64,000 nucleotides of DNA from an uncultured Solirubrobacteraceae bacterium (GCA_902806175.1 CADCVQ010000001.1:1-64000); one strand, 5' to 3'. Positions 1 through 64,000 are shown, counted from the stretch's first letter. Made by a program: numbers and translations. The notes: a model not told the origin generated them from the sequence alone.

Positions 1-1763
1 CACATACGCGTGCCGCGGAACTGCTACGCGAGCGCGGCGCCGGGCCCGAGCGCGTGTCGCTGCAGCTCATGCACTCGGCGCCGGCCGGCGATCCGGCGGT
101 CGTGGCCGACCTGCGTGCGGCGGCTCGTCGTGCGCGCGCTCGCGGGGCGCCGGCCACCGCTGCGGCGCTGCTCGATCGCGCGCTGGGGGAGCCGCCGGCC
201 CCCGCCACTCGCCCCGAGTTGCTTTTCGAGCTGGCCGGCGCCGAGGCGGCGCTCGGTCAGACGATCAGCGCCGCGGCGAACCTGCGCGACGCCTACTCGG
301 GCTCAGACGATCCGGTGCTGCGTGGCCACATCGTTCTCGCGCTGCTCGACGCGATCGGCGGCGACATGGGCGAGGTCTTCGCGCTGCACCCGCTGGTCCG
401 CCAAGCGCGCGCCGACGTCGCCGCGCTGGACCACGAGCTCGGTCTGCGATTGTGGTGCGCCGAGGCGATCAGCGGATCGCCGCGCGACGTGCTCGAACGC
501 CACGCCGCGGCGCTAGGGCTTCCCGGCGACACGCTCGGGGAGGCGCTGGCGCTCGGCATCCTGATCGTGCCGCTCGTGTTCAGCGGGTGCACGGCCGAGC
601 AACTCGACCACGTCGTCTCGCGGGTGTTTCGGCAGGCACAGCGGTTCGCAGAGGACTGCCCGGTCTCGCTCACGACAACGACGCTGCACCTCGGCCTGCT
701 GCCCCTCGATCGCCTCGACGACGACCTGGCCGTCCTGGACGCCCATGTTGTCGTCGCCCAGCGACGCGGCTCGACCGCCGACGTCGCGATCGCCTACGCG
801 ACCCGCGCCGCAATCCACCGCCGCGCCGGACGCCTGGGCGAGGCAGAGGCCGACGCGCGCACGGCGCTCGCCGCCGGCGGCGAGTCGGGCTGGGCGGGCG
901 GCGGAGAGGGCTCGATCATCCCCCTCGTCGGCACCCTCGTCGACCAGGGCCGCCTCGACGAGGCCGAGCGCGAGCTCGCGGCGGCGTATCCCGAGGGCCG
1001 CGCGATCCCGAACCACCCGCACATGAACTTCCTCTTGCTCGAGCGCATGGACCTGCGGATCGGCCAGGGCCGGCTGGAGGAGGCGCTCGCCGATTGGACT
1101 GAAGCGCTGCGCCGGGCAGAGGCGTTCTTCGGGCTCGACGCCATCGTCGGGACCCCATGGATGTGCTCCGCGGCCGGCCTGCACGCCGCACGGGGCGAGC
1201 GCGAGGCAGCGGCCGCGCTGATGCAGCGGGCGCTCGGGATCGCGCAGAGGTGGGGCCTGCCCGGGCCTCTCGGCTCGGTTCTCGCGGCGCGCGCGCGGGT
1301 CGAGGAGCGCGACGCCGCGATCGCGACTCATGGCGAGGCCGTCGACTTGCTGCGCGCATCACCCGCGCGCCTGGAGCTCGCGCGCGCGCTCGTGTCCCTC
1401 GGCGGCGCGCTGCGCCGGCGCGGCGACCGCGTTGCCAGCCGCGAGCCGCTGCGCGAGGGGTTCGAGCTCGCGGTCGCCTGCGGCGCGCAAGGGCTCGCGG
1501 ATTCGGCTCGCGCCGAGCTGCGCGCGAGCGGCGTCCGAATCCGGCGCGAGGTGCCCGATGGCGTCGAGGGTCTCACGGCGAGCGAGCGCCGCGTCGCCGA
1601 GCTGGCGGCCAACGGAGCCTCGAATGCACAGATCGCCCAGACCCTCTTTCTCACGGTCAAGACCGTCGAGATGCACCTCACGCGCACCTACCGCAAGCTC
1701 GACATCGCCGGCCGCGCCGAGCTGGCTCGAACACTGGGGTCCGGGACAGGGTCGTCCCCGTAG
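1..1763 (+). CDS. LuxR-family (LAL-type) ATPase transcriptional regulator, 3' part
   Basis: The reading frame is open from base 3 to the stop at 1763, so the gene starts before the window and its N-terminal part, where this family carries a P-loop ATPase domain, is not seen. What remains (about 587 residues) is a long alpha-helical, TPR-like region rich in Ala, Leu and Arg. It ends in a LuxR/GerE helix-turn-helix (about bases 1560-1745) with the typical LTASERRVAELAANGASN and LFLTVKTVEMHL segments. The GTG at 54 is internal, because the codons before it already read as family sequence (RAAELLRERGAGPERV). Members of this family are large signal-responsive activators. The target is unknown; the nearest downstream gene is a YceI protein 35 bp away. 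Confidence 0.88.
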   Translation, partial: HTRAAELLRERGAGPERVSLQLMHSAPAGDPAVVADLRAAARRARARGAPATAAALLDRALGEPPAPATRPELLFELAGAEAALGQTISAAANLRDAYSGSDDPVLRGHIVLALLDAIGGDMGEVFALHPLVRQARADVAALDHELGLRLWCAEAISGSPRDVLERHAAALGLPGDTLGEALALGILIVPLVFSGCTAEQLDHVVSRVFRQAQRFAEDCPVSLTTTTLHLGLLPLDRLDDDLAVLDAHVVVAQRRGSTADVAIAYATRAAIHRRAGRLGEAEADARTALAAGGESGWAGGGEGSIIPLVGTLVDQGRLDEAERELAAAYPEGRAIPNHPHMNFLLLERMDLRIGQGRLEEALADWTEALRRAEAFFGLDAIVGTPWMCSAAGLHAARGEREAAAALMQRALGIAQRWGLPGPLGSVLAARARVEERDAAIATHGEAVDLLRASPARLELARALVSLGGALRRRGDRVASREPLREGFELAVACGAQGLADSARAELRASGVRIRREVPDGVEGLTASERRVAELAANGASNAQIAQTLFLTVKTVEMHLTRTYRKLDIAGRAELARTLGSGTGSSP

Positions 1764-1797
1764 CGTCAAGACAGGGTGGACCCGGACGATGCCGGGC

Positions 1798-2310
1798 ATG
1801 ACGACCACTGACCACAACACCGCCGCCGTCGCACTGCCGCTCGGCACGTGGCAGATCGACGCGGTCCATTCCACCGTCGGCTTCGAGGTCCGCGACATGG
1901 CGCACCTGTTCGCGACCGTGCGGGGCCGCTTCACCGACTACGACGGCGTCCTCACCGTGACGCCGGACGGCGCTCGTGCCTCGGCGACGATCCGCGTCGC
2001 GAGTCTGACCACCGACCACGACCGGCGCGACGAGGATCTGCGCTCGTCGAAGTACCTCGACGCCGCCGGCTCGCCGGAGATGCGCTTCGAGACCGAGCGC
2101 TTCGATGTTGCGGCGGACGGCGTGGTCCGCGTCGCTGGTCGCCTCCACCTCAAGGGCACCGCGAGCGACGTCGAGCTCGACGGCCGCGTGCTCGGGACCG
2201 GCACCGACCACACCGGCACCGAACGGCTCGCGATCGCGGTCGAGGGCGCGCTGCCGTTCGGCCCGATGCAAGTCCGGCTCGTCGTCGACGTCTCCGCCGT
2301 TCGCGGCTGA
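1798..2310 (+). CDS. YceI-family lipid-binding protein
   Basis: 170 residues with the YceI lipocalin-like pattern: it opens with a GTWQIDAVHSTVGF block, has a central region of the type SLTTDHDRRDEDLRSSKYLD, and ends in beta strands. The family forms a barrel that binds isoprenoid-like lipids; many members are periplasmic, but no signal peptide is seen here, so this copy is probably cytoplasmic. An alternative ATG nine bases upstream (1789) is in frame. The gene follows the LuxR regulator closely and may be co-transcribed with it. Function beyond lipid binding is unknown. Confidence 0.85.
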   Translation: MTTTDHNTAAVALPLGTWQIDAVHSTVGFEVRDMAHLFATVRGRFTDYDGVLTVTPDGARASATIRVASLTTDHDRRDEDLRSSKYLDAAGSPEMRFETERFDVAADGVVRVAGRLHLKGTASDVELDGRVLGTGTDHTGTERLAIAVEGALPFGPMQVRLVVDVSAVRG

Positions 2311-2322
2311 AAGGACAACATC

Positions 2323-2582
2323 ATGCCGATCGGCATCTACTTCGAAGTTCAGAACCTGACCGCGGACACGTTTCCTTCCACGTCGATGACCAGATCCACG
2401 TCTTCGACCTGTGGGAGTCGAGCGACGCATTCGAAGCGTTCGGCGCGGTGCTGCTCCCGCTCCTTGCCGAGTACGGCGTCGACCCCGGACAGCCGCGGAT
2501 CGGCGAGATCGAGCGCATCGTGACCGCGCCGCCATCTTCGCGCGCGCGCCGATCCTTCGACGACGAGACAGCAGCGAGATGA
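2323..2582 (+). pseudogene. Frameshifted, internally deleted small conserved protein
   Basis: An ATG at 2323 opens a normal-looking N-terminus (MPIGIYFEVQNLTADTF). The sensible reading then jumps to another frame (HVSFHVDDQIHVFDLWES, from about 2370) and runs to a stop at 2582. The two halves look like one small alpha/beta-barrel protein of the 'unknown function, monooxygenase-like' kind, joined by a frameshift and probably a loss of some 20 codons. The product would not be functional. Assignment of the family is tentative. Confidence 0.6.
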
Positions 2583-2655
2583 ATCTCACACGCACACGCC
2601 TGCTCGTGTCGGGGCGCCACCTTCGCGGGTCGCCGCCGCGGTCACCGTCCCGGCC

Positions 2656-3144
2656 ATGACGCCGGACCAGACCCCGGCCCCGAACACCAAACTGCGCTTT
2701 GCGATCGTCACCGAGGGCCGCGAGTTCGGTTCGGGCAGCACGACGGCCTGGGACTACCTCCCCGAGGCCGCCAACCCGGATCCGGGGGCGACGAGCCCCG
2801 GGAGCCGCAGCTGCGTGGGCGGCGAGCTCCCTGGGCGTCAGGATCGACGTCACGAAGGGAGCCGAGGTCGACAGCGCCGCCACCAGTCCGACCGGGCCCT
2901 CGGGGCCCAGCGGTCCGCGATCCGGCTGCCGCGGGCGCGTAGGGGTACACGGATCACCTCCGCGAGCGTCCGGGTCAACGGGCGCCGCGTCGCGGTCTCC
3001 GCCGGGGCACGGCGCCGCGCGACGGTCGACCTGCGCTCGCTGCCGAGGGGCACGTTCGCGGTGCAGGTGCGCGTGGTGCTCTCGGACGGGAGCGTTCTCG
3101 CGCAGACCCGCCGCTTCTGGACGTGCGTGCCGCGGCGGCCCTGA
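2656..3144 (+). pseudogene. Remnant of a secreted beta-sandwich protein (C-terminal repeat only)
   Basis: The frame from ATG 2656 is open for 162 codons, but only the last 65 or so look like protein. The segment from about 2950 (ITSASVRVNGRRVAVSAG, then VDLRSLPRGTFAVQVRV) resembles the C-terminal beta-sandwich module found on secreted actinobacterial proteins. The middle is Arg/Ser-rich, low-quality coding. No signal peptide is present. I read it as a rearranged fragment rather than a gene. Confidence 0.4.
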
Positions 3145-3161
3145 GCCGCGCTGCCGGTGTC

Positions 3162-3386
3162 TCAGCGCGCGGCGACGAACGCCTCGAGCAGCTCGGCGGC
3201 TCGTTCCCCGCGGGGTGCTGCGCCGCCCAGGCGGCGAGCTCGGTCGCGCGGGCGGCGCGCTCGGGGTCGCCCAGCGCCCGGTCGACCGCGAAGCGGACCG
3301 CTCGGGGGCCGAGAAGCCGTCGCGGGATGCGCACCCCCGACCCGCGCCCAGTCGACCCGGGCCGCGTTCTCGTTCACGACCGGGCC
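3162..3386 (-). pseudogene. Glycosyltransferase (MGT/UGT type) C-terminal fragment
   Basis: On the minus strand three short pieces in alternating frames form the C-terminal end of a nucleotide-sugar glycosyltransferase: NENAARVDWARVG, then VRIPRRLLGPRAVRFAVDRALGD with AARATELAAWAAQH, then RAAELLEAFVAAR and a stop at 3162. At least two frameshifts and the loss of everything upstream make this a relic. It neighbours a P450; such enzyme pairs are common in secondary metabolism, so a decayed tailoring locus is possible. Confidence 0.55.
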
Positions 3387-3593
3387 TTGAGACGCAACTC
3401 AAGCGCCGGGGTTTGCCGGTGACCGATTCCTCGGTCGGCCGAGCAGGTTCGGGCGGATGAGCCGATGTCCCTGTGCGAGCGCCCGGAGCCACACCGGTGT
3501 CGGCCCATGGTCTCAGGCCGCAGTTCTGGCGGCGGCGGCGGTGTGCGGCGCGGGAGGGTGTCCGAGCGGTACGGCGGCCCGTATGGTCATGCG

Positions 3594-4796
3594 ATGGATG
3601 CGCGAAGGCACCCGACCGGGCGGTTCTCGGTCGGCGCCACCGCGACCTTGGAGCAGCTCGAGGCAGACCCGCACGCGCTGCTCGCGCGGCTGCGAGAGCG
3701 CGAGCCGGTGTCCTGGGTGTCGGCGTTGGAGGGCTGGCTTGTCACGCGCCGTGACCTCGCGATGCAGGTGATGCGCGATCCGCAGACGTTCACGGTCGAC
3801 GACTCGCGCTTTTCGACCGGCCAGGTGGTCGGCCCGAGCATGCTTACGCGCGACGGCGAGGAGCACCGCCGCCATCGCGACCCGTTCGCCGAGGCGTTTC
3901 GCCGCGGCGCAGTGCACGCCCGCTTGACGCAGCTGGTCAGAGAGGAGACCGAGCAACTGATCGACGAGATGCAGCCCGCCGGCTGCGCAGAGCTGCGGCG
4001 AAGTCTGGCGGGGCCCTTAGCGGTCGCCGTCGTCACGCGTACGCTAGGCATCCAGGACGCCGACGCCGACGCGGTCCTCGGCTGGTATGAGCGGATCGTG
4101 GCGGCGGTGACCGACCTCACCGCCGGGCGGCCGTTGAGTGCGCAGGGACGCGACGCCTACGCGGCGCTGTCGGCCGCGATCGGCCCCGCGCTCGAGCGCG
4201 AGCCTGCCGCCTCGCTGCTGGCGACCGCCGCCAGCGACGCGCGCGGTCTGGAGCGCGAACACGTCATCTCAAACGCGGCCGTGCTGCTGTTCGGCGGCAT
4301 CGAGACGACCGAGGGCATGATCGCCAACGCCGTCTGGCACCTGCTTTGCCATCCCGACGAACTCGCGCGCGTCAGAGCAACTCCCAGCGTGCTGGCAAAT
4401 GCGATCGAGGAGTCGCTGCGCCTCGAGCCGGCCGCGGCAATCGTCGACCGCTACGCGACCGCCGACGTCGAGCTCGCCGGCGCCCCGATCCGCTGCGGCG
4501 AACTGGTGCGCGTCTCGATCGCCGGTGCCAACCGCGACCCCGAGATGTTCGCGGACCCCGATCGCTTCGACGTGGCGCGCAACAACGCCCGCCGGCACCT
4601 TTCCTTCGCGCACGGACCGCACGCATGCATCGCGATGCACCTAGCGCGCCTGGAAGCCCACACCGCCCTAGAGCAACTGCTGCACCGCCTGCCAGCTCTC
4701 CGGCTGGATCCGGCCAGGCCAAGCGCGCCGCGCGGGCTCGTCTTTCGCAAGCCGCCACAGCTGCACGTTCGCTGGACACCATGGTCCACATCGTGA
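3594..4796 (+). CDS. Cytochrome P450
   Basis: 400 residues, typical length for a soluble bacterial P450. The heme-binding loop FAHGPHACIAMHLAR has the thiolate Cys at residue 345. The K-helix ExxR is present (EESLR). The I-helix reads LLFGGIETTEGM, with Gly-Gly and Glu-Thr-Thr where most P450s have AGxDTT; the acid-alcohol pair for O2 activation is retained. I chose ATG 3594 because upstream in-frame sequence is Arg-rich and unlike P450s. No ferredoxin or reductase is nearby, so electrons must come from elsewhere. The substrate cannot be inferred. It is the only intact gene in a decayed stretch. Confidence 0.92.
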   Translation: MDARRHPTGRFSVGATATLEQLEADPHALLARLREREPVSWVSALEGWLVTRRDLAMQVMRDPQTFTVDDSRFSTGQVVGPSMLTRDGEEHRRHRDPFAEAFRRGAVHARLTQLVREETEQLIDEMQPAGCAELRRSLAGPLAVAVVTRTLGIQDADADAVLGWYERIVAAVTDLTAGRPLSAQGRDAYAALSAAIGPALEREPAASLLATAASDARGLEREHVISNAAVLLFGGIETTEGMIANAVWHLLCHPDELARVRATPSVLANAIEESLRLEPAAAIVDRYATADVELAGAPIRCGELVRVSIAGANRDPEMFADPDRFDVARNNARRHLSFAHGPHACIAMHLARLEAHTALEQLLHRLPALRLDPARPSAPRGLVFRKPPQLHVRWTPWSTS

Positions 4797-5213
4797 TCGG
4801 GGTCTGAGCCCAAGGGCCTGTCCAGGAAGCCGGTTTCGGTCGGGATCAGTTCATTGAGAGGCACGATGGTCCAGGCCGTTGGGACCGCGAGGGCCAAGCG
4901 GGGTGAGCGGGCCGACCGACGGTCGAGAGCCGTTAGATTGGTCGTGGCGGCCGGCGTCGGCCGTCTGGCGCCGGTGCGCCCACACGGCCTCGGGCGTCTT
5001 GCAGCGCTCGCGGGCGGCTTAGCCTCGCGCTTTACTGAGGTCTTCGGCGCTCGCCGGCGGGCAGCATCGTGCGCTGCGGCGCCACAACGCGCGCACGCCG
5101 TGCGCGGCGACGCCCGTCCGGACGCGCTCGGCCGCGAACCCCTGGCCGGCGCTCACGGACTCCACAGCGTGCGAGGGCGTCGGCCCGATCCGAGAGGCGT
5201 TGTGATCGGCGCT
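4797..5213. other. Gene-free stretch
   Basis: About 420 bases between the P450 stop and the truncated membrane-protein gene. I see open frames only by virtue of high G+C, with no recognisable protein segment, no RNA gene and no clear terminator. Confidence 0.5.
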
Positions 5214-5812
5214 TCAGGCCGCAGCCGGTTTCGCTCGTCGTCGCCCACGGACTACGAAGAACCCCCAGAGGCCGAAGGCGATGACCAGCTCGAGCGCCAG
5301 CAGGCTCGCGAGCCACGTGGCTGAGGCGCGCGCCTCGCCCTCGTAGTGACTCAAGGCGGGGTTGAGCACGACCAGGGAGAACCAGAGGACGCCCGTCCCC
5401 CAGACTGCGGCCCACAGTCGCCGATTCCACCGGTACAGCTCATAGCCGTCGAGGAACGCGAACGGGGCGAGCGTGAACACGAGCGTCTCGATCCCCGCGA
5501 CCGCCACGACCGACAGCGTCGCGTCGAGCGTGAGCAGCCAGAAGCCCGCGCCGGGCTCGGCGGCCGCGTCGCTGACGGGGATCGACGCGACCCAGGCGCT
5601 CAGACCGAGGACCATCAGGATCAGCACCCTGTGGGCGACCCGGCGCCCGCGGTGCTCCAGCGTGATCTCGCGACTCGGCTCGAAGTCGCCGGAGATGCCG
5701 AGCATCAGGCCGGGGACGAAGTGCCCGAGCCGGGAGACCGCGACGCAAAGCGCCGAGACCGCGATCTGTCCGGGGTAGACGTTCCACCGTCCGGTGATGT
5801 GGGGAATGGCCG
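5214..5812 (-). pseudogene. 5'-truncated membrane protein (C-terminal multi-pass part)
   Basis: The frame runs from about 5812 (HITGRWNVYPGQIAVSALCV) through ATG 5705 to a stop at 5214. It has four or so hydrophobic helices and segments such as LVFTLAPFAFLDGYELYRWN. The sequence upstream of ATG 5705 already looks like family protein, so the real gene was longer and its 5' end is missing. The loss point is next to the 5' end of an AraC-type gene on the other strand that is also truncated. A C-terminal half could still be translated from ATG 5705 but is unlikely to be functional. Confidence 0.55.
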
Positions 5813-6509
5813 CAGCGTCGCGCTGCTCGACGGCTGCCCGATGCTGATCTCAGCGACGGACGGAGGCTGGCGGGCGCCCGAGGGCATGCACACGATCGCG
5901 GTCAACGTACCCCGTGCGGCGTTGCCCCTCGCGGAGGCCACGATCGATCGCATCGTCGAGCAGCCCGTGCCAGCGAGGGCGGTGATCTTCGACTCGCTCG
6001 TGGCGCCGACGCTGCTGGGGTCGGTCGGCCAAGCTCGGCGCTGTTGCGCGTTGCGTCGACGCAGCCGCGCCCAATCGGAGCGATCTCGAGGCGACGTGGC
6101 TGTCGGTGGCGGCATTGCTGCTGCGCACCTTGGAGGGGGGCCCGCCGACGGCGTCGAGTTCGCGCCTGCACGCAGGCTGCGGGCGCAGCGGTTCATCGCC
6201 GCCAATCTCGGCGATCAGCACCTCAGTCCAGACGTGGTCGCGCGAGCGATGAGCATCTCGCGGCGTGCGCTGTATGCGTCGTTCGCCGACGGCGAAGGGG
6301 TCGCCGCAGCCATCCGCACGGCGCGCCTTCGCCGCGCGCACACGCTGCTCGCCGATCCCACGCAACGCCACCGCAAGATCGCAGACATCGCCGCTGAGGT
6401 GGGCATCGCGAGCCCTGCGCACTTCAGCCGTCTGTTCCGAGCCGAGTACGGCCAGACGCCGCGCGCTGTGCGGCGGGAGGTTGTCACTCGCAGGCGCAAA
6501 TCTTGCTGA
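5808..6509 (+). pseudogene. AraC-family regulator, truncated and frameshifted
   Basis: The C-terminal two-thirds of an AraC regulator. The AraC-binding-like segment starts abruptly (GRSVALLDGCPMLISATDGG) at about 5808 without a proper start. The helix-turn-helix pair is intact (LSPDVVARAMSISRRALYASF and IADIAAEVGIASPAHFSRLF). Between about 6028 and 6130 the better protein reading is in the next frame (KLGAVARCVDAAAP, ATWLSVAALLLRTLE), so two compensating frameshifts are likely. The DNA-binding domain could still be made from ATG 5841, but the effector domain is damaged. Confidence 0.6.
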
Positions 6510-6789
6510 ATGGGTCGACTTCCGCGGCGGCGGCGCTCGTCAGTCGCGTCGCCGGTGGTCCGCCGGCGTTCGTCGAGTACAGCTCGAAGTTGCCGTCGCG
6601 AGCGCTGCCGAAGCTAACCCGGCGCAACAGCCGGCGTTCTCATCGGACGGGCGGCGGAGCGCCTTCGTGCGTCTGAACGATGAGGTTCGCTGGACGTCCC
6701 AACAAGCGCACGCGGTCGACCGTGGGCAGATCCGCGACCGGGACAGATCACGCCCGGCGTACAGAGCCCTACGGCATGATCGGGTGGGC

Positions 6790-7638
6790 ATGGCGATGAC
6801 GCGCAGCGAGAATCTGAGGACGCTTGGGCAGCGGGTGGCGGACGCCCTGCCGGCCGAGCTCGCGGAAGAGATTGTGCTCACCGGCAGCGTCTCGCGCGGC
6901 ATGGCCGACGAGGTGTCAGACATCGAGATGCTCGTGGTCACCCGCGAGCCGCTCGCGCTCGAGGACTGCTTCCGGCTCGCTCGCGCGGCCGGCCTCGACG
7001 AGCTCGACACGTGGGGTGCGCAGGGCGGGCCGACGCGGCGCGTCTCCGGCTACCGCGAGGGAGTGCCGCTCGAGCTCATCTGGTGGTCGCGCGGCCACGC
7101 CGAAGAGCAGATCGATGCTCTGCTCGCGGGCGCGATGCACTCGACGGCCGACGCGCTCACGCACGGCGTCTCCCTGCGGACACGGGGCCGGCTCGCGGCG
7201 TGGCAGGTCCGGCTGCGCGCCTACCCGCCGGAGCTGGCGGCCGCGCAAATCGAGAACGCGGCGCTTCCCTGGGGCGGCTTCACGCCCGCGGGGCTGTTGA
7301 CCCTCATTCGCCCGGGGGACCGGCTGGCCCTCCTGGAGTGGATTGTCGACGGCGCCGTTCGGGTCCTCGCGATCGTCTTCGCGCTCAATCGCCTCTGGCA
7401 GCCGACGACAAAGCGCCTGGCCGAGCGCGTCGCGCCGCTCTCGGTCAAGCCCGACCGGCTCACCGAGCGAATCGAGGAGGCACTGACCAACCTCGATCCG
7501 CGGCGCGCGCTGCGCGCCATGACCGAGCTCCAACTCGACACCGTCCGGCTTGCGCCCAGCGGGCCCAACGTGGACCGCGCACGCACCTGGCTGGCCGAGG
7601 GAGCGAACATCTTGCGCTCAGGGGAGTCTCGGGCCTGA
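6790..7638 (+). CDS. Nucleotidyltransferase-fold protein
   Basis: 282 residues. The N-terminal third has a pol-beta-type nucleotidyltransferase signature: LTGSVSRGMADEVSDIEMLVV gives the GS helix followed by the SDIE acidic pair (residues about 30-50). The C-terminal part is helical (ALLEWIVDGAVRVLAIVFAL) and resembles the DUF4037-like tail of stand-alone transferases. Possible roles include nucleotidylation of a small molecule or an antitoxin-like protein, but no partner gene is adjacent. ATG 6790 and ATG 6796 are both possible starts; upstream sequence is not protein-like. Confidence 0.7.
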   Translation: MAMTRSENLRTLGQRVADALPAELAEEIVLTGSVSRGMADEVSDIEMLVVTREPLALEDCFRLARAAGLDELDTWGAQGGPTRRVSGYREGVPLELIWWSRGHAEEQIDALLAGAMHSTADALTHGVSLRTRGRLAAWQVRLRAYPPELAAAQIENAALPWGGFTPAGLLTLIRPGDRLALLEWIVDGAVRVLAIVFALNRLWQPTTKRLAERVAPLSVKPDRLTERIEEALTNLDPRRALRAMTELQLDTVRLAPSGPNVDRARTWLAEGANILRSGESRA

Positions 7639-7946
7639 ACGGCGCGACTCTGCTGCGTCACCCCAAGTCGTCGCCGGGCCGGCTCGGTGGCGTCGACATG
7701 CGACAGCATGATCACGTGCCGGCTCGCGAGCATGAGAGTGCTGCCGTTGTCCCTGTACCGGACGCGGGCCGGTGGTGTCCGTATGGCGCGACCACGCCGA
7801 TAGCTCCGCCGCGCGGGGAAATGCCCGTGCACGTCACGGTGCCTTTTGCCCCGATTTTTGCCTGAAGCTCGGCTGGGAACCGAAGCGTTGGCGCGGCTCC
7901 GCTGGCTCTCTCTGCGCCGAGCACGTGCGGCTCAAGCGATGGGCGC
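7639..7946. other. Gene-free stretch between convergent genes
   Basis: About 308 bases between the nucleotidyltransferase and the first ABC transporter, which converge on it. I see no convincing gene, RNA or perfect hairpin. Confidence 0.4.
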
Positions 7947-9848
7947 TCACTCCGCGGCCTGCCGGCGCTCCAGGTACGCCGACGCCTGCAGGCTGAACAG
8001 CTCGGAGTACAGCCCGCCGGACGCCATCAGGCCGTCGTGCGTGCCGCTCTCGGCGATCTTCCCGTCCTGCAGCACGTAGATGCGGTCGGCCATCCGCACG
8101 CTCGAGAAGCGATGGGAGATCAGCAGCACGGCGCGGTCGTCAAACAGCTCGCCCATCGTGTGGAACAGCTCACTCTCGGCGCGTGCATCCAGCGAGGCGG
8201 TCGGCTCGTCCATGATCACCAGTGGCGCGTCGCGGAAGAACGCGCGCGCCAGCGCGAGGCGCTGCCACTGGCCGATCGACAGGTCATGGCCCTTGTGGAA
8301 GCGCCGGCCCAAGCGTGTGTCGTAGCCCTCGGGCAGATCGTCGATGAACTCGTCGGCGCCCGCGTGGCGGGCGGCCTCGACGACGGCGTCGAGGTCGTCG
8401 AGCGAGGCGAGGTCGCCGAAACCGATGTTGTCCTTGGCAGACAGTTCATAGCGCACGAAGTCCTGAAAGATCACCGCGATCCGCGCGCGCAGCTCGTCGG
8501 GGTCGCACGTCGCGATGTCGCGGCCCTCCCAGCTGATCGTTCCGCCGTCGGGGTCATACAGGCGACAGAGGAGCTTGGCGAGCGTCGTCTTGCCGGCACC
8601 GTTCTCCCCCACCACCGCGACCGTCTCGCCGAGGTTGATCTCCAGTGACACGTGGTCGAGCACCGGCTCGGGCCGGTTGGGATAGCTGAAGCTCAGATCC
8701 TCGACGCGCAGGGTCTGAAACGTCGACGGCACCGGCTCGGTCGAGATCGGCGCGCTCTGCTTCGGCTCGACTGCGAGAAACGACCACAGGTCCTCGACGA
8801 ACAGCGCGTTCTCGTGCATGAGCCCGATCGCGGTGACGAGGTTCCCGATCCGCGGCAGCAGCAGCAGCAGCGCGCCGGAAGCGGCGATCGCCTCGGGAAG
8901 CGAGATGCGCTGCGAGAAGTGCAGCCACAAGATGAACACGACGCCGGCTGCGTTGACGATCGAGCCTGCGAGCGTGGCAAAAACCTCGCGCCGCTGGCGT
9001 TGGCCGACGACCCTGCGGAACTCGTCGAGCTCCTCATCGTACAGCTCGCCGTGGCGCGCCAGCAGGTACGGCCCGAGTCCGAACGCGCGCGTCTCCTTGG
9101 CGGAGTCGAGCATCGTCAGCAGATACTGCAGGTACTGGATGATGCGTCGCCGCGGCGTCCGTCTGACGGCGTTGCGGTAGTAGTCGCGGCCGCCCGTCAT
9201 GTTCGACCACGCCAGCGGCAGCATCGTCACCAGCAGCCCCAGGAGGAGCAGCGGGTGCACCGTGAACAGCAATACCGCGAGCCCCAGCACGGCCACCGAC
9301 GAGCTGACGATGCGCGCCATGTCGGTGACCATGTTCGCCGGGCGAAACGCGGCGTCGTGCTGCGCGCGGACGAGACGGTCGTGAAATGCAGGCGTCTCGA
9401 GCGCCTGCAGGTCGAGCGTCGTCGCCTTCTTGGCGAGCATCTCCTGTGAGGCCCTGCCCACAAGCTCAGGCAGCAGCCGCGACCGGTGGCGCGAGCTCGT
9501 CGCCAGGCACTGACCCGCCGTCATCGCCGTCAGCGCGATGACGACGGCGGGAAGCGCGTCCTCCAGGCCGCCGCCGGTGCGACTTGCCTGGAGGATCGAA
9601 TCCAAAGCCCATTTTCCGGCCAGCACCTGAGCCGGCAGCACGAGACCCGTGATCGTCTGCGAGACGACGAGGTAGATCGTCTCGCGCGGGCTCGCGATCC
9701 AGACGAGCTTGACCGCGGGGCGGATGAGCTCGACGAGGCGGCGCGCGCTGAGCGGGACCTCCTGGTGGTCCCACAGGTCCACCGCCGACCTGGGCTCGGC
9801 GGGCTTGGGCGGCCCGGGCGCGTGCTTGCCTCGCTGGCGCAGTCGCAC
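7947..9848 (-). CDS. ABC exporter, fused permease-ATPase (paralogue A)
   Basis: 633 residues in the half-transporter layout: an N-terminal membrane domain (about residues 40-340, six predicted helices) and a C-terminal ATPase. Walker A is GENGAGKTT, the signature is LSIGQWQR instead of LSGGQ, Walker B is LVIMDEPTASLD and the H-loop is ISHRF. The LSxGQWQ variant is typical of actinobacterial and lantibiotic-type exporters. The protein is closely similar to the divergent plus-strand ABC gene at 10260; both have complete ATPase motifs, so homodimers or a heterodimer are possible. The cargo is unknown. Confidence 0.9.
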   Translation of the reverse strand: MRLRQRGKHAPGPPKPAEPRSAVDLWDHQEVPLSARRLVELIRPAVKLVWIASPRETIYLVVSQTITGLVLPAQVLAGKWALDSILQASRTGGGLEDALPAVVIALTAMTAGQCLATSSRHRSRLLPELVGRASQEMLAKKATTLDLQALETPAFHDRLVRAQHDAAFRPANMVTDMARIVSSSVAVLGLAVLLFTVHPLLLLGLLVTMLPLAWSNMTGGRDYYRNAVRRTPRRRIIQYLQYLLTMLDSAKETRAFGLGPYLLARHGELYDEELDEFRRVVGQRQRREVFATLAGSIVNAAGVVFILWLHFSQRISLPEAIAASGALLLLLPRIGNLVTAIGLMHENALFVEDLWSFLAVEPKQSAPISTEPVPSTFQTLRVEDLSFSYPNRPEPVLDHVSLEINLGETVAVVGENGAGKTTLAKLLCRLYDPDGGTISWEGRDIATCDPDELRARIAVIFQDFVRYELSAKDNIGFGDLASLDDLDAVVEAARHAGADEFIDDLPEGYDTRLGRRFHKGHDLSIGQWQRLALARAFFRDAPLVIMDEPTASLDARAESELFHTMGELFDDRAVLLISHRFSSVRMADRIYVLQDGKIAESGTHDGLMASGGLYSELFSLQASAYLERRQAAE

Positions 9849-9941
9849 CGGCGCAGGCTACCCGCAAGGCAGCTTCGGTGGCCCGTGACCGATGTCGAGA
9901 GAACATCCGGGTGGCCGGCCTACTCTTCCCTGGGAATCAGC

Positions 9942-9951
9942 CCCCCCCCCC
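9942..9951. repeat. Run of ten C residues
   Basis: A homopolymer of ten C on the plus strand in the intergenic region between the two divergent ABC exporters, upstream of both. Such runs are prone to slippage and sequencing error; here it could only change promoter spacing, not a reading frame. Confidence 0.8.
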
Positions 9952-10003
9952 GCCAGAAAGGGTCGTTTGACGGCCGCGGTCCCGCGCGGCACGCTTCTCC
10001 GGG

Positions 10004-10252
10004 ATGGCTGAGTTCTCGTCTGCGCGCTTTTCTCCTGCCGCCCTGGAGCTGGTGATGACGGCTTCGCTACTCACCCGCGCGGACAACGCGCCGGTGGCGA
10101 GACCTGGGCACGCGCGAGAGCGGTGGACCACGGCGGGTGCGAAGACGGCCTCCGTTCTCGGCGTGGAATTGAAAGCAGTGCTCGAGCGGGGGCTCGAACT
10201 CACCGAAGGAGCTGTGGAACCGGCTGACCTCGCTGCGGCGCTCGTCGCCTAG
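10004..10252 (+). CDS. Possible small protein preceding ABC exporter B
   Basis: An 82-codon open frame (ATG 10004 to stop 10252) lying 7 bases before the second ABC exporter. It has an acidic, helical C-terminal half (LKAVLERGLELTEGAVEP, then ADLAAALVA), no Cys and no signal peptide. I recognise no family. Its position between two exporters and just upstream of one, with an S9 peptidase two genes on, makes a peptide precursor conceivable, but high-G+C chance ORFs of this size are common and its ribosome binding site is weak. Confidence 0.3.
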   Translation: MAEFSSARFSPAALELVMTASLLTRADNAPVARPGHARERWTTAGAKTASVLGVELKAVLERGLELTEGAVEPADLAAALVA

Positions 10253-10259
10253 CTTCGGC

Positions 10260-12179
10260 ATGGTTGCTGTCCGGCGTTTCAGCGGACGAGGTCGATTGAG
10301 CCAGCGAGGCAAAGACCAGGGTGGGCGGCCGATAGATCGGCGCTGGGAGGAGGTGAACCCTTGGGAGCGTGAGGATGCCCGGCTCGGTCCGCGGCGGCTG
10401 CTCGAGCTGCTGCGCGCGTCGCTGCGGCTCGTGTGGCGCGCGAGCCCGTCGGAGACGATCAACCTCCTCGTGCTGCAGACGCTGTCCGGCCTGGCGCTTC
10501 CCGCCCAGGTCCTTGCCGCCAAGTGGGCACTGGACTCGATCTTTGACGCCAGCCGCTCGAGCGGCGGCATGCAAGACGCGCTGCCGGCGCTGACACTCGC
10601 ACTTGCTGCGATGACCGCGGGGCAGATCGTCGCGACCACGGCCAGGCACCGGCAGCGGCTGCTGCCTGAGCTCGCCGGCCAGGCGGCGCAGGAGATGCTG
10701 GCCGAGAAGGCCGCGGCCATCGATCTCGAGGCGCTGGAGACGCCGGCGTTTCACAACCGGCTGAACCGTGCGCAGAACGAGGCCGCGTTCCGTCCCGCGA
10801 ACATGGTCGCGGACATGGCGCGGATCGTCAGCTCGACGGTCGCGGTGGTCGGTCTGGCCGGCCTGCTGCTCGCCGTTCACCCGGCGTTGGTCGCGGGGCT
10901 CCTGGCGGTCATGTTGCCGCTCTCGTGGGCCAGCGTGGCCGGGGGCCGCGCCTACTATCTCTACGCGGTCCGGCGCACTCCCAAGCGCCGCCTGATCGGC
11001 TATCTGCAGGGACTGCTTTCGCAGCTGGACTCGGGCAAGGAGATTCGCGCGTTTGCTCTCGGGCCGTATCTGCTCAAGCACCGCCGGCAGCTGTTCGACG
11101 AGGAGATGGCCGACCTGCGGCAGCTCATCCGGGGGCGCCTGCGGCGCGACGTGCTGGCCACGCTGGCCAGCTCGGCCGTCATCGCCGGGGGCGTTGTCTT
11201 CATCCTCTGGCTGCATTTCTCGCAGCGGATCTCGCTCGCCGAGACGGTCGCGGCGGCGGGCGCGCTGCTGCTCATGCTGCCGCGGATGAATGTGCTGACG
11301 GGGGCGGTCGGGCTGTTGCACGAGAACGCACTGTTCATCGAGGACCTCTGGTCCTTCGTCGCCGTCGAGTCCCGGCAGCTCACCCCAGACTCGCCCGCAG
11401 CGATGCCGGCGACGCTCACGACACTCCGTGCCGATGACCTCACCTTTCGCTATCGCGACGGCGCCGCGCCCGTCCTGCGCGGGGTGTCGATCGAGATCCG
11501 GCTCGGCGAGACGGTCGCCGTCGTGGGCGAGAACGGCGCCGGGAAGACGACCCTCGCCAAGCTTCTGTGCCGCCTGTACGACCCCGAGAGCGGCACGATC
11601 ACCTGGGACGGCCGCGACCTGCGGACGTGCGATCCAGACGACCTGCGTGCTCGGATCGCAGTGGTCTTCCAGGACTTCGTGCGCTACGACCTGTCTGCCC
11701 GCGAAAACATCGGATTCGGCGACGTCGGTGCTATGGACGACGCGGCGGCGATCGCGGAGGCCGCGCGTCGCGCGGGGGCCGCCGACTTCCTCACCTCGCT
11801 TCCCGACGGCTATGAGACGCGGCTGGGCCGCAGGTTCATCAACGGTCACCAGCTCTCGATCGGGCAGTGGCAACGCGTGGCGCTCGCCCGCGTGTTCTTC
11901 CGCGACGCGCCGCTCGTGATCATGGACGAGCCGACCGCTTCGCTGGACGCGCGCTCCGAGCACGAGCTGTTCAAGACCATGCGCGGCCTCTTCCACGACC
12001 GAGCGGTCCTGCTGATCTCACATCGGTTCTCCAGTGTGCGCATGGCCGACCGCATCTACGTCCTGCGCGACGGCGCCGTGGTCGAGGTCGGAACGCACGA
12101 CGAGCTCATCGCGAGCGACGGCCTCTACGCGGAGCTGTTCGGCCTCCAGGCCGCCGCCTACACGGAGCGCCCGGACTGA
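10260..12179 (+). CDS. ABC exporter, fused permease-ATPase (paralogue B)
   Basis: 639 residues, same layout as the divergent paralogue at 7947: membrane domain about residues 45-345, ATPase after residue 390. Walker A GENGAGKTT, signature LSIGQWQR, Walker B LVIMDEPTASLD, H-loop ISHRF. Long stretches match paralogue A (for example VVFILWLHFSQRISL), showing a duplication followed by inversion or a divergent arrangement. ATG 10260 is the first in-frame start; the protein-like region begins about 40 residues later (LGPRRLLELLRASLRLVW), so a later start is possible. It is followed after 78 bases by an S9 peptidase on the same strand. Confidence 0.9.
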   Translation: MVAVRRFSGRGRLSQRGKDQGGRPIDRRWEEVNPWEREDARLGPRRLLELLRASLRLVWRASPSETINLLVLQTLSGLALPAQVLAAKWALDSIFDASRSSGGMQDALPALTLALAAMTAGQIVATTARHRQRLLPELAGQAAQEMLAEKAAAIDLEALETPAFHNRLNRAQNEAAFRPANMVADMARIVSSTVAVVGLAGLLLAVHPALVAGLLAVMLPLSWASVAGGRAYYLYAVRRTPKRRLIGYLQGLLSQLDSGKEIRAFALGPYLLKHRRQLFDEEMADLRQLIRGRLRRDVLATLASSAVIAGGVVFILWLHFSQRISLAETVAAAGALLLMLPRMNVLTGAVGLLHENALFIEDLWSFVAVESRQLTPDSPAAMPATLTTLRADDLTFRYRDGAAPVLRGVSIEIRLGETVAVVGENGAGKTTLAKLLCRLYDPESGTITWDGRDLRTCDPDDLRARIAVVFQDFVRYDLSARENIGFGDVGAMDDAAAIAEAARRAGAADFLTSLPDGYETRLGRRFINGHQLSIGQWQRVALARVFFRDAPLVIMDEPTASLDARSEHELFKTMRGLFHDRAVLLISHRFSSVRMADRIYVLRDGAVVEVGTHDELIASDGLYAELFGLQAAAYTERPD

Positions 12180-12257
12180 AGCCGCCGAAACCCGAGGAAA
12201 GTCCGCGATCGCGACGGTACCGTCTCGCTCGATGACTCCCGCGGAGGCGCTGATCCG

Positions 12258-14612
12258 GTGGCCCAGCGCCCGCTGACGCCACACGACCTGTCGGGTCTCG
12301 AGGGGCTGTCCGCGGCGGCGCTCTCGCCCGACGGCCGCCGGCTCGCGTACGTGCGCACGCGTCCTCGCCGTACGGCGACGTTCCACAAGTACGACTTGCT
12401 GTGGGGCGGCGACCGGGGCGACGTCTGGATCGTCGACGCCGCGGGCGGTGCCCCGCAGAACCTGACGCGTGGTGCTGATGACGGCTCGGGTCATTGGGCG
12501 CCCAGCTGGTCGCCTGACGCGAAGCGACTCGCCCTGCTGTCGACGCGAGGCGGGAACGTCTGCGCGTGGGTCTGTGACATCGGCTCGCGAGAGCTGCATC
12601 GGCTGTGCGCACGCGCGGTGGACCTCAGGACGCACTCCTCGCCGATGCTGTGGGTGTCCAACAACGAGATCCTGCTGGCCACCCTGCCCGAGGGTGAGCG
12701 CCCGGCCCGCATGGACATCGAGATACGAGCGGCGCAGATCGCCATGCGCGAGTGGCCGAAGGCGTGGGCGGGACTGGAGCCCACCGCCAGCGCGCTCGAC
12801 AGCGGCACGACGCAGCCCTTCGACGAGGGCCCGCAGGGCGCGCTGGTGCTCGTCAACGCGGCGACCCGCCTAGAGCGGACCGTGATGCGAGGCCTGTTTC
12901 GAGATCTGCGGATCGCTCCCGACGGGCGTCACGTCGCCTTCTTTCGCAAGGTCGACGTGCGCAGGCCGACCGCCGACGGCACGCTCGAGCGGGTGCCTGG
13001 CGAGGTCACCCGTCTCGGCATCGTCACCGCGGACGGAGAACTGCTCGTCGACGACGTGCCGGAGATCGAGCAGCCGGTCGGCCCGTCGCTTCGCTGGTCT
13101 GCCGACAGCACCGAGGTGGCGCTGCTCGGCCACGTGGAGACGGCAGCCGGAACGTCGAAGCTGATCTACCGCTACCGGCTGGCCGACGGACGCCTGCGAC
13201 GCGAGACCGCGCCGAGCCTGGACCCGATGTCGATCGTCTGGACGGGCGAGAACTCCATCCTCACGCTCGCCCGGCCGGCGCAGGGGTCGACGCCGGAGCG
13301 CGCGGACTGGTGGCTCGTCGCAAGCGGCGACGAGCCACGCAAGCTGCCCGCCGGCCACGGCGCGGTCCCGACGATGCTCTTCGCGGAGGAGGGCCGGCGA
13401 TCGTTTGTCGGGCTCGGCTCCGAAGGCGTCCTGCGGCTGTCGGTGAGCGAAGGGCGCTGGGCCAACCTGACCGGCGGCTTCGAGCGCAAGATCTCGGCGC
13501 TCGTCTGGCCGACGTCCGGGGAGTCCGATCGCCGGACGATCGCGCAGCTCGTGCTGATGGTCGACGACGAGACGTCCGGCGACCGATTCACCCTCGACCT
13601 GCGATCCGGCGCGATGAGTTCCCTCCGCTGGCCGTCGGACGGCGCCTGGCTGCTGCACTTCGCGCCCGAGCACGACACCGCCGTGCACCTCGCGCTCGCT
13701 CGCACGGGCGCGCGGTTGTGGATCTCCAGGCCGGCGTTCGAGCGGCATCGCACGATCGTCGAAGCGAACACGTGGCTTCGCGACGTCGCGGAAGGCCAGA
13801 TCAGGCGCGTCGACTACCGGGGACCCACAGGAGAGGAGCTCGCGGGCTGGCTGATCCTGCCGGTCGACCACGAGCCCGGCAGGTCCTACCCCCTGATCAC
13901 CGCGGTCTATCCGGGCGTCGTCTTCCGCGGGCAGACGCCGCCGACGATGCTCTCGATCGTCGGGGAGCACGCCCACAACCCACAGCTGCTGGCCGCTCGC
14001 GGCTACGCGGTGCTCTCTCCCAGCATGCCTCTGAGCCCGGAAGGTGAGCCGAGTGATCCCTGCCTCGACATGGCCAACGGCGTCGAACCGGCCGTCGATG
14101 CGGCGATCGAGATGGGACTCGCCGACGCCGACCGGCTAGGGCTCATGGGACACAGCTACGGTGGCTACGGCACCTACGCCCTGATCACCCAGACGCATCG
14201 CTTCCGAGCGGCAGTGGCTCTGGCCGGGATCGCCGACCTCGTGAGCCTGTACGGGCAGTTCGACGCGCGCCTTCGCTACGAGCCCGACGCGCACGAGTAC
14301 CTGCTGCAGAGTCTGGCCGAGAGGGGCCAGCTTCGCATGGGCACCCCGCCGTGGCAGGACCCCGAGCGCTACGTACGCAACAGCCCGCTGTTCACGGCCG
14401 GGGACGTGCAGACCCCGCTGCTCATCATCCAGGGCGACATGGACTACGTGCCGCTACAGCAGGGAGAGCAGTTCTTCAGCGCCCTCTACCGCCAAGGCAA
14501 ACGCGCGAGGTTCGTGCGCTACTGGGGCGAAGGGCACGTCCTCCAGAGCCCCGCCAACATCCACGACATGTGGCAGCAGATATTCGCGTGGTTCGACGAG
14601 TTCCTCAGCTGA
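12258..14612 (+). CDS. S9-family serine peptidase (prolyl oligopeptidase fold)
   Basis: 784 residues beginning at GTG 12258. The first 500 residues read as beta-propeller blades (LSPDGRRLAYVR, WSPDAKRLALLS). The C-terminal alpha/beta-hydrolase has nucleophile Ser633 in GHSYGGYG, the likely acid Asp729 in GDMDYVP and His760 in GEGHVL. No signal peptide or membrane helix is evident, so it is probably cytoplasmic. Family members cut short peptides, often after Pro or as acyl-aminoacyl peptidases. Its place after an exporter gene could mean peptide processing before export, but this is inference. Confidence 0.9.
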   Translation: MAQRPLTPHDLSGLEGLSAAALSPDGRRLAYVRTRPRRTATFHKYDLLWGGDRGDVWIVDAAGGAPQNLTRGADDGSGHWAPSWSPDAKRLALLSTRGGNVCAWVCDIGSRELHRLCARAVDLRTHSSPMLWVSNNEILLATLPEGERPARMDIEIRAAQIAMREWPKAWAGLEPTASALDSGTTQPFDEGPQGALVLVNAATRLERTVMRGLFRDLRIAPDGRHVAFFRKVDVRRPTADGTLERVPGEVTRLGIVTADGELLVDDVPEIEQPVGPSLRWSADSTEVALLGHVETAAGTSKLIYRYRLADGRLRRETAPSLDPMSIVWTGENSILTLARPAQGSTPERADWWLVASGDEPRKLPAGHGAVPTMLFAEEGRRSFVGLGSEGVLRLSVSEGRWANLTGGFERKISALVWPTSGESDRRTIAQLVLMVDDETSGDRFTLDLRSGAMSSLRWPSDGAWLLHFAPEHDTAVHLALARTGARLWISRPAFERHRTIVEANTWLRDVAEGQIRRVDYRGPTGEELAGWLILPVDHEPGRSYPLITAVYPGVVFRGQTPPTMLSIVGEHAHNPQLLAARGYAVLSPSMPLSPEGEPSDPCLDMANGVEPAVDAAIEMGLADADRLGLMGHSYGGYGTYALITQTHRFRAAVALAGIADLVSLYGQFDARLRYEPDAHEYLLQSLAERGQLRMGTPPWQDPERYVRNSPLFTAGDVQTPLLIIQGDMDYVPLQQGEQFFSALYRQGKRARFVRYWGEGHVLQSPANIHDMWQQIFAWFDEFLS

Positions 14613-14632
14613 GCGACGCGCCAGACAGCTTC

Positions 14633-15136
14633 TCAGCCCAGCCCGGCCAACCACGCCCGCGCCTGGCGGCGGTTGCGAAGCCGGACCAGCACGTCGCTCT
14701 TGCCTTCGTGCTCCACCCTCCCCAGCACCCGCGGACGGTGCCTCTCCGGGTAAGACCAGACGTACTTGAGGAAGGAGAGCTCAAGGCGCTCCGGGCAGCT
14801 TGGAGCCATGTCGGGCCGGGGCCTGCGCCGATAACGCCAGCAGCGCACGAAAACGCCCGACAGGCACGTCCAACGCGAGTAATCCAGCAGGACGACAAGG
14901 TCCGCGAGCGGCAGGCGCTCCTCCATCGTTCCGCCGTAGTTCCCGTCCACGATCCAGTCTTCGCCGTCCAGCGCCTCCCGCTGCGTCACGCGCCACTCCT
15001 CCCGGGACGGTTCCACCCAACCCGGTTGCCAGTAGAGAGCGTCGAGGTGCACGACGGGAAGTCCCGTCCGCCGCCCGAGTTCGCGGGCAAGGGTCGACTT
15101 GCCGGCGCCACTGCTGCCGATGATCATGATGCGCAC
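14633..15136 (-). CDS. P-loop nucleotide kinase-like protein (topology-modulation/FlaR type)
   Basis: 167 residues. Walker A is at the very N-terminus (IGSSGAGKSTLAREL), followed by VVHLDALYWQPGW and an IVDGNYGGT segment, which together are typical of the adenylate-kinase-like family often called 'topology modulation protein'. The Arg-rich lid (RCWRYRRRPRP) is present. The true substrate of this family is not established. It lies downstream of the grd operon on the same strand but behind a terminator, so it is probably a separate unit. Confidence 0.8.
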   Translation of the reverse strand: MRIMIIGSSGAGKSTLARELGRRTGLPVVHLDALYWQPGWVEPSREEWRVTQREALDGEDWIVDGNYGGTMEERLPLADLVVLLDYSRWTCLSGVFVRCWRYRRRPRPDMAPSCPERLELSFLKYVWSYPERHRPRVLGRVEHEGKSDVLVRLRNRRQARAWLAGLG

Positions 15137-15158
15137 TCAGGCGAGGCTAGGCACACTC

Positions 15159-15198
15159 AAAACGGGGCGCCCGCGGAGAGCAGAAAGCGCGGGCACCC
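15159..15198 (-). terminator. Rho-independent terminator of the grd operon
   Basis: Read on the minus strand, a GC-rich hairpin (arms 15188-15194 and 15169-15175, GCCCGCG/CGCGGGC, extended by three G-C pairs past a mismatch) is followed by CGTTTTGAG, giving four U. It sits 37 bases after the grdA stop and before the kinase-like gene, so it closes the reductase operon. Confidence 0.7.
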
Positions 15199-15234
15199 GG
15201 AGGTGAGACAGGGTCCCACGCGGAGGCCGTGGGG

Positions 15235-15693
15235 CTACGACTGGCTCTCGCGCATGCCCTTGACCGCCGCGGAGATCTCCTCGGCGTCGAGGACGTCGGC
15301 CATGATCCCGATCTGCTCTTCCCAGACGTCGTCTTCGACTTGACTGCGGAACTCTTCCTCGAGCGCGTGATACACGGAGAGACCCAACTGGGCCTCGGCC
15401 AGTGCACCTGCATAGGTCGGATCGCCGAGCACCACTGTCTCGGCGGCGATCTCTGCGCTCTCGGCGTCAGGAGCTCCGAGGATGACCACCAGTTGGTCTT
15501 TCCCGTGCTCGTCGGCGAGGCGCTTGATCGTTTCCTGGCTATTCAGGTCCATGGCCCCCGAGGCAGTTCAAACGAAGCACTCTGTCGACGCGAAGGCGAC
15601 GTTTCCGCCTGCGCTCTTGACGCATGCGGCGATCGCGGGGCCCGCGATCCCGTCGCGCTCACCGAGCACGATGACCTGCTTGCTCTCGAACAT
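15235..15693 (-). CDS. grdA: Selenoprotein A of glycine/sarcosine/betaine reductase
   Basis: 152 residues if UGA is read as selenocysteine at codon 42. The N-terminal part starts at ATG 15693 (MFESKQVIVLGERDGIAGPA) and leads into TECFV-Sec-TASGAMDL, which matches the redox centre of clostridial GrdA (CFV-Sec-TA). The rest (LVVILGAPDAESAEIAAE and ALAEAQLGLSVYHALEEEF) is collinear with GrdA to the stop. Protein A carries the carboxymethyl-selenoether between protein B and protein C and is re-reduced by thioredoxin. Taken without UGA readthrough it would be split into a 41-residue stub and a fragment from ATG 15552. A GAGGAGGTGA ribosome site lies inside the end of the thioredoxin gene. Last gene of the operon. 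Confidence 0.96.
15568..15570 (-). other. Selenocysteine UGA codon of grdA
   Basis: TCA on the plus strand, UGA in the mRNA, codon 42 of grdA, one residue after CFV. The frame stays open and homologous on both sides. The hairpin (SECIS) that SelB needs should lie just downstream; I could not identify a convincing one by eye. Confidence 0.95.
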
Positions 15694-15699
15694 AGGGTG

Positions 15700-16041
15700 C
15701 TAGCTCACCTCCTCTCTCATCTCGCCGAGGCTCTTGTCGAGCCAGTCTTTCAGCTCCGGCGGACTGATCGTCGAAGCCGACAACCGCGCCACCTCATCAC
15801 CGTCGTGCATGAGCAGGAAGGTCGGCAGCGCGTGCACGCCCAGGCGGATGCACACCCGGCGGGCCTTGGGCGCCTCGAGCATGACGACCGTCAGGTCGTC
15901 CCGTGCCTCAGCGATCTTCTCGACGTGGGGCTTCAGCGCCAGGCACGGCCGGCAGTCCGGGCCCCAGACGTCGACGAGCGTGGTACCGCTCTCGACAAGG
16001 GCGTCGAAGTTCTCGCGTGTCGCCTCGCTCACCGCTCCCAT
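15700..16041 (-). CDS. Thioredoxin-like protein of the reductase operon
   Basis: 113 residues of thioredoxin fold. The active site is CRPC in VDVWGPDCRPCLALKP (Cys30 and Cys33), with the cis-Pro segment ALPTFLLMHDGDEVARL. In clostridial grd operons the thioredoxin gene trxA reduces the selenosulfide of GrdA after each cycle, and the position here between grdC and grdA suggests the same job. The Arg between the cysteines (CGPC in ordinary thioredoxin) should alter its redox potential. No thioredoxin reductase gene is present in the operon, unlike clostridia. It ends 6 bases before the grdA start. Confidence 0.9.
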   Translation of the reverse strand: MGAVSEATRENFDALVESGTTLVDVWGPDCRPCLALKPHVEKIAEARDDLTVVMLEAPKARRVCIRLGVHALPTFLLMHDGDEVARLSASTISPPELKDWLDKSLGEMREEVS

Positions 16042-16045
16042 CCGT

Positions 16046-17482
16046 TCATCCTCCCGCTTGGTCGTTGGACTCGAGCAGCACGCTCATGCCGTCGGACTGC
16101 TCGGACATCCGCCCGAGGAACAGGCTGCCCTTGGCGATCAGCTGCACCCGCCGCGCACCCCCGTCCACCAGCCGGGCCCGCGCGTGCGGAACGTAACACA
16201 GCGCCGAGGCGATGTGGCCCTGCGTGGGAGCGAAGCCGGGCATCCCGTGTCTTTCGGAGAAATCGCTCATGTCCTCCCGGCCCAGCTCGCCGCGGCGCAC
16301 GGCGAGCGCGGCGAGCGTCTTGTAGTTGCGCTTGGGCACGTCACCCGAGCCCTGGGGCTCGGTGATCTCGGGATTGTGCAGCTCGGTGGCGTAGTCGTCG
16401 ACGTCGAGCATCCCGAGGCCGAGACGTTCGAGGGGAGCGACCGCGAGGGCCTCCATGATCTTCGGGGTCGACGACCCGGCGGCGACCGTATGCCGGCCCA
16501 CGGAGTCCAGTCGTACGCGCGGCGAGCGGCCGTCGTCGGCCTCCACGATCAGCGCACAGGCGCCGAGCACGTCCTCAAGCACCGGGAGGCCGTGCTTGAG
16601 GTGGCCCTGGAACTTCATCCCCAGCTTCGGGAGCGAGCCGCCCGCGACCACCGCGACGCGCTGGAAGACCCCGGCGGCGACGAGGCTGCTCGCGATCACC
16701 AGCGCCGGGAGCGGGGCGGCGCAGAAGTTCTTGACGTCACAGCCGGAGGCGTCGCTGCAGCCCGCCGCCGCCGCGACCGACTTGGCGAGGTTGCCCCCAC
16801 CGCGCTGGTAGCGGTCCCCGATCGCCTCCTCGCCGGCGCCGATGACGTAGTCGATCGAGGCGGGGTCGATGCCGTTGTCGGCGAGGAGGCGCAGGAGCGC
16901 CAGCGTGGCGCTCGCCTTCCCCGCGAGGTTCTCGAGCAGCACGTCCGCGGTCAGGGCGGCGTCGCTCTCGTGGCCGCGACGGAAGGCCCCGGCCAGGTGA
17001 TCGGCGCCGAGGTGCAGGCCCAGCGCCCCCGGCTCGGCCGCCACCGCTTCGGCGTCGCCGGCCGCGGCGGCCACGCGCTCGAGGTCGAGGTGCTCGGCGA
17101 GCGGATGGCGGGCGAGCCGCTCGGCGATCACGCCGGCCTCCTGCGCACCGAGCTTGACCAGGTCGAACTCGTCGACCGCCGCCAGCAGGCCGAGGAACTC
17201 GTCTTCGGACATGAGCTCACCGACGCCCGCGAAGCGGCCCTCGCCGTTGGGGGCTGCGTCGACCCACGGTCGCTCGGGCAGCTCCCGCGGGTGGAGGGCG
17301 CCGAGGAACGCCTGGTGGGGCGCGTAGGCCACCGCCTGCTCGAAGGTGCGCAGGGACCCCAGGAACGCCGCCTCGACCTCCGGGTCGCGCGCGAGCTCGC
17401 GCGACGGCTTGGAGCCGTGACGGGCGAGCCCGGGGACGTGGGCGAGGACCGCACTCGTGGCCGAGATCACAGGTATGGGCAT
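16046..17482 (-). CDS. grdC: Glycine/sarcosine/betaine reductase component C, beta subunit
   Basis: 478 residues, slightly short for GrdC (about 510). It begins ISATSAVLAHVPGLARHGSKPSRE, a GrdC hallmark, and has a thiolase/KAS III-like core (FCAAPLPALVIASSLVAAG, IPKLGMKF-like SLPKLGMKFQGHLKHGLP, and TQGHIASALCYVPHARARL). In clostridia, protein C takes the acetyl group from selenoprotein A and releases it as acetyl phosphate, working as a GrdC-GrdD pair with the acetyl-thioester on GrdD. No grdD follows here, so the partner is missing from this locus. Starts 7 bases after grdB. Confidence 0.92.
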   Translation of the reverse strand: MPIPVISATSAVLAHVPGLARHGSKPSRELARDPEVEAAFLGSLRTFEQAVAYAPHQAFLGALHPRELPERPWVDAAPNGEGRFAGVGELMSEDEFLGLLAAVDEFDLVKLGAQEAGVIAERLARHPLAEHLDLERVAAAAGDAEAVAAEPGALGLHLGADHLAGAFRRGHESDAALTADVLLENLAGKASATLALLRLLADNGIDPASIDYVIGAGEEAIGDRYQRGGGNLAKSVAAAAGCSDASGCDVKNFCAAPLPALVIASSLVAAGVFQRVAVVAGGSLPKLGMKFQGHLKHGLPVLEDVLGACALIVEADDGRSPRVRLDSVGRHTVAAGSSTPKIMEALAVAPLERLGLGMLDVDDYATELHNPEITEPQGSGDVPKRNYKTLAALAVRRGELGREDMSDFSERHGMPGFAPTQGHIASALCYVPHARARLVDGGARRVQLIAKGSLFLGRMSEQSDGMSVLLESNDQAGG

Positions 17483-17489
17483 GTGGTGC

Positions 17490-18788
17490 CTATTGAACCC
17501 GATCGCCGTCGAAGACGGTCGGCTCGCTGACCGGCGTGGCGACGGCGCGGAGCGCCCGTTCGAGCAGTTGCCGGCGCCAGGCGCGCTCCTGCTCGGGCCC
17601 GAGCTCCGGGTCTCCCGCCGGGAAGGGGATGCCGCGCGTGGGCACGATGCGCGGCGCGCCGACGCGCCTCGCGATCGAGACGAGGTTGCACAGCAGCGCG
17701 GTGGGGATCCCGGCGCGTTCCAGCTCTTTGCTCAGCGTTGACCCGCAACGCGTGCCGGTTCCTCAGGTGGCGGTGAGGATCGCCGCCTGGATGTTCTGCT
17801 GGCGCAGCTCGGCGGCCCACTCCATCCCGAAGCGGCGCGCGTCGGCGACCGTGGTGCCGTTGCCGGTCGTCGCCAGGAACTCGCCGTGCAGGCCTCCGAT
17901 CGCGCCCTCGCGCTCCAGCTCGCGGGCGACGTCGAGCGGGAGGATGCGGTTGGGATCGGCGTTGGCCCACTGGGTGGAGAAGCCGCCGTGCACGGACTCG
18001 AACGTGCCGCTCTCGGCCGAGTCGAGGCCGTCGAGCGAGTAGCGCACCCACTTCGACGCGCGCGCGGACTCCAGCCGGTCGGGGTTGCCGGCGGGCACGA
18101 AGCCGCCCTCCGTCACCAACGCGACCACCGCCTCGGTGATGTCGGCGACGGGCGCGGCCGGCGTCACGCGGTCGAAGTCGGGGAGGGGGATCTCGGTGGC
18201 GTCCCGGTCACCGCCGAGCCGCGTGAGCACGAGGGCGACCGCGCGCTCGGCCGCGCTGCGGTCCGCCAGGCGGTTGGTGCGCGCGACCGGGCCGATGCGC
18301 CCGTCCTCCGCGGTGAGCTGCTCCCCCGCGGCCACCTTGCGCGTCGCCGCGGCGAGGCGGTCGAGCGAGTCACGCATCTGGCGCGAGGTCGCGCCGCTCT
18401 CGACGACCGCCGTGCCGGCGGCCTCGCCCAGGCCGGGATTCTCGGGATGCATGGCGGCCAGGGCGGGCAGCCCCGCCTCGCTCGCCGCCACCGCGATCCG
18501 CGCGCAGGCCATGCCGTAGCGACCGCTGGTGAAGGCCGGGCCGGCCACCACCAGTTCGGCCCCGCGGTCGCGCGCGCTCGCGACGAGCTCGGCGGCGAAC
18601 TCGGGGTGCGAGGCGGCGTAGTCGTCGCCGCAGACGGCGGTGGCGACGATCTCGTGCTCGTCGCCGAGCACCGCGGCCAAGCGCCGCCCGGGTCCCAGGG
18701 CGCCGTCGCGCAGCTCTGGTCCGGTGCCCGCCGCGTCCTCGCCGCCGATGCCGGCGAAGAACTGGTTGACGTAGTGGACGATGCGCAT
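17490..18788 (-). CDS. grdB: Selenoprotein B (gamma subunit) of glycine/sarcosine/betaine reductase
   Basis: 432 residues with UGA as selenocysteine at codon 342. Start ATG 18788 overlaps the grdE stop (TGATG) and gives MRIVHYVNQFFAGIGGE, the usual GrdB opening. The active-site stretch is AILTAT-Sec-GTGTRCGSTL, after which the protein continues KELERAGIP and RIVPTRGIPFPAGDP to a TAG at 17490. Clostridial GrdB reads Sec-GTCTRCG as I recall it; here the first Cys is Gly. GrdB with GrdE binds the substrate amine and passes the two-carbon unit to GrdA. Whether glycine, sarcosine or betaine is the substrate cannot be told from sequence by eye. Ignoring Sec would truncate it at 17763. Confidence 0.96.
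17763..17765 (-). other. Selenocysteine UGA codon of grdB
   Basis: TCA on the plus strand, UGA in the mRNA, codon 342 of grdB, within TAT-Sec-GTGTRCG. Reading continues for 90 further family-like codons. Downstream bases about 17757-17739 can form only an imperfect hairpin by eye, so the SECIS is not proven. Confidence 0.95.
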
Positions 18789-20044
18789 CAGCCGGTCTCC
18801 GCGCACGTGAGCCGACCCCAGCCCAGCGTGCTCTGCGCGCAGTAGATCGCGGCCACGGGCAGCTCGACCTCGTCGGTGGAGGCCTGGTCGAGCAGGGCGA
18901 TGCGCTCGCGGCCCAGGGCCTGTTCGACGGCGGGCAGCGTCATACGCTCATCGTAGTTCCCGGTGCTGACGAGGGCCGTGGCCTTGGTCGGCGGGACCAC
19001 CAGCGGCGGCCCCGTCCCGTCGCGCCCCGCCATCTCCGCGAGGATCCCCACCGCCGTGATCCCCTCCTCCTCGAGGCGGTCGAGCTTGAGCGACACGTCG
19101 GCGTCGGCGTTGCCGCCGCCCTCCTTGGTCACGATCGCCGCGTCGAGCCCCAGCCCCGCGCACAGCCGCGCGGCGTGCGCCGAGACGAGCTCCTTGTTCG
19201 CCTGGTCGACGGGCTCGGGGCACAGCACGAGCGCTGCCAGCTCCAGCTCGTCGCAGCCGCGCAGGGCGGCGACCACCGGATGCGTCTGCTGCAGGTAGGT
19301 CGGGTTCTTCAGTGCGGGGTGGCCGTACTGGCCGCTGACCACCACCCCGTCGTCGAGCTCGCCGGGGGCGATGACGGTCGGCAGGCCGCCGGACAGGCTG
19401 CGCCCGTAGACGAAGACGTCCTTGAACTTGCCCTGGGTCTGGAGGTTGAGGACGACCCCCACGCGCGGTCTGTCGCTCGAGGTCGATCCGGGCTCGGGCA
19501 GCTCCTCCACGGCGTCGGGCGCGGCGTCCAGCGCCGCTTCGGCGAGGTGGGCCGCCACCCGCACGAGCCCGCGCCGCAGCGCCGCCTCGACGTCATCCCA
19601 GGCCGCGTCGTCGGCGGGCGTGAAGTCGACGACGAGGTTGTGGGTCGCGCTCAGCGGCGACAGCGGCGCCGCCGGCCCCGACATGTCGATGACCGCCTCC
19701 TGGGCGCGCGGAAGGTAGCCGGCGGCCAGCACGGCGGTGCCGCGCAGCACGTGGGTCTCACCGCGCCCCGCGGGCAGCGCGGGACCCAGCAGCCCGGGGA
19801 ACACGCCGCCCCCGCCGGGCCCCTTGGAGCAGGGCTGGATGGCGTCCAGCGCGCCGACGATCCGCACGGAGTCGCCCGGCGCGGCGCACGCCAGCCGGAC
19901 CTCGGCGAGCGCGGGGCCACGCAGGAGGTCGCGCACGCTCTCGTCGCCGACGGTCAGGCGCCCCGCGGAGTAGCTCGTGCGCTCGCCCAGGTCGAGCTCG
20001 CGCACCTCGTGGATCACCCGCGTGAGCCCGGCCTCCGCGTTCAT
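18788..20044 (-). CDS. grdE: Component B proprotein (alpha/beta) of glycine/sarcosine/betaine reductase
   Basis: 418 residues, close to the 428 usual for GrdE. Recognisable blocks: GVVLNLQTQGKFKDVFVYGR, KNPTYLQQTHPVVAAL, VTKEGGGNADADVSLKLDR and GIL-AEMAGRDGTGPPLV. Clostridial GrdE is a proprotein that self-cleaves at a Cys about 242 residues in, turning that Cys into a pyruvoyl group. Lining up the conserved Lys-Asn-x-Thr-Tyr, the residue at the cleavage Cys position here is Ala244 (HPALKNPTY). From memory of the family this is a loss of the processing residue. First gene of the operon; a GGAAGGA site lies about 9 bases before ATG 20044. It could equally be a GrdG or GrdI type; substrate class is open. 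Confidence 0.92.
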   Translation of the reverse strand: MNAEAGLTRVIHEVRELDLGERTSYSAGRLTVGDESVRDLLRGPALAEVRLACAAPGDSVRIVGALDAIQPCSKGPGGGGVFPGLLGPALPAGRGETHVLRGTAVLAAGYLPRAQEAVIDMSGPAAPLSPLSATHNLVVDFTPADDAAWDDVEAALRRGLVRVAAHLAEAALDAAPDAVEELPEPGSTSSDRPRVGVVLNLQTQGKFKDVFVYGRSLSGGLPTVIAPGELDDGVVVSGQYGHPALKNPTYLQQTHPVVAALRGCDELELAALVLCPEPVDQANKELVSAHAARLCAGLGLDAAIVTKEGGGNADADVSLKLDRLEEEGITAVGILAEMAGRDGTGPPLVVPPTKATALVSTGNYDERMTLPAVEQALGRERIALLDQASTDEVELPVAAIYCAQSTLGWGRLTCAETG

Positions 20045-20130
20045 CTGGCGAATCCTTCCAGATGTCGGGGAACCGGGGTGTTCCTGCGGGTGAGGCGCGG
20101 CACGTGCCGCGATATAGGGTGCGCCCGACC

Positions 20131-20232
20131 GTGCGCGTACACGTCGCCTACGCCGCCGAGTGGGAGCCGATTCCCTGGGAGCCGATTCCCGATGACGGCC
20201 GCGAGCGCTTCGACGAGCATCTGCCGCGCTGA
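20131..20232 (+). other. Short open frame with a 15-base tandem repeat
   Basis: A GTG-started 33-codon frame divergent from grdE. It contains two perfect copies of TGGGAGCCGATTCCC (20161-20175 and 20176-20190), giving the peptide repeat WEPIP. There is no known family and no clear ribosome site. It may be a chance frame; the repeat is real. Confidence 0.35.
20161..20190 (+). repeat. Two tandem copies of a 15-base unit
   Basis: TGGGAGCCGATTCCC occurs twice without spacer, about 120 bases upstream of grdE. Each copy has short inverted ends (GGGA...TCCC), so an operator role for the divergent region is possible though unproven. Confidence 0.75.
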
Positions 20233-20299
20233 GCGTACGCTCGCCGGCTGCGGAGCGCTGCCTCGCGAGGAGCTGGGAAAGCCGCCGCGGGCTCGTGCA

Positions 20300-20425
20300 G
20301 ATACGACGTTCAGCGGCACGCCCTCTCGCGCGATCTCGGCGGCGTGCGCATGACGCAGCTGGTGTGGAGCAAGCGGCGACCGCACCCCGGCCTTGGCTGC
20401 CGTGGCTACACGCTGGGGCCGGTCG
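20300..20425 (-). pseudogene. Tyrosine-recombinase (integrase) C-terminal remnant
   Basis: On the minus strand about 42 codons read RVATAAKAGVRSPLAPHQLR then HAHAAEIAREGVPLNVV. This is the HxLRH catalytic block of XerD/phage-type integrases with the following helix. The resemblance stops at about 20303 and nothing integrase-like remains on either side, so only a fragment survives. It lies directly upstream of the grd operon, between it and the sel genes, and hints that the region was once mobile. Confidence 0.6.
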
Positions 20426-20529
20426 CAGCCCTAGCTTTCGATGATGTTTCGAACGTCAGCGGACGGCTTCCGACACGCCGAGCCCCTTCAGAACCTGCCC
20501 GGCAATCCCGTCTGGTGTGAAGGCGGCCG

Positions 20530-20931
20530 TCAGGCGGACTCCACGACCCAGATGTGGTTGGCGTCGGGATCCTCGATGGAGAACATCCGCGGCACCGGGC
20601 CGTCGCCGCCCATCATCTCGCCGGTCTTGACGCCGTCGATTGCCTGGACGCGCGCGTACTCCGCCTCGACGTCGGGCGTCTCGACTCCGATCGCGCTGCC
20701 GCCGGGCGCCCAGTCGCCCATCGGAGGGTTGAGCGCCAGGCGGGCCGTCGAGCCCGGCGGGGCGACCTCGACCCAGCGGTTGCCGCCCTCGTCGCCGAAC
20801 GGAACGTCGGCGCGCAGCTCCCAGCCGAGCGTCTGGGTGTAGTAGGCGATCGCCGCGTCCTGATCGGCGATCGTGAACATCGCGACGCCGATGTTCGAGA
20901 TGGTGGTGGATGCGTGCGTGGGATTGCTCAT
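20530..20931 (-). CDS. VOC (glyoxalase/bleomycin-resistance) family protein
   Basis: 133 residues from ATG 20931. Two beta-alpha-beta-beta-beta modules: TISNIGVAMFTIADQDAAIA with FYTQTLGW-like YYTQTLGWELR, and SAIGVETPDVEAEYARVQ with FSIEDPDANHIWVVESA. The final Glu and a mid-region residue are potential metal ligands. Such proteins are metal-dependent isomerases, dioxygenases or resistance proteins; no specific function can be given. It sits between the integrase remnant and two unknown genes. Confidence 0.85.
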   Translation of the reverse strand: MSNPTHASTTISNIGVAMFTIADQDAAIAYYTQTLGWELRADVPFGDEGGNRWVEVAPPGSTARLALNPPMGDWAPGGSAIGVETPDVEAEYARVQAIDGVKTGEMMGGDGPVPRMFSIEDPDANHIWVVESA

Positions 20932-21238
20932 ACCACTGTGACTCTGGCACTCGCGCAAACTCATCGCAACGAGATCGCCGACCGCCGGATGTGCGATCGG
21001 GCCCGTCGACCAGCCGGGCTGATGCGCGTCTTCGCCAGGCGTTCCGAGCGCGAGCACTCCGGGGGTGTCCTCATCGCAGTGCCGCTCGAGAGAGTCCGAC
21101 CGGCATAGCTGCTGCAAGGACCGGAGGGTCCCCCCTCACGACGAGCGGGGGTAGCCGTGTACGGCCGTGGCGCGAGCGCTCCTCCTCGCGCGATCTGGGT
21201 TTCTCGCGCGACCGGTAGGAAGCGAGTCTCCTTGAACC
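20932..21238. other. Gene-free stretch
   Basis: About 307 bases between the divergent VOC gene and the tandem unknown genes. It must hold both promoters; I see no RNA gene or strong palindrome. Confidence 0.4.
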
Positions 21239-22003
21239 GTGAGCAAAGGATGGCGGCTCGGCGCCCTGACCGATGCGCAGACGGCTCCGTTCAGAGAGCG
21301 CCTCGAGCGGGCGATCGCAGAGCGAGCAGGCGACGAGCCCACCGTCTTCGACGAGCGTCTGGCCGACCGAGCGCGAGCGCTGCTCGAGCTTCGCCTCGAG
21401 GCGGTGCGCGAGGGCCCCGATCTGCCGCGAATGCCTCCCGAGTTCTTCGAGCACCCGCCGCCGTCTGATCCACGTCACCGGGAGGCGATCGATCGCTTCG
21501 AGCAGCTCCACTCGGCCTGCGAGGCTTGCCGCGTGCTGTGCGGTGGTGAGCTCGCCGAATGGCGGCGGCGCTTGGTCGAGGCAGACGACGGGCGCGATTG
21601 GCACCTGGAGCGCGAGCGGCGCCAGAAGCGCTTCATGCTGAGCGAGCTGGTTGCCGTCGTCCCCGGTCCGCCGACTCGGCCTGGTCAGGTTCAGATCACG
21701 ACGGCGGAGCTCTACACCGACGGCGTGGTGCTGCGCTGGCACGAGGCGGGAGGCTCACGCGCTGGAGGACCTGGGCGGGACGCTGCTCGCCGCACGGATG
21801 ACCGACGCCGTCACGTCTCGCTCTCAGACGACCTCGCCACGCCATATCTCCACTTTCACACCTTGGAGGGGCACTCCTTCGCGGCCGTCTCGTGGACCGC
21901 GGACTTCGCCACGCCGGTGCCCACCCGGGCGCGCGAGCTCGTCGTAGCGATCCGCAGCGAGCGCTTCGTGATGCCGCTCCAGAATTACGGAGCGCGTCGG
22001 TGA
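21239..22003 (+). CDS. Unknown protein, tandem paralogue 1
   Basis: 254 residues from GTG 21239. I do not recognise the family. The N-terminal half is helical and charged; the C-terminal half is beta-rich (VQITTAELYTDGVVLRWHE; LATPYLHFHTLEGHSFAAVS) and resembles the C-terminal half of the next gene. Residues encoded at about 21755-21825 (GGPGRDAARRTDDRRRH) look odd, and the next frame reads better there (ALEDLGGTLLAARMTDAV), so two compensating frameshifts or errors are possible. A pair CEAC plus Cys at about residues 94-101 could be incidental. Its stop overlaps the next start. Confidence 0.6.
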   Translation: MSKGWRLGALTDAQTAPFRERLERAIAERAGDEPTVFDERLADRARALLELRLEAVREGPDLPRMPPEFFEHPPPSDPRHREAIDRFEQLHSACEACRVLCGGELAEWRRRLVEADDGRDWHLERERRQKRFMLSELVAVVPGPPTRPGQVQITTAELYTDGVVLRWHEAGGSRAGGPGRDAARRTDDRRRHVSLSDDLATPYLHFHTLEGHSFAAVSWTADFATPVPTRARELVVAIRSERFVMPLQNYGARR

Positions 22004-22830
22004 GCGCCGAGCCGCACGCACTCGCCGTCAAGAGGCTCGGGCGATCGCTCGCGCGCACCCATCCCGGCATTCACCGCGACGTGCTCGCCCACTGGCTTGG
22101 CGTTCTCGACGCGTTCGTGGAGCTCGGGGTGATCGACGCCGAGGACGTCGCGGACTGGACCGCGCGCTTCGAGCGCGCCGCGCAGGCGCTCGAGCCGGTC
22201 AGTGCGGAGGTTCAGGCGCGTGCCGTCGAGCTGCTCGAGCGAGAGCTCCAAAGCGCAGCGCGAGCCGCTGAGCGAGCTCATCGGCTCCGAGCGCGCGAGT
22301 CGTTCATGGTAAAGCTGCAGGCCCTGCTCGAGACGGGAAGCATCGCTTGGAGCGACAGAAGCGCCTGGGTCGAGAAGCTCGACGCGGTGGTTCCCGACAC
22401 CGCACCGCGCCGTGCGGGGCCGCCGTATGACGGAGCAGAGCTGCGGGCGGTCATAGTCGGTCCTGAGCGCCGGCTCGGCGGGCTGCGAATCAGCTCGGCG
22501 GAGGTCTACGACGACTGCGTGATCGTCCGCTGGCACCTCGTGGTCGACGCGGACGAGCATCGGCGCGGGCGGGTGGCGGCACCCGACCATGTCAGTGACT
22601 TGACCCGCGCCTACGGTCCCCGCTCCCTCGAGGACGATGCCGGAACCGCCTACGCGCTCGGGCCGGGCGAGATGTGGGCAATGCCGAGCGTCCTGCACCT
22701 CGACCAGCGACGGCCGGTGCTGCCCGGCGCCTCGGCCTTCACCCCCGGACCTCCAGAGACCGCGACGCGACTCTTAGTCGCATGCGCCGCCGGAGAAGTC
22801 CAGCTGAGCCTGGAGGGCGCCGCAAACTGA
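22000..22830 (+). CDS. Unknown protein, tandem paralogue 2
   Basis: 276 residues from GTG 22000, which overlaps the preceding stop (GTGA), so the two are translationally coupled. Family unknown. The C-terminal half (LRISSAEVYDDCVIVRWHLV and SLEDDAGTAYALGPGE) parallels paralogue 1 (ITTAELYTDGVVLRWHE and SDDLATPY). The N-terminal half is helical (HWLGVLDAFVELGVIDAEDV). No signal peptide or membrane helix. Together with paralogue 1 it could form a heteromeric complex; nothing links it to selenium other than position. Confidence 0.65.
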   Translation: MSAEPHALAVKRLGRSLARTHPGIHRDVLAHWLGVLDAFVELGVIDAEDVADWTARFERAAQALEPVSAEVQARAVELLERELQSAARAAERAHRLRARESFMVKLQALLETGSIAWSDRSAWVEKLDAVVPDTAPRRAGPPYDGAELRAVIVGPERRLGGLRISSAEVYDDCVIVRWHLVVDADEHRRGRVAAPDHVSDLTRAYGPRSLEDDAGTAYALGPGEMWAMPSVLHLDQRRPVLPGASAFTPGPPETATRLLVACAAGEVQLSLEGAAN

Positions 22831-23224
22831 CGGGGAGCTGATCGCTCCCCGGCTCCTCGAACGGGGGAACTCTCGCGTGGCGCCGGTGACGCCCTCTGGC
22901 GCAGCGGAGCGGGAGTCGCACTTCCCGGAAGTGGCGGTCCCGCCACCCGGGTGGACGAGCTTGCGCAACGAATCGCGCGAGGCCGGCGTCACAGCAGTCC
23001 CTTGATGTCGGCCCGCACGCTTCCGCCGTGGATCGAAGACCGCTTGGACCGCCTCTGGCGTGGACGGCGCCTGGCTTCCGAGTCGGGCGCGGCCGCGCCT
23101 GCGTGGCGGCAGGAACGGGTATGGCGCGGGACGCGCTAGCGTTGGGCCGGTTCGCCGACGCCTGACGACGACCGCAAACCGTGTGCTTCGACGCCCATCC
23201 GATCCCTCGCCCGGTCCTACGCTC
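22831..23224. other. Leader region of the sel genes, no gene seen
   Basis: About 394 bases before selD. It must contain the promoter of selD, because the next genes follow without gaps. I see no recognisable protein, RNA or clear -35/-10 pair; short open frames here look random. Confidence 0.4.
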
Positions 23225-24256
23225 GTGAGCGCGCCGCACGCTGCGGGACCCGTCGCGCTGACGTCGCTTTCGCACGGCGCGGGCTGCGGATGCAAGCTGC
23301 CGGCGGCGGCGCTGCTGCCGATCGTCCGGGGGCTGCCCGCCGTCGCCGAGCCGCGGCTGCTCGTCGGCTCCAACACCGCCGACGACGCCGCGGTGTTCAA
23401 GCTGACCGACGAGATCGCGCTCGTGATGACGATCGACTTCTTCACGCCGATCGTCGACGACCCCTACGACTTCGGCCGGATCGCGGCGGCGAACGCGCTC
23501 TCCGACGTCTACGCGATGGGCGGGCTGCCGCTGGCGGCGATGAACGTCGTCGCCTTTCCGCTCGAGCAGCTCGGCGGTGACATCCTGCGCGAGATCATGC
23601 GGGGTGGGGCCGACGTCGCCGCGGCTGCGGGGATCTCGATCGTCGGCGGCCACTCGATCGACGACCCGGAGCCGAAGTACGGCCTGGCCGTGACCGGAAC
23701 CGTGCATCCCGCCGAAGTGATCTCCAACGCGGGGGCGCACGCAGGTGACCTTCTCGTGCTGACCAAGCCGCTGGGGGTCGGCGCGATCACGACGGCGCGC
23801 AAGCGCGGCCGGCGCGACGACGACCTGCTCGCAAGGGCGGTTGCGACGATGAGCGCGCTCAACGACTCGGCGTCCGCGGCGGCGCGCGCGGCCGGCGCCA
23901 GCGCGATGACCGACGTCACCGGCTTCGGGCTGCTCGGCCATCTGCACTCGCTGGGGTGCGCGAGCGACGTCGCGGCGGTGATCGACGCGTCGGCCGTGCC
24001 GGCGATCGACGGCGTGCTGGAGCTGCTCGAGGGCGACGACGCCGTCTCGGGCGGCAGCCGGCGCAACCGCGCGCACGCCGAGACCTTCACGACGTTCGCC
24101 GACGACGTCGCCGAACCGCGCCGGCGCCTGCTGTGCGACGCCACGACGTCGGGCGGGCTGCTCGTCGCGGTCGCGCCCGAGGCCGCTTCCTCGCTGCCGG
24201 GCCCGATCGTCGGCGATATCGTCGCCGGTGAGCCCGGCGCCATCGCCGTGCGATGA
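23225..24256 (+). CDS. selD: Selenide, water dikinase (selenophosphate synthetase)
   Basis: 343 residues from GTG 23225; upstream in-frame sequence is not family-like. The catalytic N-terminus is LSHGAGCGCKLP, with Cys21 and Lys24 equivalent to Cys17 and Lys20 of the E. coli enzyme, so this SelD is a Cys form and not itself a selenoprotein. Downstream blocks are typical: GSNTADDAAVFKL, VMTIDFFTPIVDDPYDFG, SDVYAMGG, GGHSIDDPEPKYGL and MTDVTGFGLLGHL. It makes selenophosphate from selenide and ATP for SelA. It ends 26 bases before the tRNA-Sec gene, and order and strand suggest one transcript with tRNA-Sec, selA and selB. Confidence 0.96.
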   Translation: MSAPHAAGPVALTSLSHGAGCGCKLPAAALLPIVRGLPAVAEPRLLVGSNTADDAAVFKLTDEIALVMTIDFFTPIVDDPYDFGRIAAANALSDVYAMGGLPLAAMNVVAFPLEQLGGDILREIMRGGADVAAAAGISIVGGHSIDDPEPKYGLAVTGTVHPAEVISNAGAHAGDLLVLTKPLGVGAITTARKRGRRDDDLLARAVATMSALNDSASAAARAAGASAMTDVTGFGLLGHLHSLGCASDVAAVIDASAVPAIDGVLELLEGDDAVSGGSRRNRAHAETFTTFADDVAEPRRRLLCDATTSGGLLVAVAPEAASSLPGPIVGDIVAGEPGAIAVR

Positions 24257-24282
24257 TCGCCCAGCTCGGGCTACATCACCTT

Positions 24283-24373
24283 GGAGCGGCCCGGGCCCGG
24301 TGGCCCATCCGGTCTTCAAAACCGGCGGGGCGCGGCACACCGCGCTGGAAGGTTCGACTCCTTCGCCGTTCCG
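24283..24373 (+). tRNA. selC: tRNA-Sec, anticodon UCA
   Basis: 91 bases. The acceptor stem has 8 perfect pairs (24283-24290 with 24365-24372, one G-U) and discriminator G24373. The D stem is 24293-24296 with 24303-24306. The anticodon stem is 24309-24313 with 24321-24325 and the loop CTTCAAA carries TCA at 24316-24318. The long variable arm has 6 perfect pairs (24330-24335 with 24340-24345). The T arm is 24348-24352 with 24360-24364 around TTCGACT. The 8-pair acceptor, long extra arm and UCA anticodon are diagnostic. No CCA is encoded. The selA ATG starts one base after the discriminator. Confidence 0.97.
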
Positions 24374-24374
24374 T

Positions 24375-25676
24375 ATGAGCCCGCGCGACCGGCTGCGCGG
24401 CCTGCCGTCGGTCGACCGGCTGGCGACCGCGGTGGCGCGCGCGGAGCTGGAGGCGCGGCGCGAGGAACTGCTCGACGGCGGTGATGCGGTCGACGACACG
24501 ACGGTCGACCTGGTGGCGCGCGCGCGGGCGCGCCTGCGCCCGCGGCTGCGGCGCGTGCTCAACGCGACCGGCGTCGTCGTCCACACGAACCTCGGTCGGG
24601 CCCCGCTCGCCGCCGAGGCGCAAGCCGCGGTCGCGGCCGTCGCGGACGGCTACTGCAACCTCGAGCTCGACCTCGCCGCGGGAGCGCGCGGATCGCGGCA
24701 GGCGCATGTCGAGGAGCTGCTGCGTGAGCTGACCGGCGCGCAGGCGGCCCTCGCGGTCAACAACTGCGCGGCGGCGGTGCTGCTGGCCTGCGCCGCGCTG
24801 GCTGGAGGCCGCGACGTCGTCGTCTCGCGGGGGCAGCTGATCGAGATCGGCGGCGGCTTCCGGATCCCCGAGATCCTCGAGCTCGCGGGCACGCGGCTCG
24901 TCGAGGTGGGCACGACGAACCGGACGCGCCGCGCCGACTACGAGGCGGCACTGGCGGCCGGGGGCGAGCGCATCGGGGCCATCCTGCGCGCGCATCCCTC
25001 GAACTTCCGAACCGTCGGCTTCGTCGCCGAGGTGGAGATCGAGGAGCTCTGTGAGCTGGGCGCAGCGGTGATCGACGACGTAGGCTCGGGCGTGCTCACG
25101 GACGACCTCGAGCTGCTCGCGGGCGAGCCGCCGGTGCGCCGATCGGTCGGCGCCGGCGCCGCGCTCACGGCGTTCTCGGGCGACAAGCTGCTCGGCGGAC
25201 CGCAGGCGGGGATGCTGGTCGGAACGCGCGCGGCCGTTGAGGCGTGCCGCCGCCATCCGCTCGCGCGGGCCGTACGAATCGACAAGCTGTCGCTCGCCGC
25301 GCTCGAGGCGACCCTCGCCCTTCATCGCGACCCGGTGGCCGCGCGCCGCACACTGCCGGTGCTTGCGATGCTCGAAGCCGACGACGCGACGCTGAGCAGG
25401 CGCGCACACGAGCTGGCGGCCACGACCGGGGGCACGGTCGTCGCGTCGACGGCGCGTGTCGGCGGCGGCGCACTGCCGCTGCTGGAACTGCCGGGGCCGG
25501 CGGTCGCGATCGACCCGGGCCCGGCCGGCGCGACCGCGCTCGCGGCGGAGCTGCGGGCAGGCGATCCGGCCGTTGTGGGCCGTCTGCACGACGGCCGGCT
25601 GCTGCTCGACCCGCGCACGCTGACAGACGACGAGGCGCGCGAGGTGGCGCGCGCGGTGCGCGCGGTGTTGCCGTGA
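24375..25676 (+). CDS. selA: L-seryl-tRNA(Sec) selenium transferase
   Basis: 433 residues from ATG 24375, which gives the normal opening [14 protein letters not shown]. Family blocks: [69 protein letters not shown], and the PLP lysine Lys271 in [13 protein letters not shown]. SelA is a PLP-dependent homodecamer that replaces the hydroxyl of Ser-tRNA-Sec with selenol from selenophosphate. Its start is one base beyond the tRNA-Sec end, so any Shine-Dalgarno would have to lie within the tRNA T-arm (GGAAGG at 24347-24352). It overlaps selB by GTGA. Confidence 0.97.
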
Positions 25677-27193
25677 GCGTCGAGCCGGCCCTGACGCTCG
25701 GGACGGCCGGCCATATCGACCACGGCAAGACGGCGCTCGTGCGCGCGCTGACCGGGGTGGACACCGACCGCCTGCCCCAGGAGAAGGCGCGCGGCATGTC
25801 GATCGAGCTCGGGTTCGCGCCCCTGCTGCTGCCCGGAGGGCAGCACGTCTCGGTCGTCGACGTGCCGGGCCACGAGCGCTTCGTGCGGACGATGGTTGCC
25901 GGAGCGACCGGGATCGACTTCCATCTCATGGTCGTCGCCGCCGACGACGGCGTGATGCCTCAGACGCTCGAGCACGCGGAGGTGCTCGCGGCACTGGGGA
26001 TCGAACAGGGCGTCGTCGCGATCACCAAGTGCGACCGCGCGTCCCCGCAACGAGCCGCCGCGGAAGCCGCCGAGTTGCTCCCCGGCGCCGAGGTCGTGGC
26101 GTGCTCGGCGCGCACAGGCGAGGGCGTGGCGGCCGTCGCGGCGGCGCTGGAGCGCGTGGCGGAGCGTGTGACGCCACACGCCGCAGGACGTCGGGGGGGC
26201 GCGGCCGTGCTGCACATCGACCGCGCCTTCACGATCCACGGCGCCGGCACGGTCGTCACCGGGACGCTGCGGTCGGGCAGCCTGGCCGTGGGCGATACAC
26301 CGGCCCTGCTGCCGGCGCAGCGGCTCGTCCGAGTGCGATCGCTGCAGGTGCACGACCAGCCGGCCGAGCGGGCGCACGCGGGGCAGCGCATTGCAGTCGG
26401 TCTCGCCGGGATCGCACTGCGCGACGTCGCCCGCGGTGATGCGCTCGCCGATCGGGCGGCGGCGCTCGCGCCGACGCAGGTCATCGACGCGGCGCTGGAC
26501 CTCCGCGACGATCTGCACGGCCGGCGCGTCATGGTGCATCACGGCACGCGGGCGGCGCCGGCGCGGCTGGCGGCGCTCGGCGGCGGCCTGTGGCAGGTGC
26601 GCCTAGAGGCGCCGCTGCTCGCCGCCGCGGGCGACCGGCTCGTCGTGCGCTCGGTCGCGCCGCCCGACACGCTCGCCGGCGGCACCGTGCTCGATCCGCG
26701 GGCCCGCCGCCATGGTCGCCGCCCCGACGTGCTCGCGCGCCTCGAGCGGCTACGGCGCGGTGAGCCGGAGCCTTCGCCGGTAGCGCCGCCGGCGGTCGCC
26801 GCACCAGCCGGTCCGGCGACCGCCGCGGCCTCTTCGGCGCCGGCGCTCGAATCGGGCGCGACCGAGCTCGCAGAGCGGCTGCTCGCGGCCGGCCATGAGC
26901 CGCCCTCGCGCTCAGAGCTGGGTGCTGCCGCGGCGCATCTCCCCGCGCTGATGCACGCGGGCGTCGCCGTCCGTATCGGCCGTGACCTCTACGCGCACCG
27001 CGACGCGCTCGCGGTCGTCGCTGATCGCGCCGGCGCAATCATCGCCAGCGAGGGCGCCGTGACGCTCGCGCGGCTCCGTGACGAGCTCGGGACCTCCCGC
27101 AAGTACGCCGAGGCGCTGCTCGAGCATCTCGACGCGGCGCGCTACACCAAGCGCCTGCCCGATGACCGCCGCGTGCTGCGCCGCCGGCACTAG
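25673..27193 (+). CDS. selB: Selenocysteine-specific translation elongation factor
   Basis: 506 residues from GTG 25673. GTPase motifs: G1 [16 protein letters not shown]3 [13 protein letters not shown]4 TKCD. Beta-barrel domains follow ([17 protein letters not shown]). After a Pro/Ala linker (about residues 360-385) comes a C-terminal winged-helix part ([12 protein letters not shown] and [20 protein letters not shown]). E. coli SelB is 614 residues with four winged helices; here only about 120 residues remain after the linker, room for about two, and the last pair that binds the SECIS hairpin appears kept. It carries Sec-tRNA to the ribosome at UGA. Its stop overlaps the convergent rhodanese stop by 3 bases. 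Confidence 0.95.
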
Positions 27194-27579
27194 TCCCGCG
27201 CGACGGGCAATCCCGCGGCGCGCCAGGCCTGGAAACCTCCGACGAGGTCTGTCGCGCGAGCAAATCCGAGTTGCTGCAGCGTCGCTGCGGCAAGGCTCGA
27301 CTGGTAGCCCTCGTCGCACATCACGATCACGCGACGATCGAGACCGCCCACGCGGTCGTCGCGCGCCTCGCTGCTGGGGTCGCAGCGCCACTCGAGCACG
27401 TTGCGCGCAAACCAGATCGCGCTCGGCACGATCCCGTCGGCGGCACGCTGCGATTCGGAGCGGATGTCGACGAGAAGGGCACCGCCGCCGATCGCGTCCT
27501 GTGCCTCGTTCGGTTCGACGCGCACGAGCCCGGCCCGCGCCTGCGCGAGCAGTTCATCGATCGTCTTGCGCGCCACCAT
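27190..27579 (-). CDS. Rhodanese-domain protein
   Basis: 129 residues forming one rhodanese domain: LLVDIRSESQRAADG, AIWFARNVLEWRCD, catalytic Cys in VIVMCDEGYQSSLAAA, and DLVGGFQAWRAAGLP. Single-domain rhodaneses move sulfane sulfur, and some bind selenium as a perselenide and can feed SelD in vitro. Tail-to-tail contact with selB makes a selenium-supply role attractive, but that is inference; it has its own promoter. Confidence 0.88.
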   Translation of the reverse strand: MVARKTIDELLAQARAGLVRVEPNEAQDAIGGGALLVDIRSESQRAADGIVPSAIWFARNVLEWRCDPSSEARDDRVGGLDRRVIVMCDEGYQSSLAAATLQQLGFARATDLVGGFQAWRAAGLPVARD

Positions 27580-27705
27580 CGTGATCAGGTCCCTTCGTCG
27601 TCGTAGCTGGGACGCTACACGGAGGTGCGAGTAGCGCCGTCGCCGGCCTCCTCACGCCCGCCGCCGGCCTCGTTTGGCGCGCCCCGGATCGGGCAGACAC
27701 GCGTC

Positions 27706-28062
27706 ATGCGCAGGCTCACCGCCGCCGTGGTTGCAGCCGCCCTCGTGCTCGTCGCCGCGCTGGCCGCCGGCAACGAGGCGCCGACCGCGCGCGCCGCCGT
27801 CTGCAGCGGCAGCGTCACCGAGCAGATCAACGGCAGGACGATCCGCGCGCGCTCCATCGCGACGCGCGCGACGACGTGCACGAACGGCAGGGGCGTCCTG
27901 CGCTCGTTTCTTGCGAAGGCCGACCGCAGCGAGAGCTGCCATCGGGCCTCGAAGCGGCCGCCGCCCACCAGCGGCTGCGGCATCCGCGGGTTCAACTGCT
28001 TTCGCAACGCCAGCACGTACTGCGCGTCGCCCGGGGGCAAGTCGGTGATGTGGAAGGAGTGA
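27706..28062 (+). CDS. Small secreted cysteine-containing protein
   Basis: 118 residues from ATG 27706. It has a clear signal peptide: MRR, a hydrophobic stretch of Ala/Val/Leu to about residue 22 and an Ala-x-Ala cleavage site near residue 30. The mature part is basic and has six Cys, suggesting disulfides, with VCSGSVTEQINGRTIRARSI at its start. No family recognised. Monocistronic as far as can be seen. Confidence 0.65.
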   Translation: MRRLTAAVVAAALVLVAALAAGNEAPTARAAVCSGSVTEQINGRTIRARSIATRATTCTNGRGVLRSFLAKADRSESCHRASKRPPPTSGCGIRGFNCFRNASTYCASPGGKSVMWKE

Positions 28063-28081
28063 CCTGCGGGCTCCAGGCCAG

Positions 28082-28645
28082 CTAGCCGTCGAGCCGAACC
28101 GCGACGCAGGCGCAGATCAGGACGAACCCGGCCAGCAGCAGCCACGACCGCACGCCCTGAAAACGCTCCCATCGCGCCCTCGTCTGCTTCCAGTCAGCGG
28201 GCGGATCGTCGGGATCCCATTTGCCGGTCGCGAGGTTGATCGGGACGTTGACGACGACCGTCGAGATCACGGCAGCCGCCAGCGAGAGGGCCGCCGCCGC
28301 CGCCAGCCCGCGGATCCAGCCGCCTTCGTCCCAGACGCTGATCGCGAAGCTGACCGCGACGATCAGCGTCAACGGCATCAGGATCGGCATGACGCGGCCG
28401 AACGACGTCAGCAATCCTTGCTCCACCGCGATGAACTCTCTCTGCGGCAGGCGCCGCGTGATCGGATGCACGAACGCATATGACCCGAACTCCGCGCACG
28501 CGGTGAATCCGGTCAGGACGAGGATCAAGAAGGTGAACCAGTCCAAGCGTGTGAGTATGGCTGAAGCTCGCGCTCCGATCAGGACCGCGCCTGTCGTCAG
28601 GCACGCCGCGAACCCGGCTGAGGAACGGCCATCGAGCACCGCCAC
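28082..28645 (-). CDS. DUF1772-type membrane protein
   Basis: Up to 187 residues with four hydrophobic helices. Family-like features are AEFGSYAFVHPITRRLP after the first helix, a central INLATGKWDPDDPPADWKQT segment and RARWERFQGVRSWLLL before the last helix. That is the DUF1772/anthrone-oxygenase-like pattern. The far N-terminus before the first helix is not typical, so translation may start later, for example at a TTG near 28546. Divergent from selO with almost no gap. Confidence 0.75.
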   Translation of the reverse strand: MAVLDGRSSAGFAACLTTGAVLIGARASAILTRLDWFTFLILVLTGFTACAEFGSYAFVHPITRRLPQREFIAVEQGLLTSFGRVMPILMPLTLIVAVSFAISVWDEGGWIRGLAAAAALSLAAAVISTVVVNVPINLATGKWDPDDPPADWKQTRARWERFQGVRSWLLLAGFVLICACVAVRLDG

Positions 28646-28665
28646 GGGGAAGCTAGCCTGGAGTC

Positions 28666-30144
28666 ATGAGCATTGCTGCCCGGCCACTGTTCGCGTTTGA
28701 CAACTCCTACGTACGGGATCTCGAGGGCCTGTACGAGCCCTGGCGCGGAAGACCTGTGCCGGCCGCCCGGCTGCTGGCGCTCAACGAGCAGCTGGCCGCA
28801 GAGCTCGGCGTCGACGGCGATGCGCTCAAAGGACCTGACGGTCTCGCGGTCCTCGTCGGCGCCGTCGCGCCCGACGGGGCCACGCCGGTCGCGCAGGCCT
28901 ACTCCGGCCACCAGTTCGGCGGGTTCTCGCCGCGGCTGGGCGACGGCCGCGCGCTCCTGCTCGGCGAGGTGCTCGACGTCCGCGGACAGCGCCGCGACCT
29001 GCACCTGAAGGGCTCGGGCCGCACGCCGTTCGCGCGCGGCGGTGACGGGAAGGCCGCCATCGGCCCGATGCTGCGCGAGTACGTGATCGGCGAGGCGATG
29101 CATGCCCTCGGCATCCCCACGACCCGCGCGCTCGCAGTCGTGGCGACCGGCGAGGACGTCGTGCGCGAGACGATGCTGCCCGGCGCGGTGCTCAGCCGTG
29201 TCGCAGCGAGCCATATCCGCGTCGGCACGTTCGAGTACGCCGCGCGCCAGGACCCGGCGCTCGTGCGGCGCCTCGCCGACCACGCGATCGCCCGTCACCA
29301 CCCCCACGCCGCCGAGGCAGAGAACCCGTACCTCGCGTTCTTCGCGGCCGTCGTCGACGTCCAGGCCGCGCTCATCGCGCGCTGGATGCTCGTCGGCTTC
29401 ATCCACGGCGTCATGAACACCGACAACATGACGATCTCCGGCGAGACGATCGACTACGGCCCCTGCGCGTTCATGGACGCCTTCGACCCCGCCACCGTGT
29501 TCAGTTCGATCGATCACGCCGGCCGCTACGCGTACGCCAACCAGCCGTACATCGCGCAGTGGAATTTGGCGCGGCTGGGTGAGACGCTGCTGGCGCTGCT
29601 GGACGCCGACCCGGACACCGCGATCGCGGCCGCCACCGAGGTCCTGCAGTCATTCGCCGGGCGCTACCACGAGTACCTGGGCGCGGGCATGCGCGCGAAG
29701 CTCGGTCTGGTCGACGGCCGACCGGAGGATGGCGCGCTGATCGACGACCTGCTGGCGCTGCTGCATGCGCAGTCCGTCGACTTCACCTCGTTCTTCCGGG
29801 CGCTGTCAGCGGCAGCGCGCGGGGACGTGGCACCCGCCAAGGCGCTCTTCGCCGACCCCGCCGCCTTCGACGGCTGGTGCGATCGCTGGCAGGCGCGGCT
29901 GTCCTCCCAATCCACCGACGGACAGACGGTCGCTGACGCGATGGACCGGGTCAACCCCGTCTACATCGCGCGCAACCACCTCGTGGAGGAAGCGCTGACG
30001 GCGGCGACCGGCGGCGACCTGCAGCCGTTCGAACGACTCGTCGACGTGCTCACGCAGCCGTTCGACGAACGGCCCGGCCTGGAGCGATACGCCGCACCGG
30101 CGCCGGCAGACTTCGGCTGTTACCGCACGTTCTGCGGCACGTGA
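28666..30144 (+). CDS. selO: Protein adenylyltransferase SelO (YdiU family)
   Basis: 492 residues. Pseudokinase-fold landmarks: [38 protein letters not shown] (ATP-binding Lys), [20 protein letters not shown], and [21 protein letters not shown] with the catalytic Asn and metal Asp. SelO transfers AMP from ATP to Ser/Thr/Tyr of target proteins and is linked to redox stress. Animal SelO has Sec three residues from the C-terminus; here the end is CYRTFCGT with Cys at that place. It is not a selenoprotein, but it sits 1.5 kb from selB. Start ATG 28666. Confidence 0.94.
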
Positions 30145-30189
30145 GCGGGCGCCGCGCGTCCGGCGGCACGCCCGGCGGCGACAAGCTGT

Positions 30190-31230
30190 CTAGGCCTGCG
30201 CTGCCTCCCGCGCGACCTCGCTTCTGAGCGACGCGACGAAACGCTCGAGCAGCGGGCGGCGCAGCGGCGAGTCGCGGGCGCTCTTCATGAGGCCGAGCTT
30301 CGCGCCGACGGCGTACGGCAGGCCCCAGGCCGCAAGATCGCCGATCGCGCCGACATACAGCGCGGCGGCGTGGCCGATCTCACGCTCGTAGCGGTTCAGC
30401 CAGGCCGGCTCGGCGGCGAACGCGTCGCCCTCCAGCCGGCCGAGGCCGACCTCGAGCGCGAACGTCGTGAAGCGCCGCGAGCGCGCGGTGCCGGCCGTCG
30501 GCGAGCCGCCGTAGTAGTCCAGCAGGATGTCCGACACCGCGCAGCCGGCTCCGTGGGAGATGTCGTAGGCGGCGCCGATGGCGTAGGCGTCGACGTTGCC
30601 GAGCATGTCCTGCGGCGGCGCGCACAAGTCGATCTGCTCCTGCAGCTCGGCATCCGTGAGCGCGCGCTCGCGCCGGGCGCCCTGAAACAGGACCTCGGCC
30701 AGGACGCTGCCCAGGTCGCCGCCCCACGTGACGGCGTCGACGTTGCGCGCCATCGCATAGAGCCCCAGCGGCGCGACCGGGCCCGGGTGGTTGATCGCGT
30801 CGAGGCCCGCGAGCACGTGCCCGACGTCGACGAGCTCGCCGTCGTGCATGCGAACCTCCTGCAGGTCGCCTGGGCGCACGAGCTGCGGCGGCGCGCCGTC
30901 CAGCCGCGGGCGGCGGTCGACGAAGTCAAGGACGTTCGGCCCGGGCACCTCGAACTCGCGGCGGACGGGGTCCGCCATCTCGAACGGGTACAGCGGGGTC
31001 ACCTCGGCGGCGCCGGGAATGAGGTACTCGTCCCAGCCATGGCCGCCGTAGAAGAGCTTGCGCAGCCGCGTGATCATGAGCTTCGTGTCCAGCCGCTCAC
31101 GTCGCGCAAGCCGGTCCTCCTCGGCGCGGATGACGCGCAGGAACGCGTCGAGGGCCGCGGCTCGCGGCGCCGGCGCAGCCGTTCCCCGCAGCGGCACGTC
31201 CCAGCCTGTCGCGTCCTTCTGCGAGAGCAC
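30190..31230 (-). CDS. Conserved protein of unknown function
   Basis: 346 residues with good coding character but no family I recognise. Segments such as KLMITRLRKLFYGGHGWDEY, NVLDFVDRRPRL, VDVGHVLAGLDAINHPGP and AYDISHGAGCAVSDILLDYY suggest a soluble helical protein. The conserved-looking HGxG and DxxxH residues could be metal or substrate contacts, but this is guesswork. It diverges from the small gene at 31313. Confidence 0.6.
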   Translation of the reverse strand: MLSQKDATGWDVPLRGTAAPAPRAAALDAFLRVIRAEEDRLARRERLDTKLMITRLRKLFYGGHGWDEYLIPGAAEVTPLYPFEMADPVRREFEVPGPNVLDFVDRRPRLDGAPPQLVRPGDLQEVRMHDGELVDVGHVLAGLDAINHPGPVAPLGLYAMARNVDAVTWGGDLGSVLAEVLFQGARRERALTDAELQEQIDLCAPPQDMLGNVDAYAIGAAYDISHGAGCAVSDILLDYYGGSPTAGTARSRRFTTFALEVGLGRLEGDAFAAEPAWLNRYEREIGHAAALYVGAIGDLAAWGLPYAVGAKLGLMKSARDSPLRRPLLERFVASLRSEVAREAAQA

Positions 31231-31312
31231 GGCCCGTGCCTACCCGGATCGCCCGTCGCGGACGCCAGGCCGGCCGCGCCGCTGCTCGTCCAACGCTGGG
31301 CAGGCCCGCCGT

Positions 31313-31645
31313 ATGCTTCGTCGCGTGCTCGTCCGAACCGTCGTCGCCCACGGCCTGCCGCGCGCGGTCAGGCGCGTGCCGGGGCTCAAGCACCTGCCGG
31401 TGGTCAAGCTGCTGGCAGTCGCGGAGCTGGCGCTCGTCGCGCGCCGCCATCTGCAGCACCTTGACGCGCCACAACGTCGTCGCCTGGCCGAGCTCGTGCG
31501 CCGCGGACGTGCGCTGTCGGCGCCCGAGCGCGAGGAGCTGCGCGGTCTCGTCGCGCTGCTGGACACGCGCGCGTTCGCCGGGTCGGCGGCGCAGCGCCTC
31601 TCGCCGGTGCCGCTTCCCAAGCGCCTGACGCGCGCCCGTTACTAG
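31313..31645 (+). CDS. Small basic helical protein, unknown
   Basis: 110 residues from ATG 31313: a mildly hydrophobic N-terminal stretch (LPVVKLLAVAELALVARRHL) followed by Arg-rich helices (RRLAELVRRGRALSAPER). No family recognised with certainty. It ends 23 bases before the hydrolase gene and may be co-transcribed with it. Confidence 0.55.
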   Translation: MLRRVLVRTVVAHGLPRAVRRVPGLKHLPVVKLLAVAELALVARRHLQHLDAPQRRRLAELVRRGRALSAPEREELRGLVALLDTRAFAGSAAQRLSPVPLPKRLTRARY

Positions 31646-31668
31646 AGCAACGGCGAGGGAGGGAGACC

Positions 31669-32640
31669 GTGGAGACCGTCGACGAGTTCCAGGTCGTGGA
31701 GCGCAGCTACTGCGCCGACGAGTCAAAGCTCTCGGTCGGCCTGGCGAACATCCACGCGGCGGTGCCGGACATCGAGGCCAACAAGGACAAGATCCTGCGG
31801 GTCGCGAGCATCTTCAAAGAGCGCGGCGTGAACATCGCGGTCTTCCCGGAGTTCTGCCTTTCCGGGTACTTCTGGGACCAGCGCGAGGACTGCCTGGCCT
31901 ACATGAAGGACGCGGTCTCCGAGAAGCACGCCGACTGGATCGAGCGCGAGTTGCAGCCGCTGATCGGCGGCGACCTCGAGGCGATCGTGCTCAACAACCT
32001 GACCGCGGCCAGTGAGCGCGATCGCTTTCTGAACCGCACGTTCGTGGTCGGTCGCGACGCCGACTACCTGGCCGACGAGAACACCTACGACAAGGTCTTC
32101 CTGCCGGGAATCGAGAAGGAGTACACCGAGAGCGGTCGCGACGACCGCCTCGTGCTGCAGACCCGGCACGGCCGGCTGGGGTTCACAACGTGCTACGACT
32201 ACCTCTTCAGCGAGTTGCTGCGCGAGTACTCGATGGTGGAGAAGGTCGACGCGATCGTGCAGATCGCGTCGTGGCGGACCGCCGGACGGCGTGACTACCC
32301 GGCGATGAACCTGCGCACCGACCACTACTACGGCGAGCTGTGGGACGCCGTCGTGCCGGCCTCCTCGGCCACCAACCAGTTCTGGACGATCGCGTGCAAC
32401 GCCGTCGGCGCGCACGGCGTCAACGGCGTCCCCTTCTGGGGCGGCTCGGGCATCTGGGCACCTTCGGGCATCTGCCTGATCCAGGCCTCGCACGCAAACG
32501 AGGAGCTGGTGATCGTCCACAACGTCGACATCGAGGGCGCCCAGGAATCCGAGAAGGACGACTTCGACTACGCCTTTGACTTCAAGCAGATCTACCGGCC
32601 GATGACCGACGGCAGCACCTTCACCCGCGACCTGTCCTGA
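31669..32640 (+). CDS. Carbon-nitrogen hydrolase (nitrilase superfamily)
   Basis: 323 residues from GTG 31669, preceded by a purine-rich GAGGGAGGGAG site. The nitrilase triad is visible: Glu61 in AVFPEFCLSGYFW, Lys142 in NTYDKVFLPG and Cys175 in GFTTCYDYLFSEL. Enzymes of this superfamily hydrolyse nitriles, amides or carbamoyl compounds; the specific substrate cannot be assigned. The C-terminal tail (SEKDDFDYAFDFKQIYRP) is unlike the common amidases. Likely cytoplasmic. Confidence 0.88.
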   Translation: METVDEFQVVERSYCADESKLSVGLANIHAAVPDIEANKDKILRVASIFKERGVNIAVFPEFCLSGYFWDQREDCLAYMKDAVSEKHADWIERELQPLIGGDLEAIVLNNLTAASERDRFLNRTFVVGRDADYLADENTYDKVFLPGIEKEYTESGRDDRLVLQTRHGRLGFTTCYDYLFSELLREYSMVEKVDAIVQIASWRTAGRRDYPAMNLRTDHYYGELWDAVVPASSATNQFWTIACNAVGAHGVNGVPFWGGSGIWAPSGICLIQASHANEELVIVHNVDIEGAQESEKDDFDYAFDFKQIYRPMTDGSTFTRDLS

Positions 32641-32790
32641 CGCGCGTCACGCCCGTTCTCGCCGCGCAGCGAGCACGCCCGGCAGAACGTCCGTCCAGCC
32701 GGCGTGGGCGCGCGTCTGGACGAGGGTACGCTGAGCTTTCCGACGGCATGACGCCGTCGCGCAGGAAGGCAAATCCACGGAAGGATCGAC

Positions 32791-33819
32791 ATGGTCGAAG
32801 GTCAAACGGATGCCGGGGTCGTACAGCTGGCCGACTCGGTCGTGGGCAGCGGCTATGCGAGCATCGTGCTCAATCGGCTCGCCCGGCAGGCCGGCGAGCT
32901 CGTCAACGCCGACGGAACCTGCCTCGTCGTCCGCGAGCAGGGGATCTCCGGAGCGACGATCGCGGTGGCCGGCTGGGGGCGCGGCGCGGACATCGTGGGC
33001 GACCGCTTCGTCGAGGACGACTACCTGGCAGCCGTGCTGCACTCGGGCGATCCGGCCTGCGCTGATCCGCCGCGCGTCGGCGCGCGCGCTCGCGCGGCCG
33101 TGCCGATCCATCGCGACGGCGAGCTCTACGGCGCCCTCACGGCCGGCGCGCCGGCGCGGCGCGGCTTCGGCGACCACGAGCTGGCCGTCCTGTCGCAGAT
33201 CGCGGTGCTGGCGGACGCGGCCGTCGCCCACGCCGAGCAACGCTCGGAGGTTCTGTCGCGGACGCGCGCGCGTGTGTTGTCGCTCGTCGACGCGATCGAC
33301 GAACGCGACGGCTATACCGCCGCCCATTCGGAGACGGTCGTCCAGCTCAGCCGCGCGCTCGGCGAGCGGCTCAGCCTGAGCGCGGCGGATCTGCTGGAGC
33401 TCGAGCTCGCCGCGCTCTTCCACGACCTCGGCAAGCTCGTCATCCCCGACGAGATCCTCAACAAGCCGGCGGCGCTGGATGCCGAGGAGCAGGTGATCAT
33501 GCGCCACCACGCCGAGTGGGGCGCGGAAATGCTGGGCAACGTGCCCGGCCTGCAGCCGATCGCGACGATCGTGCGCTGCCACCACGAGCGCTGGGACGGC
33601 AGCGGCTATCCCAGCCGGCTCGCCGGAAAGCGGATCCCGATCGCAAGCCGCCTCGTCGCCGTCTGCGACGCCTACGACGCCATGACGACGGATCGCTGCT
33701 ACCGCAAGGCGCTGCCGCAAGAGCGCGCTCTCGCGGAGCTGCGCGCCGGTGCGGGCTCGCAGTTCGACCCCGGGCTGATCGAGTTGCTGCAGGACATCCT
33801 GAACGAGAGCGCTGCATGA
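32791..33819 (+). CDS. GAF-like/HD-GYP domain protein (cyclic-di-GMP phosphodiesterase type)
   Basis: 342 residues. Residues 15-150 form a GAF-like sensor (LNRLARQAGELVNADGTCLV, AAVPIHRDGELYGALTAG). The HD-GYP domain follows: DAIDERDGYTAAHSETV, LFHDLGKLVIPDEILNKP, IVRCHHERWDGSGYP. All metal-binding His/Asp and the GYP motif are intact, so it should hydrolyse c-di-GMP or a related signal. No receiver domain. A second HD-GYP protein is encoded at 53597. Confidence 0.9.
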   Translation: MVEGQTDAGVVQLADSVVGSGYASIVLNRLARQAGELVNADGTCLVVREQGISGATIAVAGWGRGADIVGDRFVEDDYLAAVLHSGDPACADPPRVGARARAAVPIHRDGELYGALTAGAPARRGFGDHELAVLSQIAVLADAAVAHAEQRSEVLSRTRARVLSLVDAIDERDGYTAAHSETVVQLSRALGERLSLSAADLLELELAALFHDLGKLVIPDEILNKPAALDAEEQVIMRHHAEWGAEMLGNVPGLQPIATIVRCHHERWDGSGYPSRLAGKRIPIASRLVAVCDAYDAMTTDRCYRKALPQERALAELRAGAGSQFDPGLIELLQDILNESAA

Positions 33820-33839
33820 GCTGACACTGCGAGCATCGT

Positions 33840-34495
33840 CTAACGGGCGGGCAGCGCAGCGGCGGCCTCGCGCACCGTCGTCAGGAGCGCCTGCGTGGAC
33901 GGTCGCGCGGCGTCCGTCGCACGCGTGGCGGCGAAGATCGCTCTGCCCGACGGATCCCTCGGCGATGCAGCGCAGCGCCACGCCGGCGGGGCGCCCGGGC
34001 AGCACGAGGTCGGGCAGCATCGTCACCGCCAGCCCCGCGGGCGACGAGCGCGAGGCTGACGTTCGCGTCGTTGGTGCGGTGGCGGATGTCCGGATCGAAG
34101 CCGCCGAGCTCGCGGCAGGTGCGCTGCGTGACCGCCTCCCAGCCGAGGCCGGGATGGGCGCTGGTCCAGACCTCGTCGGCCAGCTCGGTCAGCGGCACCG
34201 CGTCGCGGTGGCGGCGCGCCACCCGGTGCCTGACCGGCAGGACGAGGTGGACGGGGTCTCGCAGGAGCTCGTGGCGCTGCACGCCTGCCGGCAGCGCCAA
34301 TGGCTGGTGCTGCCACTCGTCGCCGGACGACGTCGACGTCGCCGATCGCCAGTGCGGGCAGCGCCTGCTCGGGCTCTGCCTCGATGAGCTCGCCGCGCAG
34401 CCGAGGCGCGTCGCGCCGAAGCGCGGCGATCGCCGGCAGGGCGAGGCGCAGCCCCGCGGACTGAACCTGCGCCCAGGCGACGTGACGGCCGCCGG
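33840..34495 (-). pseudogene. LysR-family regulator, 5'-deleted and frameshifted
   Basis: The minus strand carries the substrate-binding domain of a LysR regulator in pieces: LRLALPAIAALRRDAPRLRG, then in other frames EWQHQPLALPAGVQRHEL, LADEVWTSAHPGLGWEAVTQ, IRHRTNDANVSLALVARG, and VTMLPDLVLPGRPAGVALRC, ending at a stop at 33840. At least three frame changes are needed, and the N-terminal DNA-binding domain is absent. The sequence stops abruptly at about 34495, where an EamA fragment on the other strand begins. Confidence 0.65.
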
Positions 34496-34745
34496 CTGTG
34501 GTTGGCTTGCCTGCGTCGCCGTCGTCTGCACCGTGGCGTCGATCAGCCTCTTCTTCGCCGGGCTTCAGCGCACGGGACCCACCACCGCCTCGATCCTCGC
34601 GACCGCCGAGCCGCTCGTGACCCTGCTGCTCGCCGTGCCCCTCTTCGGCGAGCCGCTGAGCCGGTTGCAGCTGCTCGGGGTCATCGTGATGCTCGGCGGC
34701 GGCCTGGTGCTCGACGCAGCCACGACCGCACCACGGACAACCTGA
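34496..34745 (+). pseudogene. EamA/DMT-family transporter, C-terminal fragment
   Basis: About 80 residues: two membrane helices typical of the end of EamA transporters (SISLFFAGLQRTGPTTASIL, ATAEPLVTLLLAVPLFGEPL, LQLLGVIVMLGGGLVL). All earlier helices are missing. It directly abuts the truncated LysR gene, so both lost their 5' ends together. Confidence 0.75.
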
Positions 34746-34752
34746 ACAGCCG

Positions 34753-34760
34753 AAAGGAGG
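34753..34760 (+). promoter_or_regulatory. Strong Shine-Dalgarno of the SDR gene
   Basis: AAAGGAGG lies 5 bases before ATG 34766 and fixes that start. Confidence 0.8.
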
Positions 34761-34765
34761 TCGCA

Positions 34766-35692
34766 ATGCCCACACAAGCGAATTCGCTGAGCGGCAAGGT
34801 GGCGCTTGTCGCCGGCGCGACGCGCGGCGCCGGGCGCGGCACGGCGGTCGCGCTGGGAGAGGCGGGCGCGACGGTCTATTGCACCGGGCGCACGACGCGG
34901 CAGCGGCGCTCGGAGTACGACCGGCCGGAGACGATCGAGCAGACGGCCGAACTCGTCGAGGCCGCCGGCGGCAAGGCCATCGCCGTCGCGGTCGACCACC
35001 TGCAGCCCGCGCAGGTGCAGGCGCTCGTCGCGCGCATCGAGGCCGAGCAGGGCCGCCTGGACGTGCTCGTCAACGACATCTGGGGCGGCGAGAAGCTCAT
35101 CGAGTGGAACACGCCGGTCTGGGAGCACGATCTCGCCGGTGGCCTGCGGATGCTGCGCCTGGCGGTCGACACGCACCTGATCACGAGCCACTTCGCGCTG
35201 GCGCTGCTGCACCGCCGCCCCGGCGGGCTCGTCGTCGAGATGACAGACGGCACGGCGCAGTACAACGCCGACAACTACCGGCTCTCGGTGTTCTATGACC
35301 TGGCCAAGGCGTCCGCCATCCGGCTCGCGTTCGCGCAGAGTCGGGAGCTCGCGCCGCACGGCTGCAGCGCTGTGGCGCTGACGCCGGGCTGGCTGCGTTC
35401 GGAGATGATGCTCGACAACTTCGGCGTCACCGAAGCCACGTGGCGTGACGCCGCGGCCAAGAGCCCGCACTTCGCGGCGATCTCCGAGAGCCCGCGCTTC
35501 GTCGGCCGCGCCGTCGCCGCCCTCGCCGGCGACCCGCAGGTGCAGCGCCGCAGCGGCGGTTCGTTCTCCTCCGGCGGTCTGGCGCGCGAGTACGGCTTCA
35601 CCGACGTTGACGGCTCGCAGCCGGACTGCTGGCGCTACATGGTCGAGGTGCAGGACGCGGGCCGCCCCGCCGACGCCACCGGCTACCGCTGA
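34766..35692 (+). CDS. Short-chain dehydrogenase/reductase
   Basis: 308 residues from ATG 34766. Rossmann nucleotide motif VAGATRGAGRGTAVAL at residues about 16-31, followed by VYCTGRTTRQRRSEYDRPE, which favours NADP(H) because of the Arg after beta-2. The active-site lysine region is YDLAKASAIRLAFAQSRELA with the Tyr-x-x-x-Lys. The usual NNAG is NDIWGG. It resembles the longer SDR group with an extended C-terminal tail (DGSQPDCWRYMVEVQDAG). Substrate unknown. Confidence 0.88.
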   Translation: MPTQANSLSGKVALVAGATRGAGRGTAVALGEAGATVYCTGRTTRQRRSEYDRPETIEQTAELVEAAGGKAIAVAVDHLQPAQVQALVARIEAEQGRLDVLVNDIWGGEKLIEWNTPVWEHDLAGGLRMLRLAVDTHLITSHFALALLHRRPGGLVVEMTDGTAQYNADNYRLSVFYDLAKASAIRLAFAQSRELAPHGCSAVALTPGWLRSEMMLDNFGVTEATWRDAAAKSPHFAAISESPRFVGRAVAALAGDPQVQRRSGGSFSSGGLAREYGFTDVDGSQPDCWRYMVEVQDAGRPADATGYR

Positions 35693-35712
35693 CGGCGCCT
35701 CGCGTCGCCTGC

Positions 35713-36615
35713 TCAGATGATCCCGTTGCGCCTGAGGATCATCACGCTGCGCACCGTCGTGTAGCCGCGCCACTCCAGCGTGGCCGCGGGCGAGTAGCTC
35801 GCGAAGTCCACGCGCCAGCCGCCGTCCTGCTGCTGCTCGCCGGCCAGGCGCTCGAGGTCGCGCTCGACGACATCGGCGCGCAGCAGCGCTCGCGTCGGGC
35901 GGTCGGGAAACGGCGCGAAGTCCAGCGGCGCCATCGCCTCGTCCTCGCTGCCGCCCGCGACGCGCAGCCGCCCGTCGGGGGGAATGAACTGCCCGAGGCG
36001 GTCCAGCAGCGCGGGCGCCTCGGGCTGCGTGTCGTGCACGGCGTCGAGCAGCTGCAGCGCCGCGTTGACGACGAGCGCGTGCGGCAGCGCGTCGATCGCC
36101 GCGATCGCGTCGAGGCAGTACCGCGTCGCGCGCGCGAGCCAGTCGTGGGCGGCGACCGCGGGGTCAAAGCCCGCGACCCGCTGCGCGGCCGCCGCGACGT
36201 AGGCGGTGATCTGCAGGGACGAGACGTGCGGGTCGGCCTGCGCCCAGAACGGCGCCAGCGCGGCGTCGTCGGCGACCGGGAGCGCGAACGCAAGCCCGCC
36301 GTCGGCCAGCGTCACCGACGCCAGCCAGTCGCACAGCTCGACGGCCCGCGCGCTCGTGGCGGGTGCGACGTCGCCGAGTGCCTCGAAGGCGTGCAGCGCC
36401 CCCGCCGGCTGGCTCTCGGCCGCACGCAGGTCGGGCTCCAGGCCCCAGCCGTAGCCGCCGTCGGGGTTGCGGTACGCGTCGAGCGCCGCCAGGACCGCTC
36501 CGGGGTCGCCGCCTGCGAGCAGCACCTCCAGGCGGCGCCGGTCAAGCGTACGCGCGTGGCCGGCCATGAACGAGACGGCCCCTGAGAGGTCGGCGGACAT
36601 GTGGTGAGTCTGCAC
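35713..36615 (-). CDS. Toroid-fold protein (terpene cyclase/prenyltransferase-like)
   Basis: 300 residues of repeating alpha-helices with QW-like motifs: YRNPDGGYGWGLEPDLR near residue 50, VTLADGGLAFALPV near 100 and EQQQDGGWRVDFASYSPA near the end. That is the alpha/alpha-toroid of squalene cyclase and protein prenyltransferase beta subunits. No catalytic DxDD is seen, so enzymatic activity is uncertain. The start could be ATG 36615 or ATG 36600. Confidence 0.75.
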   Translation of the reverse strand: MQTHHMSADLSGAVSFMAGHARTLDRRRLEVLLAGGDPGAVLAALDAYRNPDGGYGWGLEPDLRAAESQPAGALHAFEALGDVAPATSARAVELCDWLASVTLADGGLAFALPVADDAALAPFWAQADPHVSSLQITAYVAAAAQRVAGFDPAVAAHDWLARATRYCLDAIAAIDALPHALVVNAALQLLDAVHDTQPEAPALLDRLGQFIPPDGRLRVAGGSEDEAMAPLDFAPFPDRPTRALLRADVVERDLERLAGEQQQDGGWRVDFASYSPAATLEWRGYTTVRSVMILRRNGII

Positions 36616-36688
36616 ATCTCGCGCCTCGGATGTTCGTCCGCGCGCGCCAAGCGACCAACCAGCGCCTGCGCCGCGCGTTTACACGGTC

Positions 36689-37120
36689 ATGGAAGAGCAC
36701 GCAGAAGGCCGCCGGTCGCCACGGATGCGGCGGGTGCGACCGGTGTACGAGCGCCACCTCCCAGAGCAGCAGTCCGGGCGACGCGGGCGGTTGCTCGCCA
36801 AGGACGACTTCACGGTCCGCTGCACCCGCGACGGCGAGCGCCACGTCGTCGCCGCCTGCGGCCAGCTCGACCGTTCCAGCGCGTGGGAGCTCGAGCGAGA
36901 GCTGCGGCGCGCCGAGGCGACCGATGCCTGCGAGATCCTCGTCGACCTCGGCGGCCTCGAGTTCATCGATTCGGCCGGGATCGAGGTCGTGATCCACGCG
37001 TCGGCGCGGGCGCGCCACCACAGCAAGCGGCTGATGATCGCACCGGGTCCGGAGGCGGTGCACAGCACGTTTCAGCGCAGCGGCCTCGCGTCGCGGCTGC
37101 CGTTCGTCGATCCACGCTGA
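36689..37120 (+). CDS. STAS-domain protein (anti-sigma factor antagonist type)
   Basis: 143 residues; the last 90 form a STAS domain: VVAACGQLDRSSAWELEREL and ILVDLGGLEFIDSAGIEVVI, with the phosphorylatable Ser in FIDSAG. Such proteins are switched by Ser kinases that free sigma factors. No kinase or sigma gene is adjacent. The basic N-terminal 40 residues are atypical, so the start may be later. Confidence 0.82.
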   Translation: MEEHAEGRRSPRMRRVRPVYERHLPEQQSGRRGRLLAKDDFTVRCTRDGERHVVAACGQLDRSSAWELERELRRAEATDACEILVDLGGLEFIDSAGIEVVIHASARARHHSKRLMIAPGPEAVHSTFQRSGLASRLPFVDPR

Positions 37121-37171
37121 GCCGCGCGAGCCGCCGTCGTAGGCGCACGTCGCGGAACTTGATTCGAGATG

Positions 37172-37185
37172 CGAACATGTGTTCG
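37172..37185 (+). promoter_or_regulatory. LexA (SOS) box of dinB
   Basis: CGAACATGTGTTCG is a perfect palindrome matching the Gram-positive/actinobacterial LexA operator CGAAC-N4-GTTCG. It ends on the first base of the likely dinB start GTG at 37185, so LexA would block the very start of the gene. Confidence 0.85.
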
Positions 37186-38279
37186 TGTCCCGGTCTCAGG
37201 TCGTCCTGCACGCCGACGTCGACGCGTTCTTCGCGTCTGTCGAGCAGCGCGACGATCCGAGCCTGCGCGGCAGGCCCGTGATCGTCGGCGGCGGCGTCGT
37301 GATGGCCGCGAGCTACGAGGCGCGCCGCTTCGGCGTGCGCAGCGGGATGGGCGGCTCGCGGGCACGGCGCCTGTGCCCGCAAGCGGTCGTGGTGGCGTCG
37401 CGCTTTGGCGCCTACGTGGAGGCCAGCCGAGCGGTCTTCGCCGTGTTCGAGCGCACGGCGCCGGTCGTCGAGGCGGTCTCGATCGAGGAGGCGTTTCTCG
37501 AGATCGGCGCGCTGGCGCGGACGAATGGCGCGGCCCACGCGATCGGCCAGCGGCTGCGCGACGAGGTTCGCGACGAGGTCGGCCTGCCGATCACGGTCGG
37601 CGTCGGGCGCACGAAGATCGTCGCGAAGATGGCCAGCCGCGCGGCGAAGCCCGACGGGCTGCTCGTGATCACGCCGGCGCAGGAGCGGGCGTTCCTGCAC
37701 CCGCTCGCGGTGGAGGACCTCTGGGGCGTCGGACCGGCGACCGCGAAGAAGCTGCACGCCCGCGACCTGCGCACCGTCGGCCAGGTCGCGCAGCTCGGCG
37801 AGGCGGCGCTCAAGCAGATCCTCGGCAAGGCCGCCGGGCGCCACGTCCACGCGCTCACAAACGCGATCGAGCTGCGCCCCGTGCAGCCCAACCGGCCGCC
37901 GCGCTCGTTCGGCGCCCAGCGCTCGCTCGGCCGCGCGCGCGGGGCGCCGCTTTCGCCGGACGAGCTCGACGACGCGCTGGCACGGCTCGCCGACCGCGTC
38001 GCGACCCGCATGGCCAAGGCGGGCTACGCCGGTCGCACCGTGGTCCTGCGGCTGCGCTTCGGCGACTACTCGCGCGCAACGCGCTCGCACACGCTGCCCG
38101 ACCACACGATCGCGCCGGAACCGATCCTGGCAGCGGCGTGCGCCCTCGCCGCGGCCGCGCGACCGGCGATCGAGCGCCAGGGCCTGACGCTCGTCGGCCT
38201 GACCGTCATCAACCTCGTCGACCTGAGCGGCGGGACGCAGCTCGAGCTGACCGGCGTTCAGCCGCCCGGACGCTGCTGA
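37185..38279 (+). CDS. dinB: DNA polymerase IV (Y-family)
   Basis: 364 residues from GTG 37185 (MSRSQVVLHADVDAFFASVE-like opening); a GTG at 37179 is also in frame. Y-family motifs: metal Asp11 in HADVDAFF, YEARRFGVRSGM, and the catalytic loop SIEEAFLEI, where the usual Asp-Glu pair (SIDEAYLD) is Glu-Glu. Helix-hairpin-helix LWGVGPATAKKLHARDLRT and a little-finger domain follow. It is an error-prone translesion polymerase induced by DNA damage; the LexA box at its start supports that. Its 3' end overlaps the convergent regulator gene by 22 bases. Confidence 0.93.
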   Translation: MSRSQVVLHADVDAFFASVEQRDDPSLRGRPVIVGGGVVMAASYEARRFGVRSGMGGSRARRLCPQAVVVASRFGAYVEASRAVFAVFERTAPVVEAVSIEEAFLEIGALARTNGAAHAIGQRLRDEVRDEVGLPITVGVGRTKIVAKMASRAAKPDGLLVITPAQERAFLHPLAVEDLWGVGPATAKKLHARDLRTVGQVAQLGEAALKQILGKAAGRHVHALTNAIELRPVQPNRPPRSFGAQRSLGRARGAPLSPDELDDALARLADRVATRMAKAGYAGRTVVLRLRFGDYSRATRSHTLPDHTIAPEPILAAACALAAAARPAIERQGLTLVGLTVINLVDLSGGTQLELTGVQPPGRC

Positions 38280-38935
38280 GCCCCCGGCTGGACGAGGCCG
38301 CACTCGTAGGCGAACACGACCGCTTGAACGCGGTCGCGCAGGCGCAGCTTGGCGAGGATGTGGGTCACGTGCGTCTTGACGGTCGCCTCCGTCACGAAGA
38401 GGGTGGATCCGATCTCTGCGTTGGAGCGGCCGTGGGCGACGAGCTTCAGGACGTCGAGTTCGCGGTCGGTGAGCTCCGCGAGCTCGTCGGGCGCGTGCGA
38501 GCCCGGGGCGGGGCGGCGCACGAACTCCTCGACGAGCCGGCGGGTGATGACGGGGGCCAGCAGGGCATCGCCGCCGGCGACGACGCGCACCGCATCGGCC
38601 AGTTGCTCGGGGCGCACGTCTTTGAGCAGGAACCCGCTCGCGCCGGCCTTCATCGCGTCGTAGACGTAGCGATCGGCGTCGAACGTCGTGAGGATCAGCA
38701 CGCGCGGCGCGCCTGCGTCGTCTCCGAGCATCCGGCGCGTGGCCTCGATGCCGTCGAGCACCGGCATGCGGATGTCCATCAGGACGACGTCCGGCGCCAG
38801 CGCGCGGGCCTGTTCGATCGCGTCGCGGCCGTCCTCGGCCTCGCCGACGACCTGCATGTCCTTCTGGGCGTCGAGGATGAGCCGAAAGCCGCCGCGGACG
38901 AGCGCCTGGTCGTCGACGATGAGGATCCGGATCAC
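38258..38935 (-). CDS. NarL-family response regulator
   Basis: 225 residues from GTG 38935, which overlaps the kinase stop (GTGA). Receiver domain IRILIVDDQALVRGG with phospho-Asp in DVVLMDIRMPVLDG and Lys in GFLLKDV. LuxR-type helix-turn-helix LTDRELDVLKLVAHGRSNAE and VKTHVTHILAKLRLRD. It is the partner of the kinase encoded just upstream and probably controls the divergent ABC exporter operon at 40260. Confidence 0.93.
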   Translation of the reverse strand: MIRILIVDDQALVRGGFRLILDAQKDMQVVGEAEDGRDAIEQARALAPDVVLMDIRMPVLDGIEATRRMLGDDAGAPRVLILTTFDADRYVYDAMKAGASGFLLKDVRPEQLADAVRVVAGGDALLAPVITRRLVEEFVRRPAPGSHAPDELAELTDRELDVLKLVAHGRSNAEIGSTLFVTEATVKTHVTHILAKLRLRDRVQAVVFAYECGLVQPGAQQRPGG

Positions 38936-40053
38936 GCGTTCTCTGCGGTGATCGGCAGGCGCGCGCGCACCTCGAAGCCGCCCTCTGGACGAGGTTCGGC
39001 GTCGAGTGCGCCGCCGTACAGGGCCACGCGCTGTCGCATGCCGAGCAGCCCGTAGCCACCTCCGTCGGCGTGCGCGACGCGCCCGCTGTTGGTCACCTCG
39101 AGTTCGAGGGTGTCGGCGCGGTAGCGGACGCTGACCCGGGCGCGAGCGGCGCCGCCGTGCTTGAGCACGTTGGTCAGCGCCTCCTGGACGATGCGAAACG
39201 CGGTCAGGTCGATGCCCGGCGACAGCGGCCGCGGCTGCCCGTCGCTGGTGACGTCGACCGGCAGCCCGGCCGCCCTGGTCTGCTCGACGAGCACGTCGAG
39301 CTGCGCCAGGCCGGGCTGTGGGGTCAGCGTCGTGTCGTCGCTGCCGCGCAGGACGCCGAGCAGGCGACGCATCTCGGCGAGCGCCTGATGACCGGTCTCC
39401 TCGACGGCGATCAGCGGCTGACGGGCCTTCTCGGGGTCGTCGTCGAGCAACAGCCGCGCGGCGCCGGCCTGGATCGTCATGACGCTGACGCTGTGCGCGA
39501 CGACGTCGTGCAGCTCGCTGGCGATCCGCGCGCGTTCTGTGAGCGCGGCTGCCTCGTGCGCCTGCTCGAGGTGCCGGGCGCGCTGCTCGAGCTCGGCGGC
39601 GCGGCGGCCGCGCTCGGCGAGCGCGCGCCCGACCGCCCAGCCGGCGGCGCCGATCAGGAAGATCGGGACCGCGTTCTCGGACGACGGCACGTCGTTGAGC
39701 ACGATCGCCGCCAGTGCCGCGTATCCGATCGCACCGCCGACGAGCGCCCGCCGCGGGTTGATATGCGTGCCGCTGACGCAGAAGGCCGCGATCAGCGCGA
39801 AGGCGTTGACCTGGCCCTCGGTCACGACGTGACCCGACAGGAACGACTCCAGGCCCAGGATCGCGAAGACGAGCGCGGGGGCACCGAGCGGAAACCGTCC
39901 GCGCAGCAGCAGCGGCAAGGTCCACAGCAGCGCGGCGGGCGCGGTGACGAGGCGCGGGACCTGGTGGGGATCGGACCACACCTCGATCTGCGCGGCCACG
40001 GCGAGGACGACGACGACTGCGTCGACCCAGCGGCGCGCGAGGAGTGAGCCCAC
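38932..40053 (-). CDS. Sensor histidine kinase (HisKA_3 type)
   Basis: 373 residues: four to five N-terminal membrane helices (to about residue 145), a short coiled region, then the H-box ERARIASELHDVVAHSVSVM with the phospho-His and an ATPase with TNVLKHGGAARARVSV and GYGLLGMRQRVALYGG. There is no large extracellular sensor, so it probably senses the membrane. It is paired with the response regulator by a 4-base overlap. Confidence 0.92.
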   Translation of the reverse strand: MGSLLARRWVDAVVVVLAVAAQIEVWSDPHQVPRLVTAPAALLWTLPLLLRGRFPLGAPALVFAILGLESFLSGHVVTEGQVNAFALIAAFCVSGTHINPRRALVGGAIGYAALAAIVLNDVPSSENAVPIFLIGAAGWAVGRALAERGRRAAELEQRARHLEQAHEAAALTERARIASELHDVVAHSVSVMTIQAGAARLLLDDDPEKARQPLIAVEETGHQALAEMRRLLGVLRGSDDTTLTPQPGLAQLDVLVEQTRAAGLPVDVTSDGQPRPLSPGIDLTAFRIVQEALTNVLKHGGAARARVSVRYRADTLELEVTNSGRVAHADGGGYGLLGMRQRVALYGGALDAEPRPEGGFEVRARLPITAENA

Positions 40054-40259
40054 AGGCGCACCGTAGAGCGTGCAGCGCCTGCTCGCATCGGATCAGCCGC
40101 TGATCTCTCTCCACCTCAAGTCGTAGGCGCAATCAGACCCTCGCGCGAGGGATCGCCGCTGCGAACGGGACCTGGCGACGAGCGCAGACAGGCGCTCAGG
40201 GCGACGCGTTCGGGGTCGCTTCCGCCATAGCTTCGACGCACCCACTCAAGGAGCGTCAC

Positions 40260-41036
40260 ATGCACTTCTCAACTGCCGCGCAAGCGGTGGACGTACAGGA
40301 CGAGCAGCCCCGCGTGCGCGTCGCCGCTCGTGACATCACCCGCCGCTACGGCTCGGGCGAGAACGCCGTCGACGCGCTGCGCGGCGTCTCGTTGTCGATC
40401 GTCGAGGGCGAGCTGGTCGCCGTCATGGGCCCGTCGGGCTCGGGCAAGTCGACCCTCATGCACCTGCTGGCCGGGCTCGACACGCCGACCGGCGGCGAGA
40501 TCTGGATCGACTCCACGCAGATCGGGGCGCTCGGCGATTCGGCGCTGACCGAGCTGCGGCGCCGCCACGTCGGCTTCATCTTTCAGTTCTTCAACCTGCT
40601 GCCGATGTTGACGGCCGAGGAGAACATCCGGCTGTCGCTCGACCTGGCCGGCGAGCGGGGCGACCATGACTGGGTCGAGGAGCTGATCACGCGTGTCGGC
40701 CTCGGCGATCGCCGTCGCCATCGGCCGGCCGAGCTGTCGGGCGGCCAGCAGCAGCGCGTCGCGGTCGCGCGCGCGCTCGTCTCGCGGCCGACCGTGGTCT
40801 TCGCCGACGAGCCGACCGGCAACCTGGATTCCAAGACGAGCGCGGAGATCCTCGAGCTTCTGCGCCAGGCCGTCGACGAGTACGGACAGACGACGGTCAT
40901 GGTCACGCACGACCCGACCGCCGCCGCGATCGCCGACCGCATCCTCTTCCTCGCCGACGGCCAGATCGTCAAGCAGCTCGGCCGCTCGACGGCCGCCGAC
41001 GTGATTGCGGCGCTCGAGGAGGTGTCGCGGTCATGA
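40260..41036 (+). CDS. ABC transporter ATP-binding protein (MacB/LolD type)
   Basis: 258 residues. Walker A GPSGSGKSTLMHLLAG, Q-loop FIFQFFNLLPMLTAEEN, signature LSGGQQQRVAVARAL, Walker B VVFADEPTGNLDSKTS, H-loop VTHDP. This is the ATPase of a FtsX-like exporter. It overlaps the permease start by 4 bases. Start ATG 40260 follows GGAGCG; the first 20 residues before the Arg-rich strand may be a variable extension. Confidence 0.94.
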   Translation: MHFSTAAQAVDVQDEQPRVRVAARDITRRYGSGENAVDALRGVSLSIVEGELVAVMGPSGSGKSTLMHLLAGLDTPTGGEIWIDSTQIGALGDSALTELRRRHVGFIFQFFNLLPMLTAEENIRLSLDLAGERGDHDWVEELITRVGLGDRRRHRPAELSGGQQQRVAVARALVSRPTVVFADEPTGNLDSKTSAEILELLRQAVDEYGQTTVMVTHDPTAAAIADRILFLADGQIVKQLGRSTAADVIAALEEVSRS

Positions 41037-43591
41037 TGCGCGTCGCACTCAAGGGGCTCGCCGGGCGCAAGCTGCGCTCGGGGCTGACGGCGGTGGCGAT
41101 CATCCTCGGCGTGGCGATGGTGAGCGGCACGTACATCCTCACCGACACGATCGAAAACGGCTTCGGCGCCGTCGCCACCCAGGCCTACAAGAGCTCGGAT
41201 GCCGTGATCAGCCCGAAGACGGGGTTCGGCGACGAGCAGACCGGGGCCGGTGGTTTTCCCGCCGCCGTGCTCGACGGCGTGCGACGCGTACCCGCCGTGC
41301 GGGCGGCGGCCGGATCGATCGTCGACGAAGCCAGGCTGATCGACCGCGGCGGTGATGTGCTCGGCGGCGGCAGCGCCCCGCCGCTGGCCTTCGGGATCGA
41401 TCCGCGCGGCGACGAGAGCCTCACTCCGCTGCAGGTGACCGACGGCGAGCTGCCGGCGCGCAGCGGCGAGATCGCGATCGGCAAGGCGACCGCGCAGGAC
41501 GAGGGCTACGCGATCGGAGACACGATCGAGGTCGCCACGAGCGGCCCGTCGCGCAACTTCCGGATCGTTGGGCTCGCGGAGCTCGGCGGCGTCGGCTCGC
41601 TCGGTGGATCGACGATCGCCGTCTTCGAGCTGCGCACGGCGCAGAGCCTGTTCGACAAGCAGGGCAAGCTCGATCTGGTTCGCGTCGCCGGAGACGACGG
41701 CGTCACGCCCGGCGAGCTGCTCTCGGCGATGTCTGCCCAGCTTCCGCCGACGGTCCAGCTGCGAACCGGCGAGGCGCAGGCCGCGGCCGAGACCGACGAG
41801 TCGAGCGAGAACCTCGAGCTCGTGAACTACTTCCTGCTCGCCTTCGGCGCCATCGCGCTGTTCGTCGGCAGCTTCGTGATCGCCAACACGCTGTCGATCA
41901 CGATCGCGCAGCGCACGCGGGAGCTCGCGACGCTGCGCACGCTCGGCGCCTCGCGCCGCCAGGTCCTGATCTCGATCGTCGTCGAGTCGCTCGTGGTCGG
42001 CCTGCTGGCGTCGATCGCGGGCCTCTTGCTCGGGCTGGGCCTGGCCCAAGGCCTGAACGCGCTGCTCGTCGGCGTCGGCATCGACCTGCCCTCGAGCGGG
42101 ACCGTGTTCGCGACCCGCACGGTGATCGTCAGCCTGCTCGTCGGCGTCATCATCACGCTCCTGGCGAGCATCCGCCCGGCGGTGCGGGCGACGCGCGTGC
42201 CGCCGATCGCAGCCGTTCGCGACGGCGCCGTCCTGCCGCCGTCGCGCTTGGAACGCCACGGGCCGGCGACGGCGCTGCTCGTCCTGGCGCTGGCGGTGGC
42301 CGCGCTGCTGCTCGGCACTGTCGCGGGCGGGCTTGCGACGGGTAGCCGGCTGCTGCTCTGCGGTGTTGGCGCCATCCTGCTGTTCGTCGGCATCGCGCTG
42401 GTGGCGCCGCGCGTCGTCAAGCCGCTCGCGTCGGTGCTGGGCTGGCCCGCGACGCGGATCGGCGGCTTCGCCGGCCGGCTCGCGCGCGCCAACTCGACGC
42501 GCAACCCGAGCCGGACCGCCTCGACGGCCGCCGCGCTCATGATCGGGCTCACGCTCGTGACCTTCGTCGCGATCCTCGGGCAGGGCTTGCGCGGCACGTT
42601 CGTCGACTCCGTCGACGAGCTCTTCGTGGCGGACTATGCGCTGACGGCGGAGAGCGGCTTTGCGGCGCTCCCGCCGGAGATCGAGCAGGCGGCCGCGGCG
42701 ACACCCGGCGTGCAGCTCGTCTCCGCGGTTCGCAGCGGGAGCGCGAAGCTCGGCGCCGAGGACGTCGACGTCAGCGCCGTCGACCGGCGCATCGGCGACG
42801 CGATGCAGATCGACTGGCATCGCGGCTCGGACGCCGTTGCGGCGCAGCTCGGACGCGACGGTGCGTTCGTGACGCACGACTGGGCGCAGGAGCACGACCT
42901 GAGCGTCGGCTCGCCCCTGCAGATCGCGACGCCGACGGGCAAGACGCTGCGCCTGACGGTGAGGGGCATCTGGCGGGAGCCCAAGGGCGGCTCGCCGTTC
43001 GGCGAGTTGGCGATCTCGCACGCCGCCTTCGCGGACGGTTTTCCGCGCCCGCGCAACGACTTGACGTTCGTCAACATGGACGGTGGGGTCAGCGCGGCGA
43101 GCAGCGCCGCGCTCGAGCGCGGGCTCGACGGGTTCCCGCACGCGAAGGTGCAGACCGGCGAGGAGTTCAAGGACGCGCAGGTGGCGCAGTTCGCGCAGAT
43201 GCTCAACGTCCTGTACGTCCTGCTCGCGCTGTCGGTCATCGTCAGCCTGTTCGGGATCGTCAACACGCTCGTGCTGACGGTGTTCGAGCGCACGCGCGAG
43301 CTCGGGATGCTGCGTGCCGTCGGCATGTCACGCCGCCAGGTGCGGCGCATGATCCGCCACGAGAGCATCATCACCGCGCTGCTGGGCGCGACGCTCGGGA
43401 TCCTCGCCGGGGTCCTGCTCGCCGCGCTCGTCTCCCAGGCGCTCGCCGACGAGGGCGTCGCGTTCGCGATCCCCTACGGCTCGCTCGTCGCGTTCCTCGT
43501 GGCGGCCGTCATCGTCGGCCTGCTCGCGGCGATCCTGCCGGCGCGGCGGGCGGCGCGCCTGAACGTCCTGCGAGCGCTGCAGTACGAGTGA
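41033..43591 (+). CDS. ABC transporter permease (MacB/FtsX family)
   Basis: 852 residues. N-terminal membrane anchor (RSGLTAVAIILGVAMVSGTY), a first extracytoplasmic domain to about residue 255, two sets of FtsX-type helices (for example YFLLAFGAIALFVGSFVIAN and MLNVLYVLLALSVIVSLFGI) each followed by RTRELxxLRxxGxSRRQV. The two matching FtsX cores are typical of the large actinobacterial exporters of antibiotics or lipids. Works with the preceding ATPase; cargo unknown. Probably regulated by the divergent two-component system. Confidence 0.93.
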   Translation: MMRVALKGLAGRKLRSGLTAVAIILGVAMVSGTYILTDTIENGFGAVATQAYKSSDAVISPKTGFGDEQTGAGGFPAAVLDGVRRVPAVRAAAGSIVDEARLIDRGGDVLGGGSAPPLAFGIDPRGDESLTPLQVTDGELPARSGEIAIGKATAQDEGYAIGDTIEVATSGPSRNFRIVGLAELGGVGSLGGSTIAVFELRTAQSLFDKQGKLDLVRVAGDDGVTPGELLSAMSAQLPPTVQLRTGEAQAAAETDESSENLELVNYFLLAFGAIALFVGSFVIANTLSITIAQRTRELATLRTLGASRRQVLISIVVESLVVGLLASIAGLLLGLGLAQGLNALLVGVGIDLPSSGTVFATRTVIVSLLVGVIITLLASIRPAVRATRVPPIAAVRDGAVLPPSRLERHGPATALLVLALAVAALLLGTVAGGLATGSRLLLCGVGAILLFVGIALVAPRVVKPLASVLGWPATRIGGFAGRLARANSTRNPSRTASTAAALMIGLTLVTFVAILGQGLRGTFVDSVDELFVADYALTAESGFAALPPEIEQAAAATPGVQLVSAVRSGSAKLGAEDVDVSAVDRRIGDAMQIDWHRGSDAVAAQLGRDGAFVTHDWAQEHDLSVGSPLQIATPTGKTLRLTVRGIWREPKGGSPFGELAISHAAFADGFPRPRNDLTFVNMDGGVSAASSAALERGLDGFPHAKVQTGEEFKDAQVAQFAQMLNVLYVLLALSVIVSLFGIVNTLVLTVFERTRELGMLRAVGMSRRQVRRMIRHESIITALLGATLGILAGVLLAALVSQALADEGVAFAIPYGSLVAFLVAAVIVGLLAAILPARRAARLNVLRALQYE

Positions 43592-43595
43592 CGGC

Positions 43596-43640
43596 GCGCG
43601 TGCGAGCCGTCGTCGTCCCGGCGGCGGCGCTCGCACGCGC
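43596..43640. terminator. Large hairpin after the ABC permease
   Basis: Twelve perfect pairs (43596-43607 with 43629-43640, GCGCGTGCGAGC and its complement) around a 21-base loop, starting 5 bases after the permease stop. No U-tract, so it may act as a processing or Rho-aided stop for either strand. Confidence 0.5.
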
Positions 43641-43654
43641 ATGACGAACCCCTG

Positions 43655-43675
43655 CCCCGGCGGCCTTCGCCGGGG
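43655..43675. terminator. Hairpin between convergent permease and accD genes
   Basis: CCCCGGCG pairs perfectly with CGCCGGGG around GCCTT (43655-43662 with 43668-43675). It lies between two convergent genes and can serve both strands. Confidence 0.55.
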
Positions 43676-43715
43676 GAGGCGCGCCGTCGTCGGCAAGCGG
43701 CGCGAACGGGCGACC

Positions 43716-45176
43716 CTAGAGCGGGATGTTGCGCATGACCGGGCGCTCGCGCTCGGCGGATGCCTCCGCGAGCATCCCGAACGCGTCGCACAGCCGCCGG
43801 CGCGTGCTGGCCGGCGCGATGATCTCGTCGACGACGCCCTCGCGGGCTGCCGTCTCGGAGGACAGCCAGTCGCGCTCGTACTCCTCGGCAAGGCCGTTGC
43901 GCGCCTCGCCGGGATCGTCAGCGGCCTTGATCGCGCTGCGATGGACGAGGTCGACCGCCTGCTTTGCGCCCATCACGCCGAGCTGCGCCTGTGGCCACGC
44001 GAGCACGAGGTCCGCGCCCAGTTCGCGACTGTTCATCGCGATGAAGGCGCCGCCGAACGCCTTGCGCAGCACGACCGTCACGCGCGGCACGGTCGCGGCC
44101 GCGAACGCGTGGACGAGCTTGGCGCCATGGCGGATGACGCCGATCTTCTCCTGACCGCTGCCGGGCAGGAAGCCGGGGGTGTCGACGAGCACGATCAGCG
44201 GGATGCCGTAGAGGTCGCACGTGCGCACGAAGCGCGCGGCCTTCGTGGCCGCGTCGGCGTCGAGGACGCCGCCGAGGTACCGGGGCTGGTTGGCGACGAT
44301 CCCGACCGCACGGCCGTCGAGGCGCGCGAACGCCGTCAGCATGTTGCGCGCCCAGCGCGGGCTGATCTCGAGCAGGCGGCCGCCGTCGACGAGCGTGCGC
44401 ACGACCGCGCGCACGTCGTAGACGCGGCGCTTCTCGGCGGGCACGGGCTTGTCCGAAGCACCCTCGAAGGGGTCCATGCTCGGCCAGCGCCGCGGGACCT
44501 CCGTGGCGTGCTGGGGCAGGTAGTCGAGCAGGTCGCGCACCAGCCACGCCGCGTCGAGGTCGCCGTCGGCGGTGAGCTGGCAGACGCCGTTTCTGTCGTG
44601 CACCTTGGGGCCGCCGAGCGTCTGCGCGTCGACGTCCTCGCCCATGACCTCCTTCACGACGCCCGGTCCGGTCAGGAACATCGAGGCGCGCTCGGTCATC
44701 ACGACGAAGTCCGTCAGCGCCGGCGAGTACGAGCCGCCGCCGGCCGACGCCCCGCAGATCACGGAGATCTGCGGCACCTGGCCCGACAGCGCGACGTTCT
44801 GGTTGAAGATCCGCCCGTAGCCGGCCAGCGCGGCGACGCCCTCCTGCAGGCGCGCCCCGGCCGACTCGATGAAGCCGACGACCGGCATCCGCGCGCGCCC
44901 GGCCGTGCGCAGCACGCGGCAGATCGTCTCGGCATGGACCTCGCCGAGCGAGCCGCCCATGTAGGACGGGTCCTGCGCGTAACAGGCGATCGGGCGCCCG
45001 TCGACGCGACCGGTCGCGCCGATCACGCCGTCGCCGGGCGCGGTCTTGTCACCCATTCGCGACGAGCGCACCGCGCCGCGCAGCGTCTGCAGCGAGCCCG
45101 GATCACACAGCGCCTGCAGGCGCTCGAGCGGCGTGAGCTTCTCCTCGGTCCGGGGGACCAGTGCGAGGTTGGACAT
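43716..45176 (-). CDS. Acyl-CoA carboxylase carboxyltransferase subunit
   Basis: 486 residues, the fused alpha/beta carboxyltransferase of actinobacterial acetyl-/propionyl-CoA carboxylases. Typical blocks are MPVVGFIESAGARLQEG, SVICGASAGGGSYSPALTDF, ISPRWARNMLTAFARL, LIVLVDTPGFLPGSGQE and VVLRKAFGGAFIAMNS. The two oxyanion Gly-Ala/Gly-Gly turns are present. It needs a biotin-carboxyl carrier/biotin carboxylase subunit not in the window. Position behind fabD-fabH-fabG-acpP points to malonyl-CoA supply for fatty acids. Confidence 0.92.
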   Translation of the reverse strand: MSNLALVPRTEEKLTPLERLQALCDPGSLQTLRGAVRSSRMGDKTAPGDGVIGATGRVDGRPIACYAQDPSYMGGSLGEVHAETICRVLRTAGRARMPVVGFIESAGARLQEGVAALAGYGRIFNQNVALSGQVPQISVICGASAGGGSYSPALTDFVVMTERASMFLTGPGVVKEVMGEDVDAQTLGGPKVHDRNGVCQLTADGDLDAAWLVRDLLDYLPQHATEVPRRWPSMDPFEGASDKPVPAEKRRVYDVRAVVRTLVDGGRLLEISPRWARNMLTAFARLDGRAVGIVANQPRYLGGVLDADAATKAARFVRTCDLYGIPLIVLVDTPGFLPGSGQEKIGVIRHGAKLVHAFAAATVPRVTVVLRKAFGGAFIAMNSRELGADLVLAWPQAQLGVMGAKQAVDLVHRSAIKAADDPGEARNGLAEEYERDWLSSETAAREGVVDEIIAPASTRRRLCDAFGMLAEASAERERPVMRNIPL

Positions 45177-45200
45177 GTGGAGCCTCCTGCCGCCGGCCGC

Positions 45201-45455
45201 TTACGCCGTCGCGGACTTCTTCTCGGTGATGAAGTCGATCGCGTCGCCGACGGTCTTGATCTGCTTCATGTCGTCGGCTTCCATCCGGACGCCGTGCTCG
45301 TCCTCGACGACCTGCGCGAGCTCGGCGAGATCCAGCGAATCGACGTCGATCTCCTCCCACGTCGCGTCGCGCTGGACGTCGTCGGCCTTGGCGCCGAAGG
45401 TGATCAGCGACTGCACGACGGTGGTCTCGATCGCGCTGGGTGCGGTGGTGCTCAT
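45201..45455 (-). CDS. acpP: Acyl carrier protein
   Basis: 84 residues, acidic. The phosphopantetheine site is Ser40 in DVDSLDLAELAQVVEDEHG. The GVRMEADDMKQIKTVGDAID segment completes the four-helix ACP. It carries growing acyl chains for FabH and FabG encoded beside it. Start ATG 45455 with an AAGGAGCAA site. Confidence 0.93.
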   Translation of the reverse strand: MSTTAPSAIETTVVQSLITFGAKADDVQRDATWEEIDVDSLDLAELAQVVEDEHGVRMEADDMKQIKTVGDAIDFITEKKSATA

Positions 45456-45492
45456 GGGAGTTGCTCCTTGTGTGGAATGCGAGCGCCTGTGT

Positions 45493-46266
45493 TCATGCGC
45501 TCATGCCGCCGTCGACGAAGAGCGTCGTGGCGGTCACGTAGCTCGCCGCGTCGGAGGCGAGGAAGCGCACTGCGGCGGCGACCTCGTCGGGCCGGCCCGG
45601 ACGCCGCGCCGGGACCGCGTCGAGCAGCTGGCGCGGCAGGTCGGCGGTCATCTCCGTCTCGATGAAGCCGGGGGCGACGGCGTTGACCGTCACGCCCTTG
45701 CGCGCGATCTCGACGCCGAGCGTCTTCGTCATACCGATCAGGCCGGCCTTCGCCGCGGCGTAGTTGACCTGGCCCGCGTTGGCGCGCGGCCCGACGACCG
45801 AGGCGACGTTGACGATACGCCCGTAGCGCGCCTTCATCATCGGCCGCAGGACGGCGCGCGACAACCGAAACGACGCGCTGAGGTTCGTGTCGATGACACG
45901 GTCCCACTTGTCGTCGTCGATCTGGATCGCGAGCCCGTCGGCGCGGACGCCGGCATTGTTGACGAGCCCGAGGACGGGGCCGAGGCGCTCCTGCGCCTGC
46001 GCGAGGACGTCCTGCATCGCGTCTGGATCGCAGACGTCGCCGCCGATCGCGACCGCCGCGCCGCCGTCCTGCTCGATCGCGTCGACCGTGGCGGCGGCGC
46101 CGCCGGCGTCTGACCGAAAGCCCGCCGCGACGGCCCAGCCGTCGGCGGCGAGCGCCCGTGCGATCGCGGCGCCGATTCCCTTCGACGCGCCGGTGACGAG
46201 CACGACGGCGCCGTCGGGACGGCGGCCCTCGGTGCTCTGCGCGGCGGGCTCGACGGTCGTGCTCAC
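45493..46266 (-). CDS. fabG: 3-oxoacyl-[ACP] reductase
   Basis: 257 residues from GTG 46266, which overlaps the fabH stop. Rossmann motif VLVTGASKGIGAAIARAL, LVNNAGVRADGLAIQ, active-site Ser in IVNVASVVG, Tyr and Lys in QVNYAAAKAGLIGMTK, and the C-terminal FVDGGMSA. It reduces beta-ketoacyl-ACP with NADPH. The 15 or so residues before the Rossmann strand are a variable extension. Confidence 0.93.
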   Translation of the reverse strand: MSTTVEPAAQSTEGRRPDGAVVLVTGASKGIGAAIARALAADGWAVAAGFRSDAGGAAATVDAIEQDGGAAVAIGGDVCDPDAMQDVLAQAQERLGPVLGLVNNAGVRADGLAIQIDDDKWDRVIDTNLSASFRLSRAVLRPMMKARYGRIVNVASVVGPRANAGQVNYAAAKAGLIGMTKTLGVEIARKGVTVNAVAPGFIETEMTADLPRQLLDAVPARRPGRPDEVAAAVRFLASDAASYVTATTLFVDGGMSA

Positions 46267-47279
46267 GCCGTCCCTCTTCCGTACGTCACGAGTGCGGCGC
46301 CCCACGAGAAGCCGGCGCCGAACGCGGTCAGCAGGACGTGCCCGCCGGCTGTCGGCAAGCGCCCGTCCTGCTCGGCGAGCGCGAGCGCCAGGGGGATCGA
46401 GGCGGCCGAGGTGTTGCCGAGGTCGCCGACGTAGTCGGCGACGCGATCGGGCTCGAGGCCGAAGCGCTCGCGTACGGCGTTGATGATCCGCCCGTTGGCC
46501 TGGTGGGCGATGACGAGGTCGATGTCCTCGATGCCCAGCTGCGCGAGCTCGAGCAACTCGCGGCACGAGCGCTCCATGTTGTCGACGGCCTCTTGGTAGA
46601 CGTGGCGGCCGTCCATGCGCACCACGTTCTCGGTCCGGTCGATGTAGAGCACGTCGCGCTGGGCGTCGGCGCCGATCACGACGGGTCCCAGCGTTGCCGG
46701 CCCGCCCGGTGCGAGCACCGCGGCGCCGGCGCCGTCGCCGAACAACGCGGCGGTCTGGCGGTCGTCATGGTCGGTGTAGCGCCCGAGGACGTCGGCGCCG
46801 ATCAGCAGGACCGTGTTCGCGCGGCCGCTCTCGATCAGCGCGGCGCCCTGCTGCAGGCCGGCGAGAAAGCCGGTGCAGGCCAGGCCGACGTCCCAGGTCA
46901 TCGCCCGGTCGGCGCCGAGCGCGCCGGCGACGATCGGCGCCGCCTGCGGCACCACGTCATCGGAGGAGGAGGTTGCGACGAGCACGGCGTCGACGTAGGC
47001 GGGGTTGACGCGGGCGGCGGCGAGCGCGTCGCGGCCGGCCTCGATCGCGAGATCCGACAGGCTTTCGCCGTCGACCGTGCGCCGGCGGGCGCTGATGCCG
47101 GTGCGCTTCGTGATCCAGGCGGGCTCGACGCCGATCCGCTCGGCGATCGGCCCGTTGTCGACAACGGTCGCGGGCAGCGCCCGGCCGAAGCCGATGATGC
47201 CGGCGGTGCGCAGGCGCGAGCGGATGCGCGAGGCGACCGGTGACGGTGCGAGGGCAAGCTCAGACGGGTGCACTGACAT
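46263..47279 (-). CDS. fabH: 3-oxoacyl-[ACP] synthase III
   Basis: 338 residues. Catalytic triad: Cys135 in DVGLACTGFLAGLQ, His259 in LVIAHQANGRII and Asn289 in GDLGNTSAASIP. It condenses an acyl-CoA primer with malonyl-ACP. Its first 20 bases overlap the end of fabD; the first 25 residues precede the normal FabH beginning (GIIGFGRALPATVV), so a later start is possible. Confidence 0.94.
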   Translation of the reverse strand: MSVHPSELALAPSPVASRIRSRLRTAGIIGFGRALPATVVDNGPIAERIGVEPAWITKRTGISARRRTVDGESLSDLAIEAGRDALAAARVNPAYVDAVLVATSSSDDVVPQAAPIVAGALGADRAMTWDVGLACTGFLAGLQQGAALIESGRANTVLLIGADVLGRYTDHDDRQTAALFGDGAGAAVLAPGGPATLGPVVIGADAQRDVLYIDRTENVVRMDGRHVYQEAVDNMERSCRELLELAQLGIEDIDLVIAHQANGRIINAVRERFGLEPDRVADYVGDLGNTSAASIPLALALAEQDGRLPTAGGHVLLTAFGAGFSWGAALVTYGRGTA

Positions 47280-48144
47280 CCTCCAGAAGTGAGTCGGCGG
47301 TGGCGGCGCTTGCGTCCCGGATGCAGCGCGGGACGAGCTTGGAGAGCACGCGCCCGGGCCCGACGTCGATGTAGGCCTCGACGCCCAGCGTGTCGAGCGC
47401 GGTCATGGTGTCGCGCCAGCGCACGGGCGAGATCAGCGCCTGGGCGAGCTCGACCGCGGGGTCGACGAACGGCTTGGCGGTCGCGCAGCTGATGACCGGG
47501 ATCTGCGGCGTCTCGAAGACGACCTCCGTCAGCGCGAGGCGGAAGGGCTCGACCGCGCCCTGCATCTGCGGCGAGTGAAATGCGCCCGCGACGCCGAGCG
47601 GCAGCGCGCGCAGCCCGGCGGTCGTCGCGTCCTTGCGCGCGGCGTCCAGGGCGTCGGGCGAGCCGGAGAGCACGACCTGCCCGGGCGCGTTGTCGTTGGC
47701 GATGCTGACGCGGTGGCGGGCGGCGAGCGCCTCGGCCTGGGAGGGCGAGGAGCCCAGCAGCGCGAGCATCGTGCCGCCGCCGGAGGCCTCGCCCGAGGCG
47801 GCCATGTGGTCGCCGCGGATGACGACGAGGCGCAGCGCGTCCTGGTCTGAGATCGCGCCGGCGGCGGCCAACGCGGAGAACTCGCCGAGCGAGTGGCCGG
47901 CCAGTGCGACGGGATCGATGTGGTCTCGCAGGCGCGTCCAGCTCGCGAGCGAGGCGCAGAGGATCGCCGGCTGCGCGAAGCGGGTGGATTCGTCGACGCG
48001 CGCGAACGGGTCCTCGCCGACGAGCTCGATTGCAGCCTCGAGCAGGTCGGGGCGCACTGCGGCCACGAGGGCCCGCATGTCCTTTGTCTGGCTGCCCTGT
48101 CCGGGGAAGAGGACAGCGGTTGAATGCGATTGGAGCACGAGCAC
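47260..48144 (-). CDS. fabD: Malonyl-CoA:ACP transacylase
   Basis: 294 residues from GTG 48144 (GTG 48138 also possible). FPGQGSQTKDM at the N-terminus, nucleophile Ser85 in LAGHSLGEFSALAAAG, Arg in VIRGDHMAA, and catalytic His in GAFHSPQM. It loads malonyl groups onto ACP. First gene of the operon fabD-fabH-fabG-acpP-accD; upstream 200 bases are shared with a divergent kinase gene. Confidence 0.93.
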   Translation of the reverse strand: MLVLQSHSTAVLFPGQGSQTKDMRALVAAVRPDLLEAAIELVGEDPFARVDESTRFAQPAILCASLASWTRLRDHIDPVALAGHSLGEFSALAAAGAISDQDALRLVVIRGDHMAASGEASGGGTMLALLGSSPSQAEALAARHRVSIANDNAPGQVVLSGSPDALDAARKDATTAGLRALPLGVAGAFHSPQMQGAVEPFRLALTEVVFETPQIPVISCATAKPFVDPAVELAQALISPVRWRDTMTALDTLGVEAYIDVGPGRVLSKLVPRCIRDASAATADSLLEDVSAPV

Positions 48145-48347
48145 ACCGTTGCGTGCCGCGGCGCGAAGGACAGGCGCTTCCCCCCGTGTGGGGGGATCAT
48201 CGCGGCAGGTCGGGGGGGCTGTCATGTGAATGGCGCGTTTCGACGAGCTGCGACGAACGCGTGCCGCGGCGATCGCGGGCCGTGCGGGGGTTCTCCTCAC
48301 CGTCGACATGCCGACAGGCGTCATTGCGGCCGCGCGTCGCCCGCGCG

Positions 48348-50030
48348 ATGCTGCTGTTCGTGTCCGGTGCCGCGCCATCGCCCTCGCCGTCGCTCTCGAC
48401 GAAGACGCTCTGGTCGCGCGACCTGCTCTTCCACCTCGCCGGCCTGCTGACGGCGAGCGTCGGCATCGTGCTGTGGGCGACGGGCTTCGCGCTGAGCATC
48501 GGGCTGGCGATCACGTACTTCGGGCTGATCGTCGCGCTCGGCACGCTGCTCGGCTGCCGCTGGTTTGCGCGCGTCGAGCGCCGGCGCGCGGCGATCGTGC
48601 TCGGCGCGCCGATCGCCGAGCGCTACCGCCCGCTGCAGGACGCGCGCTGGACGACGCGCCTGTACGCGCTGATCGGCGACTCGACGACGTGGCGCGACTT
48701 CGCCTGGACGGGCCTCGTGGGCGTCGTCGGGATGACGCTGTCGAGCCTCGCGATCGGGCTCTGGGGCGCGGTGCTCGGGCTCGTCACGCTGCCGGCCTGG
48801 TTCTGGGCGCTGCCCGCCGGCGCCGAGTTCGGGCTCTTCAACATCGACACGCTCGCACTGGCGCTGGTCGCCGCCGTGGCCGGCATCGCGCTCGCCCCGC
48901 TGGTCGGATCGATCGTGCGCGGGCTGACCGTGACGGAGATCGCCTTCATGCGCTGGCTGCTGGCACCGGGGCGGGAGCCCGCGGCGCCCGCCGCGGACGT
49001 GGCGGCCGCCGACGCGCCGCCGCCGGTGGCGCTTGCTCCGCCGCGTGCCCTGCACGCGTCCTTCACCCTGCTGATCGCCGTCGTCGTCCTGCTTATCTGG
49101 GCGATGACGGGGCTGGGCTACTTCTGGCCGGTCTGGGTCTGGTTGGGCCTGGCGATCACGGTCGCGCTGCGCGTCGTCGCCGAGCGCGGCTGGCAGGCGC
49201 GCCACGACCCGGTGCAGGCCTTCCGCGTGAAAGCCGAGCTGTCGGGCGTCATCGCCGCCATCTGCTGGGTCATCTGGGCGCTGTCGGGAGCCGGCTACGT
49301 CTGGCCGCTGTGGCCGATGCTCGGCATGGCAACCGCGCTCGGTCTGCGCGGGCTGTTCGTCTTTCGCCACCGGCTGCCGTGGATCCGCGAGCAGCAGCTC
49401 GCCGAGCGCGTCGACGTGCTGACGCGGACGCGCCAGGGCGCGCTCGACGTCCAGGCGGCCGAGCTGCGGCGCATCGAGCGCGACCTGCACGACGGCGCGC
49501 AGGCGCGGCTGGTCGCGCTGACGATGCAGCTCGGGCGCGCGGAGGAGCGGGTCGCCGATCAGCCCGAGCTCGCCGCCCTGCTGCGCGGCGCGCGCGAGGA
49601 CGCGGGACTGGCGATCGCCGAGTTGCGCGACCTCGCGCGCGGGATCGCGCCGCCGATCCTCGCCGATCGCGGGCTCGCGGCGGCGATCGAGGCGCTGGGG
49701 CGCCGCTCCGCCATCGCGGTGACGGTCGAAGCCGACCCCGACCAGCGGCCGCTGCCGGTCGTCGAGACGGCCGCCTACTTCGTCGTCGCCGAGGCGCTGA
49801 CGAACGTCGCCAAGCACGGCGGCGGCGCGGCGGCGCGGGTGCGCGTGCAGCGCGTCGCAGACGACCTCGTGATCGAGATCGCCGACGACGGCCCCGGCGG
49901 CGCGGATCCAGACGGCGGCGGGCTGACCGGCCTGCGCCACCGCGTCGAGGCGCTGGATGGGACGTTGACCGTCACGAGCCCGCCGGGCGGCGGGACCACG
50001 ATCCGGGCGCAGCTGCCATGCGGGCCGTGA
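48348..50030 (+). CDS. Sensor histidine kinase with two 2TM hairpins
   Basis: 560 residues from ATG 48348. Four N-terminal helices (to about residue 190), an Ala/Pro linker, then two similar helical hairpins (LLIWAMTGLGYFWPVWVWLG and VIWALSGAGYVWPLWPMLGM), each a '2TM' module. HisKA_3 H-box: RRIERDLHDGAQARLVALTM. ATPase: ALTNVAKHGGGAAARVRV and GGGLTGLRHRVEALDG. The paired response regulator overlaps its end. The duplicated Trp-Pro hairpin looks like a membrane sensor. Confidence 0.92.
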   Translation: MLLFVSGAAPSPSPSLSTKTLWSRDLLFHLAGLLTASVGIVLWATGFALSIGLAITYFGLIVALGTLLGCRWFARVERRRAAIVLGAPIAERYRPLQDARWTTRLYALIGDSTTWRDFAWTGLVGVVGMTLSSLAIGLWGAVLGLVTLPAWFWALPAGAEFGLFNIDTLALALVAAVAGIALAPLVGSIVRGLTVTEIAFMRWLLAPGREPAAPAADVAAADAPPPVALAPPRALHASFTLLIAVVVLLIWAMTGLGYFWPVWVWLGLAITVALRVVAERGWQARHDPVQAFRVKAELSGVIAAICWVIWALSGAGYVWPLWPMLGMATALGLRGLFVFRHRLPWIREQQLAERVDVLTRTRQGALDVQAAELRRIERDLHDGAQARLVALTMQLGRAEERVADQPELAALLRGAREDAGLAIAELRDLARGIAPPILADRGLAAAIEALGRRSAIAVTVEADPDQRPLPVVETAAYFVVAEALTNVAKHGGGAAARVRVQRVADDLVIEIADDGPGGADPDGGGLTGLRHRVEALDGTLTVTSPPGGGTTIRAQLPCGP

Positions 50031-50686
50031 TCGTCGAGGACCTCGCCCTGCTGCGCGAGGGGATCGTCGCGCTGCTGCGCGAGAACGGCATCGACGTCGT
50101 CGCGCAGGCCGAGGACGGGCCCGGGCTCGAGCGGATCGTCTCCGGGCACAAGCCCGACGTCGCGATCGTCGACGTGCGCCTGCCGCCGACCTTCAGCGAC
50201 GAGGGTCTGCGGGCGGCGATCGAGGCCCGTCGGCGCCATCCCGAGCTCGGGATCCTGATCCTCTCGCAGTACGTCGAGCCGGTCTACACGGCCGAGCTGC
50301 TGGAGTCCGGCGAGGCCGGCGTCGGCTACCTGCTCAAGGAGCGCGTCGGCGAGGTGCGCGCGTTCATCGACGCCGTCGAGCGCGTCGCGGCCGGCGGCAC
50401 GGCGCTCGATCGCGAGGTCGTGGCCGAGCTCATGCGCGCGCGCACGGCGAGCGGTCTCGACGACGGCGCGCTGGGGTCGCTCACGCCGCGCGAGCGCGAG
50501 GTGCTCGAGCTGATGGCCGAAGGCCGCTCCAACGCGGCGGTCGCGCGGGCGCTGGTCGTCAGCGGCGGCGCCGTCGAGAAGCACGTGCGCAACATCTTCG
50601 CCAAGCTCGACCTGCCGGCCAGCGACGACGACCACCGGCGCGTGCTGGCCGTGCTGGCGTTCCTGCGGTCGGGGATGGCGGAGTAG
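50018..50686 (+). CDS. NarL-family response regulator
   Basis: 222 residues from ATG 50018, overlapping the kinase by 13 bases. Receiver: MRAVIVEDLALLREG, phospho-Asp in VAIVDVRLPP, Lys in GYLLKERVG. LuxR-type helix-turn-helix: LTPREREVLELMAEGRSNAA and VEKHVRNIFAKLDL. Likely partner of the preceding kinase; the MMPL transporter 230 bases downstream is a plausible target. Confidence 0.93.
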   Translation: MRAVIVEDLALLREGIVALLRENGIDVVAQAEDGPGLERIVSGHKPDVAIVDVRLPPTFSDEGLRAAIEARRRHPELGILILSQYVEPVYTAELLESGEAGVGYLLKERVGEVRAFIDAVERVAAGGTALDREVVAELMRARTASGLDDGALGSLTPREREVLELMAEGRSNAAVARALVVSGGAVEKHVRNIFAKLDLPASDDDHRRVLAVLAFLRSGMAE

Positions 50687-50916
50687 GGCTTGCTGCGGGG
50701 ATCGCTGGGCGGGGGTTTTTACGACGCGTTCGCCGTGGAGGGTTTCGTTCATGCAACGGCATCTCTAACGGGATGCCCGACCAATGCCCCGCTACGGCCA
50801 CCAACACCCACCATCCGGGGGCTGTCCCCACCCCCACTCGCCCGCCCGCCGCAGCGACTCAGAAGCGCCCGATGGCGAGAGTGATCACACGATCACCACG
50901 ACGACCGGGAGCAGTC

Positions 50917-53109
50917 ATGAGAGCGACGAACATCGCAGCACGGGCAGGCCGCTGGAGCGCGCAGCACCGCAGGATCGCGATCCTCGGGTGGTTTGCGTTC
51001 GTCATCGCCGCGACCGTCGGCGGCGGGCTGATCGGCACGAAGTCGCTCACGGACTCCGAGATGGGCAACGGGTCCTCGCGCGCCGCCGACATCGCCGTCG
51101 ACAGGGCCGGGTTTCGCGAATCCAGCGGCGAGCAGGTGCTGCTGCAGGCTCGTACGGGCGCCGCCTCCGAGGCCGAGCTGCGGCGCGCCGCCGACGAGCT
51201 CGCACAGCGCCTGAGCAAGGTCCCCCACGTCGAGAAGGTCGTCTCCGCGTTCGACGCGGGCGCCACCGGGCAGGTGTCCGAGGACGGGCGCTCGGCGCTG
51301 CTGTCATTCGAGATCGCCGGTGACGACGACGCCGCCGCGCAACGCGTCGATGCCACTCAGGCCGCGACGGCGGCCGTCCAGGCAGCCCACCCCGAACTGC
51401 GCGTCGAGCAGATCGGCTCCGCCTCGGCGGAGAAGGCGTTCGAGGAGTCACTCGGCGAGGACTTCAAGAAGGCAGAGACGCTGTCGCTCCCGCTCACGCT
51501 GCTGATCCTGCTCGTCGCCTTCGGCGCGCTCGTCGCAGCCGGGCTGCCCCTCCTGCTCGGCATGACCGCCGTCGGCGCGACGCTCGGGCTGCTGGGCCCG
51601 ATCAGCCAGCTGACCCCCGTCACCGACCAGATCGCGTCGGTGATCCTGCTCATCGGCCTCGCCGTCGGCGTCGACTACTCGATGTTCTACGTGCGCCGCG
51701 AGATGGAGGAGCGCGACAAGGGCAAGGGCTCGCAGGCCGCGCTCGCGGCAGCCGCCGCGACCTCCGGCCACGCGATCGTCGTGTCGGGCTTCATCGTGCT
51801 GATCTCGATGGCGGGAATGCTCCTGTCGGGCTCCTCGGTGTTCGTCTCCTTCGGCGTCGGCACGATCGCGGTCGTCTCCGTGGCGGTCGTCGGCTCGCTG
51901 ACGTTCCTGCCGGCGATGCTCTCCTGGCTGGGCGAGAAGGGCTGGACGGAGAAGGGCCGCGTGCCGATCCTCGGCCGGCTGCGCCACCGTGGCGGCGGGC
52001 GGTCGCGCGTGTGGAGCTGGATCCTCGACCGCGTCCTCGCGCGGCCGCTGATCAGCGCGGGCGTCGCGACCGCGCTGCTGGTCGCACTGGCACTGCCCGC
52101 GATCGGCATGCACACGATGTCGGCCGGCATCGCGGGGCTGCCCGAGGACCAGCCGATCCGCGCGACCCACGAGCGCGTGCAGGCCGCGTTCCCCGGCTCG
52201 ACCGAGCCCGCCGAGGTCGTCGTCCAGGCGGCCGACGTCACGTCGCCGCAGGTGCGCGCCGGGATCGCGCGGTTGCGCCGCGAAGCGGTCGCGACGGGGC
52301 GGATGTCCGAGCCGATCGACGTGCACGTCAATCCCGACCGCACGCTCGCGGTCGTGCAGATCCCGCTGCACGGCACCGGCGAGAGCAAGGATGCGCTCGC
52401 GTTGCTGGCGGCGCTGCGCGAGGACGTCGTGCCCGCGACGATCGCAAACGTGCCCGGGACGACCGTCGACGTCAGCGGCGAGACCGCCGGCAGCAAGGAC
52501 TTCAACGACACGATGAAGTCCCATCTGCCGCTCGTGTTCGGCTTCGTCCTCGGCGCCGCGTTCCTGCTGCTGCTCGTGACGTTCCGCTCGGTCGTCATCC
52601 CGATCAAGGCGATCGTGCTCAACCTGCTGTCGGTCGGCGCGAGCTACGGCGTGCTGACGCTCGTCTTCCAGCATGGCTGGGGCGAGTCGCTGCTCGGCTT
52701 CGAGGCCGGCGGCGGCGTCACGTCATGGCTGCCGCTGTTTCTGTTCGTGATCCTGTTCGGCCTGTCGATGGACTACCACGTGTTCATCCTCAGCCGGATC
52801 CGCGAGGCGGTTCTCGGCGGCGCCTCGACCGAGGCGGCGGTGGCGGAGGGCATCAAGTCGACGGCCGGCGTCGTCACGAGCGCGGCCGCGGTGATGATCG
52901 CCGTGTTCTCGGTCTTCGCGACGCTCGGCGCGATGGAGTTCAAGCAGATGGGCGTCGGCCTGGCCGCCGCGATCCTGATCGACGCGACGCTCGTGCGGGC
53001 GGTGCTGCTGCCGGCGACGATGAAGCTGCTCGGCGAGTGGAACTGGTACCTGCCGCGCGGCCTGTCGTGGCTGCCGAAGACCGGTGCGGTCGCGACCCAG
53101 CGGGCGTGA
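50917..53109 (+). CDS. MMPL-family (RND superfamily) membrane transporter
   Basis: 730 residues from ATG 50917. Two halves, each with a periplasmic domain and a helix bundle: first bundle LIGLAVGVDYSMFYVRREME, second bundle ILFGLSMDYHVFILSRIREA, both with the Asp-Tyr proton-relay pair typical of MMPL proteins. N-terminal anchor RRIAILGWFAFVIAATVGGG. In actinobacteria such pumps export lipids or small molecules using proton motive force. The substrate is open; a fatty-acid operon lies nearby. Confidence 0.94.
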   Translation: MRATNIAARAGRWSAQHRRIAILGWFAFVIAATVGGGLIGTKSLTDSEMGNGSSRAADIAVDRAGFRESSGEQVLLQARTGAASEAELRRAADELAQRLSKVPHVEKVVSAFDAGATGQVSEDGRSALLSFEIAGDDDAAAQRVDATQAATAAVQAAHPELRVEQIGSASAEKAFEESLGEDFKKAETLSLPLTLLILLVAFGALVAAGLPLLLGMTAVGATLGLLGPISQLTPVTDQIASVILLIGLAVGVDYSMFYVRREMEERDKGKGSQAALAAAAATSGHAIVVSGFIVLISMAGMLLSGSSVFVSFGVGTIAVVSVAVVGSLTFLPAMLSWLGEKGWTEKGRVPILGRLRHRGGGRSRVWSWILDRVLARPLISAGVATALLVALALPAIGMHTMSAGIAGLPEDQPIRATHERVQAAFPGSTEPAEVVVQAADVTSPQVRAGIARLRREAVATGRMSEPIDVHVNPDRTLAVVQIPLHGTGESKDALALLAALREDVVPATIANVPGTTVDVSGETAGSKDFNDTMKSHLPLVFGFVLGAAFLLLLVTFRSVVIPIKAIVLNLLSVGASYGVLTLVFQHGWGESLLGFEAGGGVTSWLPLFLFVILFGLSMDYHVFILSRIREAVLGGASTEAAVAEGIKSTAGVVTSAAAVMIAVFSVFATLGAMEFKQMGVGLAAAILIDATLVRAVLLPATMKLLGEWNWYLPRGLSWLPKTGAVATQRA

Positions 53110-53130
53110 CCTCACCTCACGCGCGATGGT

Positions 53131-53155
53131 TTGCCCGCCCTGCGGGGGCGGGCAA
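53131..53155. terminator. Bidirectional terminator hairpin
   Basis: Ten perfect pairs: TTGCCCGCCC (53131-53140) with GGGCGGGCAA (53146-53155) around TGCGG, between the convergent MMPL and small-protein genes. The A/T ends give short U-runs on both strands. Confidence 0.75.
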
Positions 53156-53162
53156 GCGCGTG

Positions 53163-53345
53163 CTAGGAGTCGCTCTTGCGAGACCTGCGCTCGGCGGCCT
53201 CGCGCTTGAGGTCGACCTGCGCGGCCAGCGCCGTCGCCGACTGGCGGGCCCGGCGCTCGTCGACGGTCTCCTTGGGCTTGCGGGGCTGGTAGCCGCCGCC
53301 ACTGCGTTGCGGGCCAGACTGCGCGGGTTGGGCCGGATCGGCCAT
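53163..53345 (-). CDS. Small hydrophilic protein, unknown
   Basis: 60 residues from ATG 53345, rich in Gln, Arg, Lys and Ser (GGGYQPRKPKETVDERRARQ). Probably disordered. It is bounded by a strong terminator at its 3' side, which supports its being a transcribed unit. No family recognised. Confidence 0.5.
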   Translation of the reverse strand: MADPAQPAQSGPQRSGGGYQPRKPKETVDERRARQSATALAAQVDLKREAAERRSRKSDS

Positions 53346-53596
53346 GCGTCCTCCGTGCTGCGACCTGCGTCGCGTCAAGTGAAGCGGAGCTCCAGGATGG
53401 CTGTGCTCCAGACGAAGCGGCGCCACGCTCGATACTCCCTTGCTCGTTGACGGTAGCAGGCGACCACGGACGTCCGGGCGTCGTGTGAGAGTGGTCCGCT
53501 CGCTGCGAGCAGACATCACGGGCTGTCGTCGGCGCGACTGGACGTGCGACGTGAGCGTGTGGACGAAGAGGCTGACGCGTCGCTGCCGCGCCTGCC

Positions 53597-54769
53597 TCAG
53601 GTGCGCCCGCGCTGGTGGTAGAAGTGCGCGGCGAGCGCCGCTGTGACGTCGGGATCGAACTGGCGCCCCGCCCAGCGCGTGAGCTCGCGAAAGGCGTCGC
53701 CGTGAGACATGCGCGCGCGGTAGGGACGGTCGCTCGTCATCGCGTGGTAGGCGTCGCAGGCGAGGATGATCCGGCTGCCGATCGGGATCTGGTCGCCGAC
53801 GAGGCCGTCCGGGTAGCCGGAGCCGTCGAACGACTCGTGCTCGTGGCGCACGATGTCGGCCACCAGCGCGAAGCCGCCGATGCTGCGCAGGATCCGCTCG
53901 CCGATCACCGGATGCTCGGCCATGACGGCACGCTCGGCGGGCGTCAGCGGGCCCGGCTTGTTGAGAATGGCGTCGGGGACGCCGACCTTGCCGATGTCGT
54001 GCAGCAGCGCGGCGGCGCGCACGTCCTCGACCTGCGCCGGCGACAGCCCCAGGCCGCGCGCGACCGCGCCGGCCATGTCGACGACGAACTGCGAATGCTC
54101 ACCTGTGTAGCGATCGCGCTCGAGCAGCGCGACCGCCAGCGCCTCGACGGCATCGCGTCGGTGCAGCGCTGCGCTGACACCGATCCCGCTGCCATCGGCG
54201 TCTGCGATCACCGCGCGTCCGCCGCCGCCGTCCTGCGCGGCCTTCAGCGCTTGACGCGCAGCCGCGAAGAGGCCGACCGCGTCGTCGTCGTGCAGACCGA
54301 ACAGGGCGACGCCGGCCGACGCCGACGCGCCGCGCACCGGTCCGACCTCGAGCGCCGCCACGTCGCCCAGCAGGCGCGCGACGCACGACCGCGCACCCGC
54401 CTCGTCGGCCTCGCGCAGCAGCAGCGCGAAGCTGTCGTCGCCGAGCCGGCCGATCGGGTCGCCGGCGCGCGTGCCGCTGCGCATGGCGGCGACAACCGCG
54501 CCGAGCAGCGCGTTGCCGGCGGCGAAGCCGTGTTCGCGATGGATGTCGGCGAGACGGTCGACCTGCAGCACGATCAAGGCGCCCTGGAGCCCGCCCTTGC
54601 GCGTGAGCGCAAGCCCGTCGGCGAGCTGCTCGCGGAAGACCTCGATCCGCACGACCGCGCTCAGACCGTCCTGGCTGCGCCGCTGCAGCGCCGTCTCGAG
54701 CTCGGTGACGCGCGCGTTGGCAACCTCGAGGTCGCGGAAGAGGCGGTCGCGCTCGCTACGGACGGACAT
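53597..54769 (-). CDS. Degenerate GGDEF plus HD-GYP protein
   Basis: 390 residues. A short coiled N-terminus (residues 1-30), a GGDEF-fold domain (about 40-185) whose signature reads IGRLGDDSFALLL instead of RxGGDEF, so cyclase activity is probably lost, and an intact HD-GYP domain (about 205-385): RDRYTGEHSQFV, LLHDIGKVGVPDAILNKPG, IVRHEHESFDGSGYPDG. It should bind or hydrolyse c-di-GMP. No receiver or membrane domain. Start ATG 54769. Confidence 0.88.
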   Translation of the reverse strand: MSVRSERDRLFRDLEVANARVTELETALQRRSQDGLSAVVRIEVFREQLADGLALTRKGGLQGALIVLQVDRLADIHREHGFAAGNALLGAVVAAMRSGTRAGDPIGRLGDDSFALLLREADEAGARSCVARLLGDVAALEVGPVRGASASAGVALFGLHDDDAVGLFAAARQALKAAQDGGGGRAVIADADGSGIGVSAALHRRDAVEALAVALLERDRYTGEHSQFVVDMAGAVARGLGLSPAQVEDVRAAALLHDIGKVGVPDAILNKPGPLTPAERAVMAEHPVIGERILRSIGGFALVADIVRHEHESFDGSGYPDGLVGDQIPIGSRIILACDAYHAMTSDRPYRARMSHGDAFRELTRWAGRQFDPDVTAALAAHFYHQRGRT

Positions 54770-54847
54770 TCACCCACCACGATCGGCTCGCCGCCGCACG
54801 AAGGCGAGCGTCGCCCGCGCGCGATGGACGCAGGTCTGACGCGGCGA

Positions 54848-55051
54848 TCAGCCGCGCATCGCGCCGGCGAGCGCGCCGCGCAACACGGCGATCTCGAGCA
54901 CCGCCGCGGTGACGTAGTCGTGGCGCGCATCGGCGATCGCGGCCTGGAGGCGGTCCATGTACGGCGACGGACTCGCGACGCCGAACTCGAGCGCTCCAAA
55001 TCGCTCGGCCTGCAGGCGGATCAGTCGGGCTCTTGCGTCGTTGACTTCCAT
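54848..55051 (-). CDS. Small helical protein, unknown
   Basis: 67 residues from ATG 55051, or 96 from ATG 55138; the part from 55051 (MEVNDARARLIRLQAERFGA) is better coding. It ends in two helices (MDRLQAAIADARHDYVTAAV and ILEIAVLRGALAGAMRG-like). Possibly a soluble regulator or a partner of the HD-GYP gene just downstream on the same strand. No family recognised. Confidence 0.5.
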   Translation of the reverse strand: MEVNDARARLIRLQAERFGALEFGVASPSPYMDRLQAAIADARHDYVTAAVLEIAVLRGALAGAMRG

Positions 55052-55130
55052 GGCGCAAGCCTGCCCGAGCGCGGCCGCCGCGCCCAGCCGGTCTGCATGA
55101 ACCTCGTGGTTCGGATAACCCCCGCAGGCG

Positions 55131-55159
55131 TTGTCCAAGGGAGCGATCTCTTGTATCGT
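55131..55159 (+). promoter_or_regulatory. Candidate sigma-70-type promoter
   Basis: TTGTCC at 55131-55136, a 17-base gap and TATCGT at 55154-55159. It points to the small gene at 55314, leaving a leader of about 150 bases. Confidence 0.35.
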
Positions 55160-55234
55160 GGCGCGTACGCGGGGTGTGGGTTGCCCGCGGTCCTGCCGCT
55201 CGTCACAGCGTCGTCGCGGTAGGGCGTTTCAGAG

Positions 55235-55262
55235 GATTCGACCTCCAGGGGGAGGGCGAATC
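55235..55262 (+). promoter_or_regulatory. Leader hairpin of the small gene at 55314
   Basis: GATTCG (55235-55240) pairs with CGAATC (55257-55262), and inside one mismatch CCTCC (55242-55246) pairs with GGAGG (55251-55255) around AGGG. It lies 51 bases before the start codon. No match to a riboswitch I know; it could be a protein-binding operator or RNA control element. Confidence 0.5.
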
Positions 55263-55313
55263 TCCATAGGTATCAAGCGGTTACAGCCGCAACCACGACG
55301 GAGGGAATCCAAG

Positions 55314-55535
55314 GTGCTGGCACAGTCTTTCGGCGGTGACGTCAAGCTCTACTTCGCGCCCGATGAGCGCGTTCCGCCTGCGGGCGCGCCCACGGGCGGA
55401 TACGCGAGCCTCGGGCAGAACGCGCCGATCGCATGGCCGTCGGGGTTCGCGGTGGCGACGCCAGTGACAGGTCAGCTTTCGCCGCACGCACAGGCCGCCC
55501 TCAAGCGGATGGGCATCACGAAGGACGAGAAGTAG
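55314..55535 (+). CDS. Small protein, unknown, monocistronic
   Basis: 73 residues from GTG 55314 with GGAGGG 8-13 bases upstream. The protein has VKLYFAPDERVPPAGAPTGG and LSPHAQAALKRMGITKDEK, no signal peptide or Cys, and no family I recognise. It has its own candidate promoter, a structured leader and a terminator, so it is very likely expressed. Confidence 0.65.
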   Translation: MLAQSFGGDVKLYFAPDERVPPAGAPTGGYASLGQNAPIAWPSGFAVATPVTGQLSPHAQAALKRMGITKDEK

Positions 55536-55563
55536 AGCCCAGGTCGCTCTGAGTCTTCCGGGG

Positions 55564-55587
55564 CCGGGGCCAGCGCTCCGGCCCCGG
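55564..55587 (+). terminator. Terminator of the small gene
   Basis: CCGGGGCC (55564-55571) pairs with GGCCCCGG (55580-55587) around an 8-base loop, followed by TGCTTTC. It sits 28 bases after the stop at 55535, between convergent genes. Confidence 0.6.
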
Positions 55588-55598
55588 TGCTTTCGGGG

Positions 55599-56471
55599 TC
55601 AGGGCGCATCGACGCGCGCGAGCGCCGCGACCTGCGCATCGGCGCAGACCGCCGCGACCTCGCCCGGCACGTCGGCGAGCCGCACCTGGCGCACGAAGCT
55701 CAGCCGCCGTCCGAGCGGCGCGAAGAAGTCGTCGTAGTGCGTGGGCACCACGACGCGCGGATCCAGCCGCGGCAGGATCCGCTCCCAGTAACGCGGCGTG
55801 AAGCTGCGCCCCGCGACGCCGGCGAGGAACACGTCGACCGGCTCGTCGCGCAGCTCGTCGTCGTCGAGGTCGGCCGAGCCCTGGTGATAGAGGCTCACGC
55901 CGGCGACGTCGATCCGGATGCCCCAGACCTGCCCGCAGCGATAGGCGCGCGGCGACAGGCCGTGCAGGTGATCGCATGTCAGCTCGCCGTCCATCGGGAC
56001 CTTGCGGCCGAAGAGGAGCTTGGAGTGGCGACTGGGCACGAAGCGCACGACGAAGGGACCGAGCTCGTAGGGCTTGTGCGGGGTCACCTCTCTGGCGAGC
56101 TCGCCGAGCCCGTGCAGGCGCATGAGCTGCGCCAGCGACGACGAGCCGTAGGCCAGCGTCGCGAAGCGGCGCGCGATCGCCGGCGCGTCGATCGCGTGGT
56201 CGAAGTGGGTGTGGCCGACGAGCACGCCGGCAACCTCGCCCGGCGCGGAGATGTAGCGGTCGATCAGCGCCTCGTCGGGCATCGCGAGACGACCGAGCAG
56301 CAGCGCGCGCAGCGGAACCCGCGACACATACGGGTCGACGAACAGCGACACGCCCTCGAAGGTGATCCGATAGCCCGACACGCCGAGCCACTCGATTTCC
56401 AGCCCCCGGGGAAGCGTCAGCGCGATCGCCTCGAGCTCGCGCAGCGCGCCGGCGTCGTCGATCGCGGCCAT
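55599..56471 (-). CDS. MBL-fold metal-dependent hydrolase
   Basis: 290 residues from ATG 56471; in-frame sequence further upstream is Pro/Gly-rich and not family-like. Metal-binding HTHFDH (GVLVGHTHFDHAIDAP), a later VPSRHSKLLFGRK and Asp/His ligands in LYHQGSADLDDDEL and VVVPTHYDDFFAPL. It resembles the UlaG/NAPE-PLD-like branch acting on phosphoesters or lactones. It diverges from the first acyltransferase gene, and a lipid substrate is possible but unproven. Confidence 0.82.
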   Translation of the reverse strand: MAAIDDAGALRELEAIALTLPRGLEIEWLGVSGYRITFEGVSLFVDPYVSRVPLRALLLGRLAMPDEALIDRYISAPGEVAGVLVGHTHFDHAIDAPAIARRFATLAYGSSSLAQLMRLHGLGELAREVTPHKPYELGPFVVRFVPSRHSKLLFGRKVPMDGELTCDHLHGLSPRAYRCGQVWGIRIDVAGVSLYHQGSADLDDDELRDEPVDVFLAGVAGRSFTPRYWERILPRLDPRVVVPTHYDDFFAPLGRRLSFVRQVRLADVPGEVAAVCADAQVAALARVDAP

Positions 56472-56574
56472 CCGCAGAGGCTTGCAGACGGCGCCCCGCG
56501 GCCGCCCGCGGGCGATCCCCCCGGGCGGGGGGTAGGGCTGTAGATCGCGCGCCGCGGCTGGCACGCTGCAGGTC

Positions 56575-58077
56575 GTGTCTGATCACAGCCACGGCGAACG
56601 GCTGTCGGCGATCGACGCATCGTTTCTGCAGCTCGAGTCCGACTGTGCGCACATGCATGTCGCGTGGAGCGCCATCCTCGCGCCGTCCGGCGACGCGCCG
56701 CGCCCCTGCGTCGACGCGCTGCGCGACCGTGTCAGCGCGCGGCTGGGATGGGTGCCCCGCTGCCGCCAGCGCCTGCTCAGCGCACCGCTCGGGCTCGACG
56801 AGCCGCGCTGGGTCGACGACCCGGACTTCGACGTCGCCAACCACGTCGTCGCGATCGGCGACCCGCAGGAGGCGATCTCGCCGGCGCGCTTCGCCGCGAT
56901 CCGCGACACGCTGCTGTCGACCCCGCTTGCCCGCACCCGTCCGCTGTGGCAGATCGCGCTGATCCCGCGCCTGAGCGACGGCCGCGCGGCAGTCGTCGGC
57001 CGGGTGCACCACGCGATGGCCGACGGCGCCGCGGCGCTGCAGATCGCGATGCTCATGCTCGACGGCGACGGCGCGAGCGATGCGCCGCCCGCGCCGTGGC
57101 AGGCGGCGCCCGCGCCGAGCACGCTGCAACGCGCTCTCGACCCGCTCGTGCACGGCGCCGAGAAGACGTCGCGCGCCGTGCGCGACGTCGCCCGCGCCTG
57201 CGAGCACCCGCGCTCGTCCGCGCTCGGCGTCCTGCGCGACGTCGGCCGGATGGCGCAGGCGCTGGCAGAGGACCTGCTGCCAAGCGCGCCGCGCTCGCCG
57301 CTCAACGGCCCGCTCGGGCCGCGCCGCACGCTCGTGCAGCACCGCGTGTCGCTCGAGCAGCTCAGCGAGATCACGCGCGGGACGCCGTCGACGCGCAACG
57401 ACGCGGGGCTCGCCGCCGTCGCCGGCGCGCTGCGCGCGCTGGCCCTCGAGAACGGCGTTGCGGCGGAGCCGCTGAAGGCGCTCGTGCCGGTCAACGTGCG
57501 CCGCGCGGACGAGTACGGGTCGCTCGGCAACCGCGTCTCGATGACGTCGGTCTGGCTGCCGCTGCAGGTCAGCACCGCGGGCGCGCGCCTGGAGCACGTG
57601 CACGAGCAGACCGCCCGCTTCAAGCGCAGCACGCGCTCGGAGGGCACGCAGGGCGTGATGTCGGGGCTGTCGCTGCTGCCCAGCCCGCTGCGCGCGCCGG
57701 TCCTGCGCGCCGTCGCGCCGGGACGCTTCAACCTGACGATCTCGAGCGTGCCCGGCCCGCGCAGCGCCCTGTTCGTGCAGGGAGCGGCGCTCGAGGAGAT
57801 CTACCCGGTGATCCCGATGGCGCCCGACCAGAAGCTGTCGATCGGGATGCTCGCCTACAACGGCCAGCTGCAGTTCGGCCTGTACTCCGACCCCGACGCG
57901 CTGCCGCAGGCGACGCGCCTGGCGGAGCTGATCGACGACGAGTTGCGCGCGCTGCTGCGCGCCCGCCGGCAGACCACGCCGCTGCCCGTGCTCGCACCCG
58001 CAACCGCCGGTCCCGTCGGGACCTACGCGAACCGATCGGCCGTGCTGAGTGGCGCCGGACGAGGAGGACACGCATGA
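56575..58077 (+). CDS. Wax ester synthase/diacylglycerol acyltransferase, copy 1
   Basis: 500 residues from GTG 56575. Catalytic HHxxxDG is VHHAMADGAAALQ at His145-His146. Further family blocks are RLSAIDASFLQLES at the N-terminus, PLARTRPLWQIALIPRL before the active site and FNLTISSVPGP in the C-terminal half. It esterifies acyl-CoA to fatty alcohols or diacylglycerol to make storage lipids. ATGA overlap with copy 2 indicates an operon. Confidence 0.93.
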   Translation: MSDHSHGERLSAIDASFLQLESDCAHMHVAWSAILAPSGDAPRPCVDALRDRVSARLGWVPRCRQRLLSAPLGLDEPRWVDDPDFDVANHVVAIGDPQEAISPARFAAIRDTLLSTPLARTRPLWQIALIPRLSDGRAAVVGRVHHAMADGAAALQIAMLMLDGDGASDAPPAPWQAAPAPSTLQRALDPLVHGAEKTSRAVRDVARACEHPRSSALGVLRDVGRMAQALAEDLLPSAPRSPLNGPLGPRRTLVQHRVSLEQLSEITRGTPSTRNDAGLAAVAGALRALALENGVAAEPLKALVPVNVRRADEYGSLGNRVSMTSVWLPLQVSTAGARLEHVHEQTARFKRSTRSEGTQGVMSGLSLLPSPLRAPVLRAVAPGRFNLTISSVPGPRSALFVQGAALEEIYPVIPMAPDQKLSIGMLAYNGQLQFGLYSDPDALPQATRLAELIDDELRALLRARRQTTPLPVLAPATAGPVGTYANRSAVLSGAGRGGHA

Positions 58078-59567
58078 CATCCGCGACTTCGACGCGCCGC
58101 CTGTCGCCGCTGGACGGCTCGTTTCTACGGCTGGACACCCAGCAGTCTCCGATGCACGTCGGCTGGAGCGCGGTCTTCGGCGCGCCCGTCGACCGCGCGC
58201 GGCCGAGCGCCGAAGCGATGCGCGAGCTCGCGGCCGGAAGGCTGCACGAGGTGCCGTGGTGTCGCTGGCGGCTCGCCGATGCGCCGCTCGGGCTGTCGGA
58301 GCCGCGCTGGATCGACGACGCGAACTTCGATCTGTCGGCGCACATCGTGCAGCTCACGTCGCCCGAGGATCCGGTCAGCGACGAGACCTTCGAGGTGCTG
58401 CGCTCCACGGTGCTGTCGACGCCGCTGGATCGCGCGCGCCCGCTGTGGCAGGTCTTCCTCGTCCCGCGCCTGGCAGATGGCCGCGTCGGGATGGTCGGCA
58501 AGATCCACCACGCGCTCGTGGACGGGCTCGCCGCGCTGCAGATCGTGAGGCTGTTCGTCGACTCCGAGCCCGACGTGGCGTCGCAGCCGCCGATTCGCTG
58601 GCGCCCGGCCGGACGCGCCGGCGCCGCCGGCTGGGCGATGAACGCCGCGCGCTACGCCGTCAACGACGGCATCGGCGCGCTGCGGGCGGGGGCTGACGCC
58701 GTCACGCATCCGCGCAGCAGCGTCGGCGCAGCGGCGCGCACAGCCAAGCTCATCGCCAGCGCGCTCAGCGAGGACGTGCTGCCGCCGGCGCCGTCCTCAC
58801 GACTGAACGGGCGCATCGGCACGCGCCGGACGCTGATCGGCTACCACGCGCCGCGCGCGCTGCTGCGCGCGGCGCGCGGCAGCGGCGGGACGCTCAACGA
58901 CGTCGGCCTGACCGCCGTCGCCGGCGCGTTGCGGACGCTCTCGCTGCGCCGCGGCGACACGCCGAGCGAGCCGCTGAAGACGATGGTTCCGGTCAGCATG
59001 CGCCGCATCGGCGAGGACGACGCCGGCAACCAGATCGCGATGGTCTACATGCCGCTGCCGATCCACCTGCCGACGAGCGCCCGGCGGCTGGCGTTCGTCC
59101 GCGAGCAGACCGCGCGCCTGAAGCACACCGACCGGCCGGCGGCGACGCAGGCCTTCGTCCAGGCCGCCGGGCTCGTGCCGCCCCCGCTGCGCACCCCGGT
59201 CGTGCGGGCGCTGGCCACACCGCGCCAGTTCAACCTGACCGTCTCGCAGTCGCCCGCGCCGCGCGGCTCGATGTTCCTGCTCGGCTGCGAGCTCGAAGAG
59301 GTCTACTCCGTCGTCCCGATCGCGCAGGGCCACGCGCTGGCGATCGGGATGGTGCGCTACCGCAACGAGCTGTTCTTCGGCTGCTACGCCGATCCCGACA
59401 CGCTGCCGGAGGTGCATGACCTGCCGGGGCTGCTGGAGGGTGAGCTCGAGCAGCTGGGCGCTGCGGCGGCGGCGCGCAAGGCTCCCGCTACACCGGCGCC
59501 GGCCCAGCCGGCCGCGAGCACCCGCCACGCACGCGCGAACGGCCGCCGGACCCTGACACCGGTCTGA
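58074..59567 (+). CDS. Wax ester synthase/diacylglycerol acyltransferase, copy 2
   Basis: 497 residues from ATG 58074, overlapping the copy 1 stop. Active site IHHALVDGLAALQ at His145-His146. RRLSPLDGSFLRLD opens the protein; FNLTVSQSPAPRG marks the C-terminal half. Similarity to copy 1 runs the whole length, so they arose by tandem duplication. The C-terminus is an Ala/Pro-rich tail. Confidence 0.93.
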   Translation: MTSATSTRRLSPLDGSFLRLDTQQSPMHVGWSAVFGAPVDRARPSAEAMRELAAGRLHEVPWCRWRLADAPLGLSEPRWIDDANFDLSAHIVQLTSPEDPVSDETFEVLRSTVLSTPLDRARPLWQVFLVPRLADGRVGMVGKIHHALVDGLAALQIVRLFVDSEPDVASQPPIRWRPAGRAGAAGWAMNAARYAVNDGIGALRAGADAVTHPRSSVGAAARTAKLIASALSEDVLPPAPSSRLNGRIGTRRTLIGYHAPRALLRAARGSGGTLNDVGLTAVAGALRTLSLRRGDTPSEPLKTMVPVSMRRIGEDDAGNQIAMVYMPLPIHLPTSARRLAFVREQTARLKHTDRPAATQAFVQAAGLVPPPLRTPVVRALATPRQFNLTVSQSPAPRGSMFLLGCELEEVYSVVPIAQGHALAIGMVRYRNELFFGCYADPDTLPEVHDLPGLLEGELEQLGAAAAARKAPATPAPAQPAASTRHARANGRRTLTPV

Positions 59568-59644
59568 GCCACCGCCGCGTGGGGTGGGTCGAATGAGCGT
59601 CGCTCCGCGACGGTTGTTCGCCACACCGTAGAGTTGCGCCCGCG

Positions 59645-61156
59645 ATGCGCCAGCTCACGAGCCTCGACGCGCAGTTCCTCGCGCTCGAGACGCGGCGCCA
59701 GACCGGCCACGTCGCGAGCGTCGCGATCCTCGACCCGTCGACGACGCCCAGCGCGACGCTCGCCGTCGCCGACATCGAGGCGCTCGTCACCGATCGCCTG
59801 CCGCTGCTGCCGCCGCTGCGCTGGCGCCTGCGCGAGGTGCCGCTCGGCCTGGACTACCCGTACTGGGTCGACGACGAGGGCTTCGACCTGCACTTCCACG
59901 TGCGCGAGCTCGGGCTCGCGGCACCGGGCACCGACGAGCAGCTCGCCGAGCAGGTCGCGCGGATCGTCTCGCGGCCGCTGGACCGCGCCCGCCCGCTGTG
60001 GGAGCTGTACCTCATCAGCGGCCTGCAGTCCGGGCACCTCGCGCTGCTGACGAAGATCCACCACGCCGTCATCGACGGCATGTCCGGCGCGGAGATCCTC
60101 GGCCTGCTGCTCGACCTCATGCCCGAGGTGCGCCAGCTCGAGACGCACGGCCCGTGGGGCGACAACGAGGCCGTGCCGGGCGAGCTCGGGATGCTCATGC
60201 GCGGGATCGCCGGCGCGGCGCGCTACCCGCTGCGGGCGCTGACGGCGCTGCCCAGGGCGCTGCCGAACCTCGAGGAGACGCAGTTCAAGACGATTCCCGG
60301 AGCCGCTGCCCTCGGCCGCGTCGTCACCCGCGCGCAGCAGGCGATCACGCGCCAAGACGGCCCCGTCGAGCGCACGTCGCTCGTCGCGCCGAAGACGAGC
60401 TTCTCCGGACGCATCTCCGCGCACCGTCGCTTCACGTTCGGCCAGCTCTCACTCGACGACGTCAAGGCCGTCAAGAACGCGCACGGCTGCACCGTCAACG
60501 ACGTCATCGTCTCCATCTGCGCCGGCGCCGTACGGCGCTGGCTGATCGCGCACGACGAGCTGCCCGACGGCCCGCTCGTCGCGCAGATCCCGGTCTCCGT
60601 GCGCACCGAGGAGCAGATCGGCACGTACGGCAACCGCATCATGCTCATGGCTGCGGCGCTGCCCACCGACGTCGCCGACCCCGTCGCGCGGCTGCTGCGC
60701 ACGCGCGACTCGCTCGCGCACATGAAGGAGCGCCACCGCGCGCTGCCGGCGAGCCTGCTCGCCGACGCCAACCACTTCATCCCGCCGGCCGTCTTCTCGC
60801 GCGCGGCGCGCCTGACGTTCGGCATCGCGACGAGCCGCCCGGGACGCCCGGTCTGGAACCTCGTGATATCCAACGTGCCGGGCCCGCAGTTTGCGCTGTA
60901 CTGCGCCGGCGCGAAGCTCGTCGCGAACTACCCGGTGTCCGTCATCACGCACGGGATGGGCCTGAACATCACCGTGATGAGCTACCTCGGCCACCTCGAC
61001 TTCGGCATCGTCGCCGACCGCGAGCAGATGCCCGACGTGGCGCTGCTGATGGGCTGGCTGCGCGCGGAGCTCGAGCTGCTCATGCCGGTGCTGCAGCCGC
61101 CGCCGAAGCCGGCCAAGCCCAAGCGCGCCAGGCCGAAGGCGAGCGCGCGCGCTTGA
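59645..61156 (+). CDS. Wax ester synthase/diacylglycerol acyltransferase, copy 3
   Basis: 503 residues from ATG 59645. Active site IHHAVIDGMSGAEILG at His139-His140; QLTSLDAQFLALETRRQTGH opens and WNLVISNVPGPQFALY lies in the C-terminal half. It is more distant from copies 1 and 2 and closer in style to the mycobacterial Tgs enzymes. The tail is Lys/Pro/Arg-rich (PPPKPAKPKRARPKASARA), perhaps for membrane or lipid-droplet binding. Confidence 0.93.
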   Translation: MRQLTSLDAQFLALETRRQTGHVASVAILDPSTTPSATLAVADIEALVTDRLPLLPPLRWRLREVPLGLDYPYWVDDEGFDLHFHVRELGLAAPGTDEQLAEQVARIVSRPLDRARPLWELYLISGLQSGHLALLTKIHHAVIDGMSGAEILGLLLDLMPEVRQLETHGPWGDNEAVPGELGMLMRGIAGAARYPLRALTALPRALPNLEETQFKTIPGAAALGRVVTRAQQAITRQDGPVERTSLVAPKTSFSGRISAHRRFTFGQLSLDDVKAVKNAHGCTVNDVIVSICAGAVRRWLIAHDELPDGPLVAQIPVSVRTEEQIGTYGNRIMLMAAALPTDVADPVARLLRTRDSLAHMKERHRALPASLLADANHFIPPAVFSRAARLTFGIATSRPGRPVWNLVISNVPGPQFALYCAGAKLVANYPVSVITHGMGLNITVMSYLGHLDFGIVADREQMPDVALLMGWLRAELELLMPVLQPPPKPAKPKRARPKASARA

Positions 61157-61188
61157 ACAGTGCCTCAAGCGGGGCACACTGCGTTCCA

Positions 61189-61890
61189 ATGCTCGGCCTG
61201 CCCGACACGATCACGGCCTGCCTGTTTGACCTCGACGGCGTGCTGACGAAGACCGCGACGGTCCACGCGTGCGCCTGGAAGGAGATGTTCGACGACTTCC
61301 TGGACGAGCTCGGCGAGCCGCCATTCGAGCTGCCCGGCGAGTACGACGCCTACGTCGACGGCAAACCACGCTACGACGGCGTGCGCTCCTTTCTCGCCGC
61401 GCGCGGGATCGAGGCCGACGAGCAGCTCGTGCGCACGCTCGCCGACCGCAAGAACGACCTCGTGCTCGCGATCATGCGACGCGACGGCGTCGAGGCCTAC
61501 GAGGGCTCGGTCCGCTACGCCGAGGCGGCGCGCGACGCCGGCCTGCGGCGCGCCGTCGTCTCGTCGAGCGCCAACGCCGGCGAGGTCCTCGCGGCGGCGC
61601 GGATCGACCATCTCTTCGAGACCGTCATCGACGGCGTCGTCGCCGACCGCGGGGCGCTCGACGGCAAGCCCGCGCCGGACATGTTCCTCGCCGGCGCCGG
61701 CGCGCTTCACACGCCACCGAGCAAGGCCGCGGTGTTCGAGGACGCGCTGGCCGGCGTCGAGGCGGGCCGCGCGGGCAGCTTCGGCTACGTCGTGGGCGTG
61801 GACCGCAGCGGCCAGGCGCGGGCGCTGCGCGGCCGCGGCGCGGACATCGTCGTGACCGACCTCGCCGACCTGCTGGACGTGGCCGCATGA
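61189..61890 (+). CDS. HAD hydrolase, beta-phosphoglucomutase type
   Basis: 233 residues from ATG 61189. HAD motif I FDLDGVLTKTATVH with the nucleophile Asp and acid Asp, motif II VSSSANAGEVL, Lys in DGKPAPDMFL, and motif IV FEDALAGVEAG. Cap residues (PRYDGVRSFLAARG) fit beta-phosphoglucomutase. It overlaps the GH65 gene by ATGA, and such pairs convert disaccharide-derived beta-glucose 1-phosphate to glucose 6-phosphate. Confidence 0.92.
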   Translation: MLGLPDTITACLFDLDGVLTKTATVHACAWKEMFDDFLDELGEPPFELPGEYDAYVDGKPRYDGVRSFLAARGIEADEQLVRTLADRKNDLVLAIMRRDGVEAYEGSVRYAEAARDAGLRRAVVSSSANAGEVLAAARIDHLFETVIDGVVADRGALDGKPAPDMFLAGAGALHTPPSKAAVFEDALAGVEAGRAGSFGYVVGVDRSGQARALRGRGADIVVTDLADLLDVAA

Positions 61891-64000
61891 TCGGCGAGGA
61901 CATCTTCGCGGTCGAGCCGTGGTCGATCACCGAGCGCAGCCACGACCTCAACCTGCTCGGCCAGACCGAGACGATCTTCGCGCTCTCCAACGGCCACATC
62001 GGCCTGCGCGGCAATCTCGACGAAGGCGAGCCCGCGGGCCATCCCGGAACCTACCTCAACGGCTTTCACGAGATCCGGCCGCTGCCCTACGCCGAGACGG
62101 CGTACGGCAATCCGGAGACCGGTGAGACGATGATCAACGTCACGAACGGCAAGATCCTGCGCCTGCTCGTCGACGACGAGCCCTTCGACCTGCGCTACGG
62201 GACGTGCGACTACCACCAGCGCACGCTGGACCTGCGCGACGGCGTCCTGCGGCGCGAGGTGCACTGGCTCTCGCCCGCCGGGCAGGGCGTGATCGTCCGT
62301 ACGACGCGCCTGGTCTCGTTCGTGCAGCGCTCGATCGCGGCGATCGAGTACGAGGTCGAGCCCTACGGCGAGCACGCGCGGATCGTCGTGCAGTCAGAGC
62401 TCGTCGCCAACGAGCCGCTCATGGACGAGCCCGCCGAGGACGACCCGCGCGCCGCGGCGGCGCTGCGAAACCCGCTCTGCGCCGAGCTGCACGGCAACAT
62501 CGGGCTGCGCGCGGGCCTCGTCCACATCACGCGCGCATCGCGGCTGCGCGTGGCCGCCGGCATGGATCACGTCGTCGAGGGGCCCGACGGCACGGTGACG
62601 GACTCCGAGAGCGAGGACGATCTCGCGCGCGTGACGGTGTCGACGGAGCTGCAGCCCGGCGAGAAGCTGCGGATCGTGAAGTACGTCTCCTACGGGTGGT
62701 CAAGCCGCCGCTCGCTGCCGGCGCTGCGCGACCAGTGCACGGCGGCGCTCGCCGCGGCGATGCGGATCGGCTGGGACGGCCTCGTGAAGTCCCAGCGCGC
62801 CTACCTCGACGACTTCTGGGGGCGTGCCGACGTCGAGCTGGACGGCGATCCCGCGCTGCAGCAGGCGATCCGCTTCGCGCTGTTCAGCGTGCTGCAGTCC
62901 GCCGCCCGCGCCGAGGGGCGCGCGATCCCGGCCAAGGGATTGACGGGACGCGGCTATGACGGCCACTCCTTCTGGGACATGGAGACCTACACGCTGCCGG
63001 CGCTCACGTACATCGCGCCCGCCGCGGCGCGCGACGCGCTCGTCTGGCGCCATTCGACGCTCGCCATGGCGCGGGCGCGCGCCCGCGAGCTGAGCCTCTC
63101 CGGGGCCGCGTTTCCGTGGCGCACGATCAGCGGCAAGGAGAACTCCGGCTACTGGCCGGCCGCCACGGCGGCGTTTCACATCAACGCCGACGTCGCCGAT
63201 GCCGTGCGGCGCTACATCGACGCGACGCAGGACGAGGCGTTCGAGACCGAGGTCGCGCTCGAGCTGCTCGTCGAGACGGCGCGGCTGTGGCGCTCGGTCG
63301 GACACCACGACGCCCATGGCGGCTTCCGGATCGACGGCGTCACCGGGCCCGACGAGTACTCGGCGGTCGTGGACAACAACGTCTACACGAACCTCATGGC
63401 GGCCCGCAACCTGCGCGCTGCGGCGAAGATCGCGTTGCGCCACCCGCGCCAGGCGACCCACATGCACGTCGACGAGGAGGAGCTCGCCTCCTGGCGCGAC
63501 GCCGCCGACGCGATGGTCCTGCCCTACGACCAGGACGTGCGCATCACGCCGCAGTCCGAGAGCTTCACGCGCTACCGCCGCTGGGACTTCGAGAACACGC
63601 CGCCGGAGAACTACCCGCTGCTGCTGCACTACCCGTACTACCTGCTGTACTCCAGCCAGGTCGTCAAGCAGGCAGACCTCGTCTTCGCGCTGTACATGTG
63701 CGGCGACGCCTTCAGCGACGAGCAGCGCGCGCGCGACTTCGAGTACTACGAAGCCATCACGGTGCGCGACTCGTCGCTGTCGGCGTGCGTGCAGGCGATC
63801 GTGGCAGCTCAGGTCGGGCACACCGACCTCGCCTACGACTACCTCGGCGAGACCGCGTTCATCGACCTGCGCGACGTCGCGTCCAACACCCGCGACGGCG
63901 TTCACCTCGCGGCGCTGGCGGGCTCCTGGCTCGTCGCCGTCGCCGGCTTCGGCGGGATGCGCGACCATGGCGACACGCTGCAGTTCGCTCCCCGCCTGCC
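61887..64000 (+). CDS. Glycoside hydrolase family 65 phosphorylase (partial, runs off the window)
   Basis: At least 704 residues from ATG 61887, without a stop before the window ends. GH65 layout: N-terminal beta-sandwich (LNLLGQTETIFALSNGHIGL) then the alpha/alpha-barrel. Landmarks are GRGYDGHSFWDMETYTLP, WRTISGKENSGYWPA and the general acid Glu490 in GVTGPDEYSAVVDNN. Substrates in the family are maltose, trehalose or kojibiose; which one applies cannot be decided here. The partner HAD mutase precedes it. Confidence 0.93.
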   Translation, partial: MIGEDIFAVEPWSITERSHDLNLLGQTETIFALSNGHIGLRGNLDEGEPAGHPGTYLNGFHEIRPLPYAETAYGNPETGETMINVTNGKILRLLVDDEPFDLRYGTCDYHQRTLDLRDGVLRREVHWLSPAGQGVIVRTTRLVSFVQRSIAAIEYEVEPYGEHARIVVQSELVANEPLMDEPAEDDPRAAAALRNPLCAELHGNIGLRAGLVHITRASRLRVAAGMDHVVEGPDGTVTDSESEDDLARVTVSTELQPGEKLRIVKYVSYGWSSRRSLPALRDQCTAALAAAMRIGWDGLVKSQRAYLDDFWGRADVELDGDPALQQAIRFALFSVLQSAARAEGRAIPAKGLTGRGYDGHSFWDMETYTLPALTYIAPAAARDALVWRHSTLAMARARARELSLSGAAFPWRTISGKENSGYWPAATAAFHINADVADAVRRYIDATQDEAFETEVALELLVETARLWRSVGHHDAHGGFRIDGVTGPDEYSAVVDNNVYTNLMAARNLRAAAKIALRHPRQATHMHVDEEELASWRDAADAMVLPYDQDVRITPQSESFTRYRRWDFENTPPENYPLLLHYPYYLLYSSQVVKQADLVFALYMCGDAFSDEQRARDFEYYEAITVRDSSLSACVQAIVAAQVGHTDLAYDYLGETAFIDLRDVASNTRDGVHLAALAGSWLVAVAGFGGMRDHGDTLQFAPRL

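What the first reader, a model, noticed from the sequence alone, without database searches (positions are those of the whole stretch)
18788..20044. GrdE homologue appears to lack the pyruvoyl-forming cysteine
Clostridial GrdE cleaves itself at a Cys near residue 242, which becomes a pyruvoyl group needed for substrate binding. Lining up the conserved Lys-Asn-x-Thr-Tyr puts Ala244 there (HPALKNPTY). If right, this component B is either unprocessed or uses other chemistry. The comparison is from memory of the clostridial sequence.
Basis: partly seen in the sequence, partly recalled or inferred. Interest (0 to 1): 0.7.

Follow-up and report, generated by a model that had tools for sequence, protein, structure and literature searches.

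The report
Selenium reductase subunit without pyruvoyl cysteine
A soil actinobacterium carries a selenium-dependent, glycine-reductase-like enzyme whose GrdE-type subunit lacks the cysteine that clostridia turn into a pyruvoyl cofactor; the loss runs through a whole clade, so it is a real and conserved variant, although other family members without that cysteine were already known.

Summary
The minus-strand ORF 20044-18788 is a full-length PF09338 protein (418 aa) without a processing cysteine. Cys242 of an Acetoanaerobium GrdE aligns with Tyr240, not Ala244; Ala244 aligns with the second conserved cysteine, Cys246. Both are gone. All 56 clade sequences tabulated (Solirubrobacteraceae, Thermoleophilaceae, Acidimicrobiales, Pseudonocardiales and others) have Tyr/Phe (one Leu) at the first column, Ala/Gly/Ser at the second, and a new invariant His-Pro between them.

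"Needed for substrate binding" is disputed in the literature.

The change comes as a package. Partner GrdB has ATUGTGTRC instead of STUGTCTRC and other altered motifs. GrdD, the second subunit of the acetyl-phosphate-forming component C, is undetectable in 20 reductase-bearing actinobacterial genomes. The window's genome also lacks acetate kinase and a recognisable Pta. The clade is separate from GrdE/GrdG and GrdI (SH-aLRT 99).

Verdict: new variant of a known kind, most likely a single-chain, pyruvoyl-free component B of a self-contained Sec reductase. Substrate unknown.

The parts
18788..20044 (-). GrdE-like component-B subunit (PF09338), 418 aa, without the processing cysteine
   Evidence: PF09338 E 1.3e-90; translation; best curated NCBIfam models GrdG 198 bits and FarE 117 bits, both far below cut-off
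19325..19327 (-). Tyr240 codon (TAC), aligned with the pyruvoyl-forming Cys242 of Acetoanaerobium GrdE and with the PrdA site Cys
   Evidence: Y/F in 55 of 56 clade members, Leu in one
19313..19315 (-). Ala244 codon (GCA), aligned with the second conserved cysteine, Cys246
   Evidence: A/G/S in 56 of 56 clade members
19316..19321 (-). His242-Pro243, new invariant pair in the site loop
   Evidence: HP in 56 of 56 clade members; GrdE has Ser244-Ala245 there
17490..18788 (-). GrdB-like selenoprotein (PF07355), 432 aa with in-frame UGA; start codon overlaps the grdE-like stop (TGATG)
   Evidence: PF07355 E 4.1e-115; read through UGA, Sec342
17763..17765 (-). Sec342 UGA in motif ATUGTGTRC; clostridial GrdB, GrdF and GrdH have STUGTCTRC
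16046..17482 (-). GrdC, component C subunit beta (478 aa); candidate active-site Cys254 kept
   Evidence: NF040746 561.5 bits, cut-off 450; KNFC/RGFC alignment with E. gilvus GrdC
15700..16041 (-). thioredoxin with CRPC motif
   Evidence: PF00085 E 1.8e-14
15235..15693 (-). GrdA selenoprotein A, Sec42 in CFVU
   Evidence: PF04723 E 1.1e-36; UGA read-through
23060..24256 (+). selD (selenide, water dikinase)
   Evidence: TIGR00476 386 bits
24283..24373 (+). tRNA-Sec (anticodon TCA)
   Evidence: ARAGORN
24372..25676 (+). selA (start approximate)
   Evidence: TIGR00474 458 bits
25676..27193 (+). selB (start approximate)
   Evidence: TIGR00475 312 bits, over cut-off

Best explanation
This is the GrdE-type subunit of component B in a self-contained, selenocysteine-dependent reductase found in uncultured soil Actinomycetota: five genes E, B, C, thioredoxin, A. 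It most likely stays one 43-kDa chain and carries no pyruvoyl group. The site loop is not decayed but rebuilt (aromatic residue, Gly, His-Pro, small residue). With the GrdB changes (STUG to ATUG, first Cys of CxxC lost) this points to a component B that does not hold its substrate as a Schiff base on a protein carbonyl: Sec342 of the GrdB partner attacks C2 of an acetate derivative bound by other contacts, perhaps Tyr240/His242. The carboxymethyl group then passes to GrdA-Sec42, and GrdC takes the acetyl group as a thioester while thioredoxin re-reduces GrdA. Because GrdD is undetectable across the clade, and acetate kinase and a recognisable Pta are missing from the window's genome, the acetyl group probably does not leave as acetyl phosphate for ATP synthesis; transfer to CoA is my guess. 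Shown here: sequence anatomy, clade-wide conservation, GrdD/AckA/Pta search results, Sec machinery. Inferred: no cleavage, Schiff-base-free chemistry, direction of carbon flow. Unknown: the substrate.
For: Alignment with GrdE, GrdG, GrdI and PrdA references puts Y240/A244 at Cys242/Cys246. The states are uniform in 56 clade sequences, with invariant His-Pro. The family search, which is blind to the site, found 25 places in 23 Actinomycetota genomes; none of the aligned sequences that span the site has Cys at the Cys242 column. GrdB is ATUGTGTRC in most of the clade, with coordinated changes in other motifs. The clade is one side of a branch with SH-aLRT 99. The gene order E-B-C-(Trx)-A recurs, with no other gene in more than 7 of 56 loci. 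GrdD: 0 of 20 genomes over cut-off, best 33 bits against 552-581 in two positive controls. AckA absent from the window genome and from 6 of the 8 other reductase-bearing relatives. Pta: only a 26-bit fragment in the window genome. SelB over cut-off in all 9 reductase-bearing genomes of the relatives set. AF2 model confident (mean pLDDT 86), less so around residues 241-250 (mean 67), as for a loop. Precedent: GrdI and FarE are described as not proproteins (PMC10838667).
Against: No biochemistry exists for this clade; absence of cleavage is inferred from one column. From memory and not verified here (the paper is not held), in vitro work on C. sticklandii GrdE reported cleavage even of Cys242 substitution mutants in borohydride, so absence of Cys alone may not forbid peptide cleavage, only pyruvoyl formation. 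The Ser of STUG as carbonyl source is itself only a published suggestion, and some clade members keep STUG. AckA is present in 2 of 9 reductase-bearing genomes of the relatives set. GrdD absence rests on HMM searches of incomplete draft genomes.
Confidence: 0.7

Rival explanations
1. It is an ordinary glycine reductase in substrate; the GrdE pyruvoyl is dispensable for glycine reduction and was simply lost.
For: GrdB keeps the TxGNxT motif shared with glycine-type GrdB, whereas sarcosine and betaine types have TGT. No dedicated transporter is linked, as expected for a central metabolite. Literature gives the GrdE products a stabilising role (PMC3091704; PMC9908766).
Against: The published glycine-GrdB motif fails at GPxF[NF]AGRYG (here GPAFTSGRYG) and at AHGGxD (here VHGGFS). 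STUG is ATUG. No GrdD, no AckA and no recognisable Pta to harvest acetyl phosphate.
Confidence: 0.25
2. It is a betaine-type (GrdI) subunit; the quaternary amine cannot form a Schiff base, so no pyruvoyl is needed and an aromatic residue holds the trimethylammonium group.
For: GrdI also lacks both cysteines and has an aromatic residue (Phe) at the Cys242 column. PMC10838667 names GrdI as not a proprotein.
Against: Not in the GrdI clade. The partner lacks the GrdH signatures RAGRYG, HAGFD and GTGTTQAE. No BCCT transporter in the window genome or 60 relatives, and none linked.
Confidence: 0.2
3. It is a FarE/FarB-like haloacetate reductase.
For: FarE also lacks both cysteines and FarB lacks CxxC, the nearest published match to the double change seen here.
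Against: NF053623 FarE model scores 117 bits against a cut-off of 675, below what the same protein scores against GrdG. No conserved farA transporter or farC radical-SAM neighbour. FarE sequences themselves could not be fetched.
Confidence: 0.12
4. It is still processed, at another residue: for example a Ser-derived pyruvoyl at conserved Ser237, or a His-Pro cleavage.
For: Ser237 is conserved three residues upstream; His-Pro is new and invariant. Classical pyruvoyl enzymes use Ser (PMC9908766).
Against: The same Ser is present in GrdE and GrdG, where cleavage is at Cys242 instead. No tool result indicates cleavage.
Confidence: 0.1
5. A decaying or mis-assembled gene.
For: The genome is a fragmented draft of 183 contigs.
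Against: Open full-length frame; same states in 56 sequences from independent assemblies; site loop invariant at G241, H242, P243, L245, N247.
Confidence: 0.02

Closest known systems
GrdI, betaine reductase component B subunit (E. gilvus L034, A. noterae L036)
   Same: PF09338; next to a Sec GrdB-type gene; no Cys at either site column; aromatic residue at the Cys242 column; described as not a proprotein (PMC10838667)
   Different: 31% identity; separate clade; GrdI has PCSSKWSTY where the window has HPALKNPTY; GrdH keeps STUGTCTRC; the E. gilvus GrdI operon includes grdD and a BCCT transporter
FarE/FarB, fluoroacetate reductase of Synergistota
   Same: FarE lacks both cysteines, FarB lacks CxxC (PMC10838667)
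   Different: NF053623 117 bits against cut-off 675; no far-type transporter or radical SAM gene; FarEB is predicted to rely on A and C proteins encoded elsewhere, here A, C and Trx are in the operon
GrdE, glycine reductase proprotein of Clostridium/Acetoanaerobium
   Same: PF09338; system with GrdB, thioredoxin, GrdA, GrdC; KNPTY after the site
   Different: 32% identity; Cys242 and Cys246 replaced by Tyr240 and Ala244; partner GrdB without CxxC; no GrdD
GrdG, sarcosine reductase proprotein (P. acidaminophilum)
   Same: PF09338; highest-scoring curated NCBIfam model (198 bits, cut-off 780)
   Different: GrdG has both cysteines (SGNCVAPCDK); separate clade

Membership tests
GrdE/GrdG-type pyruvoyl proprotein | PF09338 domain over the whole protein | tested here: met
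   E 1.3e-90, 13-414 of 418
GrdE/GrdG-type pyruvoyl proprotein | pyruvoyl-forming Cys242 | tested here: not met
   Tyr240
GrdE/GrdG-type pyruvoyl proprotein | second conserved Cys246 | tested here: not met
   Ala244
GrdE/GrdG-type pyruvoyl proprotein | self-cleavage into two subunits with N-terminal carbonyl | not testable with these tools
   needs protein
GrdI (betaine reductase) | no site cysteines | tested here: met
GrdI (betaine reductase) | groups with GrdI in a tree | tested here: not met
   own clade, SH-aLRT 99; GrdI separate at 100
GrdI (betaine reductase) | partner with GrdH motifs; betaine transporter | tested here: not met
   no BCCT
FarE (fluoroacetate reductase) | curated model score over cut-off | tested here: not met
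   116.7 against 675 bits
FarE (fluoroacetate reductase) | both cysteines absent, partner without CxxC | tested here: met
   Y240/A244; partner UGTGTRC
FarE (fluoroacetate reductase) | tree position next to FarE | not tested
   no FarE sequence could be fetched
Glycine/sarcosine/betaine reductase system (components A, B, C) | Sec GrdA, Sec GrdB, GrdC, thioredoxin, Sec machinery | tested here: met
Glycine/sarcosine/betaine reductase system (components A, B, C) | GrdD, second subunit of the acetyl-phosphate-forming component C | tested here: not met
   0 of 20 genomes over cut-off, two positive controls at 552-581 bits; direct protein search empty in own genome
Glycine/sarcosine/betaine reductase system (components A, B, C) | acetyl-phosphate to ATP by acetate kinase | tested here: not met
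   no PF00871 in the window genome (97% complete); absent from 7 of 9 reductase-bearing genomes of the relatives set, the window's included

The most novel reading that the evidence does not exclude
A previously undescribed branch of the glycine-reductase superfamily in soil Actinomycetota uses a carbonyl-free, CxxC-free component B on a substrate not among glycine, sarcosine, betaine, proline or fluoroacetate, and without GrdD hands the acetyl group to CoA instead of making acetyl phosphate, so the pathway is assimilatory or a redox sink rather than an ATP-yielding Stickland reaction.
Probability: 0.25. Interest if true: 0.75.

Novelty: new variant of a known kind. Interest (0 to 1): 0.5.

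Why it matters
Glycine reductase is the textbook selenoenzyme of strict anaerobes that make ATP from amino acids. A coherent clade in uncultured soil actinobacteria keeps the selenium core (A, B, C, thioredoxin, Sec insertion genes) but lacks the pyruvoyl cysteine and the GrdB CxxC, GrdD is undetectable, and most of the close relatives tested, the window's genome included, lack acetate kinase. That gives a natural test of what the pyruvoyl group is for, an open question in the literature (substrate binding or support of GrdB), and suggests an unrecognised carbon or redox pathway in common soil lineages. These proteins are at risk of being annotated as plain glycine or sarcosine reductase subunits.

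Tried and rejected
Sequencing error or pseudogene: rejected, same states in 56 sequences. Processing Cys elsewhere: none of the other cysteines lies at the site or is invariant. Solved-structure relatives: none by sequence for E or B, none by fold at E<=0.001. Bednarski 2001, the primary processing paper, is not held. Conserved neighbours as a clue to the substrate: nothing besides the core in more than 7 of 56 loci. SECIS: a stem-loop after the GrdB UGA (z -2.1), none clear after the GrdA UGA; weak evidence, not used. The third sequence in that fold call was not placed on a UGA and is ignored. Note that one of the two patterns of the genome-contig scan contains the site loop, so that set leans towards the state; the family searches do not have this bias.

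Full report
What is there. The finding's interval is an ORF on the minus strand, 20044 to 18788, 418 aa, matching PF09338 (Glycine/sarcosine/betaine reductase component B subunits) over its whole length at 1.3e-90. Its stop overlaps the start of a PF07355 GrdB gene (TGATG) that runs through an in-frame UGA (Sec342) to 17490. GrdC (16046-17482), a thioredoxin (15700-16041) and GrdA with Sec42 in CFVU (15235-15693) follow on the same strand. On the other strand lie selD, a tRNA-Sec (24283-24373), selA and selB. So this is a complete selenocysteine system with its own Sec machinery nearby.

The site. I fetched named references from plasmid-class records: GrdE and GrdI of Acetoanaerobium noterae, GrdG of Peptoclostridium acidaminophilum (annotated), the GrdI-type protein of Enterococcus gilvus next to annotated grdH and a BCCT transporter, and PrdA-type proteins. 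The GrdE and GrdI labels on the unannotated A. noterae record are mine, from similarity, neighbouring Sec genes, and the presence of GrdB and GrdH listed for C. sticklandii. In the alignment GrdE reads SGN-C242-VSA-C246-DKNPTY (numbering counted) and the window SGQ-Y240-GHP-A244-LKNPTY. PrdA's site Cys aligns with the first of the two, and the published C. difficile pyruvoyl peptide, GrdE 242-266, still contains a carbamidomethylated Cys (PMC9908766). The conclusion that no processing Cys is present stands for either residue.

More than chance. The window genome has a second copy, and PF09338 searches of 60 relatives and of 396 genomes of the phylum gave 25 places in 23 Actinomycetota genomes; none of the aligned sequences that span the site has Cys at the Cys242 column. 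One named scan of GTDB species genomes gave 51 loci, nearly all Actinomycetota MAGs (Solirubrobacteraceae, Thermoleophilaceae, Acidimicrobiales, Pseudonocardiales), plus Dormibacterota, Methylomirabilota and one distant Desulfobacterales. Over 56 tabulated clade sequences (a few genomes appear twice, under the two kinds of search): Y 32, F 23, L 1 at the Cys242 column; A 33, G 13, S 10 at the Cys246 column; His-Pro between them in all 56. In a 35-row alignment G241, H242, P243, L245 and N247 are invariant. The loop is under strong constraint, so it has been rebuilt rather than lost.

A coordinated package. Clostridial-type GrdB, GrdF and GrdH references all read STUGTCTRC; the clade's GrdB reads ATUGTGTRC in most members and STUGTGTRC in some, losing the first Cys of CxxC. 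Around it, GPAF[NR]AGRYG becomes GPAF[TGSA]SGRYG, VTSGG becomes VTEGG or similar, and the Asp of HGGYD/HAGFD becomes Ser or Ala, while TxGNxT, a glycine-type signature, is kept. GrdC is full length and keeps the candidate active-site Cys254. GrdD is not detectable: none of 20 reductase-bearing actinobacterial genomes passes the cut-off (best 33 bits, PlsX-like range), while two positive-control records give 552 and 581 bits. The window genome has no acetate kinase and only a 26-bit fragment for Pta. Acetate kinase is also absent from 6 of the other 8 reductase-bearing relatives, but present in 2.

Kinship. In a 53-row tree rooted on PrdA-type proteins the clade is one side of a branch with SH-aLRT 99; GrdI forms another (100), and the two GrdE plus two GrdG rows a third (89). 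An aromatic residue at the Cys242 column also occurs in GrdI, in two further actinobacterial sequences (L065/L066, which keep Cys at the second column) and in the Desulfobacterales sequence. The cysteine thus appears to be a feature of the GrdE/GrdG and PrdA lineages, not of PF09338 as a whole; how often it was lost or gained cannot be settled with this sampling. The tree is a short search with long branches, so deep branching order is not relied on.

What it probably does. PMC10838667 reports that FarE and betaine GrdI lack both cysteines and are not proproteins, and that FarB lacks CxxC. By analogy the window protein most likely stays a single chain without pyruvoyl. Together with the loss of the STUG serine, a suggested carbonyl source in GrdB, this points to chemistry without a Schiff base, in which Sec of GrdB attacks the substrate directly. 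Undetectable GrdD, with acetate kinase and a recognisable Pta missing from the window genome, argues against release of acetyl phosphate for ATP; transfer of the acetyl group from GrdC to CoA is a guess. The substrate is open. TxGNxT hints at glycine, the aromatic residue at betaine, the double change at a haloacetate, and no conserved transporter or enzyme neighbour decides.

Structure. No PDB relative by sequence. The AF2 model is confident (mean pLDDT 86), with lower confidence around residues 241-250 (67), as for a loop, and it has no PDB fold match at E<=0.001. A solved structure of this family would be informative.

Verdict. Observation real, with the residue corrected. Interpretation partly right but with known precedents. 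What is new is the clade and the package (pyruvoyl-free E, CxxC-free B, no detectable GrdD) in soil actinobacteria. I found no paper describing it in the open-access library searched, which does not hold most subscription journals.

Noticed in passing
window 18788-27193 and L047 (G000 contig 55): The genome holds two grd operons, each next to sel genes and with shared flanking gene order (grdE 87% identical, grdB 86%). In a fragmented draft this may be a contig of a near relative binned in by mistake rather than a duplication.
   Followed up: partly
20 actinobacterial genomes with the reductase: GrdD is undetectable in every genome tested, although GrdC and GrdA are present in the operons.
   Followed up: yes
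L065/L066 (G384, G357, family f34): A second non-canonical actinobacterial type: Tyr at the Cys242 column but Cys at the Cys246 column, GrdB with STUGTGTRC or STUGTSTRC, linked to an aldehyde dehydrogenase-like gene, a sugar-kinase-like gene and a DMT-type transporter-like gene (my reading of the sequences, not run through a family search). Substrate unknown.
   Followed up: partly
L023, L024, L025: Very divergent PF09338 proteins in other Actinomycetota families, with no Cys at the Cys242 column.
   Followed up: no
L010/L011 (G033:C40): The grdE-like frame is split into two overlapping frames in this draft genome, probably a frameshift in the assembly.
   Followed up: no
model m0808267e2b88: Confident AF2 model of the PF09338 protein has no PDB fold match at E<=0.001.
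   Followed up: partly
window 20530-21117 (-): Glyoxalase-family protein about 0.5 kb upstream of the operon, same strand; it does not belong to a gene cluster shared with the other loci.
   Followed up: no
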